From assembly GCA_029167225.1 (NCBI GenBank), contig JARFNK010000001.1, forward strand, positions 310,001-374,000: DNA of 64,000 bases, read 5' to 3'. Of the stretch, positions 1 through 64,000 are shown piece by piece. Each line of letters begins with the position of its first letter. Within the stretch, counting starts at the first letter, position 1. This stretch comes from Sphingobium arseniciresistens (GTDB lineage Bacteria > Pseudomonadota > Alphaproteobacteria > Sphingomonadales > Sphingomonadaceae). Made by a program: the position numbers and the translations under genes. The notes beneath the pieces are model-generated. The model made no database searches. It saw only the letters and a program-made list of their open reading frames with translations, and was not told the DNA's origin.

Positions 1-395
1 GCGCCGCGCAGCGTGGTGAATTCGACGTGCATGTCGATCAGGCAGCCCGGTTCGATGGGCGCACGGAACTTCGCGCCGTCGATGCCCATGAAATAGACGA
101 GCTTGCCCGATCCCGAGAGACCCAGCGATTCGACCGCCAGGATCCCCGCGCACTGCGCGATCGCCTCGACGATCAGCACGCCCGGCATGATCGGCCGTCC
201 GGGAAAATGCCCCTGGAAGAACGGCTCGTTCATGCTCACGGCCTTGACCGCGTGAATCGAGGTCTTGGGGACCATCGAGACCACGCGGTCAACCAGCAGG
301 AACGGGTAGCGGTGCGGCAACGCGGCCATGATCCCCCGGATATCCAGGGGACCAAGGGCCTGCGTTTCCGCGCCGGTCTCTACGCTGTCGCTCAT
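1..395 (-). CDS. fabZ: 3-hydroxyacyl-ACP dehydratase FabZ (3' end cut by window)
   Basis: Dehydrates 3-hydroxyacyl-ACP to trans-2-enoyl-ACP in type II fatty acid synthesis (cytosol). The visible protein starts [10 protein letters not shown], with the FabZ core [13 protein letters not shown] carrying the catalytic His, followed by [17 protein letters not shown], whose Glu is the second catalytic residue. The C-terminus lies beyond base 1, so only about 131 residues are seen. The ATG at 395 is 8 bases after the skp stop, so the two are co-transcribed. In enteric bacteria lpxD separates skp from fabZ; here it is absent. Identification is firm. Confidence 0.95.
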
Positions 396-403
396 CTGCC
401 CGA

Positions 404-1075
404 TCAGCGGCTGGTGGGCTTCTGGCCAGCGGCGGCCGGAGCGGCAGCGGCCGGAGCGGCGGCAGGCGCGGCAGCGCCCTGCTGCGCGCCGGGCTGCCAG
501 CCGGCCGGCGGCACGATGCCGACGCTGGGGACGAGCGTGTTCAGCTCAGCCGTGACCATCGTGGTGATGTCGACCGACGGGGCGTAGGAGATCGCGGCTT
601 CCGGCGAAACCACCAGGTCAACCTTGGCCTTGCCCATGGCGGCCTTCAGCGCGTCGTTGAGCTTGGCGGTGATCTGCTGCTCGACATAGGCGTTGGCGAG
701 GCCGAGCGGCTGGCCGAGCTGCTGCAGTTCCTGCTGGGCCTGCTGGCTGCGCTCCTGAAGCTGCTGATACTGGGTCTGCAGCGCCGGGGTCGGCTTGCCG
801 CCAGCCGCCTTCAGCGCGGCCTGCAGCGCGTCGCTCTTGGTCTTCAGTTCGGTGTCGAGCGCGGTCTTGCGCGCGTTGAAGCTGTCGATCGTGCCCTTGT
901 AGGTGGTGTTCATTTGACCGCGCGCGGTGCTGTATGCGGTGGTTTCCGCCACGGCGCGATCGAGGTTGACGACCGCGATGCCCAGCTTCGACTGGGCCGA
1001 AGCTGGCGCAGCAGCAAGCACGATGGCGGTCATGGGAGCCAGAGCAAGCGCAGCGGCCTTGAAAATCGTCTTCAT
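404..1075 (-). CDS. skp: OmpH/Skp-family periplasmic chaperone
   Basis: Periplasmic holdase for unfolded outer-membrane proteins on their way to BamA. 223 residues: signal peptide of about 28 residues ending PASAQ, then [13 protein letters not shown] and a long Gln/Leu/Ala coiled coil ([20 protein letters not shown]) typical of the Skp tentacles. The extra C-terminal tail of about 45 residues is rich in Ala, Pro and Gln. The ATG overlaps the bamA stop by one base (TGATG), suggesting translational coupling. The open frame continues far upstream inside bamA, but the signal peptide and overlap fix the start at 1075. Confidence 0.93.
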
Positions 1076-3756
1076 CAGAATTGAGTCCCTACGTTGAAAG
1101 TGATGAGCTTGGTGTCGTCGCCATATTCCTTGAGCAGAGCCTTGGCGATGTCGATGCGGAACGGACCGAAGGGCGAGTTCCAGTTGACGCCGAAACCGAC
1201 CGAAACGCGCGGCTTGAGCGAATCGCCGACATATTCCTCGATAAAGCCGCCGCCGCTGGAGGTGTAGCCGACGCCACATGTCGGGCTGAGCGGGTTCCCG
1301 GTCGCCCTCGTAGTCGGCAGCGTCGTATCGGTAGGTGTGCAGTAGCCAGCAAAATTTGTGGTGATCGGATCGCGCAGGCTGCCGACGGCACCGGCATCGA
1401 CGAACACCGAGGGCCGCAGACCCATTTCGCGAGCGCCCGAGCCGAGCGGGATCTCGACTTCCGCATGGGCCAGATAATACATCCGGCCACCAAGCGCATC
1501 GTCCACCACATTGTTTCGTCCGGTCGGAAGGACATAGGTGCCCGCCGTGTCGCCGGCCTGCAGAAAGGAGCGGCGCACACGCGGACCGATACCGCGAATG
1601 TCGAAGCCACGCAGCTGCGGCTCGCCCAGGTTGAAGCGATCGGTCAGCCGGACCTTGTCGATGATGTTGCCGGTCGTATCGTAGCGCGTGTTTTCCAGCG
1701 AGTGGATATACCCGCCCTCGCCCGACACGGTTAAGATGAAGCCGCTGCCGAAGAGGCGCCAGTGCTTGGAGGCGTTGAGGCGGGTGCGGACATATTTGAC
1801 GCTGCCGCCAAGACCGGCGAAATCCTGGCTGAGCGTGATAGACTCGCCGCGCGTCGGACGGATGCGGTTGTCGCGATCGTCGAAGATCAGCGAGTAGCCG
1901 ATCGAAGAGGTCGTGCGCTTGCCGATAGCGTCGCATAGATAGCGGCCAGCGAGCAGCGGGTCGCAACTGTCGTTGTCCGAATTGCCCAAAATATTGTCGT
2001 TATTGTTGTCGGTGTAGTAAGTGGCCTTGTTGAGCGTCACGTCATCGAAATTGAGGCCGTAGCGCAGCGCGAGCGATGCGAATTCGGTCAGCGGCACGCC
2101 GGCGCGGATCTGGAAGCCGGTGGTCGTCTGCTCGTAGGTCGTGTTGCGATCGTTATTGTTGATATAGTTGAAGCTGTTGAGGTCACGGCGGAAGATGTCG
2201 CCGCCCAGCGCGATATTCTTGTCCATCAGATAGGGTTCGGTAAAGCCCACCTCGACCGACTTGGAATAGCTGGAATAGTTGACGCTGGTCCGCAGTTCCT
2301 GGCCCTTGCCGCGGAAGTTGCGCTGCGTGATCGAGGCCGAGACGATGAAGCGCTCGAGGCTGGAGAAACCGGCCGAAAGCGACAGCTCGCCGGTCGACTT
2401 TTCCTGCACATTGGTTTCCAGCACGATGCGATCGGGCGCGGAACCGGGCTTCTGCTCGATATCCAGCTTTTCCTGGAAGAAGCCGAGCGAATTGATGCGG
2501 TCCTTGGAGCGCTTGACGCTGAAGCTGTTGAACGCATCGCCCTCGTTCAAACGGAACTCGCGGCGGACGACCTTGTCCTGCGTCAGCGTGTTGCCGTTGA
2601 TGTCGATCCGCTCGACATAGACGCGCGGCGCATTGGCGATGCGGAAGGTGATCCCCATGGTGAGATCATCCTTGTTCCGGTTGAAGTCCGGCTGGATGTC
2701 GGTGAAGGCATAGCCGAACAGGCCGGCCGTCTCGTTCAGCTGGTCGACGGTGTCCTCGACCTGCTTTGCGTTGTACCAGTTGCCCTTCTTCATCGGCAGC
2801 AGCTTGGTCAGGTTTTCGCCGCTGATGTCGCGAATATCGCTTTCGACCTTCACGTCGGAGAATTTGTAGCGCTGCCCCTCTTCCACCACATAGGTGATGA
2901 TGAAGTCCTGCTTGTTGGGCGTCAGTTCCGCCACGGCGGAGATCACGCGGAAATCGGCATAGCCGTTGGTCAGGTAGAACTGGCGCAGCTTCTGCTGGTC
3001 ATAGGCCAGACGATCTGGATCATAGCTGGTGCCCGAGGAGAACAGGCGGAACCAGCGCGACTGCTTGGTCGCCATTTCAGTGCGCAGCTCGCCATCGGAA
3101 AACTTGTCGTTGCCGATGATGTTGATCTGGCGGACCTTCGACTTGGGCCCTTCGGTGATTTCGAAGACGATGTCGACGCGGTTCTGGTCCAGCTGTACCA
3201 TCTTGGGCTCGACCGTGGCGCCGAAGCGGCCCTGGCGGCGATACAGCTCGATGATGCGGGCAACGTCGGCGCGGACCTTCGACCGGGTATAGATCTGGCG
3301 CGGGGAAAGCTTGATCTCCGGCCGGATCTTGTCTTCCTTCAGGCGCTTGTTGCCCTCAAGGACGATGCGGTTGATGACCGGATTTTCCTTGATCTGGATG
3401 ACGATGTTGCCGGTTTCCGCGCCGCTGATCTGCACGTCGGCGAACAGCTCCGTCTCGAACAGGTCGCGCAGCGCCTGGTCCAGCGTTTCGCGGGTGTAGG
3501 CGCTGCCCACGCGCAGCTTGGTGTAGGACAGGACGGTGTCCGCCTCCAGGCGCTGCGCACCATCGACCGACAGAGACTTGATGGTCGTCGCCACCGGCAC
3601 CGCGGCGGGCGGCGTTGCGGGGGCCGGCGTGGCGGCAGCAGGCGCCGGGCGCGTCTGGGCGAAGGCACCGGGCGCCATTACGCCGGTAAGGACGGTGCCG
3701 GCCAGCAACGCCGCGCAAAGCGGCCGGTGCAAAGTGCTGATCTTGGTCGCTGTCAC
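1075..3756 (-). CDS. bamA: Outer membrane protein assembly factor BamA
   Basis: Central Omp85 subunit of the BAM complex, inserting beta-barrel proteins into the outer membrane. About 893 residues: signal peptide ending GAFAQ, a Pro/Ala-rich linker, five POTRA repeats (first around IKSLSVDGAQRLEADTVL) and a 16-strand barrel ending in the usual aromatic signature NVGTQF. I place the start at the GTG at 3756, because an AGGTAGGA ribosome-binding sequence lies just upstream; an in-frame GTG at 3786 would add ten residues. It lies between rseP and skp in the conserved envelope operon and overlaps skp by one base. Confidence 0.95.
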   Translation of the reverse strand: MTATKISTLHRPLCAALLAGTVLTGVMAPGAFAQTRPAPAAATPAPATPPAAVPVATTIKSLSVDGAQRLEADTVLSYTKLRVGSAYTRETLDQALRDLFETELFADVQISGAETGNIVIQIKENPVINRIVLEGNKRLKEDKIRPEIKLSPRQIYTRSKVRADVARIIELYRRQGRFGATVEPKMVQLDQNRVDIVFEITEGPKSKVRQINIIGNDKFSDGELRTEMATKQSRWFRLFSSGTSYDPDRLAYDQQKLRQFYLTNGYADFRVISAVAELTPNKQDFIITYVVEEGQRYKFSDVKVESDIRDISGENLTKLLPMKKGNWYNAKQVEDTVDQLNETAGLFGYAFTDIQPDFNRNKDDLTMGITFRIANAPRVYVERIDINGNTLTQDKVVRREFRLNEGDAFNSFSVKRSKDRINSLGFFQEKLDIEQKPGSAPDRIVLETNVQEKSTGELSLSAGFSSLERFIVSASITQRNFRGKGQELRTSVNYSSYSKSVEVGFTEPYLMDKNIALGGDIFRRDLNSFNYINNNDRNTTYEQTTTGFQIRAGVPLTEFASLALRYGLNFDDVTLNKATYYTDNNNDNILGNSDNDSCDPLLAGRYLCDAIGKRTTSSIGYSLIFDDRDNRIRPTRGESITLSQDFAGLGGSVKYVRTRLNASKHWRLFGSGFILTVSGEGGYIHSLENTRYDTTGNIIDKVRLTDRFNLGEPQLRGFDIRGIGPRVRRSFLQAGDTAGTYVLPTGRNNVVDDALGGRMYYLAHAEVEIPLGSGAREMGLRPSVFVDAGAVGSLRDPITTNFAGYCTPTDTTLPTTRATGNPLSPTCGVGYTSSGGGFIEEYVGDSLKPRVSVGFGVNWNSPFGPFRIDIAKALLKEYGDDTKLITFNVGTQF

Positions 3757-3855
3757 CCGAAGTCCTACCTTTTCGAAATATTCCACGCGATGTCCCGGAA
3801 ACCGTCCGGGCGCCGCAACACTGCGCGCACGCCCGCTGTCCCTGCCCGAACCGGC

Positions 3856-4989
3856 TCAGCCGATCAAGCCGGAGAGCTTCTTCCAGAGCCCGAAAGACGA
3901 CAAATCATTGAATGTCACCAGCACCATCACCGTCAGCAGCACCGCAAGGCCCGAACGATAGGCCCATTCCTGCACCTTCGCGCTGACCGGGCGGCGCTGG
4001 ACCCCCTCGATCGCGTAGAAGAGCAGGTGGCCGCCATCCAGCATAGGGATTGGCAACAGGTTGATGAACCCCAAGTTAATCGAGATGATCGCCATGAAGC
4101 TGAGGAAGCCCTCCAGCCCGATCATCATCGCCTGGCCGGAGATGTCGGCGATCTTGAGCGGCCCGCCCATTTCCTTCACCGAACGGCGGCCGGTGATGAT
4201 CTGGCCCAGCCCGTCCAGCGCCGAGGTAAAGAACTGCCCGGTGCGCTTGACGCCGATGACGGGGATTTCCCACAGCGCGACCTCGCGCGTGGTCAGCGGG
4301 CCGGAGCCTACGCCGAGCTGGCCGAGCCGATAGACATTGCCGAAGCGGTCCTTCTCTTCCCGCGTGCCGGCCGTCACCGTCATGTCGATCTGCTGCCCGC
4401 CGCGGGTCACCAGATATTCCAGCGGCTCGCCGGGGCGCAGCGCGACGATGCTGGAGATATCGCGGAAGCTGTCGATCTCACGTCCCATGATCCGGTCGAT
4501 CCGGTCGCCCACCTTGAGCCCGGCCGCCTGCGCGGCGGAGCCTGGCATCACGATGCCGACGACCGGCGGACTTTCGCGCTCGCCATAGGCATAGGCAAGG
4601 CCACCAAGCATCAGGATGGCAAACAGGAAGTTGATGAGCGGCCCGGCCGCGACGATCGCCGCACGCTGCCACACGGGCTTTGCGGGGAAGCATCTGTTGC
4701 GCTCGGCCGCCGGCATGGAGAGCCATGCGGGGTCGGTCTGGCTGGCGGCGTTCATGTCGCCCTTGAAGCGCACATAGCCGCCCAGCGGCAGCATGGCGAT
4801 GCGCCAGCGGGTGCCGCCCTTGTCGACCCAGGCGAACAGTTCCTTGCCGAATCCGATGGAAAAGGCTTCCGCATGCACGCCGCACCAGCGGCCGACGAGA
4901 TAGTGCCCCATCTCATGCACGAAGACGAGCGGGCCGATGACCGCGACAAAGGCGAGAACGGTCAGGAAGAACCCTGGATTTTCGATCAA
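3856..4989 (-). CDS. rseP: Site-2 intramembrane zinc metalloprotease RseP
   Basis: Cleaves transmembrane substrates such as anti-sigma factors and signal-peptide remnants in the inner membrane. 377 residues: the first membrane segment carries the zinc motif VFVHEMGHYLVG (HExxH), a central PDZ domain spans about 120-210 (MPGSAAQAAGLKVGDRI), and near the C-terminus NLLPIPMLDGGHLL supplies the third ligand (LDG motif). The start is a TTG at 4989, giving a four-base TTGA overlap with the dxr stop; no nearby ATG would keep the first membrane helix. Translational coupling to dxr is likely. Confidence 0.95.
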   Translation of the reverse strand: MIENPGFFLTVLAFVAVIGPLVFVHEMGHYLVGRWCGVHAEAFSIGFGKELFAWVDKGGTRWRIAMLPLGGYVRFKGDMNAASQTDPAWLSMPAAERNRCFPAKPVWQRAAIVAAGPLINFLFAILMLGGLAYAYGERESPPVVGIVMPGSAAQAAGLKVGDRIDRIMGREIDSFRDISSIVALRPGEPLEYLVTRGGQQIDMTVTAGTREEKDRFGNVYRLGQLGVGSGPLTTREVALWEIPVIGVKRTGQFFTSALDGLGQIITGRRSVKEMGGPLKIADISGQAMMIGLEGFLSFMAIISINLGFINLLPIPMLDGGHLLFYAIEGVQRRPVSAKVQEWAYRSGLAVLLTVMVLVTFNDLSSFGLWKKLSGLIG

Positions 4990-6146
4990 ACCTGCACTCT
5001 TTCCAGTATCTGTCCGGCGACGGCGCGGGCTGCGCGATCCACCGCCAGGATATCCTCGATCCCCTTGGGCGTCTCCGCGCCCTGACGGTGCAGGGTTTCC
5101 TCCACAATCGTGGCGATTTCAAGGAAGCTGATTTTATGCTGCAGAAAAGCGGCAACCGCCACTTCATTCGCGGCATTGAGGATAGCCGGCGCGGTGCCGC
5201 CGGCGGTCGCCGCAGCGCGGGCGAGGCGAAGCGCCGGGAAGCGTTCCGGGTCGGGCGCCTCGAAATCCAGGCGACCGATCTTGCCAAGGTCGAGCGGCGT
5301 ACAGGGCGTCGCCATCCGCTCCGGCCAAGCAAGGGCATGAGCGATGGGAATGCGCATGTCCGGGCTGCCGAGCTGGGCCAATGTCGACTGGTCGCGAAAC
5401 TCCACCATCGAATGGACGACGGACTGCGGATGAACGAGGATCGCGATGCGGTCGAGACCGACAGGGAACAGGTGCGCCGCCTCGATCAGTTCCAGCCCCT
5501 TGTTCATCATCGTCGCGCTGTCGACGCTGATCTTGGCGCCCATCGACCAGTTGGGATGGCGCACGGCCTGAGCCGGCGTGATCGCCCGCATCTCCTCGTG
5601 CGAGAAGGTGCGGAACGGGCCGCCGCTGGCCGTCAGCGTGATCTTGCTGACTTCGGCGAGGCGTCCACCGGCAAGGCACTGGAAGATCGCATTATGCTCG
5701 CTGTCGACCGGCAGCAGGGTCGCGCCGGAGGCCCGCGCCGCGTCCATCATCAGCGCACCGGCAGACACCAACGATTCCTTGTTGGCGAGCGCCACGGTGC
5801 GGCCGCTTTCCAGCGCCGCGAGCGTCGGCTCAAGTCCCGCGCAGCCGACGATGGAGGCCATAGTCCAGTCCGCGTCCAGCCGCGCGGCATCGACCAGCGC
5901 CTGTGGCCCTGCCGCTGCTTCAATGCCGCTGCCGGCGAGGGCGGCCTTCAGATCGGCATAGAGTTCCGGCCGGGCGATCACCGCGACCTCCGCCCGGTGG
6001 GTGCGAGCGGCGGCAGCCAGCGCGGCCACGTCGCCATGGGCGGTGAGCGCGACCACTTCATAAGCGCCGGCATCACGCCCGATCAGGTCCAGCGTCGAAC
6101 TGCCGACCGATCCGGTCGCGCCAAAAATCGAAACGCGGCGGGTCAT
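4986..6146 (-). CDS. dxr: 1-deoxy-D-xylulose 5-phosphate reductoisomerase
   Basis: Converts DXP to 2-C-methyl-D-erythritol 4-phosphate with NADPH, the committed step of the MEP isoprenoid pathway. 386 residues, the normal length. Visible motifs: N-terminal Rossmann loop FGATGSVGSSTLDLI, NKESLVSAG, metal and substrate residues in LPVDSEHNAIFQ, the flexible-loop region TASGGPFR, and VDSATMMNKGLELIEA. With uppS and cdsA upstream, the operon joins isoprenoid precursor, undecaprenyl carrier and phospholipid synthesis. The start ATG follows cdsA by about 34 bases; the end overlaps rseP. Confidence 0.97.
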   Translation of the reverse strand: MTRRVSIFGATGSVGSSTLDLIGRDAGAYEVVALTAHGDVAALAAAARTHRAEVAVIARPELYADLKAALAGSGIEAAAGPQALVDAARLDADWTMASIVGCAGLEPTLAALESGRTVALANKESLVSAGALMMDAARASGATLLPVDSEHNAIFQCLAGGRLAEVSKITLTASGGPFRTFSHEEMRAITPAQAVRHPNWSMGAKISVDSATMMNKGLELIEAAHLFPVGLDRIAILVHPQSVVHSMVEFRDQSTLAQLGSPDMRIPIAHALAWPERMATPCTPLDLGKIGRLDFEAPDPERFPALRLARAAATAGGTAPAILNAANEVAVAAFLQHKISFLEIATIVEETLHRQGAETPKGIEDILAVDRAARAVAGQILERVQV

Positions 6147-6180
6147 GCCCTCTCCTCCGGCACAAGAATGGCCCCCGCCA

Positions 6181-6969
6181 TCACAGCAGTCCCGGCATGG
6201 CGACCAGCAGCGCGGCGAGCGGCGCCACCGCGACCACGCCGTCCAGCCTGTCCATCACCCCGCCATGGCCGGGGAGCAGCGTGCCGCTATCCTTCACGCC
6301 GGCACGGCGCTTGAGGAAACTTTCGAACAGGTCGCCGCCCTGCGCCGCGACCGCCAATATGCCGCTGGCTGCCGCAAGCCGCAGCGGCAGGCCGGCCAGC
6401 GCATGAAGCAAGAAGCCGAAGGCCAGCGCCGCGCAGACGCCGCCCCCCAGCCCCGACCATGTCTTCGACGGGCTGATGCGCGGCGCCAGCCTTGGCCCGC
6501 CAATGACGCGCCCGGCAAAATAGGCGCCGATGTCGGTCGCCCACACAAGGCCCAGCGCCCACAGCGCGATCAGCAGCCCGGCGCTCGCCGAGGGCTGCCC
6601 CCGCAGCACCAGCAGCGCCAGTACCGGCACGCAGACATAGATGGTGCCCACGGCAATCAGGGAGGATCGCGTGGCAACGGTGGTGAACAGGAACGCTCCC
6701 AGCAGCAGTCCCAACGCCAGGAAAGACGGCCCCGCCGCCCAAGGCGACATGATCGCGAGCGGCACGGAGACCGCAAACATCGAAAGCTGCTTCTGCCGAG
6801 CATTGGCGCCCATCAAATCAGCCCACTCGCCCTGCATCAGCACGCCGGCAGCCGACACCAGCACCCAGAACATGGCGCCGCCGACCAGCAGCGCGCCCAC
6901 CGCGATGCAGATCAGCGCCAGTCCAACAATCGTGCGGGTCCGCAATTCACTGCTCACTGGATTGCTCAC
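6181..6969 (-). CDS. cdsA: Phosphatidate cytidylyltransferase
   Basis: Makes CDP-diacylglycerol from phosphatidate and CTP in the inner membrane; the product feeds pssA at 11.5 kb. 262 residues with about seven hydrophobic segments. The C-terminal half carries the family signature: FLKRRAGVKDSGTLLPGHGG followed by VMDRLD. SPSKTWSGLGGG lies earlier. The chosen start is a GTG at 6969, 19 bases after the uppS stop; a second in-frame GTG four codons on is possible. Confidence 0.95.
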   Translation of the reverse strand: MSNPVSSELRTRTIVGLALICIAVGALLVGGAMFWVLVSAAGVLMQGEWADLMGANARQKQLSMFAVSVPLAIMSPWAAGPSFLALGLLLGAFLFTTVATRSSLIAVGTIYVCVPVLALLVLRGQPSASAGLLIALWALGLVWATDIGAYFAGRVIGGPRLAPRISPSKTWSGLGGGVCAALAFGFLLHALAGLPLRLAAASGILAVAAQGGDLFESFLKRRAGVKDSGTLLPGHGGVMDRLDGVVAVAPLAALLVAMPGLL

Positions 6970-6988
6970 TGGGGCCCGTCACTCGCAA

Positions 6989-7729
6989 TCACAACCCGCC
7001 ATAGCGCCGGTCCCGCCCCTTGAAGGCGGCAAGCGCCTCGGCGAGGGCGGCGGCATCGAAATCCGGCCAGAGACGGTCGGTAAAATAAAGTTCGGCATAG
7101 GCCGCCTGCCAGAGCAGGAAATTGCTGAGCCGCTGCTCGCCGGAGGTGCGGATGAGCAGGTCGAGCGGCGGCAGGTCGGCGGTGTCGAGCTCCGCGTCGA
7201 TCGCGGTCACGTCGATGTCCGCCGGCGCGATCTCGCCATTGGCGACACGGGCGGCGACGGCACGCACCGCGCGTACCATCTCGTCCTGCGCGCCATAGTT
7301 GAGCGCGATCGCCAGCGTAGCGCCGCTATTGCCCGCCGTGCGCGCGATCGCGCCATCGATCAACGCAACGAGGGACGGCTCAAGCGCGCGATAATTGCCG
7401 ATCACCTTCAGGCGGACATTGTTCGCGTCGAACTCGTCGATGTCGGACTGAATGAAGCGGCGCAGCAACCCCATCAGGTCCATGACCTCCGATTCCGGCC
7501 GCTTCCAGTTCTCCGACGAGAAAGCATAGAGCGTCAGGCACTCGACACCCATCTGCCGCGCAGAACGGCTGATGGCGCGGACGGCATCCACGCCAGCCTT
7601 GTGCCCGGCGATGCGCGGCAGGAACCTGCGCTTCGCCCAGCGGCCATTTCCATCCATGATGATGGCGACATGGCGTGCGCCATGCTCAGCCGCATGCTGG
7701 GGATATTCAGTCTGTGCCTGGGTCGCCAC
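6989..7729 (-). CDS. uppS: Undecaprenyl diphosphate synthase (di-trans,poly-cis type)
   Basis: Condenses isopentenyl diphosphate onto farnesyl diphosphate to make the C55 lipid carrier for peptidoglycan and surface glycans. 246 residues. Motifs: HVAIIMDGNGRWAKRR (catalytic Asp, GNGRWA), YAFSSENWKRP, NYGAQDEMV, and the C-terminal DLLIRTSGEQRLSNFLLW plus ELYFTDRLWPDF. The start is GTG at 7729. It sits between frr (26 bases upstream) and cdsA in the conserved operon. Confidence 0.96.
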   Translation of the reverse strand: MATQAQTEYPQHAAEHGARHVAIIMDGNGRWAKRRFLPRIAGHKAGVDAVRAISRSARQMGVECLTLYAFSSENWKRPESEVMDLMGLLRRFIQSDIDEFDANNVRLKVIGNYRALEPSLVALIDGAIARTAGNSGATLAIALNYGAQDEMVRAVRAVAARVANGEIAPADIDVTAIDAELDTADLPPLDLLIRTSGEQRLSNFLLWQAAYAELYFTDRLWPDFDAAALAEALAAFKGRDRRYGGL

Positions 7730-7755
7730 GACGGATTTATGCGCAGATTTCAGCC

Positions 7756-8313
7756 TTATTGGCCAAGGATTTCTTTTTCCTTCGCCGCAGCCGCCGCATC
7801 GATCTCCGCAATGGTGGCGTCGGTGATCTTCTGCACCTCGGTTTCCTTGCGCTTGCGCTCGTCTTCGCTGATCTCGCCCTTCTTCTCGTCCGCCTTCAGG
7901 CTGTCCATGCCATCACGGCGCACGTTGCGCGCGGCGATGCGGGCGCTCTCGGCATATTTGCTGGCGAGCTTGGCCAGTTCCTTGCGGCGTTCCTCGGTCA
8001 GATCCGGGATCGGCAGGCGCAGGTTCTGTCCATCGACGATGGGGTTGAGGCCAAGGCCGGCGGAGCGAATCGCCTTGTCGGCCGGGCCGACATTGCTCTT
8101 GTCCCACACCTGAACCGACAGCATCCGCGGTTCCGGTGCGGAGACCGTCGCGATCTGGTTCAGCGGCATGTGTGCACCGTAGACCTCGACCGTCACCGGA
8201 TCGAGCAGGGTGGTGTTGGCACGGCCGGTGCGCAGGCCGCCAAGGTCGCCCTTGAGCGATTCGACGGCGCCCGCCATGCGGCGCTCGATATCCGCCTTGT
8301 CATATTGCGCCAT
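7756..8313 (-). CDS. frr: Ribosome recycling factor
   Basis: With EF-G, splits post-termination ribosomes. The ATG at 8313 gives 185 residues, exactly the family length ([20 protein letters not shown]...). Family-typical stretches: [17 protein letters not shown], the [20 protein letters not shown] region, and the C-terminal [16 protein letters not shown] longer upstream frame starting at 8376 is rejected because it overlaps pyrH, which begins the expected tetrad rpsB-tsf-pyrH-frr; pyrH ends only 4 bases upstream. Confidence 0.97.
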
Positions 8314-8317
8314 GGTC

Positions 8318-9043
8318 TTAGCTCTCCTGACTTTGAACGATCGTCGCGGTGCCTTCGCCCGAGAGGACGCGGGCAAGGTTGCCGGTCTCGCGGATGTTGA
8401 AGACGACGATGGGAATATTGTTGTCGCGGCACAGGGCGATGGCGCTGGCGTCCATCACCTTCAGATTGTCGCTGAGCACGCGGTCGAAGCTGACGGCCTC
8501 GTAACGGGTCGCGGTCGGCACCTTCTTGGGGTCGGCATCATAGACGCCATCGACGCTGGTGCCTTTGAAGATCGCATCGCAGTTCATCTCGGCCGCGCGC
8601 AGCGCCGCGGTGGTGTCCGTGGTGAAGAACGGGTTGCCTGTGCCGGCGGCGAAAATGACGATCCGGCCCTTCTCCATGTGCCGCATCGCGCGGCGGCGGA
8701 TATAGGGTTCGCAGACCGATGCCATGGGAATGGCGGACTGGACGCGGGTGTCCTTGCCGATGCGCTCCAGCGCGTTCTGCACGGCGAGCGCGTTCATCAC
8801 GGTGGCCAGCATGCCCATATAATCCGCGCTGGTCCGGTCGAAGCCCTTGGCCGCGCCGGCAAGCCCGCGGAAGATGTTGCCGCCGCCCACGACGACGCAG
8901 ATCTCGAAGCCGGCATCGGTGGCCGCGGCGATCTCGCTCGCGACGCGATCGACAGTGTCGGGATCGATACCGAACTGTCCAGGCCCCATCAGCACCTCGC
9001 CCGAAAGTTTGAAGAGGATGCGTTTGAAGGGTGGCCGGATCAT
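8318..9043 (-). CDS. pyrH: Uridylate kinase
   Basis: Phosphorylates UMP to UDP; the bacterial enzyme is a hexamer of the amino-acid-kinase fold, unrelated to eukaryotic UMP kinases. 241 residues, standard length. Seen: [14 protein letters not shown] (N-terminal phosphate loop), [11 protein letters not shown], the [19 protein letters not shown] segment, and C-terminal [20 protein letters not shown]. The ATG at 9043 follows two strong hairpins downstream of tsf, so pyrH-frr expression may be set partly independently of rpsB-tsf. Confidence 0.97.
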
Positions 9044-9073
9044 GCGGGCGGGGTTCCATCTGCTGGCAAGGAA

Positions 9074-9155
9074 ATGGCGCGCACCTTAGGCAGTGCGCGC
9101 CATGATGTGAAGCCGGGTTTTTGCCCGATTTCGTTCCCCGCCACGGGCGGGGAAC
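9074..9155 (-). terminator. Two strong hairpins between tsf and pyrH
   Basis: Two perfect stems fill this gap. The first after tsf is GTTCCCCGCC (9133-9142) pairing with 9146-9155 around a 3-base loop. The second pairs ATGGCGCGCAC (9074-9084) with 9093-9103. Neither has a clear U-tract on the minus strand, so they may be attenuators, processing sites or mRNA stabilisers rather than full terminators. Confidence 0.6.
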
Positions 9156-9164
9156 AGGTGTAGA

Positions 9165-10094
9165 TCAGGCGACGCCTGCGGCTGCCGCGACTTCCGCCGC
9201 GAAGTCGCTGACTTCCTTCTCGATGCCTTCGCCCAGCTGGAAGCGGGCATAGCCCTTCAGCGTGATCGACTTGCCGGCATCCTTCGCTGCCTTCGCGACG
9301 ACGTCCGCGACCGGGGTCTTGTTGTCCATCACGAACAGCTGGCTGAGCAGCGCGTTTTCCTTGGCGAACTTGGCCACGGCGCCATCGACCATCTTCGCGA
9401 CGATCTCGGCGGGCTTGCCCGATTCGGCAGCCTTTTCAGCGGCGATGGCGCGCTCGCGCTCCAGCAGGGCCGGATCGATGTCCGCAGCGGCCAGCGCCAG
9501 CGGGAAGGCAGCAGCGATGTGCATCGCGATCTGCTTGCCCAGCGGCTCCAGCACGTCGGCGCCGGCATCACCCTCAAGCGCGACGAGCACGCCGATCTTG
9601 CCCAGGCCCGGAGCGGCAGCGTTGTGGACATAAGGCACGACCACGCCTTCGCTGACCGAAAGCTGCGCAACGCGGCGCAGGGTCTGGTTCTCACCGATGG
9701 TCGCGATGTTGGCGACCAGCTTCTCCGCCACGGTGCCGCCCGAAGGATAGGCCTGGCTGCCCAGCGCTTCGGCTTCGGTCACGCCGGACGTCAGCGCGAT
9801 GTCGGCGACGGTGCGGACGAAATCCTGGAACTGGTCGTTCTTGGCGACGAAGTCGGTCTCGCTGTTGACTTCAACGGCAACGCCCTTGGTGCCGGAAACG
9901 GCCACGCCGACCAGGCCTTCAGCGGCGGTGCGGCTGGACTTCTTCTGCGCGGCGGCAAGGCCCTTGGCACGCAGCCAGTCGGTTGCTGCTTCGATGTCGC
10001 CGCCCGCTTCGGTCAGCGCCTTCTTGCAATCCATCATGCCGGCGCCCGAACGGTCGCGCAGTTCCTTGACGGCGGCAGCGGTAATCTCGGCCAT
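9165..10094 (-). CDS. tsf: Elongation factor Ts
   Basis: Guanine-nucleotide exchange factor for EF-Tu. 309 residues. Signatures: N-terminal [33 protein letters not shown], and [14 protein letters not shown], whose Thr-Asp-Phe-Val contacts EF-Tu. The start ATG at 10094 has an AGGAG ribosome-binding site. It follows rpsB after 159 bases containing two hairpins, as in most bacteria where rpsB and tsf are partially uncoupled. Confidence 0.97.
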
Positions 10095-10134
10095 GTTACG
10101 GCTCCTAATGTTTCGTGTGGTTCAGATATGCGGG

Positions 10135-10243
10135 AGGGCGCGATCCAAAGAGCGCGCCCTAACCCGGCAGCGTTTCAATTCCGCGTAACGTGCCGGCCCC
10201 GCCCCGCTCGCCACCATGCCAGTGGTCGAACGGAGCGGGGCGG
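10135..10243 (-). other. Hairpins in the rpsB-tsf spacer
   Basis: Two inverted repeats lie between rpsB and tsf. CCGCCCCGCTC (10199-10209) pairs with 10233-10243, with a small inner CCAC/GTGG stem. AGGGCGCG (10135-10142) pairs with 10153-10160 around a 10-base loop. No T-run follows. Likely attenuation or differential mRNA stability; function is inferred. Confidence 0.55.
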
Positions 10244-10253
10244 CTCAGTCACT

Positions 10254-11009
10254 TCAAGCCTCGACGGCTTCCTCGGCAGCCGGCTCGTCCAGCGCGCCGA
10301 TGTCGATGCCGGACGCCTGCTGGGCGCCACGGTTGCCCTTGGTCGCGGCAGCGGCGATCGCCTCGCAATACAGGCGGATGGCGCGGCTCGCGTCATCGTT
10401 CGCCGGAACCGGGAAGGCGATGCCGTCGGGCGAGACGTTCGAATCGAGGATCGCGACGACCGGGATACCCAGCGTGTTGGCTTCCTTGATCGCCAGTTCT
10501 TCCTTGTTCGCGTCGATCACGAACATGACATCGGGGATGCCGTTCATGTCGCGGATGCCGCCCAGCGAAAGCTCCAGCTTCTCGCGCTCGCGGGTCATCT
10601 GGAGGACTTCCTTCTTGGTGAAGCCGTGGGTATCGCCCGACAGCTTTTCCTCAAGGGTCTTCAGACGCTTGATCGAACCCGAAATGGTCTTCCAGTTGGT
10701 GAGCATGCCGCCCAGCCAGCGATGGTTGACGAAATGCTGGCCCGAACGGCGAGCGGCCTCTGCGATCGGGTCCTGCGCCTGGCGCTTGGTGCCGACGAAC
10801 AGAACCTTGCCACCGGCGGCGACGCTGGCCGACACGAAGTCGAGCGCGCGGGCGAACAGGGGCACAGTCTGCGAGAGGTCGAGGATGTGGATGCCGTTGC
10901 GATCGCCGAAGATATACGGCTTCATGCGCGGGTTCCAGCGGTGGGTCTGGTGGCCGAAATGGGCACCGGCCTCAATCAATTGCTGCATCGTGACGACAGG
11001 GGCCGCCAT
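10254..11009 (-). CDS. rpsB: 30S ribosomal protein S2
   Basis: Small-subunit protein that joins late and helps bind S1. 251 residues. Seen: [20 protein letters not shown], the [16 protein letters not shown] stretch, [13 protein letters not shown], and [20 protein letters not shown]. The tail is Ala/Glu-rich. The start ATG at 11009 has GGAGAAATACC upstream. It is the first gene of the minus-strand operon; its promoter must lie in 11010-11160, back to back with an SOS-boxed gene. Confidence 0.97.
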
Positions 11010-11159
11010 GGTATTTCTCCTTACCGGTTGGACCTCTGGGAATCAGTGACCGAAGAACCAGCTTGAAGCCGGGACCGGCACCGGGATGTGCGATTCCCAT
11101 GTGGATTAGGGGCGCGCCTCTAACCGCTGCGCCCAGGCAATGCAAGCCCTATGCGACGC

Positions 11160-11203
11160 TTGACAGAATCGGGAGACGAGAACATAAAGTGAACATACGG
11201 AAC
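11160..11203 (+). promoter_or_regulatory. Sigma70-like promoter overlapped by a LexA-type box
   Basis: TTGACA (11160-11165), a 17-base spacer, then CATAAA (11183-11188) form a near-consensus promoter reading right. GAAC at 11180-11183 and GAAC at 11191-11194 are exactly 7 bases apart, which is the alphaproteobacterial LexA box GTTC-N7-GTTC read on the other strand. A third GAAC follows at 11200-11203. The box covers the -10 element, the classic repression geometry. The recA box in this window has the same form. Confidence 0.7.
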
Positions 11204-11278
11204 AAATGACGGTTTCACGCGATTCGAAACGTCCATGCAGGGCAAGGCGTGCGTCCGTTGCGGTGAAAGGGTAATGCG

Positions 11279-11533
11279 ATGTTCAGCGTGATCTCTGCTT
11301 TCGTTTTCGTGACGGCCTTCTCGCTCGCTGTCGGCACCATAGCCTATATGCTGCACGCATATAAGGAAAAGATGATCGCCGCGCTGCTGGTGGAGCCCAT
11401 CCCCCACAAGGTCCGCGAAACCCATGTCGCGGTGCAGCGCTTCCGCGGCGGTCCGGCAAGCACCCCTGCCCCGATGCGCCGCCGTCAGCGCCTGCCCATG
11501 GCCGGGCGCGCGCCAATGGCCGTCGCGGCCTGA
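11279..11533 (+). CDS. Small single-pass membrane protein, probably SOS-controlled
   Basis: Unrecognised 84-residue protein. Residues 3-25 form one hydrophobic helix (VISAFVFVTAFSLAVGTIAY) ending at a YKEK basic border, so the basic Pro/Arg-rich tail (PAPMRRRQRLPMAGRAPM) is predicted cytoplasmic. The ATG at 11279 has AAAGGG 7 bases upstream. Transcription would start near 11195 from a promoter whose -10 sits in a LexA-type box. It is divergent from rpsB and convergent with pssA. SOS-induced small membrane proteins that inhibit division (SidA in Caulobacter) suggest one possible role, but I see no clear sequence match. An ordinary small membrane protein is the alternative. Confidence 0.8.
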   Translation: MFSVISAFVFVTAFSLAVGTIAYMLHAYKEKMIAALLVEPIPHKVRETHVAVQRFRGGPASTPAPMRRRQRLPMAGRAPMAVAA

Positions 11534-11553
11534 ACGCGCCTGCGTGCCGACGA

Positions 11554-12351
11554 TCAGGCGCCCGGTGCTTCGGCAGCCCGGCGCTTCACCCGCGCATAGC
11601 TCATGACGCCGAAGGGGATGCACAGCACATAGGCAGCGCTGATCGCCAGCAGGGTGAGCCATGGGTTGGTGACGAGCAAGGCCGCGAGCAGTCCGGCCAG
11701 CGCAATGGCCTCCAGCCGCACCGTCTTGCGCAGCCGCAGCGACGTCCAGCTATAGGTCGCGACGTTGGAAATCATCAGGAACGCCGTGAACACTGCCCAC
11801 GGGGCCACCACATACCAGGCGCGGAAAATGTCCATCTCCGTCACCAGCCACAGGTAGATCGGCATGAAGGCAAGGCCCGCTCCCGCGGGTGCCGGCACGC
11901 CGGTCAGGAAGCCCGCCGCCTTGCGTGGCTGGATATCGGCATCGATATTGGCGTTGAACCGCGCGAGCCGTAGCGCGCAGCTCAGTGCATGGCACAGCGC
12001 GAAGATCCACCCGAATTTCGGCATCGCCTGCAGCGACCAGAGATAGAGGATCAGCGCGGGCGCGACGCCGAAGGCGATGCAGTCCGAGAGCGAATCCAGT
12101 TCCGCGCCGAAGCGGCTCTCGCCCCGCAGCATGCGGGCGATGCGTCCATCCAGCCCGTCGAGCACGCCGGCGAAGATGATGCAGGCGACCGCCTTTTCCC
12201 AGTCGCCCGACGCGCCGCCCGCCGCCGAAATACCGTAGCGCACCCCGGTCAGGCCGAAGCACAGCGCCATCGCCGTGACGGCATTGGGCGCGACCATCCG
12301 CAAGGTGATGCCGCGACGGAGCCCTGCCGGAATGGCGCGCCTCTGCCTCAT
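11554..12351 (-). CDS. pssA: CDP-diacylglycerol-serine O-phosphatidyltransferase
   Basis: Transfers phosphatidyl from CDP-diacylglycerol to serine, giving phosphatidylserine in the inner membrane. 265 residues, multi-pass. The CDP-alcohol phosphatidyltransferase motif is intact: [20 protein letters not shown] followed by LDSLSD (DGxxAR-x8-G-x3-D-x3-D). It overlaps psd by four bases (12348-12351), so synthesis and decarboxylation of phosphatidylserine are coupled. Substrate supply comes from CdsA encoded at 6.2 kb. Confidence 0.94.
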
Positions 12352-13106
12352 TGCAGCACGCCGAAAATCGTGCTCGCGTCGCCAAGCCGGGCGATGACGG
12401 TCTCGCCCGCAACGGTGCGCTGGCCAAGGACCACCTTGGGCTGCGTGCCAGCGGGCAGATAGACGTCCACCCGGCTGCCGAAGCGGATGAGGCCGATGCG
12501 CTGGCCGGCCGCGACCATATCGCCCGGCTTCACGAACGGCACGATCCGCCGCGCCACCAGCCCTGCGATCTGCGTGAAGCCGATCCGCACGCCATCGGCA
12601 CGCTCGACCAGGATATGCTGGCGCTCATTATCCTCGCTCGCCTTGTCGAGATCGGCATTGAGGAACTTGCCGGAGATGTAGACGACCGACTTCACGATGC
12701 CGGTGATCGGGGTGCGATTGATATGCACGTCGAACACGCTCATGAAGATCGACACGCGCATCATCGGCTGATCGCCCAGTCCGGCCTCGCCCGCCATTTC
12801 GCGCGGCGGGGGCACCATCTGGATCAGCGTGATGAGGCCATCGGCAGGCGCGATCACCAGATTTTCGTCCTGCGGCGTCGCGCGTACCGGATCACGGAAG
12901 AAGGTGAGCACCCAGATGGTGACGATCACCATCAGCCAGCCGACGACTTCCCAGCCGACAATGAAGAACAGCGCGGTGATCGCCGCTGCGATCAGACCGA
13001 ACTTGCGCCCTTCCGGGTGCACCGCGGGGAAACGCCATTTGACCCCGCCCTGGCTGGTCATTGCGGGATCGGAGCTAGGGCTCGTCGTAAATTCAGTCTT
13101 GTCCAT
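12348..13106 (-). CDS. psd: Phosphatidylserine decarboxylase proenzyme
   Basis: Decarboxylates phosphatidylserine to phosphatidylethanolamine using a pyruvoyl group made by self-cleavage. 252 residues, the short class. The self-cleavage Gly-Ser lies in [16 protein letters not shown] near the C-terminus. Family residues also appear in [10 protein letters not shown] and [13 protein letters not shown]. The N-terminus has a membrane-associated stretch ([20 protein letters not shown]). Directly upstream of and overlapping pssA. Identification is firm. Confidence 0.93.
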
Positions 13107-13233
13107 CGCGCCGTCTTAGGGAGTGCATACGGGCATGACAACGCCGTTGGAGCGGAATGGCTGCGCCGCCCCCACATATGCTCTACACAACTGCATCAAT
13201 CCCGGCATGCAGATCGCAAGCCGATCGCCCGCC

Positions 13234-13578
13234 TCAGCTCGTCGCAACACCAAGCTGCTCCAGCCATGCCCGCGCCTGCTTGGGCTCGCCCACCGCGCTC
13301 GACGGCACCGGCCCGCGCGAGGCCAGGAACTGCTGATGCAGCGCAAAGGCTTCCATGGAGAGTTGCTCCCGCATCCCGTCGATCGTCTCGCCCAGTTCGG
13401 TCAGATGATCGACGACCGGTGCGACGGCGGCCCTAACGCGGCGATCCTGCTGGTGATCGAACAGCCCCCATTGCCCCGCCGCCGTCTTCTGCAGCGCGGC
13501 AATGAGCGCAACGCGATATTCCTCTTCCAATTCCACCCTGTGGGTGTCGAGACGTTCCAGACGATCAGCTTTGGCCAT
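13234..13578 (-). CDS. Conserved-looking hypothetical protein, 114 residues
   Basis: Not recognised. Mostly helical and charged: MAKADRLERLDTHRVELEEE opens a helical region, with no signal peptide or membrane segment. The start at 13578 is chosen over the longer frame to 13743, which would run into the icd upstream region and has poor composition there. The overlapping plus-strand frame (13123-13623) is Arg/Pro-rich and looks like a shadow. Divergent from icd; the 3' end is about 130 bases from psd. Function unknown. Confidence 0.72.
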   Translation of the reverse strand: MAKADRLERLDTHRVELEEEYRVALIAALQKTAAGQWGLFDHQQDRRVRAAVAPVVDHLTELGETIDGMREQLSMEAFALHQQFLASRGPVPSSAVGEPKQARAWLEQLGVATS

Positions 13579-13758
13579 CCCCGTCCTTATCGCGCGATCC
13601 GCCGCAACCAAAGCGGGAAGTGAGGAAGCGCGCGCAATTGCCTTTTTGTGTATGCGTCTCAATCGCAGCATATTTCTCCCGTGCGGGAGTTGAACATTGC
13701 TCCTCATTTCCCTAGACGCTTGCGCATCCCCATCCACAGGCAAAGAGCGGAACTACGC

Positions 13759-14979
13759 ATGGCGAAGATCAAGGTGAAGAACCCGGTCGTCGAAATCGAC
13801 GGCGATGAAATGACCCGGATCATCTGGGAATGGATCCGTGAGCGCCTGATCAAGCCCTATCTCGACATCGACCTGAAATATTACGACCTGTCCGTCGAGA
13901 AGCGTGACGAGACCAGCGACCAGATCACCATCGATTGCGCCAATGCGATCAAGGAATATGGCGTCGGCGTGAAGTGCGCCACCATCACGCCGGACGAAGC
14001 CCGCGTCGAGGAATTCAAGCTCAAGAAGATGTGGAAGTCGCCCAACGGCACCATCCGCAACATCCTGGGCGGCGTCGTCTTCCGCGAACCGATCGTCATC
14101 AAGAACGTCCCCCGCCTGGTGCCGGGCTGGACCGACCCGATCGTGGTCGGCCGTCATGCCTTTGGCGACCAGTACAAGGCGACCGATTTCAAGGTGCCCG
14201 GCCCCGGCAAGCTGCGCCTGATCTGGGACGGCGAGAATGGCGAGAAGATCGAGGAAGAAGTGTTCAACTTCCCCTCCTCCGGCGTTGCCATGGGCATGTA
14301 CAACCTGGACGAATCGATCCGCGATTTCGCTCGCGCCAGCATGAACTACGCGTATGACCGCAAGTGGCCGCTGTACCTTTCGACCAAGAACACGATCCTC
14401 AAGGCCTATGACGGCCAATTCAAGGATATCTTCCAGGCCGTGTTCGACGCCGAGTTCGCCGACAAGTTCAAGGAAGCGGGCATTGTCTATGAGCACCGCC
14501 TGATCGACGACATGGTCGCCTCCGCGCTGAAGTGGAGCGGCAAGTTCGTGTGGGCGTGCAAGAATTATGACGGCGACGTGCAGTCGGACACCGTGGCGCA
14601 GGGCTTCGGCTCGCTGGGCCTCATGACCTCCGTGCTGATGTCGCCCGACGGCAAGACCATCGAGGCGGAAGCTGCGCACGGCACCGTCACCCGCCACTAC
14701 CGCATGCACCAGCAGGGCAAGGCGACCTCCACCAACCCGATCGCCTCGATCTTCGCCTGGACGCAGGGCCTGTCCTTCCGCGGCAAGTTCGACGAGACGC
14801 CGGACGTGGTGAAGTTCGCCGAAACGCTGGAAGCGGTCTGTATCAAGACCGTCGAGAGCGGCAAGATGACCAAGGATCTGGCGCTGCTGATCGGCCCCGA
14901 TCAGGCATGGATGACCACGGAGCAGTTCTTCGAGGCGATCCGCGTCAACCTGGAAGCAGAAATGGCGAGCTGGGCCTGA
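13759..14979 (+). CDS. icd: NADP-dependent isocitrate dehydrogenase (dimeric, 406 residues)
   Basis: Oxidatively decarboxylates isocitrate to 2-oxoglutarate in the TCA cycle, producing NADPH. The protein starts [20 protein letters not shown] and belongs to the subfamily shared with eukaryotic cytosolic/mitochondrial enzymes rather than the E. coli type. Seen: the substrate-binding segment [39 protein letters not shown], and the NADP region [17 protein letters not shown]. An upstream in-frame extension to 13648 is rejected because the family begins at MAKIKV. A rho-independent terminator follows at 15060. Confidence 0.97.
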
Positions 14980-15059
14980 CACCCCATCGCCTGGCGCCCG
15001 CACCGATCCGCATCGTGGAACCGGCGCGGACTTAAGGGCGGGCGCCACGGAAAAAGAAC

Positions 15060-15092
15060 GCGCGTCGATCGTTATGATCGGCGCGCTTTTTT
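15060..15092 (+). terminator. Rho-independent terminator after icd
   Basis: GCGCGTCGATC (15060-15070) pairs with 15076-15086 with one mismatch, a 5-base loop GTTAT and a run of six T (15087-15092). It lies 80 bases after the icd stop and ends that transcript before the GNAT-nitrilase gene. Confidence 0.85.
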
Positions 15093-15208
15093 CTTGCGGC
15101 ATGTACATTCACGGCGCTTTTCCTTGAAACGGCAAGGAGGCGGGCACGCATGACGATCAGCGGCGGCGGCCCCGCCCATTCAACATCCAGCAATCAGGAA
15201 CGGACGAA

Positions 15209-16822
15209 ATGACCACGACCGGACGGAAACGCCTCGACATCCGCAACGCGCTTCCCTCCGACGTGCGGGCGATCATCCGGCTCATCGGTCGTGTCTATCC
15301 CGACATGCCAAGCTATGCCCCCGCCATGGTCCGCGGGCAGATCAACAACTTCCCGCAGGGCTGCTTCGTCGCGCTCTACGACAACAAGGTCGTGGGCTAT
15401 TGCGCGACCATGCGGGTCAGCAAGGCGATGGCCTTCGCGCCACATGACTGGGAGGAAATCACCGCCAACGGTTTCGGCACGCGGCACAGCGCGGCGGGCG
15501 AGTGGCTGTACGGCTATGAAATGGCGGTCGACCCCAAGCAGCGCGGCCTGCGCATCGGCCAGCGCCTGTATGACGAGCGCAAGGAACTGGCCGAGGAACT
15601 CGACCTGCACGGCATCGTCATCGCGGGGCGGATGCCCGGCTATGCCCGCGCCCGGCGCAAGGTCGCGGGGCCGGAGGATTATCTGGACAAGGTCGTCTCC
15701 GGCAAGCTGCCCGATCAGGTCATCAGCTTCCAGCTCAAGAACGGGTTCGAACCGCTGGGCGTCCTCAAGGGCTACCTGCCCGAGGACAGGGTTTCGGCCG
15801 GCAATGCCGCGCATCTGGTGTGGCGCAACCCCTATGTCGACCCGGACGAAGCGCCCGAGATGCGGGTGCCGCGCGGCGTCGAGAGCGTACGCCTCGCCAC
15901 CTGCCAGTTGCAGGCGCGCGCGGTGGAGGACTTCGCCGGCTTCGTCCGCAACGTCGAATATTTCGTCGATGTCGCGGCGGACTATCGCTCCGACTTCATC
16001 GTCTTCCCCGAGCTGTTCACCCTACCGCTGCTGTCCTTCGAGACGGAGAAGCTCTCGCCCATCGAGGCGATCGACCGCCTCACCGCCTACACCCCGCGCC
16101 TCACGAAGGAACTGGCGCGCATGGCGCTGGAATATAATATCAACATCATCGGGGGGTCGCACCCGACCCGCACCGACGATGGCGACATCCAGAACATCGC
16201 CTATGTCGCGCTGCGCGATGGCTCCGTCCATGCGCAGGAAAAGATCCACCCGACCCCCAACGAGGCTTTCTGGTGGAACATCAAGGGCGGCGATTCGCTC
16301 GACGTCATTCAGACCGACTGCGGCCCGATCGGCGTGCTCATCTGCTATGACAGCGAGTTCCCGGAACTGGCGCGCCGGCTGGTGGACCAAGGCGCGCGTA
16401 TCATCTTCGTGCCTTTCTGCACCGACAGCCGATCAGGCTATATGCGGGTGCGCTACTGCGCGCAGGCCCGCGCGATCGAGAACCAGTGCTATGTCGTGAT
16501 GTCGGGCAATGTCGGCAACCTGCCCAATGTCGACAATATGGACATCCAATATGCGCAAAGCTGCATCCTCACCCCTTGCGACCTGCCCTTCGCACGGGAC
16601 GGGATCGCCGCGGAGGCGAGCGAGAATGTCGAGACGCTGACCATCGCCGACGTGAACCTTGCCGACCTCAGCTGGGCACGGGCGGAGGGCACGGTCCGCA
16701 ACCTGCGCGACCGCCGGTTCGACCTCTACCATATCGAGTGGGACAGCAATCCCGACCATACGCACGCCCCAAGCGGCGGCCCGGTGCCGGCCGGCGGCCA
16801 TAATTCGCCCGGCGGCGGCTGA
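15209..16822 (+). CDS. Bifunctional GNAT N-acetyltransferase / carbon-nitrogen hydrolase fusion
   Basis: Two-domain cytosolic enzyme of 537 residues. Residues about 10-210 are a GNAT domain (acetyl-CoA loop near VDPKQRGLRIGQRLYDE). Residues about 230-515 are a nitrilase-superfamily amidase with the full triad: Glu in FPELFTLPL, Lys in EKIHPTPNE, Cys in VLICYDSEFPE. The fusion is a known annotation class in proteobacteria, but substrates are not settled. The N-terminal domain may acetylate an amine that the C-terminal domain can hydrolyse, or may act in amide salvage; this is inference. No operon partner is evident: terminator upstream, antiporter 71 bases downstream. Confidence 0.88.
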   Translation: MTTTGRKRLDIRNALPSDVRAIIRLIGRVYPDMPSYAPAMVRGQINNFPQGCFVALYDNKVVGYCATMRVSKAMAFAPHDWEEITANGFGTRHSAAGEWLYGYEMAVDPKQRGLRIGQRLYDERKELAEELDLHGIVIAGRMPGYARARRKVAGPEDYLDKVVSGKLPDQVISFQLKNGFEPLGVLKGYLPEDRVSAGNAAHLVWRNPYVDPDEAPEMRVPRGVESVRLATCQLQARAVEDFAGFVRNVEYFVDVAADYRSDFIVFPELFTLPLLSFETEKLSPIEAIDRLTAYTPRLTKELARMALEYNINIIGGSHPTRTDDGDIQNIAYVALRDGSVHAQEKIHPTPNEAFWWNIKGGDSLDVIQTDCGPIGVLICYDSEFPELARRLVDQGARIIFVPFCTDSRSGYMRVRYCAQARAIENQCYVVMSGNVGNLPNVDNMDIQYAQSCILTPCDLPFARDGIAAEASENVETLTIADVNLADLSWARAEGTVRNLRDRRFDLYHIEWDSNPDHTHAPSGGPVPAGGHNSPGGG

Positions 16823-16893
16823 ACGAGCAGAAAACTGCGAATTTCTCCGCCTGAGCGCTTGGCACGACGAGCGATTGCCGCTCTAATGCCGGC

Positions 16894-18666
16894 ATGGCAT
16901 TGGATGTGGGACATAGCGGCTTCAGCGACGCCCTGGTGATCCTGGGCGCGGCCGGCTTCGTCATCCCCGGCTTTGCCCGTTTCCGCATCAGCCCGGTGAT
17001 CGGCTTCATCCTGGTCGGCCTGCTCGTCGGGCCGGCGGGCCTGGGATCGCTGGTCGGGCAATATCCCTGGCTGTACCACGTCACCATATCCAACAGCGCG
17101 GCGATAGAACCCTTTGCCGAGCTGGGCATCATCCTGCTGCTCTTTTCCATTGGCCTCGAACTCAGCTTCAAGCGGCTCTGGTCGATGCGGCGGCTGGTAT
17201 TCGGCGTCGGCGCGGCGGAGCTGATCGGCAGCGCGCTCTTGATCGGCGCGGCGCTCTACCTGATGGGGCAGCAGCTGGGCGGCGCCATCGGCCTTGGCCT
17301 TGCGCTCGCCCTGTCGTCCACGGCGCTGGTGCTGCCGATGGTCGGCACCCAGGGGGCGGTGGGCCGATCCGCCTTCTCGATGCTGTTGTTCGAGGATCTG
17401 GCGCTCGTCCCCATCATCTTCCTGCTGGGCGCGCTCGCCCCGACCGCGACCGAGGAGGGATGGAACGGGCTTGTCCAGACGCTGGCGATCGGCGGCGCGA
17501 CCATTATCGCGCTGCTCATCCTCGGGCGCTTCGTCCTGCCCCATATCTTCAGCCAAGCCGCGCGGACGAAAAGCCCGGAGGTGTTCCTGGCCGCGAGCCT
17601 GCTGGTCGTCATCACCGCCAGCCTCGCCACCGCGCTTGCCGGGCTCTCCCCCATCGTCGGCGCGCTGCTGGCGGGCCTGCTGATCGCCGAGACCGACTAT
17701 CATGGCGAGGTCGAGGTGATGACCGCGCCGTTCAAGGGGCTGGCGCTCGGCGTCTTCCTCATCACCGTGGGCATGAGCCTGGACGTGCGCGTCATCATCG
17801 CCAACTGGGCCAGCCTCGCCCTCGCCGTGGTCGGCGTGGTCTTCGCCAAGACAGTGGTAACGGCGCTGCTGCTACGCATATCGGGCGCGCGCCGCGCGCT
17901 GGCGCTGGAGGTCGGCGTGCTGATGTCCAGCCCTTCGGAAACGACCCTGATCGTGCTGACCGCCGCCTCCGCCGCGCAGCTCATCCAGCCGCAGACCGCT
18001 GCTTTCTGGCAGATCGTGACCGCGGTGGGCCTCACCATCACGCCGCTGCTCGCGCGTGTCGGCCATGACATCGCCCGCCGCATCGAGTTGGCATCGGGCG
18101 AGGAGCCGCCGCCGATGGGCGAGGAAGGCAGCCAGCCCGCCGCCGTCGTGATCGGCTTCGGCCGGGTGGGCCGCATGGTCTGCGACCTGCTGCGCACCCA
18201 CAACCAGCCCTTCATCGTCGTCGAATCGGACGCCGACGTCGTGGCCGAAGCCCGGCGCGAGGGCTATCCGATCACCTTTGGCGACGTCACCCGCGCGGAA
18301 ATGCTTGACAAGCTGCGCCTGGGCCATGCCCGTGCGCTGATCCTGACCATGGATGATCCGGTGCTGTCGGTCCGCGTCACCAGCCGGGTGCGCGGCTGGG
18401 TGCCGGACCTGCCCATCATCGTGCGCGCCCGCGACACCGATCATGCCGCCCAGCTCTACAAGGCGGGCGCGAGCGATGCGGTGCCCGAAACGCTGGAAAG
18501 CTCGCTGCAGCTGGCCGAGACCGCGCTGGTCGACCTTGGCGTCGCCATGGGGCCGGTGATCGCCTCCATCCATCAGGCCCGCGAGAACCTGCGCGAGGGC
18601 ATAAAGGATGCGGCCAATCTGGAGACCGCGCCCAAGCTGAGGAAGCTGCGGGCCGAGGACGCCTGA
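16894..18666 (+). CDS. CPA2-family cation:proton antiporter with RCK/TrkA-N domain (KefB/YbaL-like)
   Basis: Monovalent cation/proton antiporter of the inner membrane, 590 residues. Residues about 5-390 hold around twelve membrane helices, including IILLLFSIGLELSFKRLWSM, typical of the CPA2 core. Around residue 419, VVIGFGRVGRMVCDLL is a Rossmann GxGxxG loop of an RCK N domain that binds NAD(H) or another nucleotide and gates transport. There is no clear C-terminal RCK_C domain. The start ATG follows the GNAT-nitrilase gene by 71 bases. The ion specificity (K+ or Na+) cannot be read from sequence. Confidence 0.88.
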   Translation: MALDVGHSGFSDALVILGAAGFVIPGFARFRISPVIGFILVGLLVGPAGLGSLVGQYPWLYHVTISNSAAIEPFAELGIILLLFSIGLELSFKRLWSMRRLVFGVGAAELIGSALLIGAALYLMGQQLGGAIGLGLALALSSTALVLPMVGTQGAVGRSAFSMLLFEDLALVPIIFLLGALAPTATEEGWNGLVQTLAIGGATIIALLILGRFVLPHIFSQAARTKSPEVFLAASLLVVITASLATALAGLSPIVGALLAGLLIAETDYHGEVEVMTAPFKGLALGVFLITVGMSLDVRVIIANWASLALAVVGVVFAKTVVTALLLRISGARRALALEVGVLMSSPSETTLIVLTAASAAQLIQPQTAAFWQIVTAVGLTITPLLARVGHDIARRIELASGEEPPPMGEEGSQPAAVVIGFGRVGRMVCDLLRTHNQPFIVVESDADVVAEARREGYPITFGDVTRAEMLDKLRLGHARALILTMDDPVLSVRVTSRVRGWVPDLPIIVRARDTDHAAQLYKAGASDAVPETLESSLQLAETALVDLGVAMGPVIASIHQARENLREGIKDAANLETAPKLRKLRAEDA

Positions 18667-18903
18667 GCCGGACGGTTAGGGGCTTGGTGGATCGCAAGCC
18701 GCCATCCCCTTCGGTCCCCAGGTCCGTAAAGACGGCGCGCATCCGGCCTGTTCACCCCGGATACGTCCTCGCCTCTCCACGCGACTCATCTGTGGGGCCG
18801 TTCGGCGCAAAGTCCGCCGCCTAGTCGTCGCTTCGTCTTGCCCGCCGCAGCCATGATGGCCTAGCCGGAGGCCGACAGGGGGGGCAGGAAAAGGGACTTA
18901 TCC

Positions 18904-19302
18904 ATGAAGCATCTGATCCTCCGGGCAAGCGCAGTCGCCACAGCGGCGCTGACGTTCGCAGCCATGCCTGCCCATGCCCAAGGGCTTGTCGCAGAAGCGA
19001 ATGCCGCGCGCTCCCATGGCCAGTGGGGCGCGGAACTGGGTGGCGGGTTCAACCTTGCCAGCGGCCCGTTCTCGCTGCGGCCAATGGCCGGCGCCTTCAT
19101 TGGCGATGACACCCGGCTCTATGTGAAGGGCGAGGCGACCGTGACCATTCCGGCCTTCCTGGAAATCGGCGCGGGCGCACGGCTCATCAGCGACCATCTG
19201 CGCGCCTATGGCACCGCATCCGTCCCCCTCGGCCCGATGGTGCGGCTGAAAGGCAATCTGGGTGATGGTTATGGCGCAGTGGGCTTGAGCCTGCGCCTCT
19301 AG
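18904..19302 (+). CDS. Small exported protein, possible outer-membrane barrel fragment
   Basis: Unrecognised, 132 residues. A Sec signal peptide (MKHLILRASAVATAALTFAA...PAHAQ) is followed by alternating Gly-rich beta-strand-like segments (WGAELGGGFNLASGPFSLRP, LEIGAGARL, VPLGPMVRLKG). It ends GLSLRL rather than a terminal Phe. A strong AAAAGGGA ribosome-binding sequence lies upstream. It could be a small periplasmic or outer-membrane beta protein; no catalytic motif is visible. The 18667-18903 gap upstream shows no gene. Confidence 0.75.
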   Translation: MKHLILRASAVATAALTFAAMPAHAQGLVAEANAARSHGQWGAELGGGFNLASGPFSLRPMAGAFIGDDTRLYVKGEATVTIPAFLEIGAGARLISDHLRAYGTASVPLGPMVRLKGNLGDGYGAVGLSLRL

Positions 19303-19369
19303 CGGAGGGCGGAGCGCATGCCCGGCGAGGCCGGGCTGCGAAAAGACATCGCCTTGCGGCACAGGCTCT

Positions 19370-19391
19370 GTATAGGGGGATATATACCCCT
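19370..19391 (+). promoter_or_regulatory. AT-rich dyad upstream of modA (candidate ModE operator)
   Basis: GTATA at 19370-19374 and TATAC at 19383-19387 form a dyad with an 8-base spacer, 19 bases before the modA ATG; nested AGGGG/CCCCT repeats are also present (19374-19378, 19387-19391). TATA-type half-sites are characteristic of molybdate boxes bound by ModE, and a modE gene lies at the end of this locus. Binding is inferred. Confidence 0.5.
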
Positions 19392-19406
19392 GTCCTGGAG
19401 ACATTG

Positions 19407-20195
19407 ATGCGCCGCTGGTTTTCCATCCTCTGCCTGATGCTCGCCGCGATGCTGGCGCAGCCCGCCCTCGCCCAGGATGGCGCGCGGGGCGTGGTGTCCG
19501 GCAAAGGGCCGCTTGTGCTCGCCGCCGCCAGCCTGCAGGAATCACTGACGGCAGCGGCCGATGCCTGGACGGCGCAGCGGCACAGGCGGCCGATCCTCTC
19601 CTTCGCCGCCTCCTCCGCGCTCGCCCGGCAGATCGAGGCTGGCGCTCCAGCGGACCTGTTCCTCTCCGCCGACGAGCCATGGATGGATGCGGTGGAAGCA
19701 AAAGCCCTCCTGCGCCCCGGCACCCGCGCGGCCTTCCTCACCAACCGCCTCGTACTGATCGCGCCCGCGGGCAATGGCGGCCGGCTTGCCATCCGCAAGG
19801 GCTTTCCGCTCGCCCGCGCGCTCGGTGCCGGCCGGCTGGCCATGGCCGATCCCGATGCCGTACCCGCCGGCAAATATGGCAAGGCGGCGCTGGCCGCGCT
19901 GGGCGTATGGCCATCGGTCTCCGGGCGTATCGCCGCGGGGGAAAGCGTGCGGGCGGCGCTGGCCATGGTGGAGCGCGGACAGACGCCCTATGGCATCGTG
20001 TACGAGACCGACGCCCGTGCCTCGCGCGCCGTGCGGATCGTCGGCACCTTCCCGCCGGGCTCGCATCCGCCGATCACCTATCCGCTGGCGCTGCTGAAGA
20101 CCGCCTCCCATCCCGAGGCAGAAGGGTTCCGTCGTTTCCTCCTCTCGCCGCAAGGCAAGGCGATCTTCCGCCGCTATGGCTTCGGCACGCGATGA
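19407..20195 (+). CDS. modA: Molybdate ABC transporter, periplasmic substrate-binding protein
   Basis: Binds molybdate/tungstate in the periplasm for delivery to ModB. 262 residues with a Sec signal peptide ending PALAQ. The oxyanion-binding serines lie in VLAAASLQESL and FAASSALARQIEAGAPADLF, the usual ModA motifs; later GAGRLAMADPDAVPAGKYG and GQTPYGIVYETDA complete the fold. The ATG at 19407 is preferred to the TTG at 19404 because GGAG is 6 bases upstream. First gene of modABC; modB starts 6 bases after the stop. Confidence 0.93.
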   Translation: MRRWFSILCLMLAAMLAQPALAQDGARGVVSGKGPLVLAAASLQESLTAAADAWTAQRHRRPILSFAASSALARQIEAGAPADLFLSADEPWMDAVEAKALLRPGTRAAFLTNRLVLIAPAGNGGRLAIRKGFPLARALGAGRLAMADPDAVPAGKYGKAALAALGVWPSVSGRIAAGESVRAALAMVERGQTPYGIVYETDARASRAVRIVGTFPPGSHPPITYPLALLKTASHPEAEGFRRFLLSPQGKAIFRRYGFGTR

Positions 20196-20201
20196 TCCCC
20201 G

Positions 20202-20900
20202 ATGCTGCTGAGCGCTGAAGACTGGTCCATCGTCGCGCTGTCGCTCCGCGTCAGCCTGGTGGCGGTGTTCGCCACCCTGCCCCTGGCCTTCGGCTTCGCC
20301 TGGCTGCTGGCGCGCGGACGTTTTCCCGGCAAGCTGCTGATCGACGCGCTTGTCCATCTGCCGCTGGTGCTGCCGCCCGTCGTCGTCGGCTGGCTGCTGC
20401 TGCTCGCCATGGGGCCGCTCGGTCCGATCGGGCAATGGCTCGACAGCTGGTTCGGAGTCAGCGTGATGTTCCGCTGGACCGGCGCCGCGATCGCGGCGGG
20501 GATCATGGCGCTGCCGCTGATGGTGCGGGCGATCCGGCTGTCCATCGAAGGCGTCGATCGCCGGATCGAGGACGCCGCCCGCACGCTGGGCGCCAGCGCG
20601 ACCTACAGTTTCTTCACCATCCTCCTGCCGCTCTCGCTGCCCGGCGTGCTGACGGCGATCATCTTGGGCTTTGCGCGCACCATCGGCGAATTCGGGGCGA
20701 CGATCACCTTCGTTTCCAACATCCCCGGCGAAACGCGCACCCTGCCGATCGCCATCTATGGCGCGCTGCAGGTGCCCGGCGGCGACGCCACCGTCTGGCG
20801 CCTCGCGCTCATCTCCATCGCCCTGTCCCTGATCGCGCTGCTGCTGTCCGAAGCGCTCAGCCGCCGGGTCCATGCCGACCGGAGCAGCCATGTCCTTTGA
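20202..20900 (+). CDS. modB: Molybdate ABC transporter permease
   Basis: Inner-membrane channel subunit, 232 residues and about five or six membrane helices. The coupling loop contacting the ATPase is present: EDAARTLGASATYSFFTILL, with the usual EAA...G pattern, followed by IILGFARTIGEFGATITFVS, a ModB hallmark. It lies between modA and modC and overlaps the start of modC by 11 bases (20890-20900). Confidence 0.94.
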   Translation: MLLSAEDWSIVALSLRVSLVAVFATLPLAFGFAWLLARGRFPGKLLIDALVHLPLVLPPVVVGWLLLLAMGPLGPIGQWLDSWFGVSVMFRWTGAAIAAGIMALPLMVRAIRLSIEGVDRRIEDAARTLGASATYSFFTILLPLSLPGVLTAIILGFARTIGEFGATITFVSNIPGETRTLPIAIYGALQVPGGDATVWRLALISIALSLIALLLSEALSRRVHADRSSHVL

Positions 20901-21522
20901 CGTCGATGTCAGCCGGACGCTGGGCGAGGCCCATGTCGGCGCGACCTTCGCGACGCAAGGCGGGCTGACGGTGCTGTCGGGCGTCTCCGGCGCAGGCAAG
21001 ACATCGGTGCTGAACATGGTTGCCGGCCTGCTGCGACCCGACAGCGGCCATGTACGGGTCGATGGGATCACCTTGTTCGACGCCGCCGCGCGCATCGATC
21101 TTCCCCCACACAAGCGGCGCCTGGGCTATGTGTTCCAGGACGGGCGCCTGTTCCCGCACCGTCGGGTGCGTGCCAACCTGCTCTATGGCCATCACCTGGC
21201 CGAGCCGGAGGATCGGTGGATCACACTGGACGATGTCGTCGGCATCCTCGGCATCGGCGCGCTGCTCGACCGTTGGCCGCGATCGCTGTCGGGCGGCGAG
21301 GCGCAGCGCGTCGCGATCGGCCGGGCGCTGCTGTCCGGCGCGCGGGCGCTGCTGATGGACGAGCCACTGGCCTCGCTCGACCCGGAGCGCCGCGCGGAGA
21401 TCATGGCCATGATCCTGCGCATCCGCGACGAACTCGCGCTCCCCATCCTCTATGTCACCCATGATCCGGCGGAAGCGGACAGGCTGGCCAACGACCGCGT
21501 GGAAATCAGCCGTCGGCCTTGA
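20890..21522 (+). CDS. modC: Molybdate ABC transporter ATP-binding protein lacking the Mop domain
   Basis: ATPase powering ModB. Only 210 residues, against about 350 in E. coli. All nucleotide-binding motifs are present: Walker A SGVSGAGKTSVLN, signature SLSGGEAQRVAIGRALL, Walker B ALLMDEPLASLDPE and the switch His in LYVTHDPAEA. The protein stops right after the ATPase core, so the C-terminal molybdate-binding TOBE/Mop domain is missing; modE lies immediately beyond on the other strand, so no frameshifted remnant fits. The start ATG at 20890 has GGAG five bases upstream; the in-frame start at 20872 is less likely. Confidence 0.92.
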   Translation: MSFDVDVSRTLGEAHVGATFATQGGLTVLSGVSGAGKTSVLNMVAGLLRPDSGHVRVDGITLFDAAARIDLPPHKRRLGYVFQDGRLFPHRRVRANLLYGHHLAEPEDRWITLDDVVGILGIGALLDRWPRSLSGGEAQRVAIGRALLSGARALLMDEPLASLDPERRAEIMAMILRIRDELALPILYVTHDPAEADRLANDRVEISRRP

Positions 21523-21898
21523 TGTCGTGCTGGCTGGGCAAGGGCTCGGCGCGGAGCATCGCCTGGAGTTGCACCAGCGGATCGCCCTGCGCGGCGCGCG
21601 CGATGTCGGCCTCCATCGCACGATAGGCACCCAATACCCTGCGGCCCATGTCGCTGAGCCTTGCCCCCCGCTCCTTGCCGCCGCCGGCCAGCGTCTCCAC
21701 CAGCTTTTCCTGCCAGCAGCGGTTCATGCTGTCGACCAGCAGCCAGGTGCGGCGATAGCTCATGCCCAGCAGCCGTCCGGCGCCGGAAATCGACTGCGCC
21801 TGATCGATCGCCTCCAGCAGGGCGGCCTTGCCCGGCCCGATGGCAAATTCCGGCCCGCAACGCAGTTGCATCTTAATTTTCACGATATCGAGCGGCAT
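21506..21898 (-). CDS. modE: ModE-type winged-helix regulator, DNA-binding domain only
   Basis: 130-residue LysR-like winged helix of the ModE N-terminal class: GPGKAALLEAIDQAQSISGA and GRLLGMSYRRTWLLVDSMNR (recognition helix), then GGGKERGARLSDMGRRVLGA. The two C-terminal Mop domains of classical ModE, which bind molybdate, are absent. It is convergent with modC and overlaps its 3' end by 17 bases. It probably represses or tunes modABC through the dyad at 19370. How it senses molybdate without Mop domains is unclear. The start may be the ATG at 21898 or an internal one nine codons later. Confidence 0.87.
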   Translation of the reverse strand: MPLDIVKIKMQLRCGPEFAIGPGKAALLEAIDQAQSISGAGRLLGMSYRRTWLLVDSMNRCWQEKLVETLAGGGKERGARLSDMGRRVLGAYRAMEADIARAAQGDPLVQLQAMLRAEPLPSQHDIKADG

Positions 21899-22053
21899 GA
21901 ATTTCTGTCCCGAATGTCACCCCACATTAGGGGATGAACGCCGCGGACAACAAACGGCTTTTTCGTCCCCTCCCCCTCGTCGCTGCCCACCACCCGATAG
22001 ACTGGCAACGGCGCCCGCCTTGAGGCTTGACCGCGCCGCGCCGATGGGCCGAC

Positions 22054-22599
22054 ATGGCGCCCATGCCAAGCGAGCAGCGAACACCCAGAGGCCCCGTCGA
22101 CCAAATCGAGACCGGCATGGCCTTCTATGCAGGCCTCGGGATGGATGTCAGCCATTTCGGGCCGATGTGGCATATCCTGAAGGTCGGGCAGCTGATGATG
22201 ACGGACCTCAACCGGATCAGCGGCCAGCATGGCCTGAGCATCGCCGACTTTCACCTGCTCGGCGCCCTGATGATGGTCGCCCCCGAGCCGCTGCGGGCGA
22301 CGGATCTCGCGCTGGCGCTCAACGTTTCAAACGCGGTGCTCTCCGGGCGGATAAGGAAGCTCGCGACCGATGGCCTGCTCAGCCGGTCCACGCCGCACGA
22401 AGATCGTCGGGCAGCGATGCTGCACCTGACCCCGCAGGGCATGGACAAGGTGAAGGCCATCGGCGGGGCACTGGAACGCGATAGCCAGTTCGTGCGGCAT
22501 TACCGCCAGATGCCGCCTGCCGACCGCGCCGCGCTTGGCCGGATCATGGGCGATCTCCACATGGCCATGGACCGCGATTTCCTGCCCGCGCCGCGATGA
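22054..22599 (+). CDS. MarR-family transcriptional regulator
   Basis: 181-residue winged-helix repressor. The helix-turn-helix lies in RATDLALALNVSNAVLSGRI and the wing in RSTPHEDRRAAMLHLTPQGM, the DxR motif typical of MarR. It is divergent from modE (about 155 bases apart) and convergent with the phytochrome gene, 16 bases away. The start is uncertain: no good ribosome-binding sequence precedes 22054, and a TTG at 22027 is in frame. Target genes are unknown; the pair with modE is probably accidental. Confidence 0.85.
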   Translation: MAPMPSEQRTPRGPVDQIETGMAFYAGLGMDVSHFGPMWHILKVGQLMMTDLNRISGQHGLSIADFHLLGALMMVAPEPLRATDLALALNVSNAVLSGRIRKLATDGLLSRSTPHEDRRAAMLHLTPQGMDKVKAIGGALERDSQFVRHYRQMPPADRAALGRIMGDLHMAMDRDFLPAPR

Positions 22600-22615
22600 C
22601 GCTCTGATCCGGGCA

Positions 22616-25192
22616 TCAAGTGCCTTCGCTCCCCAGGCCGAGCAGCCCGGTCATCGCCCGCGCCACATTTTCCAGCGTGTAGGGCTTTTGCACCACCATG
22701 CGGCTGACATGCTCGACCGGCAGCTGGGCCTGCTCGCCATAGCCGGTCGCGAACAGGAACGGCACGTTCAGCTCCAGCAACCGATCGGCGATGGCGAAGC
22801 TGTTGCGATCCCCCAGGTTGATGTCGAGGATCGCCACGTCGGGAAGCGCGCCGTCGAGCGCATCGAGCGCGCTGTCCACCGTTGCCGCCGTCGAGACATT
22901 TTCGGCACCGAGCCGGGTCACGATATCTTCGGCATCCAGGGCGATGATGAGGCTGTCCTCCACCAGCAGAATGTCCAGCCCGGAGAGAATCATGTCCGGC
23001 ACCGGCTGCGGGTGCCCCGGTGCGGGCCGCGGATAGCGGATCTTCGGCCCGGCGACGCTCCGAGCCTCCGACACATGGCGCGCGGGGATACGGAATTCCG
23101 CCTCGACCCCCTCCGCCCAATAATCGATCCGGGCCGATCCGCCCAGATCATAGGGCACCGAGCGCTGGATGATGGTGGTGCCAAAGCCCTTGCGCTTGGG
23201 CGGCGTGACCTCCGGCCCGCCCCTTTCCAGCCATTTGAACAGGAGATCGCCCGCCGCGTTGCGCTCCCAGTCGATCGATACATGCCCATCAGGCACCGAC
23301 AGGCTGCCATATTTGGTCGAATTGGTGACGAGTTCGTGCAGCACGAGCGCCATCGTCGAATAGGCCTGCGGGTTCAGCAAGATCGGCGTGCCTTCCGACA
23401 CGATCTTCCCCTGATCGGCAACGAAGGCGGCGGTCTCGGCATCGATCAGCGCCTGCATCGGCGCCGGCCCCCAATGATCGTCGGTGATCTGGTTGTGCGC
23501 CCGCGCAAGGGCATGGATGCGCCCGTCCACGACCTTGACATAGTCCTTCACCACATCGTCGGATGGCTGCGACTGGCGGATCAGCCCGCGGATGACGCCC
23601 AGGATGTTGCGCACCCGGTGGTTAAGCTCCGCGATCAGCAACTCCTGGCGGGCGCTGGCCTGCTGCCGCTCGGCAGACGCCTCGTCGGCGAGCCGCAGCA
23701 CCACCTCGATCAGCGTCGCGCGCAGCGTTTCGGCGACGCGCAATTCAGAAGCGGTGAAGGGTTGTGAACGGCCCTGCACCAGTTCCTTCCACTCGGCAAA
23801 GCTCTCGCGCGGGGTGAGGCGCGGGCCATTGGGGCCATATTCGATGGGTTTGTGCGGATCCCCCGCCCAGCGCACCGAGCGCACCAGTTCCGAACGGAAC
23901 AGCACCACATAATCGCGCGGCGTGCGGGAGATCGGGATCGCCAGCAAGCCGGCGGTGTCGGACGCAAAGCTCTCCGCGCCTGGCAGGATGGACGCGATAC
24001 GATCGGTGGCAAAGACCTTGCCGGCCGCCGTTCCGTTCAGCGCGCGTACGATGCGGCGGAAATCGTCGGTCGGCGGCGTCACCCCTGAAAAGGCATAATT
24101 GCCTCCGATCCAGACGCCAACGCCATCGGCAGCAATGGCGTGGGTGAGAATGTCGGCGAGCCAGTCGGGATCCTTGAGCAACGATTCGTCGGAGGCGACG
24201 GCGCCGAGCAGCTGGTCGGAGATATCGCGGGCGCGCCGCTCGAAATCGACCGTCTCCTGGCGCTCCCGGCTCTCGAGCCGCATCGAAAACATCTGCGCGA
24301 AGAGTTCACTCACCGATCGGCGCTCGAATGTGGGGCAGCGCGCCGAATAATGATGGCAGGCGAACAGCCCCCAGAGCCTGCCCTCCACCAGGATCGAGAT
24401 CGAGAGTGAAGCGCGAACCCCCATATTCTTGAGATATTCGATATGGATGGGCGAGACCGAGCGCAGCATCGACAGCGACAGGTCGAGCGGCTGTCCCAGC
24501 TCGTCACGCTGCGGGATGATCGGTGACGGCTGGGCATGGACGTCGCAGATCATGCGGAGCATGTTGCGCTTGTAGAGTTCCCGCGCCTGGACCGGGATGT
24601 CGCTGGCTGGATAGCGCAGGCCCATGAACGTGCCGATGCCGGGCTTCGCGGCCTCCGCCACCACTTCGCCCGACCCGTCAGCCGTAAAGCGATAGACCAT
24701 CACCCGATCGAAGCCGATCAGCGCGCGGACCTGACGCGCGCCCTCGCGAAAGAAGCTCGCCAGATCGCCGCACTGGTCGAGCCGGGTAATCATGGAGCGT
24801 ACCGTACCCGTGGCATCCCCATGCTCGCCCGAAGAAGGCTCGGCCTCGATCACGACCTGCCCGCCCGAGAAATGCACTGCGACATCGAAGGCCGCCCCGC
24901 CCGGCAGCAAGGTGCAATCGAACAGCCGCTCGACCGCGTCGGGCCCGCGCAGCATGGCCGTGCGGTTGCGCAGTTCGTGGATCGCGGACGCGGAGAAGAT
25001 CTCGTGCAGCGGCAGCCCTAGCAGCGCTTCAGGCATGTGGCCGATGAACTCCGCGACATTGGCCGATGCCCGCGCGACGATCCAGTCGGCGGTCAACGCC
25101 AGCAGGAAACCGATCGGCTGAATGGCACCCAGAATATGGATCGGCTCTCGATCGCAGTTGGTGAGATCTACCGGTCCGAATTCCTCTGCCAA
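22616..25192 (-). CDS. bphP: Bacteriophytochrome HWE histidine kinase with C-terminal receiver
   Basis: Red/far-red photoreceptor kinase, 858 residues. PAS 1-125 carries the biliverdin-attaching Cys13 (LTNCDREPIHI). GAF about 140-310 has PASDIP at 195-200 and the CHH at 279-281. PHY about 320-490 includes the tongue PRESF near 461. The kinase is HWE type: phospho-acceptor His525 in ELNHRVRN, N-box HELVTNSTKYGS and the FKWLERGGP (WxE) motif, then GFGTTII. A fused receiver (735-858) has Asp790 in ILDINLGD. The start codon is TTG; no ATG keeps Cys13. It follows bphO after one base, so chromophore and apoprotein are co-made. Confidence 0.95.
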   Translation of the reverse strand: MAEEFGPVDLTNCDREPIHILGAIQPIGFLLALTADWIVARASANVAEFIGHMPEALLGLPLHEIFSASAIHELRNRTAMLRGPDAVERLFDCTLLPGGAAFDVAVHFSGGQVVIEAEPSSGEHGDATGTVRSMITRLDQCGDLASFFREGARQVRALIGFDRVMVYRFTADGSGEVVAEAAKPGIGTFMGLRYPASDIPVQARELYKRNMLRMICDVHAQPSPIIPQRDELGQPLDLSLSMLRSVSPIHIEYLKNMGVRASLSISILVEGRLWGLFACHHYSARCPTFERRSVSELFAQMFSMRLESRERQETVDFERRARDISDQLLGAVASDESLLKDPDWLADILTHAIAADGVGVWIGGNYAFSGVTPPTDDFRRIVRALNGTAAGKVFATDRIASILPGAESFASDTAGLLAIPISRTPRDYVVLFRSELVRSVRWAGDPHKPIEYGPNGPRLTPRESFAEWKELVQGRSQPFTASELRVAETLRATLIEVVLRLADEASAERQQASARQELLIAELNHRVRNILGVIRGLIRQSQPSDDVVKDYVKVVDGRIHALARAHNQITDDHWGPAPMQALIDAETAAFVADQGKIVSEGTPILLNPQAYSTMALVLHELVTNSTKYGSLSVPDGHVSIDWERNAAGDLLFKWLERGGPEVTPPKRKGFGTTIIQRSVPYDLGGSARIDYWAEGVEAEFRIPARHVSEARSVAGPKIRYPRPAPGHPQPVPDMILSGLDILLVEDSLIIALDAEDIVTRLGAENVSTAATVDSALDALDGALPDVAILDINLGDRNSFAIADRLLELNVPFLFATGYGEQAQLPVEHVSRMVVQKPYTLENVARAMTGLLGLGSEGT

Positions 25193-25193
25193 A

Positions 25194-25742
25194 CTATATC
25201 GCCTTCAAATGTTCATGTGCGCCCGCCTCGAATAGCATGAAGACATGGCGGGCCGCCTTGATCGAGGTTGCACGTTTCACGTCGGTATCAAGGCGTTCTT
25301 CGAGCAAGGCGAGCAGGCTCCGCCACGCAGTGGAATCGCCGCCGCCAAGGAACCGCACGGGAAAATCCGGGGAGACCGATCGCTTCAGCATCGCCCCGCC
25401 CAGTCGCGATCCTTCCAGGACATAGAGCGCGCCGAGCGACGCTTCCTCGCCATCAAGATCGAGATCGCCCGCAGATGTCGGCGGCTCCAGGCCAAGGTCG
25501 GCCAGATCGGCACACAGCAGGTCATTGCGTTGCCGCGCCTGCCAATCGGGCACGATCGCATCTATGCCGGATCGGGACAGGGCATTTTCGGTAGGGAGAT
25601 AGGCAGCCGCCTGCGCACGGAGAAACTGCCCATAGGACATCCGGTCATCAAAGCGGACCTTGGAAAACAGGCTATCCACACGCTCATGATGGCTTCCCGT
25701 GGCGGTTCTCAAGGCCATCCGGGCAGTGTTCTGGACAATCAT
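25194..25742 (-). CDS. bphO: Biliverdin-producing heme oxygenase BphO
   Basis: Opens heme to biliverdin, the chromophore of the phytochrome encoded directly downstream. 182 residues. The proximal heme ligand is probably His19 in TATGSHHERVDSLF; the distal-helix motif LGALYVLEGSRLGGAML matches heme oxygenases. It ends one base before the TTG of bphP, giving a two-gene bphOP operon. The promoter must lie in 25743-25871. Identification is strong from motif and neighbour. Confidence 0.93.
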   Translation of the reverse strand: MIVQNTARMALRTATGSHHERVDSLFSKVRFDDRMSYGQFLRAQAAAYLPTENALSRSGIDAIVPDWQARQRNDLLCADLADLGLEPPTSAGDLDLDGEEASLGALYVLEGSRLGGAMLKRSVSPDFPVRFLGGGDSTAWRSLLALLEERLDTDVKRATSIKAARHVFMLFEAGAHEHLKAI

Positions 25743-25871
25743 CGGCTCGATCTAAAACCCCTTAGACAGGCTGTAACTCGTTCGGCCGAAGTCGGTTCCC
25801 GGTGCCAGGCGTGGAACGACACCCCGCCATTTTGCCCGCACGCAGCGTAAAAGCCTTCGGCAGACCCCCGG

Positions 25872-28328
25872 CTAGGCACCCAGGGCCGCAAGGCTGCTGA
25901 CCAGTTCGTCACGGCGGAAAGGCTTGCTCAACCGCGGGAGATCGGGCTGGACGCCTTCGCTTTCGGCATAGCCGGAGATAATGAGAACCGGGAGCGCCGG
26001 CCGCAACGTTCGGATGGTCCGCGCAAGATCGGAGCCGGTCATGCCCGGCATGAGATGATCGGTCACGACCACGTCGATCGCTCCCCCCTCCGCAATCATG
26101 GCTAGGGCGGCTTCGGCGGAAGCAGCTTCGACCACATGATAACCGAAATCGGCGAGCATGTCGGCCGTGCTCAGGCGAGCGAAGTCCTCATCATCGACCA
26201 GCAGAGCGGTGCCGCGCGATCCGACCAGCACGGGTTCGATCGCCACCGACGCCGGCTCCGGGGGTCTGGCGCTTTCGGGCAGCCACAACGCAATCTCGGT
26301 GCCGCGCCCTGCATGGCTGGAAATCCTGAGCGCACCGCCCAGCTGCGAAGCGAGGCCATGGACCATCGACAGCCCAAGGCCCGTGCCCTGCCCGACGCCC
26401 TTGGTCGAGAAAAACGGTTCGACGGCGCGCGCGGCAGTCTCTTCGTTCATGCCGATACCGGTGTCCGCCACCGAGAGCCGGATATAGCGGCCGGGTGCCA
26501 GATCTGCGCCCTTCGCGTCGGCGACCGTTTCAGCGGACAGGGTGATGCGCAACGTCCCGCCGTCCGGCATGGCATCGCGCGCGTTGACCGCCAGGTTCAA
26601 CAGGGCCATTTCCAGCTGGTTGGGATCGGCATTCGCGGGGTGTAGGTCGTTTTGCGCATCCACCTCGATCTGGATATGCGGGCCGATCGTGCTTGCGATG
26701 AGCTCGATGATCCCGGTGACGAGCGTTGCGACGTCCACGGCGATCGTCCGAAGCGGCTGGCGCCGGGCGAATGCGAGCAGCCGCTGTACCAGGATGCGCG
26801 CACGTTCGGCAGACAGTGCGGCGCCATTGATGAGGCGCTGCTCACGCTCGCCGCCCAACTGCTTGCGCTGAAGCATGTCGAGCGCACCGACGATGGGCGT
26901 CAGCAAATTGTTGAAGTCGTGCGCCACGCCGCCGGTGAGCTGGCCGATCGCCTCCATCTTCTGCGCCTGGCGAAGCGCGTCCCGCGCTGCTTCCAGTTCC
27001 GCTTGCGCACGCACGCGCGCGCTGATGTCGCGGGCGTGGTGGAACGCGCCGGTGATGTTGCCCGCCTCGTCACGCAGGGGGGAATAGTGAATTTCCCAGC
27101 AGGGCGCATCAATGGCAGGGTTTCCGAACGCTGCCTCCACCGTGAAGGATTCCCCCGCCAGCGCCTTGGCCATCTGCGCGCGCATCACCGGCTGCTGCTC
27201 GGGCACGAACAGCGCGTAGAAGATGTCGCCCAGCTTGGTATAGAAGCCGTTGACCCGGAAGAACTCGTCATTATGCGCCTTGTTGAAGGCAATCAGCCGA
27301 TAGTCGGTATCGAATGCGCAGATGGCTGTGCTGTCCGACTGGATGATGTTCTCGTGCAGCAGCAGCGCCTGCGTGCGTTCCAACACGGTCGCTTCGAGCG
27401 AGGCGTTCAGCCGCGACAGCGCTTCGCGGGCGTTGCGGCGCTCCGTCACATCCTGCACGACGCCCAGAAGGCGAACGACCCGGCCGGTTTCGTCCCGCTC
27501 GAACTCCGCACGCCGTTCGATGCAGCGCACCTCTCCGGTATCGGGTCGGCGAATGCGATATTCCACATGCAGGTCCATGGCCTGCGATGCGCGCGTGCGC
27601 GCGTTCGAGATGATCTCCATATCCTCGGCGATCACCAAGCCCTCGATCACGGTGGCGGGCACCTCATGCGCGGGCGGCAGGCCGAAGAGCTTGAAGAACT
27701 CCGGCGTGCCCGTCAGCGTGCCAGAGCCGATGTCGATCGCGAAGATGCCGACCTGGCCAGCCTCCTGCGCGCGTCGTAGGCTTCGCTCGGATTCCGCCAG
27801 CAGGGCGGCGCCCCGGCGTTCGGCGGCGGCCTGCCGCACCGCCGCAGTCGTCTCATGGGTGATGCACAGCGCGCCCGCGACCGCGCCGTCGTCGGTGAAA
27901 ACCGGGGTGAAGGAAAAGGTCCACCACGTCTCCTCGGGCTCGCCCCAGCGCGCCGTCGGCACGAACATGTCGACAACCCGACTGCCTTCACCCTTCAGCG
28001 CTCGCAGAAAATAGGGCTGGGGATAGGCATAGGCTTCGCCAAAGAGCGTTTCGAAATGCGCGCCCATCGCCCTGTCTCGGCGAGAGGCCAGAATGGGGCC
28101 ATAAGCATCATTGAAAAAGAAGGTGCGATGTTCGCCCCAGACCAGGAACGTCGGCTCCGATGAGGCGAACATCATCCTGAGCAGGCCTTTGAGCGAGAGG
28201 GGCCATGTGTCGGCGGGACCCATCGGGTGCATGCCCCAGTCGACCGCCGCGAACAGCGCTTCCGCCGGCAGCTCCCCATCGGCTGACGCCCGAAATGCCG
28301 GCGGTTCCGCACCTGATTTCAACTGCAT
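25872..28328 (-). CDS. PAS-domain hybrid histidine kinase with C-terminal receiver
   Basis: 818 residues, soluble (no clear membrane helix). Three PAS-like sensor domains (about 20-165, 185-300, 325-445), then HisKA with His470 in [11 protein letters not shown], HATPase (N-box [15 protein letters not shown]-boxes VADTGIGM and GQGTGLGLS) and a receiver with Asp757 in VVTDHLMPGMTG. The first domain begins like the PAS found in many soluble Sphingomonas/Rhizobium kinases. It lies upstream of bphOP on the same strand, 130 bases from bphO, so it may join the light-response network; the ligand of its PAS domains is unknown. Confidence 0.92.
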   Translation of the reverse strand: MQLKSGAEPPAFRASADGELPAEALFAAVDWGMHPMGPADTWPLSLKGLLRMMFASSEPTFLVWGEHRTFFFNDAYGPILASRRDRAMGAHFETLFGEAYAYPQPYFLRALKGEGSRVVDMFVPTARWGEPEETWWTFSFTPVFTDDGAVAGALCITHETTAAVRQAAAERRGAALLAESERSLRRAQEAGQVGIFAIDIGSGTLTGTPEFFKLFGLPPAHEVPATVIEGLVIAEDMEIISNARTRASQAMDLHVEYRIRRPDTGEVRCIERRAEFERDETGRVVRLLGVVQDVTERRNAREALSRLNASLEATVLERTQALLLHENIIQSDSTAICAFDTDYRLIAFNKAHNDEFFRVNGFYTKLGDIFYALFVPEQQPVMRAQMAKALAGESFTVEAAFGNPAIDAPCWEIHYSPLRDEAGNITGAFHHARDISARVRAQAELEAARDALRQAQKMEAIGQLTGGVAHDFNNLLTPIVGALDMLQRKQLGGEREQRLINGAALSAERARILVQRLLAFARRQPLRTIAVDVATLVTGIIELIASTIGPHIQIEVDAQNDLHPANADPNQLEMALLNLAVNARDAMPDGGTLRITLSAETVADAKGADLAPGRYIRLSVADTGIGMNEETAARAVEPFFSTKGVGQGTGLGLSMVHGLASQLGGALRISSHAGRGTEIALWLPESARPPEPASVAIEPVLVGSRGTALLVDDEDFARLSTADMLADFGYHVVEAASAEAALAMIAEGGAIDVVVTDHLMPGMTGSDLARTIRTLRPALPVLIISGYAESEGVQPDLPRLSKPFRRDELVSSLAALGA

Positions 28329-28610
28329 GTGTCCCGCATGAGAAGAACCGCAACCTAAACTGCCCCGCCATCATTGTCGCCCGAATTTGTGAACACAAGT
28401 GCGGGGCGCTCAGTAAAGCCCCCAGATAGGATGAATTGCGACCGCCGGGGATGAAACACAGCCCGCCCGGCCAGGGCGTCTGCCGCATCGATCTGGTCGA
28501 AGCATCCGGGTGCCAAGCCGCCGGATGTCGAGCCTGATTTTCACTCTGTCGTAGCCGCGACACGCCCCATGGGTTCTGCGCTGGCATCCGTCCCGATGCC
28601 GCCTAAATCG

Positions 28611-28853
28611 ATGTTTATGAATATCGGTTCATATTTTCGCATCGACGGAATCCTGCTCGCAGGCGCGCTGGGATTGTATCTGCAGGCATGCGACGGCGCA
28701 TATTGGGAACTGGGGAAGATGGACGATGTCGGCCATCTCCTGCAAAGTCATGTCGTCGTCGAAGGCATTCGGACCGGTGCCGAGGCGGTCGCGGTGAACT
28801 GGATCGAGGCGGTCGATCCCGGCCCCGATGTCCGGTCGCTCGAAGGCATGTAG
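28611..28853 (+). CDS. Doubtful small ORF in the gap 28329-28900
   Basis: The 570-base gap between the hybrid kinase and the MarR gene holds no strong gene. This 80-residue frame (MFMNIGSYFRIDGILLAGAL...) is the only candidate; it has an N-terminal hydrophobic patch but no good ribosome-binding site, and its second half looks like GC-rich shadow coding. Local AT-richness near 28600-28650 would also fit a promoter. Low confidence that it is translated. Confidence 0.25.
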   Translation: MFMNIGSYFRIDGILLAGALGLYLQACDGAYWELGKMDDVGHLLQSHVVVEGIRTGAEAVAVNWIEAVDPGPDVRSLEGM

Positions 28854-28900
28854 CGGCCGTCCATACGCCCACAGGCGGGGAGCAGCGCGCCAAGCTGCCG

Positions 28901-29353
28901 TCAGTCGGCATCGCCTTGCCGCGCTAGCACGTGCAGCGCTTCACGCAGGCGCGCCATGTCATGGCCGGCGAGCTGCTGCTCGAACCGTTCTTCCACCGCC
29001 TCCATCGCCCCGCTGACCAATATGCGCTGCGCCTCTCCCTCCGGCGTAAGCGTGAGCGCCTGTGATCGCCCGTCGACGCGCTCCCTTTCGATCAGGGCCT
29101 TTTCGCAAAGGCCCGCGATCAGCGGGACCATGTTGGCGCGCTTGATGCCGAGCGCGCGGCCGATGTCGCTCTGCGTACACCCCGGATTGGCACCGATCAG
29201 CACGATGATCGTCGCCTCGACCGGCCGAAGCTCCGTGACCGCCAGCGCCGATCCCAGATGCGCCATCATCACCGCGGAGGCTCGCCGCATCAGATAGCCG
29301 AGGTGCGACGCAACCGGATCGACGAAGCCGGAGCCATTTGGGTTATCAATCAT
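28901..29353 (-). CDS. ferC: MarR-family regulator of the ferulate cluster (FerC-like)
   Basis: 150-residue MarR regulator: helix-turn-helix QSDIGRALGIKRANMVPLIA, wing with RERVDGRSQALTLTPEG. In Sphingobium SYK-6 the MarR protein FerC represses ferBA and is released by hydroxycinnamoyl-CoA thioesters; this gene has the same position, divergent from the catabolic genes, so the same role is inferred. The start ATG at 29353 has an AGGGG ribosome-binding sequence; the longer frame to 29383 would cover the intergenic palindrome. The symbol is by analogy. Confidence 0.82.
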   Translation of the reverse strand: MIDNPNGSGFVDPVASHLGYLMRRASAVMMAHLGSALAVTELRPVEATIIVLIGANPGCTQSDIGRALGIKRANMVPLIAGLCEKALIERERVDGRSQALTLTPEGEAQRILVSGAMEAVEERFEQQLAGHDMARLREALHVLARQGDAD

Positions 29354-29382
29354 GTCCCCTCGTATCGCTCTTGTGAATAGCA

Positions 29383-29394
29383 ATCAACATTGAT
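29383..29394 (+). promoter_or_regulatory. Palindrome in the ferC-vdh divergent promoter
   Basis: ATCAA-CA-TTGAT is a perfect inverted repeat with a 2-base spacer, in the 72-base AT-rich gap between the divergent regulator and the dehydrogenase gene. It is 32 bases upstream of the vdh ATG and is the best candidate operator for the MarR regulator. The site is inferred, not compared with a known consensus. Confidence 0.5.
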
Positions 29395-29425
29395 ATGTTT
29401 CATAACAATAATGAAGGAGTCGAAG

Positions 29426-30874
29426 ATGCCTGAGGATGTTTTCCTGTCGATCGGCGGTGAGGCGCGCGCTGGTGCCTCCAGCTTCGACCGCCACAATCCG
29501 GTGACAGGACAGCCCGCCACGCGCGCCGCCGCTGCGACCCCCGATGATGCCATCGCCGCCGTGGATGCCGCGCAGGCCGCCTTCCCCGGCTGGTCGGCGC
29601 TCGGCCCCAATGCCCGCCGCGCCGCGCTGATGAAGGCGGCCGACGCGCTCGACGCCAAGGCTGCCGATTTCATCGATGCGATGATGAGCGAGATCGGCGC
29701 GACCGAAGGCTGGGCGCGCTTCAACCTGATGCTCTCCAGTTCCATGGTCCGCGAGGCCGCCGCCCTTACCACCCAGATCGGCGGCGAGGTCATCCCGTCC
29801 GACAAGCCCGGCTGCCTTTCCATGGCGATCCGCGAGCCGGCGGGCGTGGTACTGAGCATGGCGCCGTGGAATGCGCCGATCATCCTTGCCACTCGCGCCA
29901 TCGCGGTGCCGCTCGCCTGCGGCAACACGGTCGTCCTCAAGGCCTCCGAGCAATGCCCGCGTACCCACGCCCTGATCGTGGAAGCGTTCGTGGAGGCGGG
30001 GCTTGGCGGCGGCATCGTCAACCTCATCACCAATGCGCCGCAGGATGCCGCCGAGGTGGTCGGCGTGATGATCGACCATCCCGCCGTGCGCCGTGTCAAT
30101 TTCACTGGCTCCACCGCCGTGGGCCGGATCATCGCGGTCCGCTGCGCCCAGAACCTGAAGCCCGTGCTGCTGGAACTGGGCGGCAAGGCCCCGATGATCG
30201 TGCTGGAGGATGCCGACCTCGATGAGGCGGTCAAGGCCGCGGCCTTCGGCGCATTCATGAACCAGGGCCAGATCTGCATGTCGACCGAGCGGATCATCGT
30301 CGTCGATGCGATCGCCGATGCCTTTGTCGCGCAATTCCAGTCCAAGGTGAGCACCATGCCAGCAGGCGACCCGCGCGAGGGCAAGACGCCGCTGGGCGCC
30401 GTGGTCGACGCGAAGACGGTCGCCCATGTGCAGTCGCTGATCGACGATGCGCTGGCTGCCGGCGCCGTGCAGGTCAATGGCGGCCCGTCCACCGGCGTGC
30501 TGATGCCCGCCCATGTGATCGACAAGGTGACGCCGGACATGAAGCTGTTTCGCGAGGAAAGCTTCGGCCCCGTCGTCGGCATCATCCGCGCACGGGACGA
30601 GGCCCATGCGATCCAGCTTGCCAACGACACCGAATATGGCCTGTCCGCCGCCGTCTTCACCCGCGACAGCGCCCGCGGCCTCAGCGTCGCGCGCCAGATC
30701 AAGTCGGGCATCTGCCATGTGAACGGCCCCACAGTGCATGACGAGGCGCAGATGCCCTTCGGCGGCACCAAGGCATCGGGCTACGGCAAGTTTGGCGGCA
30801 AGGCCGGCATCGACAGCTTCACCGACCTGCGCTGGATCACCATGGAAACGCAGCCCGGCCATTTCCCGATCTGA
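29426..30874 (+). CDS. ligV: Vanillin (aromatic aldehyde) dehydrogenase, NAD(P)-dependent
   Basis: Oxidises vanillin and related benzaldehydes to the acids. 482 residues, aldehyde dehydrogenase fold. Catalytic Cys284 in NQGQICMSTE, general-base Glu250 in LLELGGKAP, Asn149 in APWNAPII; cofactor loop FTGSTAVGR. The start at 29426 has AAGGAG 6 bases upstream, and an earlier ATG at 29411 overlaps that site. First gene of vdh-ferB-ferA. Substrate is inferred from context (a lyase producing vanillin lies next), and resembles LigV of SYK-6 by role. Confidence 0.87.
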   Translation: MPEDVFLSIGGEARAGASSFDRHNPVTGQPATRAAAATPDDAIAAVDAAQAAFPGWSALGPNARRAALMKAADALDAKAADFIDAMMSEIGATEGWARFNLMLSSSMVREAAALTTQIGGEVIPSDKPGCLSMAIREPAGVVLSMAPWNAPIILATRAIAVPLACGNTVVLKASEQCPRTHALIVEAFVEAGLGGGIVNLITNAPQDAAEVVGVMIDHPAVRRVNFTGSTAVGRIIAVRCAQNLKPVLLELGGKAPMIVLEDADLDEAVKAAAFGAFMNQGQICMSTERIIVVDAIADAFVAQFQSKVSTMPAGDPREGKTPLGAVVDAKTVAHVQSLIDDALAAGAVQVNGGPSTGVLMPAHVIDKVTPDMKLFREESFGPVVGIIRARDEAHAIQLANDTEYGLSAAVFTRDSARGLSVARQIKSGICHVNGPTVHDEAQMPFGGTKASGYGKFGGKAGIDSFTDLRWITMETQPGHFPI

Positions 30875-30987
30875 ATGACCAGATCCTCTCCATTCCGTTC
30901 GGGCTTGACCGGCCGGAGCCCCTCACTTCTCTTCGCTAACGGCCCGTCGACAGGCCTAGGCCAACCGATTTACAAGGGATTTTTCGA

Positions 30988-31848
30988 ATGACCAACATTC
31001 TGGACGTCGACGGCGTCGATCCGGTCGAAATGGCGACCGTCGCCTATACCGTAGAAGACGGCATCGCCTGGGTCAGCTTCAACCGCCCGGACAAGCGCAA
31101 CTGCATGTCGCCGCGCCTCAACCGCCAGATGATGCGGGTGCTGGACGCGCTGGAATTTCGAGAGGATGTCGGCGTACTCGTGCTGACCGGCGAGGGTACG
31201 GCCTGGTCGGCGGGCATGGACCTTAAGGAATATTTCCGCGAGACCGAGGCCGATGGCCTGCGCGGCACGCGCGGCGCGCAGCGTGAAAGCTACGGCTGGT
31301 GGCGCCGCCTGCGCTGGTATCAGAAACCGACCATCGCCATGGTCAACGGCTGGTGCTTTGGCGGCGGCTATGGCCCGCTCTTCGCCTGCGACCTCGCCTT
31401 CGCGGCGGAAGAGGCGCAATTCGGCCTGTCCGAAATCAACTGGGGCATCCTGCCGGGCGGCGGCGCGGCCAAGGTCGCGACCGAGTTGACCAGCTTCCGC
31501 AACGCCATGTACCACGCGATGATGGGCGAGAATATCGACGGCAAGAAGGCGGTCGAATGGGGCTTCGTCAACGAGGCGCTGCCGCTGGCTCAGCTCAAGG
31601 CGCGCGTCACGGAAGTCGCCCAGGTGCTGCTGAAGAAGAACCCGGTCGCGCTTAAGGCCACCAAGGATTCGATCCGTCGCGTGCGCGAGATGAGCTACGA
31701 CAATGCCGAAGACTATCTGATCCGCGCGCAGGAAGCCGCCAACAGCTACGATAATGACGGCCGCAAGGAAGGCATCAAGCAGTTCATCGACGACAAGAGC
31801 TACAAGCCGGGCCTGGGCGCGTACGACAAGTCCAAGCAGCGCGGCTGA
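30988..31848 (+). CDS. ferB: Feruloyl-CoA hydratase/lyase
   Basis: Crotonase-family enzyme that hydrates feruloyl-CoA and splits it to vanillin and acetyl-CoA (also p-coumaroyl- and caffeoyl-CoA). 286 residues. The oxyanion-hole and catalytic segments match hydroxycinnamoyl-CoA hydratase-lyases: WSAGMDLKEYFRE around residues 73-85, NGWCFGGGYGPLFACD, and Glu149 in GLSEINWGILPGGG. The C-terminus (KQFIDDKSYKPGLGAYD) is also typical. Preceded by a 113-base gap and followed by a large hairpin before ferA. Identification is strong from motifs and neighbours. Confidence 0.92.
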   Translation: MTNILDVDGVDPVEMATVAYTVEDGIAWVSFNRPDKRNCMSPRLNRQMMRVLDALEFREDVGVLVLTGEGTAWSAGMDLKEYFRETEADGLRGTRGAQRESYGWWRRLRWYQKPTIAMVNGWCFGGGYGPLFACDLAFAAEEAQFGLSEINWGILPGGGAAKVATELTSFRNAMYHAMMGENIDGKKAVEWGFVNEALPLAQLKARVTEVAQVLLKKNPVALKATKDSIRRVREMSYDNAEDYLIRAQEAANSYDNDGRKEGIKQFIDDKSYKPGLGAYDKSKQRG

Positions 31849-31864
31849 TCCCATGAAACCCCGC

Positions 31865-31909
31865 GCATGTTCGGAAACGCTGGCGGAGGGCCAGCCGATC
31901 CGAACATGC
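31865..31909 (+). other. Perfect 11-bp hairpin between ferB and ferA
   Basis: GCATGTTCGGA (31865-31875) pairs perfectly with 31899-31909; the 23-base loop contains a second GCTGG/CCAGC stem. No T-run follows, so it is more likely an mRNA-stability or processing element than a terminator. It starts 16 bases after the ferB stop. Confidence 0.6.
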
Positions 31910-31971
31910 CATGACAACAGAACATGGCGCGTCCGCCCGGCGGAAAGCGCCCTTGCCGGAGAGAAGCCTTC

Positions 31972-34122
31972 ATGTCGATCGACACCCTGACTCCGTCTGC
32001 TGAAGCGACCGGTCGCGCCGCGCTGGACCGGCTACTGCGCCCGCGCTCCGTTGTCATCGTCGGTGCATCCGACAAGCCCGGCGCGCTGGGCGCATCGGTG
32101 CTGTCGAACCTTGTGCGCAACAGCTTTTCCGGCGACATCCACCTCATCAATCCCAAGCGGGCGGAGATCGGCGGCCGGCCCTGCCTGCCCTCGGTCGACG
32201 CCCTGCCGGACGGCGTGGACGCCGCCGTGCTGGCCATCCCTCGCGCTGCCGTGCTGGACACGATCACGGCACTCGCCGCGCGCGGCGTGGGATCAGCCAT
32301 CATCTTTTCCGCCGGCTTTGCAGAGGGTGGCGAGGAGGGGCTCGCCGAGCAGCGCGAGATCGGCCGGATCGCCGCGGAAAGCGGCATGATCGTCGAAGGC
32401 CCCAACTGCCTGGGAATGACCAATTTCATCGACCGCGTGCCGCTGACCTTCGTCGAAACCGACGCGAAGGCGCTGGGCGAGCGCAGCGGCATCGGCGTCG
32501 TCTCGCAGAGCGGCGCCATGGCGTGCGTGCTGTGCACGACGTTGGCCAGCCGCGACCTTGGCCTCTCCTTCTCGGTCTCGACCGGCAATGAAGCGGCGAG
32601 CGGGGTCGAGGATTATGTCGACTATCTGCTCGACGACGCCTCGACCCAGGTGATCGCGATGATCGTAGAGCAGTTGCGCAAGCCGCAGCGCTTCCTTGCC
32701 GCCGCACGCCGGGCGCGGGCGCTAGGCAAGGCCATCGTGTTGCTGCACCCCGGCAAGAGCAGCGCCGCGCGCGAAAGCGCCGCCACCCATACCGGCGCCA
32801 TGGCGGGCGACTATCAGGTCATGCGGGTGAAGGTGGAGCGGGCCGGCGTGATCTTCGCCGAGACGCTGGAGGAGCTGGGCGACATTGCCGAGATCGCGCT
32901 GCGCTGCCCGGCGGTGCCTGCGGCCGGGGTCGCCGTGCTGGGAGAATCCGGCGCGTTCAAGGCGCTAACGCTCGACCTGTGCGAGGCGCTCGATCTGGAA
33001 CTGCCCGCAGTCGACGATGACAATGCACCCGCATTGCGCGCCGCGCTGCCCGATTTCGTGGGCGTCAGCAATCCGCTCGACATCACCGCGCAGGGACTGG
33101 TCGACCCCGACCTCTATTATCGCACGCTGACCGCGCTGCTGGGCGACGATCGCTTCGGCAGCATGGTCGCCGGCATCATCCAGACCGATCCGGTGACGGT
33201 CGCCATCAAGCTGCCGCCGATCCTGCGCGCGGTTGGCGACCTCAGGCCCGGCAAGCCCGTGATCTTCGCCGGGCTGGATGAAGGCGGAGGCATAGCGGCG
33301 GACGACATCGCCCGCATCCGCGCGCTGGGCATCCCTTATTTCCCCTCGACCGAACGCGCATTGAGAGCGCTAAAACGCCTCAACGACCATGCCCGCCGTG
33401 ACGTTGGCACCAGCGACGCAGCGCCGCTGCACGCCCCCGGCCTGCCCGAGCTGGGCGGCGTTGTGCCCGAATATCGTGCGAAGCAGATTCTCGCCCCGCT
33501 CGGCATCCCCTTCCCCAAGGGCGCCTTCGCCACGACCATCGACGAGGCGATCGCGGCCGCCGAAACCATCAGCTACCCGGTGGTGCTGAAAGCCCAGTCG
33601 GCCGACCTCAGCCACAAGAGCGACGCGGGCGGCGTCATCCTGAACCTTGGCGACGCGGATGCGCTGCGTGCCGGATGGGACGCGCTGTTCGCCAATGTCG
33701 CCGCCTATGATGCCGGTCTGACGCTCGACGGCGCGTTGATCGAGGGCATGGGCGCGCGCGGCGTCGAGCTCATCATCGGCGCGAAGAGCGATCCCGACTG
33801 GGGGCCAACGATCCTCGTCGGCTTCGGCGGCGTTACGGCTGAGATCCTTCAGGACGTCCGCCTGCTCACCCCCGACCTCCCGGTGGAAGCGATCATCCGC
33901 GAGTTGAACCTGCTCAGGAGCGCGGCGATCCTGCGCGGCTTCCGCGGCTCCCCGGCGCTCGATGTGGAGGCGGTGGCGCAGGTCATCGCCACGCTGGGAC
34001 GCCTGCTGCTGAGCGAGCCCGCCATCCGCGAGATCGATCTCAATCCGGTGATCGTCTATCCAAGGGGACAGGGCGTGATTGCGCTCGACGCGCTGATGCT
34101 GACGGCGGCGCGACAAGGCTGA
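31972..34122 (+). CDS. ferA: Feruloyl-CoA synthetase, NDP-forming acyl-CoA synthetase family
   Basis: Activates ferulate (and other hydroxycinnamates) to the CoA thioester with ATP. 716 residues. N-terminal CoA-binding Rossmann domain (SVVIVGASDKPGALGASVLS; EGPNCLGMTNF), succinyl-CoA-ligase-like domains with the phospho-His segment AATHTGAMAGDY, and a C-terminal ATP-grasp domain (YPVVLKAQSADLSHKSDAGG). FerA of Sphingobium SYK-6 belongs to this family, unlike the AMP-forming Fcs of Pseudomonas. The start at 31972 has GGAGAG upstream. It lies between ferB and a DUF3237 gene. Confidence 0.88.
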   Translation: MSIDTLTPSAEATGRAALDRLLRPRSVVIVGASDKPGALGASVLSNLVRNSFSGDIHLINPKRAEIGGRPCLPSVDALPDGVDAAVLAIPRAAVLDTITALAARGVGSAIIFSAGFAEGGEEGLAEQREIGRIAAESGMIVEGPNCLGMTNFIDRVPLTFVETDAKALGERSGIGVVSQSGAMACVLCTTLASRDLGLSFSVSTGNEAASGVEDYVDYLLDDASTQVIAMIVEQLRKPQRFLAAARRARALGKAIVLLHPGKSSAARESAATHTGAMAGDYQVMRVKVERAGVIFAETLEELGDIAEIALRCPAVPAAGVAVLGESGAFKALTLDLCEALDLELPAVDDDNAPALRAALPDFVGVSNPLDITAQGLVDPDLYYRTLTALLGDDRFGSMVAGIIQTDPVTVAIKLPPILRAVGDLRPGKPVIFAGLDEGGGIAADDIARIRALGIPYFPSTERALRALKRLNDHARRDVGTSDAAPLHAPGLPELGGVVPEYRAKQILAPLGIPFPKGAFATTIDEAIAAAETISYPVVLKAQSADLSHKSDAGGVILNLGDADALRAGWDALFANVAAYDAGLTLDGALIEGMGARGVELIIGAKSDPDWGPTILVGFGGVTAEILQDVRLLTPDLPVEAIIRELNLLRSAAILRGFRGSPALDVEAVAQVIATLGRLLLSEPAIREIDLNPVIVYPRGQGVIALDALMLTAARQG

Positions 34123-34143
34123 ATACAGCCACGGGAGAGGATC

Positions 34144-34713
34144 ATGGCAATGCACGATCATGAGCGGCGCACGGCATTGAAAGCCTTTTCCGCACTGGCG
34201 CTGACCGGCGGGGCATCCGCTCCCGCCATGGGCGCCACCTCGCCCCCGCATTTGCCCACGCCGCCGCTCAGCTTCGCCTTCCGGCTGCATGTGCTGATCG
34301 GCGCGCCGCAGGAGATCGGCATGGTGAACGGCGCGCGCAAGCGGGTCATTCCCATCACCGGCGGCACGGTGGAGGGGCCAAGGCTCACCGGGCGCGTGCT
34401 CCCGGGGGGCGCTGACTGGCAGACCATCGGCCCCGATGGCACCGCCGACATCCTCGCCCGCTACACGCTGGAGGCGGCAGACGGCAGCCTGATCTCCGTC
34501 ACCAATCCCGGTTTCCGACGCGGCCCCGCCCCCGTGCTGGCGCAGATCGCAGCCGGGCAGGACGTCGATCCCGCGCTCTATTATTTCCGCACGACGCCCC
34601 GCTTCGAGGTTGCCGCAAGCAGCGCCCATGGCTGGCTTGGCAACACGATATTCCTGTGCGCGGCGGCGCGCCACCGCGACCATGTGATCCTCGATATTTT
34701 CGAGGTCGGATAA
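34144..34713 (+). CDS. DUF3237-family protein with an export-like N-terminus
   Basis: 189 residues. From about residue 45 it matches DUF3237/UPF0311: PITGGTVEGPRLTGRVLPGG, ADWQTIGPDGTADILARYTL, and LYYFRTTPRFEVAA. The first 31 residues (HERRTALKAFSALAL...AMGA) look like a twin-arginine or Sec leader, unusual since many family members are leaderless. A good GGAGAGG ribosome-binding site precedes the ATG. It sits inside the ferulate operon, 21 bases after ferA and 30 before the transporter. DUF3237 has no settled function; a role in aromatic compound handling is only contextual. Confidence 0.85.
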   Translation: MAMHDHERRTALKAFSALALTGGASAPAMGATSPPHLPTPPLSFAFRLHVLIGAPQEIGMVNGARKRVIPITGGTVEGPRLTGRVLPGGADWQTIGPDGTADILARYTLEAADGSLISVTNPGFRRGPAPVLAQIAAGQDVDPALYYFRTTPRFEVAASSAHGWLGNTIFLCAAARHRDHVILDIFEVG

Positions 34714-34743
34714 GAAAACAAGATGAAGTGAGAGGATGACATC

Positions 34744-36039
34744 ATGACCCAGGACGTCAGGCAGACGCTGGACGCTGCGCCCATGGGATGGCTGCAGATC
34801 GCGGCCATTGGCCTGTGCGTACTGCTCAACGCGCTTGACGGGTTCGACGTGCTGGCGATCAGCTTCGCTTCGCCGGGCATTGCCGCCGAATGGGGCATCG
34901 ACCGGGCGGCGCTGGGCCTTGTGCTGTCGATGGAACTGATCGGCATGGCCGCCGGCTCCATCATCCTTGGCAGCTTGGCCGATCGGGTCGGGCGACGACC
35001 CACCATCCTGCTGTGCCTGGTCGTGATGGCCACCGGCATGCTGGCGGCGACCCGCGCCCATGACGTCGTCTCGCTCTCCGCCTATCGCCTGTTCACGGGA
35101 ATCGGCATCGGCGGCATGCTCGCCTGCACCAATGCCATGGTGGCGGAACTGGCCAATGCCCGTGCGCGCAGCCTGGCCGTTGCCGTGATGGCGGCGGGCT
35201 ATCCCGCCGGTGCGATCCTGGGCGGGGCGTTCGCCTCGCTCTTGCTGGTGGCGGGCGTTTGGCGCGACGTCTTCCTGTTCGGCGCGATCATGACCGGCCT
35301 GTTCCTGCCGATCGCCTGGTTCCTGCTGCCGGAATCGATCGGCTTCCTCGTCCAGCGGCGTCCGGTGGGCGCGCTGGAACGGGTGAACGCTGTGCTCGCC
35401 CGCATGGGCCATGCGCCGGTCGACCAGCTACCGGCAGCCGGCGCCGCACCTGTGCGCTCCTCCCTCGCAAGCCTGTTCGCCCCTCGCCTTGCCTCGACCA
35501 CGATCCTCCTGACCATCGGCTATTTCTGCCATATCATGACCTTCTACTTCATCCTCAAATGGATACCGAAGATCGTGGTGGACATGGGCTATGCGCCCGC
35601 TGCTGCGGGGGGCGTTCTGGTCTGGGCCAATGTCGGCGGCCTGCTGGGCGCACTGCTGCTCAGCGTGCTGAGCTGGCGCGTCGCGATCAGAGCGCTCGTC
35701 ATCGTCGCGATGATGATGTCGACCGTCATGGTCGTGATCTTCGGGCAGGGGCAGGCGAGCCTGTCGGGGCTGGCGATGGTCGGCGCGGCGACGGGCTTCT
35801 TCACCAATGCCGGTGTCGTCGGCCTCTATGCGATCATCGCGCAGGCCTTTCCAACAGCCGTGCGCGGCGGCGGCACCGGCTTCGTCATCGGTGTCGGACG
35901 CGGCGGCGCGGCGCTCGGCCCGATCATTGCCGGTTTCCTCTTCACCCTCGACTTTGGCCTGCCCGTGGTGGCCATGGTCATGGCGCTGGGATCGGCAATC
36001 GGCGCGGTTGCGCTCCTTATACTGAGACCGCGAGGCTAG
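34744..36039 (+). CDS. MFS aromatic-acid/H+ symporter (AAHS family), probable ferulate importer
   Basis: Inner-membrane transporter of 431 residues with twelve predicted helices. The AAHS signature is clear: first helix LNALDGFDVLAISFASPGIA (DGxD motif) and loop 2-3 GSLADRVGRRPTI. A second conserved loop lies near residue 330. It closes the ferulate operon, so hydroxycinnamates or vanillate are the likely substrates; PcaK- and VanK-type transporters are in the same family. Substrate is inferred. Confidence 0.88.
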   Translation: MTQDVRQTLDAAPMGWLQIAAIGLCVLLNALDGFDVLAISFASPGIAAEWGIDRAALGLVLSMELIGMAAGSIILGSLADRVGRRPTILLCLVVMATGMLAATRAHDVVSLSAYRLFTGIGIGGMLACTNAMVAELANARARSLAVAVMAAGYPAGAILGGAFASLLLVAGVWRDVFLFGAIMTGLFLPIAWFLLPESIGFLVQRRPVGALERVNAVLARMGHAPVDQLPAAGAAPVRSSLASLFAPRLASTTILLTIGYFCHIMTFYFILKWIPKIVVDMGYAPAAAGGVLVWANVGGLLGALLLSVLSWRVAIRALVIVAMMMSTVMVVIFGQGQASLSGLAMVGAATGFFTNAGVVGLYAIIAQAFPTAVRGGGTGFVIGVGRGGAALGPIIAGFLFTLDFGLPVVAMVMALGSAIGAVALLILRPRG

Positions 36040-36096
36040 GCGGCGTGGACAGATTCAGTTCTATCGACAAGCGATCTAAAGGAAGGGGGTAACACT

Positions 36097-36125
36097 CCGT
36101 TCGTCCTGAGCTTGTCGAAGGACCG
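36097..36125. repeat. Sphingomonad-type intergenic palindromic repeat in the gap 36040-36343
   Basis: The 304-base convergent gap between the transporter and alaS holds no gene. It contains CCGTTCGTCCTGAGCTTGTC with flanking GAAGGACCG, one arm of a REP-like element; a related copy, in the opposite orientation, is at 50203-50230 (CCCTTCGACAGGCTCAGGAC). No terminator with a T-run was recognised in the gap. Confidence 0.6.
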
Positions 36126-36343
36126 CTCTTCTTTCCGGGCATGACGCAGCAAGGAAGCGCAACCCTTCGACATGGGAACGAGTCGCCAGCTTCGTTCCAA
36201 TGCGAGCGAGCGGGGAAAGCGATCTCGACCAAAAGGCGAAATACTCCAGGGCTCCTGAATCTGATCCCATCCCGTTCGCGCCCCGCCGGAAAACACCCCT
36301 CCGCCGCAATCCTCCGCCGCAATCTTCCACCAGCGCCTGCCGA

Positions 36344-39010
<2,667 letters not shown>

Positions 39011-39116
39011 GCTGGCGAATTAGATGCTCGGACGCCGACTCACAAGAGGCACGCGCATTTCGCAGCGATTCCTTCGCCGATGAACGCGGCATTGCTGCTT
39101 TCGCGCATCAGCCCCG

Positions 39117-40412
39117 TCACCCGACCGGCGCGTCGATGCTTTCCGGCGGGGTCGAAAACCAGCGCGGCCCGGCCTGAGTCATGTGGAAGCAATCCTCCAG
39201 ACGAACGCCGAAGCGACCGGGCAGATACAGGCCCGGCTCGTTGGAAAAGCACATGCCGGGCGCCAGCGGCGTCGTCTCGCCATGGACGAGGTTGACCGGC
39301 TCATGCCCTTCCATGCCAATGCCATGGCCGGTGCGGTGCGACAGCCCCGGCAGGCGGTAGCCCGGCCCATAGCCGAGCGACTGGTAATAGGCGCGCACCG
39401 CATCGTCGACGCTGCCGGCCGGCGCACCGGGCTTTGCCGCCGCGAGCGCGACCTGCTGGCCCTTGGCGACCTCGTTCCACACCTTGCGCTGCTCCGCCGT
39501 TGGATCGGCGCCGACCACGAAGGTGCGGGAGATATCCGACTGATAGCCCTCGACCGTGCAACCGCAGTCCATCAGCACGATGCTGCCCTTGCCCACCACC
39601 TGCGGCCGGGGCGAGCCATGGGGCAATGCGGCATCCGGGCCGACGAGGATCAGGTTGAATTCCGTCTGCCCGCCAAGCCGCCGGGTCGCTGCGTTCATCA
39701 GCGCGCCGATCTCTTCGCGGGCCATGCCGACGCGGACCTGCGGCACGCTCCAGCGATAGGCCGCCATGGTGACATCCGCAGCGCGCTGCATCAGCGCGAT
39801 CTCGGAGGCGGTCTTGCGCATCCGGCAGCCGCGCACGACGGGATCGGCCGACACCAGACGCACATCGGGAAGCAACGCGCGCACGCCGTCGAATGCGAAG
39901 AAACGAGCGGTCTCCTCTATCCCGATGCGGGCGCGGGCAAGCCCCTTTTCTTTCAGGAAGGTGGCGATAAGCGCAAAGGGGCTTTCATCCTCCTGCCAGA
40001 CGCGGACCTCCGCCGGGATGCCGAGCGAGAGCGCGACCGAGGGCTGCTCGAAGAACGGCGTAACGATGATCGGATCGCCCTGCGCCGGGATGACCGCCGC
40101 GGTCAGCCGCTCGCTGCGCCACCATTGGACGCCGGTGAAATAGATGAGGCTGGCGCCGGGCTCGACGAGGATGGCACCGATGTCGGCCGCCTGCATCAGT
40201 GCTTGCGCACGGGCGAGGCGGGCCTTGCGCTCGTCCACGCCGATCGGGGCCACGGTGCCGGGAAGCGGCGCCAGTTCCTCAAGCGCGCGTTGATCGAGCG
40301 TGCGTCCGTTACCGGGCTGCTGCGCGAACAGCCGGGGCGAGCCCCCAAGCAGCCCCGCGCCGCCCACAATGCCAAGCCCGGTCAACAGCGTCCGGCGATC
40401 GAGATGAGTCAT
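39117..40412 (-). CDS. Exported M24-family Xaa-Pro peptidase
   Basis: Metallopeptidase of the pita-bread fold, 431 residues. The leader MTHLDRRTLLTGLGIVGGAG resembles a twin-arginine signal, implying periplasmic location. An N-terminal creatinase-like domain precedes the M24 core. Metal ligands are present: Asp pair in DCGCTVEGYQSDISRTF, His in HRTGHGIGMEGHEP, Glu in FSNEPGLYLPGRFG and VRLEDCF. The ATG at 40412 is preferred to an upstream TTG. Likely an aminopeptidase P or proline dipeptidase relative; substrate unknown. Confidence 0.86.
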   Translation of the reverse strand: MTHLDRRTLLTGLGIVGGAGLLGGSPRLFAQQPGNGRTLDQRALEELAPLPGTVAPIGVDERKARLARAQALMQAADIGAILVEPGASLIYFTGVQWWRSERLTAAVIPAQGDPIIVTPFFEQPSVALSLGIPAEVRVWQEDESPFALIATFLKEKGLARARIGIEETARFFAFDGVRALLPDVRLVSADPVVRGCRMRKTASEIALMQRAADVTMAAYRWSVPQVRVGMAREEIGALMNAATRRLGGQTEFNLILVGPDAALPHGSPRPQVVGKGSIVLMDCGCTVEGYQSDISRTFVVGADPTAEQRKVWNEVAKGQQVALAAAKPGAPAGSVDDAVRAYYQSLGYGPGYRLPGLSHRTGHGIGMEGHEPVNLVHGETTPLAPGMCFSNEPGLYLPGRFGVRLEDCFHMTQAGPRWFSTPPESIDAPVG

Positions 40413-40866
40413 GCATCCTCGCAATATATCGGTATCGGCAGGAGCCGGAGACAGGATGGAAGTTCCCCCCCCCCATGGCTTCCTGCATAGCCGGGGCGCG
40501 GCCTATCCGCCACGGCTATTGGCGCGCGATTTGTGGTGAGCGGTCCGCTGGCGGAATGAGGGCGCGGGATGGGCGCGCGGCCCGGCGGCGGGAGTGGAGA
40601 AGGATCATCAACAGCGCTCTCAGCCATCATGATGAGAGCCGCGCGAAATGAGAACAGCACAGGGACAGAGTGATGCTGGCGAGGGCGCATTCCCGATGGG
40701 ATCCGGCAGGCGCCATCTGTCGTCGCAGAAGCAAGTCTCGTCACATCCCAAATTAGGGACGCCGCCCCGACACGGACGCAGGCGGTAGACCCCTGACAGC
40801 ACAGAAGGCCGGACGACGGCCCCGAACGACCGGCCCGAACGGCAGGCCCCATGGCAATATACCCCC
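40413..40866. other. Gap between the M24 peptidase and the recA terminator; no gene seen
   Basis: About 450 bases upstream of the M24 gene. Frames here (for example 40409-40852 minus) are Arg/Pro/Ser-rich, overlap the M24 start and have no ribosome-binding site, so I call none. A run of ten C lies at 40465-40474. The gap presumably holds the M24 promoter, reading left. Confidence 0.5.
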
Positions 40867-40871
40867 ATGAT

Positions 40872-40904
40872 AAAAGGCCCGCCGGTGGAGCGACGGGCCT
40901 TTTC
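40872..40904 (-). terminator. Terminator downstream of recA
   Basis: AAAAGGCCCG (40872-40881) pairs with CGGGCCTTTT (40894-40903), extended inward by partly paired GC bases. On the minus strand the hairpin ends in a T-run. It lies about 75 bases after the recA stop and could also work in the other direction. Confidence 0.8.
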
Positions 40905-40974
40905 GGTTATTGAGGCAGCAGGAGACAATCATCCCGCGACAGGGCGCCGGCTGTACGGGCCGGCACCCATGCCG

Positions 40975-42057
40975 TCAGATATCGCCGTCCTCCGCCTCGG
41001 AGTCGGGTCCGGTCATCATCCCCTCGGCCACCGCCTCGGTCTTGCCGCGGATCGCCTTTTCCAGGCGCTCGGCCAGTTCGGGATGCTCCTTCAGATAGGT
41101 CTTGGCATTCTCACGGCCCTGCCCGATGCGGACGGAGTCATAGGAGAACCAGGCGCCGGATTTCTCGACGATGCCCGCCTTCACGCCCAGGTCGAGCATC
41201 TCGCCGATCTTGGAGATGCCCTCGCCATACATGATGTCGAATTCCACCTGCTTGAAGGGCGGTGCCACCTTGTTCTTCACCACCTTCACGCGGGTCGCAT
41301 TGCCGACGATGTCGTCGCGATCCTTGATCTGGCCGGTACGGCGGATGTCGAGGCGGACGGAGGCGTAGAATTTCAGCGCATTGCCGCCGGTCGTGGTTTC
41401 CGGGTTGCCGTACATCACGCCGATCTTCATGCGCAGCTGGTTGATGAAGATCACCATGCAGCGCGAGCGCGAGATGGAACCGGTCAGCTTGCGCAGCGAC
41501 TGCGACATAAGCCGCGCCTGCAGGCCGACATGGCTGTCGCCCATTTCACCCTCGATCTCGGCACGCGGCACCAGCGCGGCCACCGAGTCGACCACCAACA
41601 CGTCGATGGCGTTGGAGCGGACCAGCGTGTCCACGATTTCCAGCGCCTGCTCGCCGGTGTCCGGCTGCGACACGATCAGTTCGTTGATGTCGACGCCCAG
41701 CTTCTTGGCATAGACCGGGTCGAGCGCATGTTCCGCGTCGACAAAGGCAGCGGTGCCGCCGCCCTTCTGCGCTTCGGCGATGACATGCAGCGCCAGCGTG
41801 GTCTTGCCCGAGCTTTCCGGCCCGTAGATTTCAATGACGCGCCCGCGCGGCAATCCGCCCACGCCAAGCGCGATGTCGAGGCCAAGCGATCCGGTCGAGA
41901 TCGCCTCCACCTGCATCGTTTCCTTGGAGCCCAGCTTCATCGCGCTGCCCTTGCCGAAGGCGCGATCGATCTGGGAGAGCGCTGCCTCCAATGCTTTCTG
42001 TCTGTCCATGGTTCCCGTCTTCTTGTCGGCGTCGATCAGTTTCAGCATTGCCGTCAT
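40975..42057 (-). CDS. recA: DNA recombinase / SOS coprotease RecA
   Basis: Forms the nucleoprotein filament for homologous recombination and activates LexA self-cleavage. 360 residues with the start at 42057, where AGGGGA lies 7 bases upstream; an in-frame ATG 25 codons earlier is unlikely. Walker [13 protein letters not shown], Walker B region [21 protein letters not shown]2-loop segment [20 protein letters not shown]; acidic tail [11 protein letters not shown]. An alphaproteobacterial LexA box lies 87 bases upstream of the start. Confidence 0.98.
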
Positions 42058-42143
42058 CGCATGGTCCCCTGTCAAGCGGCCGATGTGGCCAGGGTGCGCC
42101 ACAAGCGGCGCCTGCAATGCCATGTATCCCATTTGTTCTTATG

Positions 42144-42158
42144 GAACAAGATAGGAAC
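42144..42158 (-). promoter_or_regulatory. LexA box upstream of recA
   Basis: On the minus strand it reads GTTC-CTATCTT-GTTC, an exact GTTC-N7-GTTC alphaproteobacterial SOS box. The downstream GTTC also forms an inverted repeat TTGTTC-N5-GAACAA (42134-42150). It is the expected operator of recA and a reference for the box at 11180. Confidence 0.85.
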
Positions 42159-42199
42159 AAATTTTTCCGTCACCATGCGTAAAGGCACGGCAGAGGAGC

Positions 42200-42550
42200 C
42201 TATGCGTTCAGGATTTTCTCCAGCGCGCGCTCGACCGCGCCGATGGTGAAGGGCTTGGCGATGCTGGGATGGCCGGCCAGCGCCGTGGGCACGTCATCGG
42301 ACGTGCCGCCCGTCGCGAAGAGGAAGGGGATGCCCCGCTCGCTCAGGATCTCCGCGATCGGCCAGCTCTTTTCACCATGCAGGTTGCAATCGAGGATCGC
42401 CGCGTCGATCCCGTCCTCGCGGGCCAGGGCGCAGCCTTCCTCGACGGTCGTCGCCAGTCCATGCAGGCGGTAGCCAAGTGATTCGAGGAAGTCCTCGATC
42501 ATCATGCCGATCATGACCTCGTCTTCGATGACGAGGATGGATTTTTCCAC
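42200..42550 (-). CDS. Stand-alone response-regulator receiver protein
   Basis: 116 residues, receiver domain only. The acidic pocket is in LVIEDEVMIG, the phospho-acceptor Asp is in AAILDCNLHGEKS, switch Thr in FLFATGGTSDD and Lys in HPSIAKPFT. It resembles single receivers that partner HWE-type kinases in sphingomonads, and also the receiver fused to BphP here. It is between recA and cckA on the same strand, 122 bases after the cckA stop. No output domain, so it is likely a phosphate shuttle or sink. Partner unknown. Confidence 0.88.
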   Translation of the reverse strand: MEKSILVIEDEVMIGMMIEDFLESLGYRLHGLATTVEEGCALAREDGIDAAILDCNLHGEKSWPIAEILSERGIPFLFATGGTSDDVPTALAGHPSIAKPFTIGAVERALEKILNA

Positions 42551-42671
42551 GCGCTCTTATCCCATGCCCCGTTACATCCGAATGGTTCGCTATCGCATCG
42601 ATGCCCGATTGCCTAGGCTTTAGACCTTGATCGAAAGCAATAACACGGATTGAGACGATGAAAATCGCGCC

Positions 42672-45098
42672 TCAGGGTTCGGGCCGGCGCCCGGCCAGCG
42701 CCTCCCGCGCCGCCTCGGCAAGCTGGGCGACCGAGAAGGGCTTGGGCAAAAAGGCGACGTTGGCAAGGTCGATGGACTTGCGCAGTTGCTCCTCGGCATA
42801 GCCCGACATGAAGACCACCGGCAGCCGTGGATGCGTCTGCCGCACCTGCGCGACCATCGTCGGCCCGTCCATGTTCGGCATCACCACGTCGGAGATCATG
42901 AGGTCGATATGCTCGCCGCTCGCCAGCACCTGCAGCGCGTGCTCGCCATCGGCCGCCGTCAGCACCTTGTATCCCTGGCGCGACAGCGCGCGTTCGGCGA
43001 CGGCGCGCACCATGTCCTCGTCCTCGACCACCAGCACGGTGCCCGTGCCCCAGGTCTCGGTCCGCTTGTCAGCTGTCTTGCGCAGGATCTTTTCGGGTGC
43101 GGGCGCCGAATAGACCGGCAGGTAGATGACGAAGCTCGCGCCGCGCCCCAGTTCCGATTCGGCGAAGATATAGCCACCCGATTGCTTGACGATGCCGTAG
43201 ACGGTGGAAAGGCCCAGCCCCGTGCCCTTGCCCAGTTCCTTCGTCGTGAAGAAGGGCTCGAAGATCTTGGCCAGGATGTCGGGCGGAATACCCAGGCCCG
43301 TATCGGACACCCGCAGCGCCGTATAATCCCCCACCGGCAGGATCTCGTTGCGCATCTCCCGCACCTTGGCGCCCTGAACCGAATAGGTCTGGATGTTCAC
43401 CACGCCGCCATTGGGCATCGCGTCGCGCGCGTTGACGCAGAGGTTGACGATCACCTGCTCGAGCTGACCCGGATCGGCGCGCACCGCGCCCAGGCTGCGG
43501 CCATGGCTCACTTCCAGCTTCACATTCTCGCCCAGCAGGCGATTGAGCAGGCTGGAGACGTCGGCCACGATGTCCGGCAGCTGCAGGATCTGCGGGCGCA
43601 ACGTCTGCTGGCGCGAGAAGGCCAGGAGCTGGCGGGTCAGGCCGGCAGCGCGGTTGGAGTTGGACTTGATCTGCTGGATATCGTCATAATCGCTGTCGCC
43701 CGGCGTGTGGCGCATCAGCATCAGGTCGCAATGGCCGATGATGGCGGTCAGGATATTGTTGAAATCATGCGCGACGCCGCCGGCGAGCTGGCCGATGGCC
43801 TGCATCTTCGTCGCCTGCGCCACCTGCCGCTTCAGCCGGCTTTCCTCGCCATTGTCCTTCAGGCTGAGCAGCACCGCCGCCTGCCCCAGCCCGCGCACGC
43901 CCGCCATGCTGAGCGCGACCGGCTCCTCGGGCTGCGCCCGCATCCGCACCGCAAGGTCGCCCGACATCTGCGGCCCCAGCGCGTAGCGGCGCACGGCGTC
44001 CGCAACCACCGCCTGATCCTCCCGCACCACGATGTCACCCGGATAGGCAGGTTTCTCCTCCGGCTCCAGGCCCGCGGCCCGGCCGAAGGCGCGGTTGACG
44101 AACAGCAGCCGCCCGTCGCGATCCGCCATGGCGAGGCCGAAGGGCAGCAGCGACAGCAGCGTCTCGATATAGCTCAGCGCCGAATTGCCATCGCCGCCCG
44201 CCCCGCCGCTTTCGTCGTCGATCATGACGATCAGCATCGGCCCTTCGCTCGCGCCGGGCTTCAGCGGCACCTGGATGACGCGCATGGGGACGAGGTTGCG
44301 CTCTTCCCGCGCGAAGAACACCCGGCCCTTGTCGTCCACGCGCAGGTAGGAAGCGAAATCGCGGCCGGCCAGATGCGCGTCGACCTTGCCGGCGGCGCGC
44401 TGCAGGAAGGCCGGATTGGCCGCCCGGATGCGCCCTTCTCCGCCGATCAGCGCGGCCATGATGCCGGCCTCGGCCATCTGGCGCCCTGCCTCGCTGGTCA
44501 GGATCCGGTTGAAATCATCGAAGATGCTGGCCTGGCGGATCGGCGTAAAGCGCCAGAGCAGATAATCGTCGGCCCGGCCCGTGCGGGTGACATCGGCATC
44601 CATCCGCGTCGAGCCGCGCGAAATGCCCTTGGCCTTGCCTTCCCCATCGCGCCAGGCCGCCCGACCGGCGGCGGCGAGCTGCTCGGCATCGGCCGGCTCC
44701 AGCGGCAGGCCCGGCGGCGTGGGGAAGCCGGGAAACCATTCGCCGAACAAGTCGCTGGCGCACACCAGCCGGCCGGCCCGGTCCGTGACCGCGATGGCCA
44801 TGCTGGACGCATCGGCCGCCGTCCGCGCCACGGTCCAGTCCGGCAGCGTCTCGGTGATCGATTCCTGCCTGGGAAAGAGCCGGGTGAACCAGTGCCCTAG
44901 CCCGGCGATGGCGATCAGCGTCGCGGCGAAACCGGCAGCGACCGCCGCCTGATCGGTCGCCCACCAGATCAGCCCGCCGCTCAGTGCCGTCGCGCCGGCC
45001 AGCATCGGCAGCAGCCCACGCATCTCCGGCCGCGCGGAGATGGCGGAGATCTCGTCCTTCGAGGATGCCCTGACCAGTGCCTTGCTATGCGACGCCAT
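42672..45098 (-). CDS. cckA: Hybrid histidine kinase CckA (cell-cycle kinase)
   Basis: Top of the CckA-ChpT-CtrA phosphorelay controlling cell cycle, motility or stress in alphaproteobacteria. 808 residues: two N-terminal membrane helices ([38 protein letters not shown]), PAS domains (about 110-420), HisKA with His444 in [20 protein letters not shown], HATPase ([30 protein letters not shown]) and a receiver with Asp737 in [11 protein letters not shown]. The H-box block is diagnostic of CckA. The start at 45098 (MASHSKALV) has AGGGGC upstream. chpT and ctrA are not in the window. Confidence 0.93.
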
Positions 45099-45164
45099 TG
45101 CGCCCCTGTTCCTTGCCACGATGCGCCGGCGCCAGAACGGCACCATCAACCGCGGAGGGCTGCA

Positions 45165-45758
45165 TCAGCCTGCCGCGACTTCCTCCATTGCGCCGCTTTC
45201 ATGCGCGCGGGCAATCCTCAATTTGCGCGCCTGCCATTTGCGGGCCATGCGGGCGCGCCAGAAGAAGATCGCGATGAAGTAGCCGATGGCCGCCACGCCG
45301 CAGGAAATGATGGCCAGTCCGAACAGCATCGCCGGCGCAGCTTCGGAAAAGAGCCAGGCGCACCATTGCTGGATCGTCGCATGTTCGTTCACCAGCGCCA
45401 TGAAGCCCGATACGTCCGCCGTGCGCCCCAGCATGAAGTTGCCGACATAGACGGAGGCCCACAGGATCAGCGGCGTCGTCGCCGGATTGCTGAGGAAGGT
45501 CATCGCCGCAGCGACGGGAATGTTCGCGCGGAACGGCAGCGCGAGCAGCGCCGCGCCGGCGATCTGGATGCCGGGGATCAGCAGGAAGATGCCGACCAGC
45601 AGGCCAAGCGCAACACCGCGCGGCACCGATCGGCGGGTAAAGCGCCACAGCGATGGTTCCAGCACGCGATGCGCCACAGGCGCGAGCACCCGGCTGTTCT
45701 CCAGCGATTCGCGGGTCGGGGCGTTGGCATGCCACCAGCGGGTCAGACGGTTGCTCAT
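45165..45758 (-). CDS. DUF2062 membrane protein
   Basis: 197 residues. The DUF2062 region spans about 40-175: SVPRGVALGLLVGIFLLIPG, then AMTFLSNPATTPLILWASVY with the family's NPxTT motif, and a final helix around 150-170. Two to four membrane segments, with a basic C-terminal tail. Family function is not established; members often lie by glycosyltransferase or envelope genes. Here it lies between smpB (18 bases) and cckA (66 bases) on the same strand. Confidence 0.87.
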   Translation of the reverse strand: MSNRLTRWWHANAPTRESLENSRVLAPVAHRVLEPSLWRFTRRSVPRGVALGLLVGIFLLIPGIQIAGAALLALPFRANIPVAAAMTFLSNPATTPLILWASVYVGNFMLGRTADVSGFMALVNEHATIQQWCAWLFSEAAPAMLFGLAIISCGVAAIGYFIAIFFWRARMARKWQARKLRIARAHESGAMEEVAAG

Positions 45759-45776
45759 GCCCGATCCCCCATCGCG

Positions 45777-46259
45777 TCAGCCCCTGTCCCGCAGGATTCG
45801 GGCCTGGTCGCGCTTCCAGTCGCGTTCCTTGATGGTCTCGCGCTTGTCGTGGGTCTTCTTGCCCTTCGCCAGCGCCAGCTCAACCTTCGCGCGGCCCCGG
45901 CTGTTGAAATAGATAGACAGCGGCACCAGCGTCATTCCCTGCCGGGCGACGGCGCCGTGCATCTTGGCGATCTCGCGGCTGTGCAACAGCAGCTTGCGCG
46001 GACGCTTGGGCTCGTGATTATGGCGGTTGCCGTGGCTGAATTCTGGGATGTTGCTGTTGACCAGGAACACCTGGTCGCCCTTCACCTCGGCATAGCTTTC
46101 CGCGATCGACCCTTCGCCAAAGCGCAGCGCCTTCACCTCGGTCCCCTGAAGCGCGATTCCCGCCTCGAACACGTCGTCGATGAAATATTCATAACGCGCG
46201 CGCCGGTTCTCGGCGACGATCTTCTTCTTGTCGAAGGTTTCGGGACGGGGGCGGGCCAT
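45777..46259 (-). CDS. smpB: SsrA-binding protein SmpB
   Basis: Binds tmRNA and brings it to stalled ribosomes for trans-translation. 160 residues. Motifs: [40 protein letters not shown], and the C-terminal basic tail [20 protein letters not shown], which enters the mRNA channel. It is 31 bases downstream of dapA on the same strand, a frequent pairing in alphaproteobacteria. The ssrA RNA was not seen here. Confidence 0.97.
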
Positions 46260-46290
46260 GAATCCAGTCTATATGGTTACGAACGGGCCG

Positions 46291-47169
46291 TTAGACCAGC
46301 CCTGCAATTTCCAGTGCCCGGTCGACGGCCATGCGACTCGCTTCCGATGGCCATGTAATGGGAAGGCGAACGTCTCCGGGCATGTCCGACCGCACCCGGC
46401 TGAGCGCATATTTGACCGGCCCAGGTGAAGAATCGCTGAACAGCGCGTCGTGCAAGGGATAGAGCCTGTCCTGCAGCGCGATCGCTTCCGCCCAGTCCCC
46501 GGCGGCGCAGGCGGCCTGGAACTGCGCGCACAGCCTGGGCGCGACGTTCGCGGTCACGGAAATGCATCCCGTGCCGCCCATGGCGTAAAAGCCCAGCGCG
46601 GTTTCGTCATTGCCCGAAAGCTGACAGAAGTCCGTGCCGCAGGCGAGCCGCTGGGCGGTGACACGCCCCAGATTTCCGGTCGCGTCCTTGATGCCGACGA
46701 TCGACTGATATTCCTGAGCCAGGCGGCTCATCACCGGCACACCTATGTCGGTGATGGTGCGGCTGGGCACGTTGTAGAGCACGATCGGCAGGTCGCACCG
46801 CTCCGCCAGATAGGCGAAATGCTGGTAGACGCCCTCCTGGTTGGGCTTGTTGTAATAGGGCGCGACAACCAGCGCGGCATCGGCGCCGGCAGCCTGCGCC
46901 GCGAACATGTGCTCCAGCGCGATCCGCGTGTCGTTGGAGCCGCATCCGGCGATCACGGGAACGCGACCCGCCGCCTGATCCACGCAGATGGCGACGACGC
47001 GATTATGCTCCTCGACCGTCATGGTGGCGCTTTCGCCGGTGGTCCCGCAAGGCACCAGAGCGCTGCTCCCCTCGGCAATCTGCCAGTCAACGAATGCCCG
47101 GAAGGCGCCCTCGTCCACCGATCCATCGCGAAAAGGCGTCACCAGAGCCGGAATCGACCCGGAAAACAT
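46291..47169 (-). CDS. dapA: 4-hydroxy-tetrahydrodipicolinate synthase
   Basis: Condenses pyruvate with aspartate semialdehyde in lysine and diaminopimelate synthesis. 292 residues, TIM barrel. Pyruvate-binding PCGTTGESATM, catalytic Tyr in LYNVPSRTITD, Schiff-base Lys in IVGIKDATGNLGR, and APYYNKPNQEGVYQHF. First gene of the minus-strand dapA-smpB pair and divergent from the lytic transglycosylase; both make or remodel peptidoglycan components. The promoter lies in the 102-base gap. Confidence 0.97.
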   Translation of the reverse strand: MFSGSIPALVTPFRDGSVDEGAFRAFVDWQIAEGSSALVPCGTTGESATMTVEEHNRVVAICVDQAAGRVPVIAGCGSNDTRIALEHMFAAQAAGADAALVVAPYYNKPNQEGVYQHFAYLAERCDLPIVLYNVPSRTITDIGVPVMSRLAQEYQSIVGIKDATGNLGRVTAQRLACGTDFCQLSGNDETALGFYAMGGTGCISVTANVAPRLCAQFQAACAAGDWAEAIALQDRLYPLHDALFSDSSPGPVKYALSRVRSDMPGDVRLPITWPSEASRMAVDRALEIAGLV

Positions 47170-47271
47170 GCAAAAACTCCTTCAAACCGCCCCGTTTCCA
47201 AGGCATGATAGGGACAAGATGAGGATGCGCGCACCCGCCGTTCAGCGCCTGATAAGGAACGTATTGCCATA

Positions 47272-49362
47272 ATGTCCAGCATGGTCTCGCAAACAGTTCT
47301 CGTTCGGCTTCTCCTTCTGGGCACGGCAGCACCGGCCGGGGCGTTCGGCGCGCAGACGATTGCCCAGACATTTCAGGGCGCGGCGCCGCAAACCGTCGCG
47401 CCGGCAAGCCAGCCGTCCGGGCAACTCCCGATGGTGCAGCCGGTGCCCGGCCAGCCGGGATGGGAACAGGTCCGCGCCCGCCTGGGCACGTCGCCCGACG
47501 CGCAGGCCAGCGCCGCCATCACCGAATGGCGCCGCCTGCAGCAGAGCGACACGCTCGGCGCGTCGGCCTATGCCAATTTCATCACCGCCAATCCCGGCTG
47601 GCCCGGCGAAGACCGGATGCGCAAGCTCGCGGAAACCACGATCAACCCGATCAGCTATGATCCGGGACAGGTGGTCGCATATTTCACCCGCTTCCCGGCA
47701 CGCACGCCCGCCGGCAATGCCCGCTATGCGATCGCCCTGTCCGCGCTCGGCCGCATGGCGGAGGCGAAGCTCGCCGCCCGCGCCGCATGGATCGGCGGCA
47801 ATATGTCAACGCAGGACGAGGCACAGATCCTTTCCCTGTTCGGCAGCAGCCTGACGACCGCCGATCACGATGCCCGCGCCGATGCGCTGCTCTGGGCCAG
47901 GAACAGTAGCGGGGCCGAGCGCATCCTGCCCTACACCTCGTCCGCCCGTCAGCTGGCCTTCGCCGCGCGCATCGCGATGCAGCGCAAGGCGCCAGACGCC
48001 GCGATGAAAGTCGCCACTGCCGACGCGACCGGCCAGGGCGATCCGGGCTTCATCGCGGAAAAGGCGATGTGGCTGCGCGACAGCGGCGGCAGCATTTCCG
48101 CCCGTACCCTGCTCGCCAACCGTCAGCCGCTCGCCGGCCCGCCAGCCAATGCGGAAAAATGGTATGAGGCGCTGCTGACCAACGCCCGCGCCGCCGCCGC
48201 CGACAGCCAGTGGACCTTCGCCTATGCCATCGCCAGCAAGGTGGACGATGCCTACGCGCCCGGCGTGCAGGTGCGCGACCGCTCGCTGGGCGAACGCGAC
48301 GATTATACCAGCCTGACCTGGCTGGCCGGCACCACCGCCTTCTACAATCTGGGCAAGCCGCGCGACGCGCAAGCCATGTTCCTGCGCTACGCGACCGCCG
48401 CGCGATCGCCGCAGACCATCTCCAAGGGCTATTACTGGGCTGGGCGCGCGGCGCTGCTCGCCGGCGACAATACCGCTGCCAACCAGTTCTTCCAGAGCGC
48501 GGCCGCCTATCCCGACCAGTTCTATGGCCAGCTGTCGCTCGAGCGGCTGGGCCTGCCGGTGCCCGCGCCCTCGGCCGTCGCGCGGCCCGTTCAGATCGCC
48601 CCCGCCGAACGCACCGCCTTCATGAACCGCAGCGTCGTGCGCGCGGCGCGGGCTCTGGGTGCTCAGGGCTATTGGGAAGACCAGACCAAATTCCTGCGCG
48701 CCATCGCCGCCTCGGCGAGCAACCCGCAGGAGCAGGTGTTGACCAGCGAGCTTGCGCAGAGCCTCAACCGCCCTGACCTCGGCGTCATGGTCGGCCGGCG
48801 CTCCGTGGCGGACGGCGTGTCGGGCTATGGCGAGGCGAGCTTCCCCAAGGTGCCGGTGCCAGAAGGCCACCAGTATAACTGGACGATGATCCACGCCATC
48901 GCCCGGCAGGAAAGCCAGTTCGATCGCGCCGCCGTCAGCCATGCCGGCGCGCGCGGCCTGATGCAGCTTATGCCCGGCACCGCGCGGGAACAGGCCGGCA
49001 AGGTCGGGCTCAGCTACAACATGTCCTCGCTGACCGACGACCCCAGCTACAACATCCAGCTCGGCTCCAGCTATTTCAAGCGGCTGCTCGACCAATATGG
49101 CAGCTATCCGCTGGCAGTCGCCGCGTACAATGCCGGCGGCGGCAATGTGAACAAGTGGATCGCCCAATATGGTGACCCCCGCATGGGCGGCACCGACATC
49201 CTGCGCTGGATCGAGCAGATCCCCTTCACCGAAACGCGCGGCTATGTGCAGCGCGTGCTGGAGAACGCGGTGGTCTATGATGCCAGCAACCCGAGCCGCG
49301 CGATCTTCCCCAATGCAAGGGCGCCGCTGAGCCGTTATCTGGGCAAGAATATTCCGGGCTGA
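47272..49362 (+). CDS. slt: Soluble lytic murein transglycosylase (Slt-type)
   Basis: Cleaves peptidoglycan glycan strands with 1,6-anhydro formation in the periplasm. 696 residues. N-terminal leader (QTVLVRLLLLGTAAPAGAFG), long alpha-helical superhelix (about 80-500), and a C-terminal SLT domain with catalytic Glu near 547 in AIARQESQFDRAAVSHAGAR, followed by GLMQLMPGTA and AVAAYNAGGGNVNKWI. The start may be the first or the fourth codon. Divergent from dapA. Length and order match the Slt70 family. Confidence 0.93.
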   Translation: MSSMVSQTVLVRLLLLGTAAPAGAFGAQTIAQTFQGAAPQTVAPASQPSGQLPMVQPVPGQPGWEQVRARLGTSPDAQASAAITEWRRLQQSDTLGASAYANFITANPGWPGEDRMRKLAETTINPISYDPGQVVAYFTRFPARTPAGNARYAIALSALGRMAEAKLAARAAWIGGNMSTQDEAQILSLFGSSLTTADHDARADALLWARNSSGAERILPYTSSARQLAFAARIAMQRKAPDAAMKVATADATGQGDPGFIAEKAMWLRDSGGSISARTLLANRQPLAGPPANAEKWYEALLTNARAAAADSQWTFAYAIASKVDDAYAPGVQVRDRSLGERDDYTSLTWLAGTTAFYNLGKPRDAQAMFLRYATAARSPQTISKGYYWAGRAALLAGDNTAANQFFQSAAAYPDQFYGQLSLERLGLPVPAPSAVARPVQIAPAERTAFMNRSVVRAARALGAQGYWEDQTKFLRAIAASASNPQEQVLTSELAQSLNRPDLGVMVGRRSVADGVSGYGEASFPKVPVPEGHQYNWTMIHAIARQESQFDRAAVSHAGARGLMQLMPGTAREQAGKVGLSYNMSSLTDDPSYNIQLGSSYFKRLLDQYGSYPLAVAAYNAGGGNVNKWIAQYGDPRMGGTDILRWIEQIPFTETRGYVQRVLENAVVYDASNPSRAIFPNARAPLSRYLGKNIPG

Positions 49363-49375
49363 TCACGCTCCCTTC

Positions 49376-49454
49376 GTCATCCCAGCGCAGGCTGGTATCG
49401 CGTGCCTAGACGCCGTGCCTTCGGGCTTGAGACCCCAGCCTGGGCTGGGGTGAC
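49376..49454. repeat. REP-like palindromic element between slt and greB
   Basis: The 206-base gap has GTCATCCCAGC (49376-49386) matched by CTGGGGTGAC at 49445-49454, with inner CAGGCTGG and CCAGCCTGGGCTGG arms. The fold is a long imperfect hairpin, typical of dispersed bacterial intergenic repeats of the form GTCATCCCAGC...GCTGGGGTGAC. It may also end slt transcription. Confidence 0.6.
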
Positions 49455-49568
49455 GGAAATGGGGCGCATGCAGCGCGCGCCCGGGTTCGGGGCTGGGCCC
49501 ATCGCAGCCCTCGCTTCCAACGCAAACAGCCCTTCGACAGACCGGGGCCGAGCCGCTAATCACACCGC

Positions 49569-50051
49569 ATGACCAGCCAGCCCAACTACATCACGCCCAA
49601 GGGCTTCGCCGCCCTCCGCGCCGAGTATGACCATCTGCTCGGCGTCGAGCGGCCGCGGATCGTCGAGGTGGTGAGCTGGGCCGCAGGCAATGGCGATCGC
49701 AGCGAGAATGGCGACTATCTCTATGGCCGCAAGCGGATGCGCGAGATCGACGGACAGCTCAAGCGTCTGTCGAAGAAGATGAAGGACGCCAAGGTCGTCG
49801 ACCCCGCCGCCCAGCCCGACAAGAGCCGCGTCTATTTCGGCGCAACCGTCACCATCGCGGACGAGGACGACAACCAGCGCACCGTGACCATCGTGGGCAA
49901 TGACGAAACGGACGTGAGCGCGGGCCGCATCGGCTGGGGCACGCCGATCGCCCGCGCGCTGCGCGGTGCGGCGGTGGGCGACCTGCGCCGCGTGATGCTG
50001 CCGGCGGGTGAGAAGGAATATGAGGTGATGGCGATCAGCTATCCGGGGTGA
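49569..50051 (+). CDS. greB: Transcript cleavage factor GreB
   Basis: Enters the RNA polymerase secondary channel and stimulates cleavage of backtracked RNA. 160 residues: N-terminal coiled coil with acidic tip GNGDRSENGDYLYGRKRMRE (the GDYxYGKKR form is GreB rather than GreA), then a C-terminal FKBP-like domain (YFGATVTIADEDDNQRTVTI, GWGTPIARALRGAAVGD). The start ATG at 49569 has little upstream Shine-Dalgarno sequence. No cotranscribed neighbour. Confidence 0.92.
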   Translation: MTSQPNYITPKGFAALRAEYDHLLGVERPRIVEVVSWAAGNGDRSENGDYLYGRKRMREIDGQLKRLSKKMKDAKVVDPAAQPDKSRVYFGATVTIADEDDNQRTVTIVGNDETDVSAGRIGWGTPIARALRGAAVGDLRRVMLPAGEKEYEVMAISYPG

Positions 50052-50137
50052 CGGCGCTGTGGGCTGACCGATTGTCCTGCTGGGGCTGCATCAGCGCAGC
50101 TTGTCTCAGGCACTCCCCCATGAGACTGACCACACCC

Positions 50138-50230
50138 GTTCGGGCTGCACTTGTCGAAGCCCCGTCCAGCCTTGGGACGTCGCCCCGTCTCGAAGGGAGG
50201 ACAGCCCTTCGACAGGCTCAGGACCAACGG
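50138..50230. repeat. Inverted pair of TCGAAG-type intergenic repeats
   Basis: In the 249-base convergent gap after greB, CGTTCGGGCTGCACTTGTCG (about 50138-50157) and CAGCCCTTCGACAGGCTCAG (50203-50222) are opposed copies of the same REP-like arm found at 36097. The pair could fold as one long hairpin and act as a bidirectional terminator. No gene is seen in 50052-50300. Confidence 0.6.
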
Positions 50231-50300
50231 TGGATGTGTTTCCGGAAGGGGCCAGGGAGGCCACGCTTCGCCACGCAAAGGGCCACGGCAGCCCCTGCCC

Positions 50301-50579
50301 CTATCCGCCCACGTCGATCTTCGTCACGCCGTCCTGCGGCTGGGTGAAGCCCCGGATGATCTGCAGCATCCCCTCGGTGCCGAACAGCTGGTAGAGCGTG
50401 AACAGCCCCTGCGCGAGGTCGCCGTCGAACTGGAAGGAGAAATTCTCCATCCCGCAATCGCTCATGTCGACCGCCTTTCCGGCATATTTCAGCGTGACGT
50501 TGCGGAAGGTGCAGTTGGTGAAGCTGTTGCCGTCCAGCTCGACCGTGCCGCCATCGAAAACCCTGTCGACGAAATCCAT
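50301..50579 (-). CDS. Small hypothetical protein, 92 residues
   Basis: Not recognised. Sequence begins MDFVDRVFDGGTVELDGNSF and has a pattern of short beta strands with N/T turns (FTNCTFRNVTLKY, CGMENFSFQFDG), reminiscent of one or two coils of a pentapeptide-like beta helix, then a helical GLFTLYQLFGTEGMLQII. No signal peptide or membrane helix. It lies 38 bases downstream of the LOG gene on the same strand, so co-transcription is likely. Composition supports real coding. Confidence 0.75.
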   Translation of the reverse strand: MDFVDRVFDGGTVELDGNSFTNCTFRNVTLKYAGKAVDMSDCGMENFSFQFDGDLAQGLFTLYQLFGTEGMLQIIRGFTQPQDGVTKIDVGG

Positions 50580-50617
50580 AATAGCTGCCTCTGATACCGT
50601 GTCGCGGCCGCGCTGCT

Positions 50618-51493
50618 TCAGCAGACGGGCGTCGCGCTTTCATGATAGAAGTCGCACATCGCCTGCCACGCTTCCTCGGCGGTCTCGACGAAGGTGAAGA
50701 GGTCGAGGTCCGAATGAGAGATCACGCCTTCCTCGGCCAGCCCCTCGAAATCCACCACGCGCGTCCAGAATTCCTTGCCGAACAGCAGGATGGGGATGGG
50801 CTTCACCTTCCCGGTCTGGATCAGCGTCAGCAGTTCGAAAAACTCGTCGAACGTGCCGAAACCGCCGGGGAAGACGGCGAGCGCGCGGGCGCGCAGCAGG
50901 AAGTGCATCTTGCGCAGCGCGAAATAGTGGAACTGGAAGGACAGCTCCGGCGTGACATAGCGGTTGGGCGCCTGCTCATGCGGCAGCACGATGTTGAGGC
51001 CGATGGTCTCCGCGCCGACATCCACGGCGCCGCGGTTCGCCGCCTCCATGATCGAGGGGCCGCCGCCCGAGCAGACGACGAAGTGCCGCCACCCGTCCTC
51101 GGTCGCGGGATAGCTGGCCGCCGTCCGCGCGAGCTTGCGCGCCTCGTCATAATATTTCGCCTTCTTGGCGAGGTTCTGCGCGATCAGCCGCTGCTGGTCG
51201 TCGGTCGCGGCATCGATACGCGCCTGCGCCTCGCCGGGCGCGGGAATGCGCGCCGATCCGTAGAAGACGAAGGTCGATCGGATCTTCGCCTCGTCGAGCA
51301 GCAGTTCGGGCTTCAGCAGCTCCAGCTGGAAGCGCACGGGGCGCAGATCCTCGCGCAACAGGAACTCATTGTCCTGAAAGGCCAGCTTATAGGCCTTGCT
51401 CTGCGTCTGCGGGGTCTCGACGGCCTGCTTGGCGTCCTTCGCCTCTTCGGCGGCCGGGCGGAACTTGCGTTCCTCAATCTCTTTTCGTGTCAT
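50618..51493 (-). CDS. LOG-family protein (putative nucleotide phosphoribohydrolase)
   Basis: 291 residues of the lysine-decarboxylase-like/LOG fold. The defining motif is present: PGGFGTFDEFFELLTLIQTG (PGGxGTxxE), and the upstream GGGPSIMEAANRGA. Characterised relatives hydrolyse nucleoside 5'-monophosphates to base plus ribose 5-phosphate (plant LOG, PpnN); older annotations say lysine decarboxylase, which the motif does not support. It has a charged N-terminal extension (RKEIEERKFRPAAEEAKDAK). The start is taken at the ATG at 51493, although no Shine-Dalgarno is seen. Confidence 0.85.
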   Translation of the reverse strand: MTRKEIEERKFRPAAEEAKDAKQAVETPQTQSKAYKLAFQDNEFLLREDLRPVRFQLELLKPELLLDEAKIRSTFVFYGSARIPAPGEAQARIDAATDDQQRLIAQNLAKKAKYYDEARKLARTAASYPATEDGWRHFVVCSGGGPSIMEAANRGAVDVGAETIGLNIVLPHEQAPNRYVTPELSFQFHYFALRKMHFLLRARALAVFPGGFGTFDEFFELLTLIQTGKVKPIPILLFGKEFWTRVVDFEGLAEEGVISHSDLDLFTFVETAEEAWQAMCDFYHESATPVC

Positions 51494-51536
51494 TATGTTG
51501 GAGGTAATCACTCGCGGGCGGCTTGCCAAGAGCGGC

Positions 51537-52208
51537 TTACCGGCAATATCCGCCCTTCCCGCCCATGTCGAAATGCAGATGGTCGTGATGGGCCGCGTTA
51601 TAGTCCGGGCTCAGCACCGTCGCGAAGCGCTTGCACGCGCTGGCGCGCACCACGCGCAGGAATTTTTGGCTCTGGTCGTCGCCGTTCCAGCCGGTCTTCA
51701 CCGAAATGCGGCGCCCGTCGGCCAGCATGAACGCAGCCACATCCACGGCATTGCTATGGGCATGCTCGGACAGCTTCGCGCTGCCCGCGATCGGGCGGCA
51801 ATTATAGGTGCCGAAGGTCTCGATCCGCACGATCTCGCTGCCCAGGATCAGCCGCGCCGCCGGCTCCACCCCATAGCGCGCCCAAGCCGCGAAATTGGAC
51901 GCGAGCGGACAGGTCATCGCGCCCAGATTGGTCGCCGGCACGCCGATGTCGAGCAGCTTGACGCTGTCATAGGAGGTGCAGCCACCGCCATAGCTGCGGT
52001 CGGGCAACTGGCTGTAGCGCACGTCGATGGAGGATAGCTTCGCCAGGCATTGCCGCAACGTCTGGGATGGCGGGCGCGGGGCTGTGACGCGCGCGCTCCG
52101 CTTCACCTCCGGGCCGCCACAAGCCGAAAGAACGAGCACGAGCGCAAGCATGGCAGCCGGAAGCCGCCGTCCTGCACCTCGCACCATATCCATCCCGCCG
52201 ATCATCAT
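51537..52208 (-). CDS. Extensin-like C-terminal domain lipoprotein
   Basis: About 223 residues. Membrane leader with lipobox LVLVLSACGG, so probably a lipoprotein. The body is the extensin-like family: CTSYDSVKLLDIGVPATNLG, EHAHSNAVDVAAFMLADGRR, and C-terminal NAAHHDHLHFDMGGKGGYCR. The His/Asp pattern (HSNAVDVAAF, HHDHLHFD) resembles zinc D-Ala-D-Ala peptidases of the DacB/VanY-like fold, suggesting peptidoglycan cleavage; this is inference. The start could be any of three nearby ATG codons (52208, 52205, 52193). Confidence 0.83.
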   Translation of the reverse strand: MMIGGMDMVRGAGRRLPAAMLALVLVLSACGGPEVKRSARVTAPRPPSQTLRQCLAKLSSIDVRYSQLPDRSYGGGCTSYDSVKLLDIGVPATNLGAMTCPLASNFAAWARYGVEPAARLILGSEIVRIETFGTYNCRPIAGSAKLSEHAHSNAVDVAAFMLADGRRISVKTGWNGDDQSQKFLRVVRASACKRFATVLSPDYNAAHHDHLHFDMGGKGGYCR

Positions 52209-52327
52209 TCCCGCTCTATCGCAGGCATCATAAGAGAAACCGGCACGTCTGGCGTTAACCCAGCGACTCGCCCCGTCGCGAAAGCGACTCGCTTCGTCAT
52301 TTTCAGCAGCGCCTGACATGGCCTGAC

Positions 52328-53149
52328 ATGGGAATGACGGCTTTTCGTGCGGTGCGGCGTCACGCCATCATGCACGCACTGGCTTCCGACACCCTCGCCC
52401 TGCCGGACTTCCCCTCGGCCACCTTTCCCGCCTCATCAAGAAAGCCGCTGAACGCGATCGCGACGCGCCTGTTCGGCGTCCATCTGACCGGCGACATCCG
52501 CGAGCGGCTCTCTGGCGCCGGCGTCCGGCCGCCGCTCACCGCCGCGCGGCGCACCAGGCTGCGCAGCATCGAGCGGGCCGGCGCGCTGTTCATCCACATC
52601 CCCAAAAATGCCGGCATGTCGGTCAGCAACGCGCTTTACGGCCTGCAGGTGAAGCATGCCTCCGTCCGCTATTATGACTGCATCGCGCCGGCGCTGCTCG
52701 ACAGCGTGCCCAGCTTCGCGCTGATCCGCGACCCGCGCGACCGCTTCCTGTCGGCATGGCGCTATGGCCGTGCGGGCGGCACCGCCCACAACCGTGTGTC
52801 GCCGCCCTTCCGCAAGACCTATATGGGCTTTCGCGACATCGACTGCGCGCTCGACCATCTCGAATCGGTACGCTCCATCTATCAGCTCGACCACATTTTT
52901 CGCCCGCAAAGCTGGTATATCGCTGATCGCGATGGGGAAATCATGGTGGACCGGCTGTTCCTGCTGACCGACATGAGCCGGGCAAGTGCCGCCATGCCGC
53001 ATCTTCTGCCCGCCGCCATCCCCCACCTCAACCGGACGGCGGCAGGAAAAACGATGCTGACACGCGCGCAGGAAGAGCGGCTCCGCGCGCTCTATCCCCA
53101 GGATTTCCGGCTTTTCGAGATGCTCAGCACCCATCGCCCCTGGCTCTGA
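52328..53149 (+). CDS. Sulfotransferase-family protein
   Basis: 273 residues. PAPS-binding elements are seen: 5'-phosphosulfate-like loop LFIHIPKNAGMSVSNALYG and the 3'-phosphate motif SFALIRDPRDRFLSAWRYGR, as in carbohydrate sulfotransferase family 2. The first 90 residues are less conserved and the start is unclear. No glycan cluster surrounds it; it is between the divergent extensin-like gene and serC. It may sulfate a surface polysaccharide or small molecule; the acceptor is unknown. Confidence 0.82.
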   Translation: MGMTAFRAVRRHAIMHALASDTLALPDFPSATFPASSRKPLNAIATRLFGVHLTGDIRERLSGAGVRPPLTAARRTRLRSIERAGALFIHIPKNAGMSVSNALYGLQVKHASVRYYDCIAPALLDSVPSFALIRDPRDRFLSAWRYGRAGGTAHNRVSPPFRKTYMGFRDIDCALDHLESVRSIYQLDHIFRPQSWYIADRDGEIMVDRLFLLTDMSRASAAMPHLLPAAIPHLNRTAAGKTMLTRAQEERLRALYPQDFRLFEMLSTHRPWL

Positions 53150-53260
53150 CCGGCGCCGGCAGCGCCATCTTCGCTTGACTAATCCCCCGGCATCTATACC
53201 AGCGCCGACGGGCCACGCGGTCCCAACGCCGCGCGTGCTCTCTGCAAGGAGAAGCATTAC

Positions 53261-54421
53261 ATGACTGATACGATCGCCGTCGGCGCAACCCTTGCGCCTG
53301 CCGCCAAGCCTGCCACCACTCCGGCACGCCCCTTCTTTTCTTCCGGCCCCTGCGCGAAGCCGCCCGGCTGGACCCCCGAGAAACTGGCCACCCAATCGCT
53401 TGGCCGCTCGCACCGTTCCAAGATCGGCAAGACGCGCCTCGCCTATTGCATCGACCTGATGCGCGAGCTGCTGCGCCTGCCCGAAACCCACCGCATCGGC
53501 ATCGTCCCCGGTTCCGACACCGGCGCCTTCGAAATGGCGATGTGGACGATGCTGGGCGCCCGCCCCGTCACCACGCTCGCCTGGGAAAGCTTCGGCGAAG
53601 GCTGGGTGACGGACGCCGCCAAGCAGCTGAAGATCGACCCGACCATCGTGCGCGCCGACTATGGCCTGCTGCCCGACCTGTCGGCCGTCGATTTCTCGAA
53701 CGACGTGCTCTTCACCTGGAACGGCACCACCAGCGGCGTGCGCGTGCCCAATGCGGACTTCATCCCCGCCGACCGCGAGGGCCTGACCTTCGCCGACGCG
53801 ACCAGCGCCGTCTTCGCCTATGACATCGACTGGGCGAAGATCGACGTCGCCACCTTCTCCTGGCAGAAGGTGCTAGGCGGCGAAGGCGCGCATGGCGTGC
53901 TGATCCTCGGCCCCCGCGCCGTCGAGCGGCTGGAGACCTACACCCCCGCCTGGCCGCTGCCCAAGGTGTTCCGCCTCGTGTCCAAGGGCAAGCTCGCCGA
54001 GGGCGTGTTCAAGGGGGAGACGATCAACACCCCGTCGATGCTGGCGGTCGAAGACGCGATCTTCGCGCTGGAATGGGGCAAGTCCGTGGGCGGCGCCGAC
54101 GGCCTGATCGCCCGCAGCGACGCCAATGCGGCGGCCCTGGACAAGATCGTGGCGGATCGCGACTGGCTCGGCCACCTCGCCGCCGACCCGGCCTCGCGCT
54201 CCAAGACCAGCGTGTGCCTCACCGTCGAGGGTGCGGACGAAGCGTTCATCAAGACCTTCGCCGGCCTGCTCGAAAAGGAAGGCGCGGCCTATGACGTCGC
54301 GGGCTATCGCGATGCCCCGGCGGGCCTTCGTATCTGGTGCGGCGCCACCGTCGACACCGCCGATATCGAGGCGCTCGGGCCCTGGCTCGACTGGGCCTAC
54401 GCGACCGCCAAGGCGGCCTAA
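53261..54421 (+). CDS. serC: Phosphoserine aminotransferase
   Basis: Transaminates 3-phosphohydroxypyruvate to phosphoserine using PLP, in serine biosynthesis. 386 residues, the longer alphaproteobacterial form. Catalytic Lys in [20 protein letters not shown], substrate-binding [18 protein letters not shown] and [11 protein letters not shown] near the N-terminus. A clear AAGGAG ribosome-binding site precedes the ATG. serA follows after 109 bases holding a repeat, so the two act in order in the same pathway. Confidence 0.95.
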
Positions 54422-54435
54422 TTCCTGATGCCGTG

Positions 54436-54508
54436 CTCCTGCGAAAGCAGGAGCCCAGAGTTCGGGGCGCTGCGTTCAGCCGCCCTGGGTTCCTGCGTTC
54501 GCAGGAAC
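54436..54508. repeat. Tandem palindromes in the serC-serA spacer
   Basis: Two perfect tetraloop hairpins: CTCCTGC-GAAA-GCAGGAG (54436-54453) and GTTCCTGC-GTTC-GCAGGAAC (54489-54508), with CCCAGAG and CCCTGGG between them. This layout is typical of dispersed bacterial REP-type repeats. It may modulate serA expression relative to serC. Confidence 0.65.
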
Positions 54509-54530
54509 ACAAGTGACAAGGATCATCAAA

Positions 54531-56111
54531 ATGCCCAAAGTCCTTATTTCCGACAAGATGGACCCCCGCGCCGCCGCGATCTTCCGCGAGCGCGGCGTTG
54601 AAGTAGACGTCATCACCGGTAAGACCCCGGAAGAGCTGAAAGCCATGATCGGCGAGTATGATGGCCTCGCCATCCGCTCCTCGACCAAGGTGACGAAGGA
54701 GATCCTCGACGCCGCCACCAACCTGAAGGTCATCGGCCGCGCCGGCATCGGCGTCGACAATGTCGACATCCCCTATGCCTCGGCCAAGGGCGTGATCGTG
54801 ATGAACACGCCCTTCGGCAACTCGATCACCACCGCCGAGCACGCCATCGCGCTGATGTTCGCCCTCGCCCGCCAGCTGCCGGAGGCCGACGCCTCCACCC
54901 AGCAGGGCAAGTGGGAGAAGAACCGCTTCATGGGCGTCGAAGTGACCGGCAAGGTGCTGGGCCTGATCGGCGCCGGCAATATCGGCTCGATCGTCGCCGA
55001 CCGCGCCATCGGCCTCAAGATGAAGGTCGTCGCATACGATCCCTTCCTCACCGCCGAGCGCGCCATCGACATGGGCGTGGAGAAGGCGACGCTGGACGAG
55101 CTGCTCGCCAAGGCCGACTTCATCACCCTGCACACGCCGCTGACCGACCAGACGCGCAACATCCTGTCGAAGGAAAACCTCGCCAAGACCAAGAAGGGCG
55201 TGCGTATCGTCAACTGCGCGCGCGGCGGGCTGATTGACGAGGCGGCGCTGAAGGAAGGGCTCGACAGCGGCCATATCGCCGGCGCCGCGCTCGACGTGTT
55301 CGTGACCGAGCCGGCCAAGGAAAGCCCGCTCTTCGGCACGGCCAACTTCATCTCCACGCCGCATCTGGGCGCATCGACCGACGAGGCGCAGGTGAACGTG
55401 GCGCTGCAGGTGGCCGAGCAGCTGTCCGACTATCTGCTGGACGGCGGCATCACCAACGCGCTCAACGTGCCCAGCCTGTCGGCCGAGGAAGCCCCCAAGC
55501 TCAAGCCCTATATGGCGCTTGCCGAAAAGCTGGGTTCGCTGATCGGCCAGCTTGAGGGCGATGCCATCACCGGCGTCGCTGTCGAGGTGGAAGGCCATGC
55601 CGCCGAACTCAACCAGAAGCCGATCACCGCGGCGGTGCTCGCCGGCCTGATGCGCGTCTATTCCGACACGGTGAACATGGTGAACGCGCCCTTCCTGGCG
55701 AAGGAACGCGGCCTTGATGTGCGCGAAGTGCGCCACGACCGCGAGGGCGACTATCAGACGCTGGTGCGCGTGACCGTCTCCACCGAACAGGGCGACCGCT
55801 CCGTTGCCGGTACGCTGTTCGGCCATGCCAGCCCCCGCCTTGTCGAACTGTTCGGCATCAAGGTGGAGGCCGACCTTACCGGCAACATGCTCTACATCGT
55901 CAACCAGGACGCCCCCGGCTTCATCGGCCGCCTTGGCTCCACGCTGGGCGAGGCAGAAGTCAACATCGGCACCTTCCACCTCGGCCGCCGCAACCAGGGC
56001 GGCGAGGCGGTACTGCTGCTCTCCGTCGACGGCACCGTCACCGAGCCGCTGTTGTGGGACATCTGCAAGCTCAATGGCGTGAACAAGGTGAAGCTGCTGC
56101 GCTTTGCTTGA
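54531..56111 (+). CDS. serA: D-3-phosphoglycerate dehydrogenase
   Basis: Oxidises 3-phosphoglycerate to 3-phosphohydroxypyruvate with NAD+, the first step of serine synthesis. 526 residues, the long form with an intervening domain and an ACT domain. Rossmann loop LGLIGAGNIGSIVADRA, catalytic Arg in NCARGGLIDEAAL and His in STPHLGASTDEAQ; C-terminal ACT starts around residue 455 (MLYIVNQDAPGFIGRLGSTL). Serine feedback through ACT is a family expectation. The ATG at 54531 is chosen over a GTG at 54513. Confidence 0.96.
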   Translation: MPKVLISDKMDPRAAAIFRERGVEVDVITGKTPEELKAMIGEYDGLAIRSSTKVTKEILDAATNLKVIGRAGIGVDNVDIPYASAKGVIVMNTPFGNSITTAEHAIALMFALARQLPEADASTQQGKWEKNRFMGVEVTGKVLGLIGAGNIGSIVADRAIGLKMKVVAYDPFLTAERAIDMGVEKATLDELLAKADFITLHTPLTDQTRNILSKENLAKTKKGVRIVNCARGGLIDEAALKEGLDSGHIAGAALDVFVTEPAKESPLFGTANFISTPHLGASTDEAQVNVALQVAEQLSDYLLDGGITNALNVPSLSAEEAPKLKPYMALAEKLGSLIGQLEGDAITGVAVEVEGHAAELNQKPITAAVLAGLMRVYSDTVNMVNAPFLAKERGLDVREVRHDREGDYQTLVRVTVSTEQGDRSVAGTLFGHASPRLVELFGIKVEADLTGNMLYIVNQDAPGFIGRLGSTLGEAEVNIGTFHLGRRNQGGEAVLLLSVDGTVTEPLLWDICKLNGVNKVKLLRFA

Positions 56112-56132
56112 ATGCGGTTATGGATGACGTGA

Positions 56133-56212
56133 CGGCGGGGTAAGCGCCCCGCCGGAAGATGATAAAACGACGCCCCGTTCTAGCTGAATGCCGGAGCGGG
56201 GCGTTGGTTTTT
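56133..56212 (+). terminator. Double hairpin terminator after serA
   Basis: CGGCGGGG (56133-56140) pairs with CCCCGCCG (56147-56154); then ACGCCCCG (56170-56177) pairs with CGGGGCGT (56197-56204), followed by a five-T run (56208-56212). It ends the serA transcript and separates it from the HEPN-like gene. Confidence 0.8.
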
Positions 56213-56328
56213 GGAGGAAACGGAAAAGCATCGACCCAAGATCGCTAAGCTTGAGATCCGCCAATTCAAGGAGTAATCATTCCTCAAATTCTGATTATTA
56301 CCACCAGACATTCAGAGAGTCCGGCGAT

Positions 56329-56814
56329 ATGAAGTTCGTAATCGGCCAAAAAGAAAGGTTAGCATTCCATCAGGCAAATTGTTTTCACGAAGCCGCCTTG
56401 CGATGCAGATACCCCGAATCCCACGTCCAGATAGCACCCATGATCGTGAATTTTGCTTTTGCATGCGAAATCTATATTAAATTACTACTCATGACAAACG
56501 AGACGCCAACTCGAGGCCACCATCTTGGAAGGCTATTCGAGCAGCTTCCTATGGAAACCTCTGAAAGCATCGAAAGGCTTTATGAAGAGGGCGGCGCTGC
56601 CAATGACCTGCCGTTGCGAGCAACCCTAGATGAGATCGGCGACGCATTCGTTGATTGGCGATACCAATATGAAAAAAGCATTCCAAAATTTCGCTTCGGT
56701 GCACTCCATCGACTGTCACAAATCTTGCTGATCTGGATCGGACGACATCTGCCGCAGTTGATAGCCAATGATCTTTCGGGCTTTCAGCGGCTTTTGAGGG
56801 GCAACGAAACCTAA
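56329..56814 (+). CDS. HEPN-like hypothetical protein in an AT-rich island
   Basis: 161 residues if started at the ATG at 56329; an in-frame start at 56188 would lie inside the serA terminator. Mostly helical: FAFACEIYIKLLLM, then RGHHLGRLFEQLP, AFVDWRYQYEKSIPKF and a hydrophobic final helix ILLIWIGRHLPQLI. The ExxxK helix, GHxL turn and WRY...E pattern resemble HEPN-fold proteins of defence and toxin systems, though I cannot confirm the RNase motif; RYPESH is the only R-x4-H and lies unusually early. The DNA is visibly more AT-rich than both neighbours, suggesting recent transfer. No antitoxin or nucleotidyltransferase partner adjoins it. Confidence 0.68.
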   Translation: MKFVIGQKERLAFHQANCFHEAALRCRYPESHVQIAPMIVNFAFACEIYIKLLLMTNETPTRGHHLGRLFEQLPMETSESIERLYEEGGAANDLPLRATLDEIGDAFVDWRYQYEKSIPKFRFGALHRLSQILLIWIGRHLPQLIANDLSGFQRLLRGNET

Positions 56815-56916
56815 TCACGGTTGATGGGAAAGTGCGAGACGAAATTCCGTTATCTCCCGCATCCCTCCCCCCATTCCCCCTCTGGCCTAATCCGCCAAAT
56901 CCGCTAAAGCGCGCGC

Positions 56917-58050
56917 ATGACCAATACTCCGTCCGGCCTGCTCCCCGAGGGGCTCTCCGATCGCCTGCCGCCGCAGGCGGAAGCCTCTGCGCGGCTGGTG
57001 CGCCATGTGCTCGATACGGTCGACGCGCATGGCTATGGCCGGGTGATGCCGCCGCTCGCCGAGTTCGAGGAGACGCTGGTCGAGCGGCTGAAGTCCGCGC
57101 GGGCGCAGGATCTGCTGCGGGTGGTCGATCCGATGTCGCAGCGCACGCTTGCCGTGCGGCCCGACATGACGGCGCAGGTCGGCCGCATCGCCGTCACCCG
57201 CCTTGCCGATGCCGCCCGTCCGCTGCGCCTGTCCTATGCCGGGCCGGTGGTACGGCTGAAGGCGAACCAGCTGCGCCCCGAGCGCGAGCGGATGCAGGTG
57301 GGCGCGGAGCTGATAGGGACGGACAGCGTCGCCGCCGCCGTGGAGATCGTAAACGTCGCGATCGAGGCGCTGCAGGCCGCCGGCGTTACCGGCATCACCA
57401 TCGACTTTACCCTGCCCGACCTGATCGACACGCTCGCCGCCGGCCCGCTGCCGCTGGCGGAGGCGGAGGCCGTGGCGGTCCGCACGAAGCTGGACGCCAA
57501 GGATGCCGGCGCGCTCGCCGCACTGGGTGAAGGCCCCGCCGCCTATCTGCCGCTGATCGCCGCCGCCGGCCCGTTCCACGCGGCGATGGACAAGCTGGAG
57601 GCGTTCGACGCCGATGTCGCGGGCGGCACGCTCGCCGGCCGGGTCGCGGGCCTGCGCGCGATCGCGAAACCGATCGGCTGGGACATCACCCTGACGCTCG
57701 ACCCCACGGAGCGGCACGGCTTTGAATATCAGAGCTGGTTCGGCTTCTCGATCTTCGCGGACGGCTTCACCGGAGAGATCGGCCGGGGCGGCAGCTATGC
57801 CATCGTCGGCGCGGACGGCACGGAAGAGCCCGCCATGGGCTTCTCCCTCTATCCCGATCCGCTGATCGACGCGGGCTTCGGGGCGGAACCCAGCCGCCGC
57901 CTGTTCCTGCCGCTCGGCCATGATGCCGATCGCGCCAAGGCGCTGCGCGGCGAGGGCTGGCGCACGGTAGCGGCGCTCTCCGATACGGACGATGGCGCCG
58001 TGCTCGGATGCAGCCACTGGCTGCAGGGAAGCGAACCCAGTCCTTATTGA
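56917..58050 (+). CDS. hisZ: ATP phosphoribosyltransferase regulatory subunit HisZ
   Basis: HisRS-like subunit that pairs with short HisG in the first step of histidine synthesis. 377 residues, class II synthetase fold without an anticodon domain. N-terminal region GLSDRLPPQAEASARLVRHV, motif 2-like VVDPMSQRTLAVRPDMTAQV, and LRLSYAGPVVRLKANQLRPE; C-terminal GRGGSYAIVG. HisRS catalytic and anticodon features are lacking. No hisG is in the window. Its 3' end overlaps the convergent HxlR gene by 7 bases. Confidence 0.88.
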   Translation: MTNTPSGLLPEGLSDRLPPQAEASARLVRHVLDTVDAHGYGRVMPPLAEFEETLVERLKSARAQDLLRVVDPMSQRTLAVRPDMTAQVGRIAVTRLADAARPLRLSYAGPVVRLKANQLRPERERMQVGAELIGTDSVAAAVEIVNVAIEALQAAGVTGITIDFTLPDLIDTLAAGPLPLAEAEAVAVRTKLDAKDAGALAALGEGPAAYLPLIAAAGPFHAAMDKLEAFDADVAGGTLAGRVAGLRAIAKPIGWDITLTLDPTERHGFEYQSWFGFSIFADGFTGEIGRGGSYAIVGADGTEEPAMGFSLYPDPLIDAGFGAEPSRRLFLPLGHDADRAKALRGEGWRTVAALSDTDDGAVLGCSHWLQGSEPSPY

Positions 58051-58499
58051 GTATCGTCGCGCGCGGTGTCGAACGCGGCCCGCGCCGCCTCGATTCGCTC
58101 GGCATGGGCCTCCGCCCAGATCCACACGCCGCAAAAGGCCGCGCTCAGGCTGCGGCCCATGTCGGTCAGCATATATTCCACCTTCGGCGGGATGACCGGA
58201 TAGACCTTGCGCGTCACCAGCCCGTCGCGCTCCATCTGGCGCAGCGTCTGCGTCAGCATCTTCTGGCTGATCCCCGGCACCATCCGGCCGACCTGCGTGA
58301 AGCGCAGCGTGCCATGCTGCTCCAGCGCCTCCAGCACCAGCATCGTCCATTTGTCCGCCACCCGGCCGATCAGGTCGTCGACCAGCTGCTCGATGCGCGG
58401 ATCGATGCTGTCGGGCGGGGCCATCTCCGCAATCTCCCGTGCCCGTTCCATGGCATCGGGCGGGAAGCGGCGAGCGGATTGTGGTGCGTTACTTTCCAT
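58044..58499 (-). CDS. HxlR-family transcriptional regulator
   Basis: 151-residue winged-helix regulator. HxlR core: LIGRVADKWTMLVLEALEQH (the conserved DKWT), RFTQVGRMVPGISQKMLTQT, and wing GLVTRKVYPVIPPKVEYMLT. It is divergent from the SDR gene at 58590 with 90 bases between, the usual layout in which HxlR regulators respond to a reactive electrophile, quinone or aldehyde and control a reductase. The ATG at 58499 starts MESNAPQS. Confidence 0.9.
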   Translation of the reverse strand: MESNAPQSARRFPPDAMERAREIAEMAPPDSIDPRIEQLVDDLIGRVADKWTMLVLEALEQHGTLRFTQVGRMVPGISQKMLTQTLRQMERDGLVTRKVYPVIPPKVEYMLTDMGRSLSAAFCGVWIWAEAHAERIEAARAAFDTARDDTQ

Positions 58500-58589
58500 A
58501 AGGTGGGTATAAATCTTTTGGGTGCCTTCTTCAAATTGGAAAGCGTGATCGTAAATGGACGGCAGACGCACAATCGAAGGAATGACCCC

Positions 58590-59345
58590 ATGCGACAGAC
58601 CGGCAACACCATCCTCATCACCGGCGGCACATCCGGCATCGGCCGGGCGCTGGCCGAACGCTTCCACGCGGCGGGCAACAGCGTCATCATCGCCGGGCGC
58701 CGCCGCGCGCTGCTGGACGAGGTGACTGCCGCCAACCCCGGCATGATCGGCTATGAAGCGGACATGACGGACGCCGCCGCCATCGCCACCTTCGCGCAGG
58801 AGGTGATCGCCGCGCACCCCGCGCTCAACATCCTCATCAACAATGCCGGCATCATGCGGGTGGAGGACGCAAGCAAGGGGCGCGACCTGAGCGACGCCGA
58901 GGAAACGATCGTCACCAACCTGCTCGCGCCGATCCGCCTGACCAACGCGCTGGTCGATCAGCTTGCAGCGCAGGAGGACGCCGCGATCGTCAATGTGACA
59001 TCGGGCCTGGCCTATGTGCCGATGGTCGCCACCCCGACCTATAACGCGACCAAGGCCGCAGTCCACAGCTACACCCAGTCGCTGCGCGCACAGCTTGAAG
59101 GCAGGGTGGAGGTCATCGAACTCGCGCCGCCGGCCGTGCAGACCGACCTGACCCCCGGCCAGTCCACACGCGAGGGCTATATGCCGCTTCAGGATTTCAT
59201 CGACGAGGTGATGGAGCAGTTCGCAATCCAGCCCGCGCCGCGCGAAATCATGGTCCAGCGCGTACTGTTCCTGCGCAATGCCGAGAAGGAGGACCGCTTC
59301 GACGCGACCTTCGAAACGCTGAACGCGCACAGCCCCTATAAATGA
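58590..59345 (+). CDS. Short-chain dehydrogenase/reductase (DltE-like)
   Basis: 251 residues, NAD(P)-dependent Rossmann oxidoreductase. Cofactor motif ILITGGTSGIGRALAERF (TGxxxGIG), NNAGIM, active-site Ser in NVTSGLAYVP and Tyr-x3-Lys in TPTYNATKAAVHSY. It resembles the SDR group often annotated as DltE or oxidoreductase. A GAAGGA ribosome-binding sequence precedes the ATG. Divergent from the HxlR regulator, which is its probable controller. Substrate unknown, perhaps a small carbonyl compound. Confidence 0.88.
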   Translation: MRQTGNTILITGGTSGIGRALAERFHAAGNSVIIAGRRRALLDEVTAANPGMIGYEADMTDAAAIATFAQEVIAAHPALNILINNAGIMRVEDASKGRDLSDAEETIVTNLLAPIRLTNALVDQLAAQEDAAIVNVTSGLAYVPMVATPTYNATKAAVHSYTQSLRAQLEGRVEVIELAPPAVQTDLTPGQSTREGYMPLQDFIDEVMEQFAIQPAPREIMVQRVLFLRNAEKEDRFDATFETLNAHSPYK

Positions 59346-59372
59346 GGCAGCGGGCCTAAGGAACGCGCAGCT

Positions 59373-60302
59373 TCACCGCGCGGCGAACAGGCTGCGCAGC
59401 CAGGCATCGACGACAGGGGTGGCCGGATAGTCCGGCTCGCCCAGTCGCCGGTTGATCTCCATATGCCCGCGCAGCCCGGTGCCCGCAAAGCCCCGGACTT
59501 GCGCGGGCGTGCCAGCGGCGGTGAGCGCGGCGGCCAGCGACTCCGCCTGCGCCGTGCCATCCTCCCGCGCGACATGCAGGATCAGGAAGGCCGGGACATT
59601 GGGCCTTGCCGCCTGCAGCGTGGGGGAGAGCGCCCGCTGGCGCGCGGCATCCTCGCCGAAGGTCTGCACATAGGTCGCGTGCATGAACTTGCCGCCCTCC
59701 GTAATCTGGCGGGGCACGTCATAGGCGGCGCCATCGATCGGGATGACCCCGGCCAGCGAATCGGGGGCCAGGCCTGCCTTGCGCAGATAGCGCATGTCGG
59801 TGCCTACCAGCGCCGCGAGATGCGCGCCCGCACTGTGCCCCATCAGCACCACCCTGCCCGGATCGAAGCCCAGCGTCTTCGCGCGGACGATGAGCGCGGC
59901 GACGGCATCCGCGACATCCTGCGCCTGCTGTTCTACCGCGACATCGGGCACCAGCCGATAGTCGATGGAGGCAAAGGCATAGCCCTCCCCCAGAAAATGC
60001 GTGACCTTGGCCGGCCCGGTGGCGCTGCGCTTGTCCCCGCGCTTCCAGCCGCCGCCATGCACGAAGATCACCAGAGGCGCCGATGCGCCGGGCGCCTTGG
60101 CCCGCCAGAAATCAACATGTTGCAACGGGTCCGCGCCATAGGCGATGTCCTGGCTGGCCGGCACCGCCGCGTCGAAGCGCTGGGCGAGCCGCTGCTCCAG
60201 CAGCCGCCCCGCGCCCGCCTGCTCTGCCCGACCGGCCTGTGGCAGCGCCGCAGAAGCGGCCAGCATCGCCATGACCGCACCGATTGAAACGCCCTTGCCC
60301 AT
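59373..60302 (-). CDS. Exported alpha/beta hydrolase (HSL/carboxylesterase type)
   Basis: 309 residues. Sec leader of about 26 residues ending GRAEQ. Oxyanion loop VIFVHGGGWKRGDKRS (HGGGW), nucleophile elbow GHSAGAHLAAL, then Asp and His in the C-terminal part (GTGLRGHMEINRRLG). It is probably a periplasmic or secreted esterase. Convergent with the SDR gene and divergent from purA; the three genes (HxlR, SDR, hydrolase) together separate hisZ from purA. Substrate unknown. Confidence 0.87.
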   Translation of the reverse strand: MGKGVSIGAVMAMLAASAALPQAGRAEQAGAGRLLEQRLAQRFDAAVPASQDIAYGADPLQHVDFWRAKAPGASAPLVIFVHGGGWKRGDKRSATGPAKVTHFLGEGYAFASIDYRLVPDVAVEQQAQDVADAVAALIVRAKTLGFDPGRVVLMGHSAGAHLAALVGTDMRYLRKAGLAPDSLAGVIPIDGAAYDVPRQITEGGKFMHATYVQTFGEDAARQRALSPTLQAARPNVPAFLILHVAREDGTAQAESLAAALTAAGTPAQVRGFAGTGLRGHMEINRRLGEPDYPATPVVDAWLRSLFAAR

Positions 60303-60432
60303 CTTCTCATCCTTCGGCTTCCCTCGTCGTCCCGCCTATCCCTCGCCACGGCGCTGTGGGTAAAGCTTCAAAGGGTGACAAATTGTAAGGCTGGACGCCG
60401 GGCGCTCCCGCCACTAGGGGGAAGCCGGTTTT

Positions 60433-60523
60433 CCAGAGCGCTTCCTCGTTGGGCGAAAACGCTCTGGTCTTTGGATGTCGCATTTTCCGAGCCGTCGACC
60501 GTAAACGGCCGACTTGAAAATGC
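60433..60523 (+). other. Structured leader upstream of purA
   Basis: Two folds precede purA. CCAGAGCG (60433-60440) pairs with 60460-60467. Then GCATTTTC (60480-60487) pairs with GAAAATGC (60516-60523), enclosing nested GTCG/CGAC and CCGT/ACGG stems around AA (60494-60513). The purA TTG lies 18 bases after the last stem. It may be a dispersed repeat, a terminator or a regulatory leader; there is no terminal T-run. Confidence 0.55.
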
Positions 60524-60541
60524 TCTAGAGGATAAGTCAAC

Positions 60542-61831
60542 TTGGCCAATGTGACCGTGATCGGCGCCCAGTGGGGCGATGAGGGCAAAGGCAAGATCGT
60601 CGACTGGCTCGCCAGTCGGGCGGATGTCGTCGTGCGTTTCCAGGGCGGCCATAATGCCGGCCATACTCTGGTGGTGGGCGACAATGTCTACAAACTTTCG
60701 CTGCTGCCTTCCGGCATCGTCCGCGGGACGCTGAGCGTCATCGGCAATGGCGTGGTGCTCGATCCCTGGCATTTCCGCGAGGAAGTCGCCAAGCTGAAGG
60801 CGCAGGGCGTCGAAGTGACGCCGGAGAAGCTGCACATCGCCGAGAATGTGGCGCTGATCCTGCCCTTCCACCGCGACCTTGACGGGCTGCGCGAGGATGC
60901 CTCGGGCGCCGGCAAGATCGGCACCACCCGCCGCGGCATCGGCCCCGCCTATGAGGACAAGGTCGGTCGCCGCGCGATCCGCCTGTGCGACCTCGCCCAT
61001 CTGGACGATCTCGATCCGCAGCTTGACCGCATCTGCGCCCATCATGACGCGCTGCGCGCCGGCTTTGGCGAAGCGCCGATCGACCGCAAGGCGGTGGTCG
61101 CCGAGCTGGCCGAAGTCGCCGATTTCATCCTGCCCTATGCCAAGCCCGTCTGGGTGACGCTGAACGAGGCGAAGAAGCGCGGCGACCGCATCCTGTTCGA
61201 GGGCGCGCAGGGCGTGCTGCTGGATGTCGACCACGGCACCTATCCTTTCGTCACCTCCTCCAACACCATCGCCGGCACCGCATCGGGCGGATCGGGTCTT
61301 GGCCCCTCCTCCGTCGGCTTCGTGCTGGGCATCGTGAAGGCCTATACCACCCGCGTCGGCTCCGGCCCCTTCCCGACCGAACAGGAAAATGACGTTGGCC
61401 AGAAGCTGGGCGAACGCGGGCATGAATTCGGCACCGTTACAGGCCGCAAGCGCCGTTGCGGCTGGTTCGACGCAGTGCTGGTGCGCCAGTCCGCCGCCGT
61501 TTCCGGCATCACCGGCATTGCGCTCACCAAGCTCGACGTGCTCGACGGCTTTGAAAAGCTGCAGATCTGCGTCGGCTACAAGGTGGGCGACAAGACCTAT
61601 AGCTATCTGCCGCCGCATCCGCAGGACCAGGCCCGCGCGGAGCCGATCTACGAGACGATGGACGGCTGGCAGGAAACCACGGCGGGCGCCCGCAGCTGGG
61701 CCGACCTGCCCGCGCAGGCGATCAAATATATCCGCCGCATCGAGGAACTGATCGAGTGCCCGGTGACGCTGGTGTCGACCTCGCCGCAGCGCGACGACAC
61801 CATCCTGGTCCGCGATCCCTTCGCGGACTGA
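60542..61831 (+). CDS. purA: Adenylosuccinate synthetase
   Basis: Joins IMP and aspartate using GTP in AMP synthesis. 429 residues, standard. N-terminal GTP/IMP motif [18 protein letters not shown], then [44 protein letters not shown] and [11 protein letters not shown]. The start is a TTG at 60542; the family consensus MANVTVxGAQW begins here, and the only alternative is a GTG three codons on. A terminator follows at 61858. Confidence 0.97.
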
Positions 61832-61857
61832 GCCGGACGGACCAGCGACGAACAGGC

Positions 61858-61893
61858 AAAGCGCCGGGCGGGATCATCCCCCCGGCGCTTTTT
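61858..61893. terminator. Bidirectional terminator between purA and the efflux gene
   Basis: AAAGCGCCGGG (61858-61868) pairs with CCCGGCGCTTT (61880-61890), with a T-run to 61893 on the plus strand and a matching A-run on the other side. It serves two convergent genes. Confidence 0.85.
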
Positions 61894-61897
61894 CGTT

Positions 61898-63178
61898 TCA
61901 GTGAACCATTTCCGATGGATTGGGTCGATCCGCGCCCCGGTTCGGCCGGGTGAACAGCTTGCCCCGCTCGGCCCAGCTGACGATCAGCAGGGCGATGAGG
62001 CCGAAGACGAGGAAGCCGAGCGCCAGCGGCAGGGTCGTGCCGTTGAACTGCGCACCGACCGCAGCGCCCAACATCGCCGACAGGATCGTCGTCAGGCAGG
62101 CCTGGAAGGAGGAGGCAAGGCCAGCGCCACGGGCGAACGGCTCCATCGAGATCGCGCTGAAGTTCGATCCGGTCAGCGCGAAGCAGAACATGGTGAGCGC
62201 CTGGGTGACGATGAAGGCCGGCATGGAATCCAGCCCTGCCCAGCCGATGAAGGCACGCACCGCCGAAATCAGGATCATTGCCATCAGCGCGCCATGGCTC
62301 AGGCGCCGCGCACCGATGCGCACGACCAGCCTGCTGTTGGTGAGCCCGCCCAGCGCCATGAACATGGCCATGCCGGCAAAGGCCAGCGGAAAGACCTTCT
62401 GCGCGTGATAGACGTCGAAGAATATCTGCTGGACGGATGTGATGAACGCCACCAGTCCGCCCGTGATCACCCCGCTGGCGACCATGTAGCCGATGCTGGT
62501 GCGATGGGTGACGATGCGCCTGAGCGTCGAGGCCAGATCGCGCAGGTTGACCTCCATCCGGTTCGCCGGCTTCAGCGTCTCGGGCAGGCGGATGACAATC
62601 CACAGCAGGACAGCCAGACCAACGCCGGTAAGTACCCAGAAGATCCCCCGCCACGGCGCGACGGTGAGAATGAGCTGGCCGAAACTGGGCGCGAGCACCG
62701 GCACGATCATGAAGACCATGAAGATGAGAGACATGATGCCCGCCATCTTGTCGCCATGAAAGCGATCGCGCACCACGCTGACGGCGATCACGCGCGAGGC
62801 AGCGGCAAAGAAGCCCGCGGCGGCGCGTCCGGCAAGCAGCAGCGGGAAACTGGGCGCCAGCGCGCACATCATGGTCGCGATCGTGAACAGCGTCAGGGTG
62901 ACACACAGCACCGGACGCCGCCCATAACGGTCGGAAAGCGGGCCGTAGATCAGCGACCCCAGGCCCATGCCGATGAAATAGGCGGTGATGATCCACTGGC
63001 GATCATTGGGATTGGAGACAGACAGCGACTTGCCGATCGCGGGCAGTGCCGGAAGCATCGGGTCGATCGACAGCGCGTTGAGCGCCATCATCGCCGCTAC
63101 CAGCGCAACGAACTCCCGAAAATGGATCGGAAAGTGCGCTGGGGATTCAACCCGCTTGCTGATATTCTTTTGCTGCAT
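61898..63178 (-). CDS. Bcr/CflA-family multidrug efflux MFS transporter
   Basis: 426 residues with twelve predicted membrane helices. Typical of the Bcr/CflA group: ALSIDPMLPALPAIGKSLSV in helix 1, then the loop 2-3 motif IYGPLSDRYGRRPVLCVTLT (GxxSDRxGRR). The start at 63178 (MQQKNISKRVE) is preferred to the upstream extension to 63238. Convergent with purA. It probably exports drugs or small metabolites by proton antiport; substrate unknown. Confidence 0.9.
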   Translation of the reverse strand: MQQKNISKRVESPAHFPIHFREFVALVAAMMALNALSIDPMLPALPAIGKSLSVSNPNDRQWIITAYFIGMGLGSLIYGPLSDRYGRRPVLCVTLTLFTIATMMCALAPSFPLLLAGRAAAGFFAAASRVIAVSVVRDRFHGDKMAGIMSLIFMVFMIVPVLAPSFGQLILTVAPWRGIFWVLTGVGLAVLLWIVIRLPETLKPANRMEVNLRDLASTLRRIVTHRTSIGYMVASGVITGGLVAFITSVQQIFFDVYHAQKVFPLAFAGMAMFMALGGLTNSRLVVRIGARRLSHGALMAMILISAVRAFIGWAGLDSMPAFIVTQALTMFCFALTGSNFSAISMEPFARGAGLASSFQACLTTILSAMLGAAVGAQFNGTTLPLALGFLVFGLIALLIVSWAERGKLFTRPNRGADRPNPSEMVH

Positions 63179-63263
63179 TGCAGCGCTATGAACGCGACAG
63201 CGCGATATGGCCAGAGGGCCGGGGCTGTTTGATCGCAATTCGGACTTTTAGGGCCCTCAATCA

Positions 63264-63294
63264 AAAGGCCCCGCCGATACCTCGGCGGGGCCTT
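63264..63294 (-). terminator. Terminator after the amino-acid permease
   Basis: A 13-bp perfect stem, AAAGGCCCCGCCGA (from 63264) with TCGGCGGGGCCTTT (to 63294), around a short loop. On the minus strand it ends in a short T-run. It lies 39 bases after the permease stop. Confidence 0.8.
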
Positions 63295-63332
63295 TCGTGG
63301 ATCGCTGTGCCGCCTGCGCGGCACATGACGGA

Positions 63333-64000
63333 TCAGGCGTCGATGCCACCCGGGGTCGGCGCGCCGGGCATCGGCGGCACCGGCTGCGGCGGCGCATCGC
63401 TGTCGCTCTCATGCGTTTCGATGAGGCCGCGACCCAGATGGCTGCGGCGATAGCTGTAGCCATAATAGACCAGCAGGCCGACCGCTGCCCAGCCGACGAA
63501 CATCAGCTTGGTCTCGGTGCCCAGGCTGAAGAACAGGTAGAGGCAGCCGGCGATGGCGATCGGCGCCGTCACCATGATCGCGGGCGTGCGGAAGGGACGC
63601 TTGCGATCGGGATCGGTCTTGCGCAGCACCATCACCGCGATCGACACGGCGGCAAAGGCGAACAGCGTGCCGGAGTTGGAGATGTCCGCGAGGATGCCGA
63701 CCGGGAAGAAGGCGGCGAACAGCGCCACGAAGATGCCGGTCAGGATGGTGATGACATGCGGGGTCTTGTAGACCGGATGCACCTTCGAGAAGAATTCGGG
63801 GAGCAGGCCGTCGCGGCTCATCACGAAGAAGATGCGGGTCTGGCCGAACATCATCATGAGGATGACCGAAGGCAGCGCCAGACCGGCGGCGAGGCCGAGC
63901 AGGTTGCCGATCTGCGGCCAGCCGATTTCACGCAGCGTCCATGCAAGCGCTTCCTTCGAGCAGGTGACAGCTTCCGTGCCGGCGGCAGCGAGCGCAGCGC
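63333..64000 (-). CDS. APC-family amino-acid permease (5' end cut by window)
   Basis: C-terminal part of a cationic-amino-acid-transporter-type APC permease; the frame is open to base 64000. Visible: FGQTRIFFVMSRDGLLPEFF followed by SKVHPVYKTPHV, a hallmark of the YfnA/CAT group, then four hydrophobic segments and a Pro-rich C-terminus (PPQPVPPMPGAPTPGG). About 222 residues are seen. Exact substrate not determinable. A terminator follows. Confidence 0.88.
   Translation of the reverse strand, partial: AALAAAGTEAVTCSKEALAWTLREIGWPQIGNLLGLAAGLALPSVILMMMFGQTRIFFVMSRDGLLPEFFSKVHPVYKTPHVITILTGIFVALFAAFFPVGILADISNSGTLFAFAAVSIAVMVLRKTDPDRKRPFRTPAIMVTAPIAIAGCLYLFFSLGTETKLMFVGWAAVGLLVYYGYSYRRSHLGRGLIETHESDSDAPPQPVPPMPGAPTPGGIDA

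Follow-up and report, generated by a model that had tools for sequence, protein, structure and literature searches.

Our data point to an SOS gene, so far undescribed, in the family of sphingomonads to which the DNA analysed here belongs. The gene encodes a membrane protein of 84 residues, here called X, which would be repressed by LexA and, by analogy with known systems, may act as an inhibitor of cell division; on the whole of this proposal the case seems to us evenly balanced. The DNA in question, called the window throughout, is a stretch of 64,000 nucleotides from Sphingobium arseniciresistens and forms part of a 6.6-Mb genome. The features of the promoter region, together with the recA site used for comparison, are the following:

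11160..11165, plus strand: -35 hexamer TTGACA, an exact match
11183..11188, plus strand: -10 hexamer CATAAA, inside the operator, after a 17-nt spacer
11180..11194, plus strand: LexA-type operator GAAC-N7-GAAC, GAACATAAAGTGAAC, conserved and common to repair genes of the same genome
11198..11206, plus strand: third GAAC half-site, CGGAACAAA, its GAAC beginning 20 nt past the first
11265..11271, plus strand: GAAAGGG, a possible weak ribosome-binding site, from a reading of the sequence only
42144..42158, plus strand: LexA-type box of recA, the comparison site
40975-42132, minus strand: RecA ORF (TIGR02012)

A preliminary description of this DNA had proposed a near-consensus promoter with its -10 element covered by GAAC-N7-GAAC, and inspection of the window bears this out. 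Specifically, the exact arrangement TTGACA-N17-CATAAA (11160-11188, plus strand) is the sole match in the 64 kb with at most one mismatch allowed, where shuffling expects 0.03, and the operator spans the -10 of the X promoter, with the start of X 99 nt downstream. Taken alone and within the window, the 8-base box is unremarkable and not beyond what chance would give, since two matches were counted against 1.06 expected and at least two appeared in 25 of 100 shuffles. The other of the two matches, at 42144-42158, lies 12 nt before the recA ORF, so that the same form of box does occur at recA, as had been pointed out.

The leader between the operator and the start codon was also analysed. The consensus fold of the leaders of X orthologs reached -0.45 kcal/mol with zero compensatory changes, and the leader in the window folded no better than its shuffles (z-score 0.52). 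A regulatory hairpin, which had been suspected by eye, was therefore rejected. A five-pair pairing between GGAAC and the start-codon region in the leader fold was likewise discarded, because it never changes on both sides together and provides no evidence. In the same way, a terminator between X and the pssA-like gene downstream was rejected, the folding there being no stronger than that of shuffles (z -1.05 and 0.07).

Across the genome of the window, the pattern GAACAN6GAAC was found 47 times, compared to 20 times for the reversed pattern, a few of the sites being contig-end repeats. Twenty of the 47 sites, picked by eye for A/T-rich spacers, were read, and ten of these lie beside recA (TIGR02012), three ImuA-like genes (NF033429, matches below the cut-off), two SRAP genes, uvrD, two radical-SAM genes (one encoding a TIGR03916 repair protein and one a PA0069-family protein) and one S24-peptidase gene. 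The lexA gene was found by means of PF01726, a second match there being below the cut-off, and GAACGGATGGAGAAC, again of the form GAAC-N7-GAAC, is located 15 nt beyond the lexA domain match and just upstream of the gene, in an orientation read by eye. This set of genes fits the one co-induced in Sphingopyxis granuli, where the genes for LexA, RecA and SRAP proteins and two imuAB-dnaE2 operons are reported to respond together, the SOS genes rising 4-12 fold in anoxia (PMC6472365).

Some further observations were made at these sites. At the PA0069-family radical-SAM gene, a box with the same sequence as that of X (L165:1501-1515; C77:30452) overlaps the longest ORF of the gene, and on the other side of the box there is a secreted-looking ORF. 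The three ImuA-like genes with LexA-type boxes are found in the loci L141, L149 and L154, the last of which weakly matches the SulA exception model, far below the cut-off. In addition, GAACATAAAGAGAAC (L169:1501-1515; C99:164810) is placed ahead of a row of short ORFs.

By sequence, X was matched in 79 of the 94 genomes of the genus; a single-protein scan of the genome contigs with X gave zero matches. The preliminary description had set the absence of the box in relatives as refuting its reading. This refutation did not occur: the box proved to be present in all the genus loci read, in two sets, and in 80 of the 85 family loci described below. In the first set it lies 98-104 nt before the start of the match in 31 of 31 loci, which are that of the window, G196 and the 29 others that matched best, and not a random sample. 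In the second it was found in 43 of 43 named loci, a set overlapping the first, in which 38 of the 43 are titled Sphingobium; a 44th match, L263, which comes from a Clostridiales bin and shows 35% identity, was left out. L003, the stretch of which is cut short, was not counted. Among the 44 distinct genus promoters (the 43 and that of the window), TTGAC and both GAAC half-sites are invariant.

The third half-site shows a pattern of its own. GGAAC occupies its position in 43 of the 44 genus-set promoters, GGAACAAA being found in 39 of the 44. Over the family, 30 of 79 loci have GGAAC downstream of the box, compared to 2.3 expected from letter shuffling, and in 17 of these 30 the GAAC begins 20 nt beyond either the first half-site or the second. 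This element may be an extra contact for LexA or a start-site element.

The family set corresponds to one GTDB family, which we take to be Sphingomonadaceae; NCBI now places Sphingobium in Sphingobiaceae, order Sphingomonadales. A sequence search for X gave matches in 13 of 199 family genomes, seven of which were off-target (L004, L007 and L009-L013 were dropped, neither rpsB nor pssA being beside them). Such a search recovers few X genes because X diverges fast, and position was used instead, by reference to the following neighbours:

11554..12351, minus strand: pssA-like gene, convergent, the constant neighbour (TIGR00473, 88 bits, below the cut-off of 107)
12348-13106: psd, next after the pssA-like gene (over its NCBIfam cut-off)
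10254..11009, minus strand: rpsB, divergent, not a constant neighbour (TIGR01011, over its cut-off)

The search for rpsB was positive in 196 of the 199 family genomes, and 90 loci (L043-L132) were sampled from 75 of 96 genera, the other 21, those where rpsB diverges most or the contig ends, being excluded from the family count. To these were added 16 pssA loci from the 17 genomes lacking pssA in the stretch around rpsB (G025 being pssA-negative), and 18 of the resulting 106 loci, namely 17 rpsB-side loci and L087, were set aside, pssA being absent or weak. In 85 of the 88 family loci with pssA, a plus-strand ORF of 52-111 codons with one predicted helix was found, convergent with pssA; the ORF picker requires a helix and favours a nearby ATG, and some starts may be a few codons off. 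A recognised X is missing in the other three pssA loci (L176, L181 and L182), and in L181 and L182 a forward box is located 67 nt from the end of pssA.

Within 220 nt upstream of the ORF, GAAC-N7-GAAC is present in 80 of the 85 family loci, where dinucleotide shuffles expect 0.48; the reversed-letter control pattern was found in 2 of the 85. The perfect box is missing in L045, L056, L062, L105 and L175, each of which has a version with one mismatch, and in L045 and L175 this version sits just after TTGACA. Conservation over the family and the genus leads us to reject chance as an explanation of the box. Together with the occurrence of the same element at the lexA, recA, imuA-like, SRAP and uvrD genes, and with its staying beside X as detailed below, this strongly supports the SOS/LexA box originally claimed, and the operator and its conservation make control of X by LexA almost certain in our judgement.

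The position of the operator within the promoter varies. TTGAC is present within 30 nt upstream of the box in 78 of the 80 family loci. In 68 loci it lies 9-12 nt upstream, which places the operator between the -35 and -10 elements, and in eight, belonging to Sphingobium and others, it lies 20 nt upstream, which places the operator on the -10; in two it is found elsewhere. The existence of two promoter geometries in one family indicates that the promoter was remodelled and the operator kept.

When the comparison was extended to other families of the same order and to other orders, the box was found in 0 of 16 pssA loci within 700 nt of the pssA end and in 0 of 26 pssA loci within 1 kb of it (best-scoring class matches), respectively. 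The same comparison gave the box in seven of eight loci of the window's family, one of which (G042) had been counted earlier. L283, also from the window's family, has neither box nor X. On these sequences, X seems to have originated within this family and at this locus; a relocated ancestor of X might lie elsewhere.

Concerning the genomic setting, X had been placed beside rpsB. This holds in the window, but the linkage is incidental, and the constant neighbour is the pssA-like gene, separated from X by 20 nt in the window. Of the 16 pssA loci without an adjacent rpsB, 13 carry X, and 12 of these have a forward box as well, L175 having the box in the GTTC orientation only; in these 16, the distance between rpsB and pssA is 2-11 kb in five and 160-490 kb in six, and the two genes are on different contigs in five. 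Conversely, 17 rpsB loci without pssA alongside showed zero forward boxes within 700 nt (the L089 stretch being short). Therefore, we conclude that the box belongs to X, since it keeps with X and pssA and is absent from the separated rpsB loci. The possibility that the box serves rpsB was rejected, because it stays with X where rpsB is not adjacent.

The features of X itself are as follows:

11279..11533, plus strand: X, a single-helix membrane protein of 84 residues, candidate SOS gene
11285..11353, plus strand: predicted transmembrane helix, about residues 3-25, from hydropathy, with limits judged by eye
11354..11398, plus strand: juxtamembrane segment HAYKEKMIAALLVEP, the most conserved part besides the membrane helix
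11399..11518, plus strand: Arg/Pro-rich, fast-evolving tail, modelled without secondary structure in an ortholog
11519..11530, plus strand: C-terminal AVAA, a candidate SsrA-like degron

The ORF at 11279-11533 corresponds to the protein announced in the preliminary description, that is, 84 residues with one N-terminal membrane helix and a basic tail. The N-terminus is uncharged, the only helix is hydrophobic and N-terminal, and the basic residues follow it. A single helix is found in 85 of 85 family relatives and a second one in none, a figure which is partly by design because a helix requirement was built into the family ORF search. On average, Lys and Arg residues number 0.07 before the helix and 9.5 after it in the family, in which X ranges from 52 to 111 residues and contains, after residue 25, 15.6% Arg and 9.1% Pro. 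From this distribution of charges we are confident, short of certainty, in predicting a bitopic protein with the N-terminus outside and the tail inside.

In an alignment of 30 genus sequences, Y28, K31, A34, A35, L36, P40 and P42 are invariant, as are R54 and R56 in the tail, and the motif Y-x-x-K-M-x-A-A-L-x-x-x-P-x-P is conserved after the helix, with I replacing M in three sequences. The median pairwise dN/dS of X is 0.22 in the first 57 alignment columns and 0.81 in the tail; the former value indicates that the ORF is under constraint at the protein level. An AlphaFold2 model of the L042 ortholog (75 residues, built with the genus alignment) consists of one helix encompassing residues 2-37, with pLDDT values of 93-98 over the first 30 residues and of 54-74 in the tail (mean 78.8, pTM 0.41). 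In this model, the membrane helix seems to continue into the conserved juxtamembrane segment, to residue 37.

Comparison of X with Pfam (up to E = 1) and NCBIfam gave zero matches, and the comparison of X and its orthologs with Pfam, NCBIfam, PHROGs and PDB sequences gave nothing convincing. Hits that involved one or two members only (E 0.026-0.083), as well as PDB matches at 0.094 and 0.68, were taken as noise, and the 30 X orthologs yielded just three one-member Pfam matches, to unrelated families, at E 0.035-0.04. In profile comparisons, for which the groups were chosen by hand and in which helix-helix matches may mislead, the genus set joined 58 other family members with a probability of 96.5%, and these 58 joined 22 further ones at 95.4%; the genus set and the 22 further members, compared directly, gave 2.9%.

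A further feature of X is its C-terminal end. X ends in Ala-Ala in 76 of 85 family loci and, in the two genus sets, in 29 of 31 and in 36 of 43. Among long ORFs taken as background (at least 150 codons, picked mechanically), the frequency is 1 of 39 for the window and 2 of 81 for other loci of the same genome. The 76 ends comprise 53 AAA, 8 VAA, 7 LAA and 8 others, and the Ala-Ala is kept although the preceding tail is nearly unconstrained. The tmRNA tag of the host, ANDNEALALAA, ends in ALAA and resembles the Ala-Ala end of X. ClpX recognises such Ala-Ala ends. We lean towards the view that the C-terminal Ala-Ala of X is a degron for ClpXP. Against this view, nine of the 85 family loci are without Ala-Ala, and 53 of the 76 ends are AAA instead of a hydrophobic residue followed by AA; the Ala-Ala could also be the outcome of drift within an Ala-rich tail.

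A second version of X was found in four IMG/VR contigs (L264-L267) and in three genomes of the genus (L268-L270). In L264-L269 this copy has 56 codons and is made up of the helix, the conserved segment, a few basic residues and the stop, with no Ala-Ala, and in L270 it has 53 codons and ends in Arg-Arg. In L264-L267 and L269 (positions 276-3965), a CI-like S24 repressor, a box of sequence GAACATAAATCGAAC and a 159-codon ORF without a family are found, and the ORF is directly followed by the X copy, which in L264, L265 and L267 is in turn followed by DUF5131. L268 contains the 159-codon ORF and the X copy, the box being absent from the stretch. The stretches around the copies in L264-L270 showed zero pssA or rpsB matches. 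We take these regions to be prophage-like, which rests on the viral collection and on the repressor.

The mechanism that we propose for X, as the best supported of those considered, is a block of division under SOS conditions. LexA bound to GAAC-N7-GAAC would prevent access of RNA polymerase, on the -10 element in Sphingobium and, for most of the other genera sampled, in the interval between -35 and -10. Upon DNA damage, RecA would trigger the cleavage of LexA, and the strong-looking promoter would express X, which would insert in the inner membrane as a short bitopic protein with the N-terminus outside and the Arg/Pro-rich tail inside. The long helix of X would then bind the late divisome (FtsW/FtsI/FtsN) and hold septum synthesis until repair is done, and the Ala-Ala end would mark X for ClpXP, allowing a quick restart of division. 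This role, which the preliminary description had also suggested, is assigned by analogy with SidA, DidA and YneA, because X does not convincingly resemble any family in the catalogues, and also rests on the absence of SulA, the profile of which (PF03846) was found in 0 of 31 genus genomes, with the E. coli control being positive. Against a division block, X is larger than SidA, its predicted tail-inside orientation is unlike that of YneA, and single-helix SOS proteins can act otherwise, as TisB does. The five family loci without a perfect box, the three pssA loci without a recognised X, and L283 also count against the proposal.

Other roles were weighed against this one. A link between the DNA or its repair machinery and the membrane, provided by the Arg-rich cytoplasmic tail of X without stopping division, is consistent with a net basic tail of 15.6% Arg, placed inside by its charge, and with the invariance of R54 and R56 in the 30 genus sequences. 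We regard it as unlikely, however, given that the tail is nearly unconstrained (dN/dS 0.81) and the conservation of the helix and of the juxtamembrane segment points to a membrane or juxtamembrane partner, and that in the prophage-type copies most of the tail is gone whereas the helix is retained. It is rather unlikely, too, that X is an SOS peptide similar to TisB or DinQ, which would depolarise the membrane and slow the cell: LexA-type control, one helix and small size are in line with this, but 52-111 residues with a long tail do not make a short amphipathic peptide, and the structured 5' leader was not seen in the foldings described above (-0.45 kcal/mol; z-score 0.52).

The constant neighbourhood of pssA raises the question of phospholipid synthesis, which X might adjust by contacting the PssA-like enzyme or through a convergent transcript running into pssA under damage. 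X and pssA are indeed adjacent and convergent in 85 of 88 loci, including those without an adjacent rpsB, and psd is the next gene in the window; yet with a 20-nt gap breakpoints are expected to be rare even without a functional link, and neither pssA nor rpsB was found around the prophage-type copies L264-L270, so that we consider such a role improbable. The same copies could suggest that X came from a prophage and was domesticated under LexA control, with superinfection exclusion or host take-over as examples of its function, and in five of the seven (L264-L267 and L269) the copy does lie behind a CI-like S24 repressor and a GAAC-N7-GAAC box. This origin is nevertheless quite improbable, because chromosomal X is found at one conserved place across many genera and only the profile of one genus picked up the second version, borrowing by phages from the host being simpler. 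Finally, although a box of 8 bases is nothing rare on its own in the window, its conservation throughout the family and its recurrence at lexA and recA and at further repair genes make it very improbable that it is a chance occurrence or the site of another regulator instead of a LexA site in use.

Returning to the division block, a more extended scenario is tentatively put forward. X might be a dedicated SOS division checkpoint of the whole family, unrelated to SulA, SidA, DidA and YneA and provided with its own SsrA-like timer cleared by ClpXP, and temperate Sphingobium phages might have taken over its membrane part while leaving out the timer, with a separate LexA-type box ahead of the copy; all of this taken together is possible and, in our estimation, on the doubtful side. 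No study of the sphingomonad LexA regulon, of the X gene or of a sphingomonad SOS division inhibitor was found in the open-access papers searched. SOS-induced small membrane inhibitors are already known; what would be new is one that is family-wide, has its tail inside and carries an SsrA-like end. X is a candidate core SOS gene, missed by catalogues because it is short and diverges fast, in a group of bacteria known for pollutant degradation. If the scenario is true, X would be one more, independent example of the convergence of SOS inhibitors on late septum synthesis, in this case with the degron built in, and would show phages reusing a division inhibitor.

Several known systems can be compared to X. 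TisB is an SOS-induced membrane peptide, much shorter than X, which depolarises the membrane and is under antisense-RNA control, whereas the leader of X shows no conserved structure. SulA, the SOS division inhibitor acting on FtsZ polymerisation (PMC4211646), differs from X, which is a membrane protein and has no PF03846 match. YneA of Bacillus, ChiZ of Mycobacterium and SosA of Staphylococcus are damage-induced bitopic inhibitors. The helix of YneA binds FtsW, and YneA is degraded by proteolysis, letting cells resume division (PMC13396833). YneA and ChiZ carry a LysM domain, which in YneA lies outside; in contrast, X has no domain match, no LysM domain being found by Pfam after the helix of X or of 30 orthologs, and its tail is predicted inside.

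The two Caulobacter crescentus inhibitors were compared to X by description. DidA, with 71 residues and one helix, is damage-induced in an SOS-independent manner (DriD) and binds FtsN (PMC4211646). Both DidA and X are small proteins with one helix, but DidA is SOS-independent, whereas X has a LexA-type box. SidA has 29 residues, is controlled by LexA, resides in the inner membrane and acts on FtsW (PMC4211646). Removal of sidA is reported to rescue a lexA deletion (PMC12700426). By length, X falls outside SidA (29 residues against 84, with a range of 52-111 in the family), and it has in addition a long basic tail and the Ala-Ala end. On these terms, SidA and X are alike in their LexA-type control through GTTC-N7-GTTC, in their single helix, in their inner-membrane location, predicted for X, and in their alphaproteobacterial hosts, a likeness of kind only.
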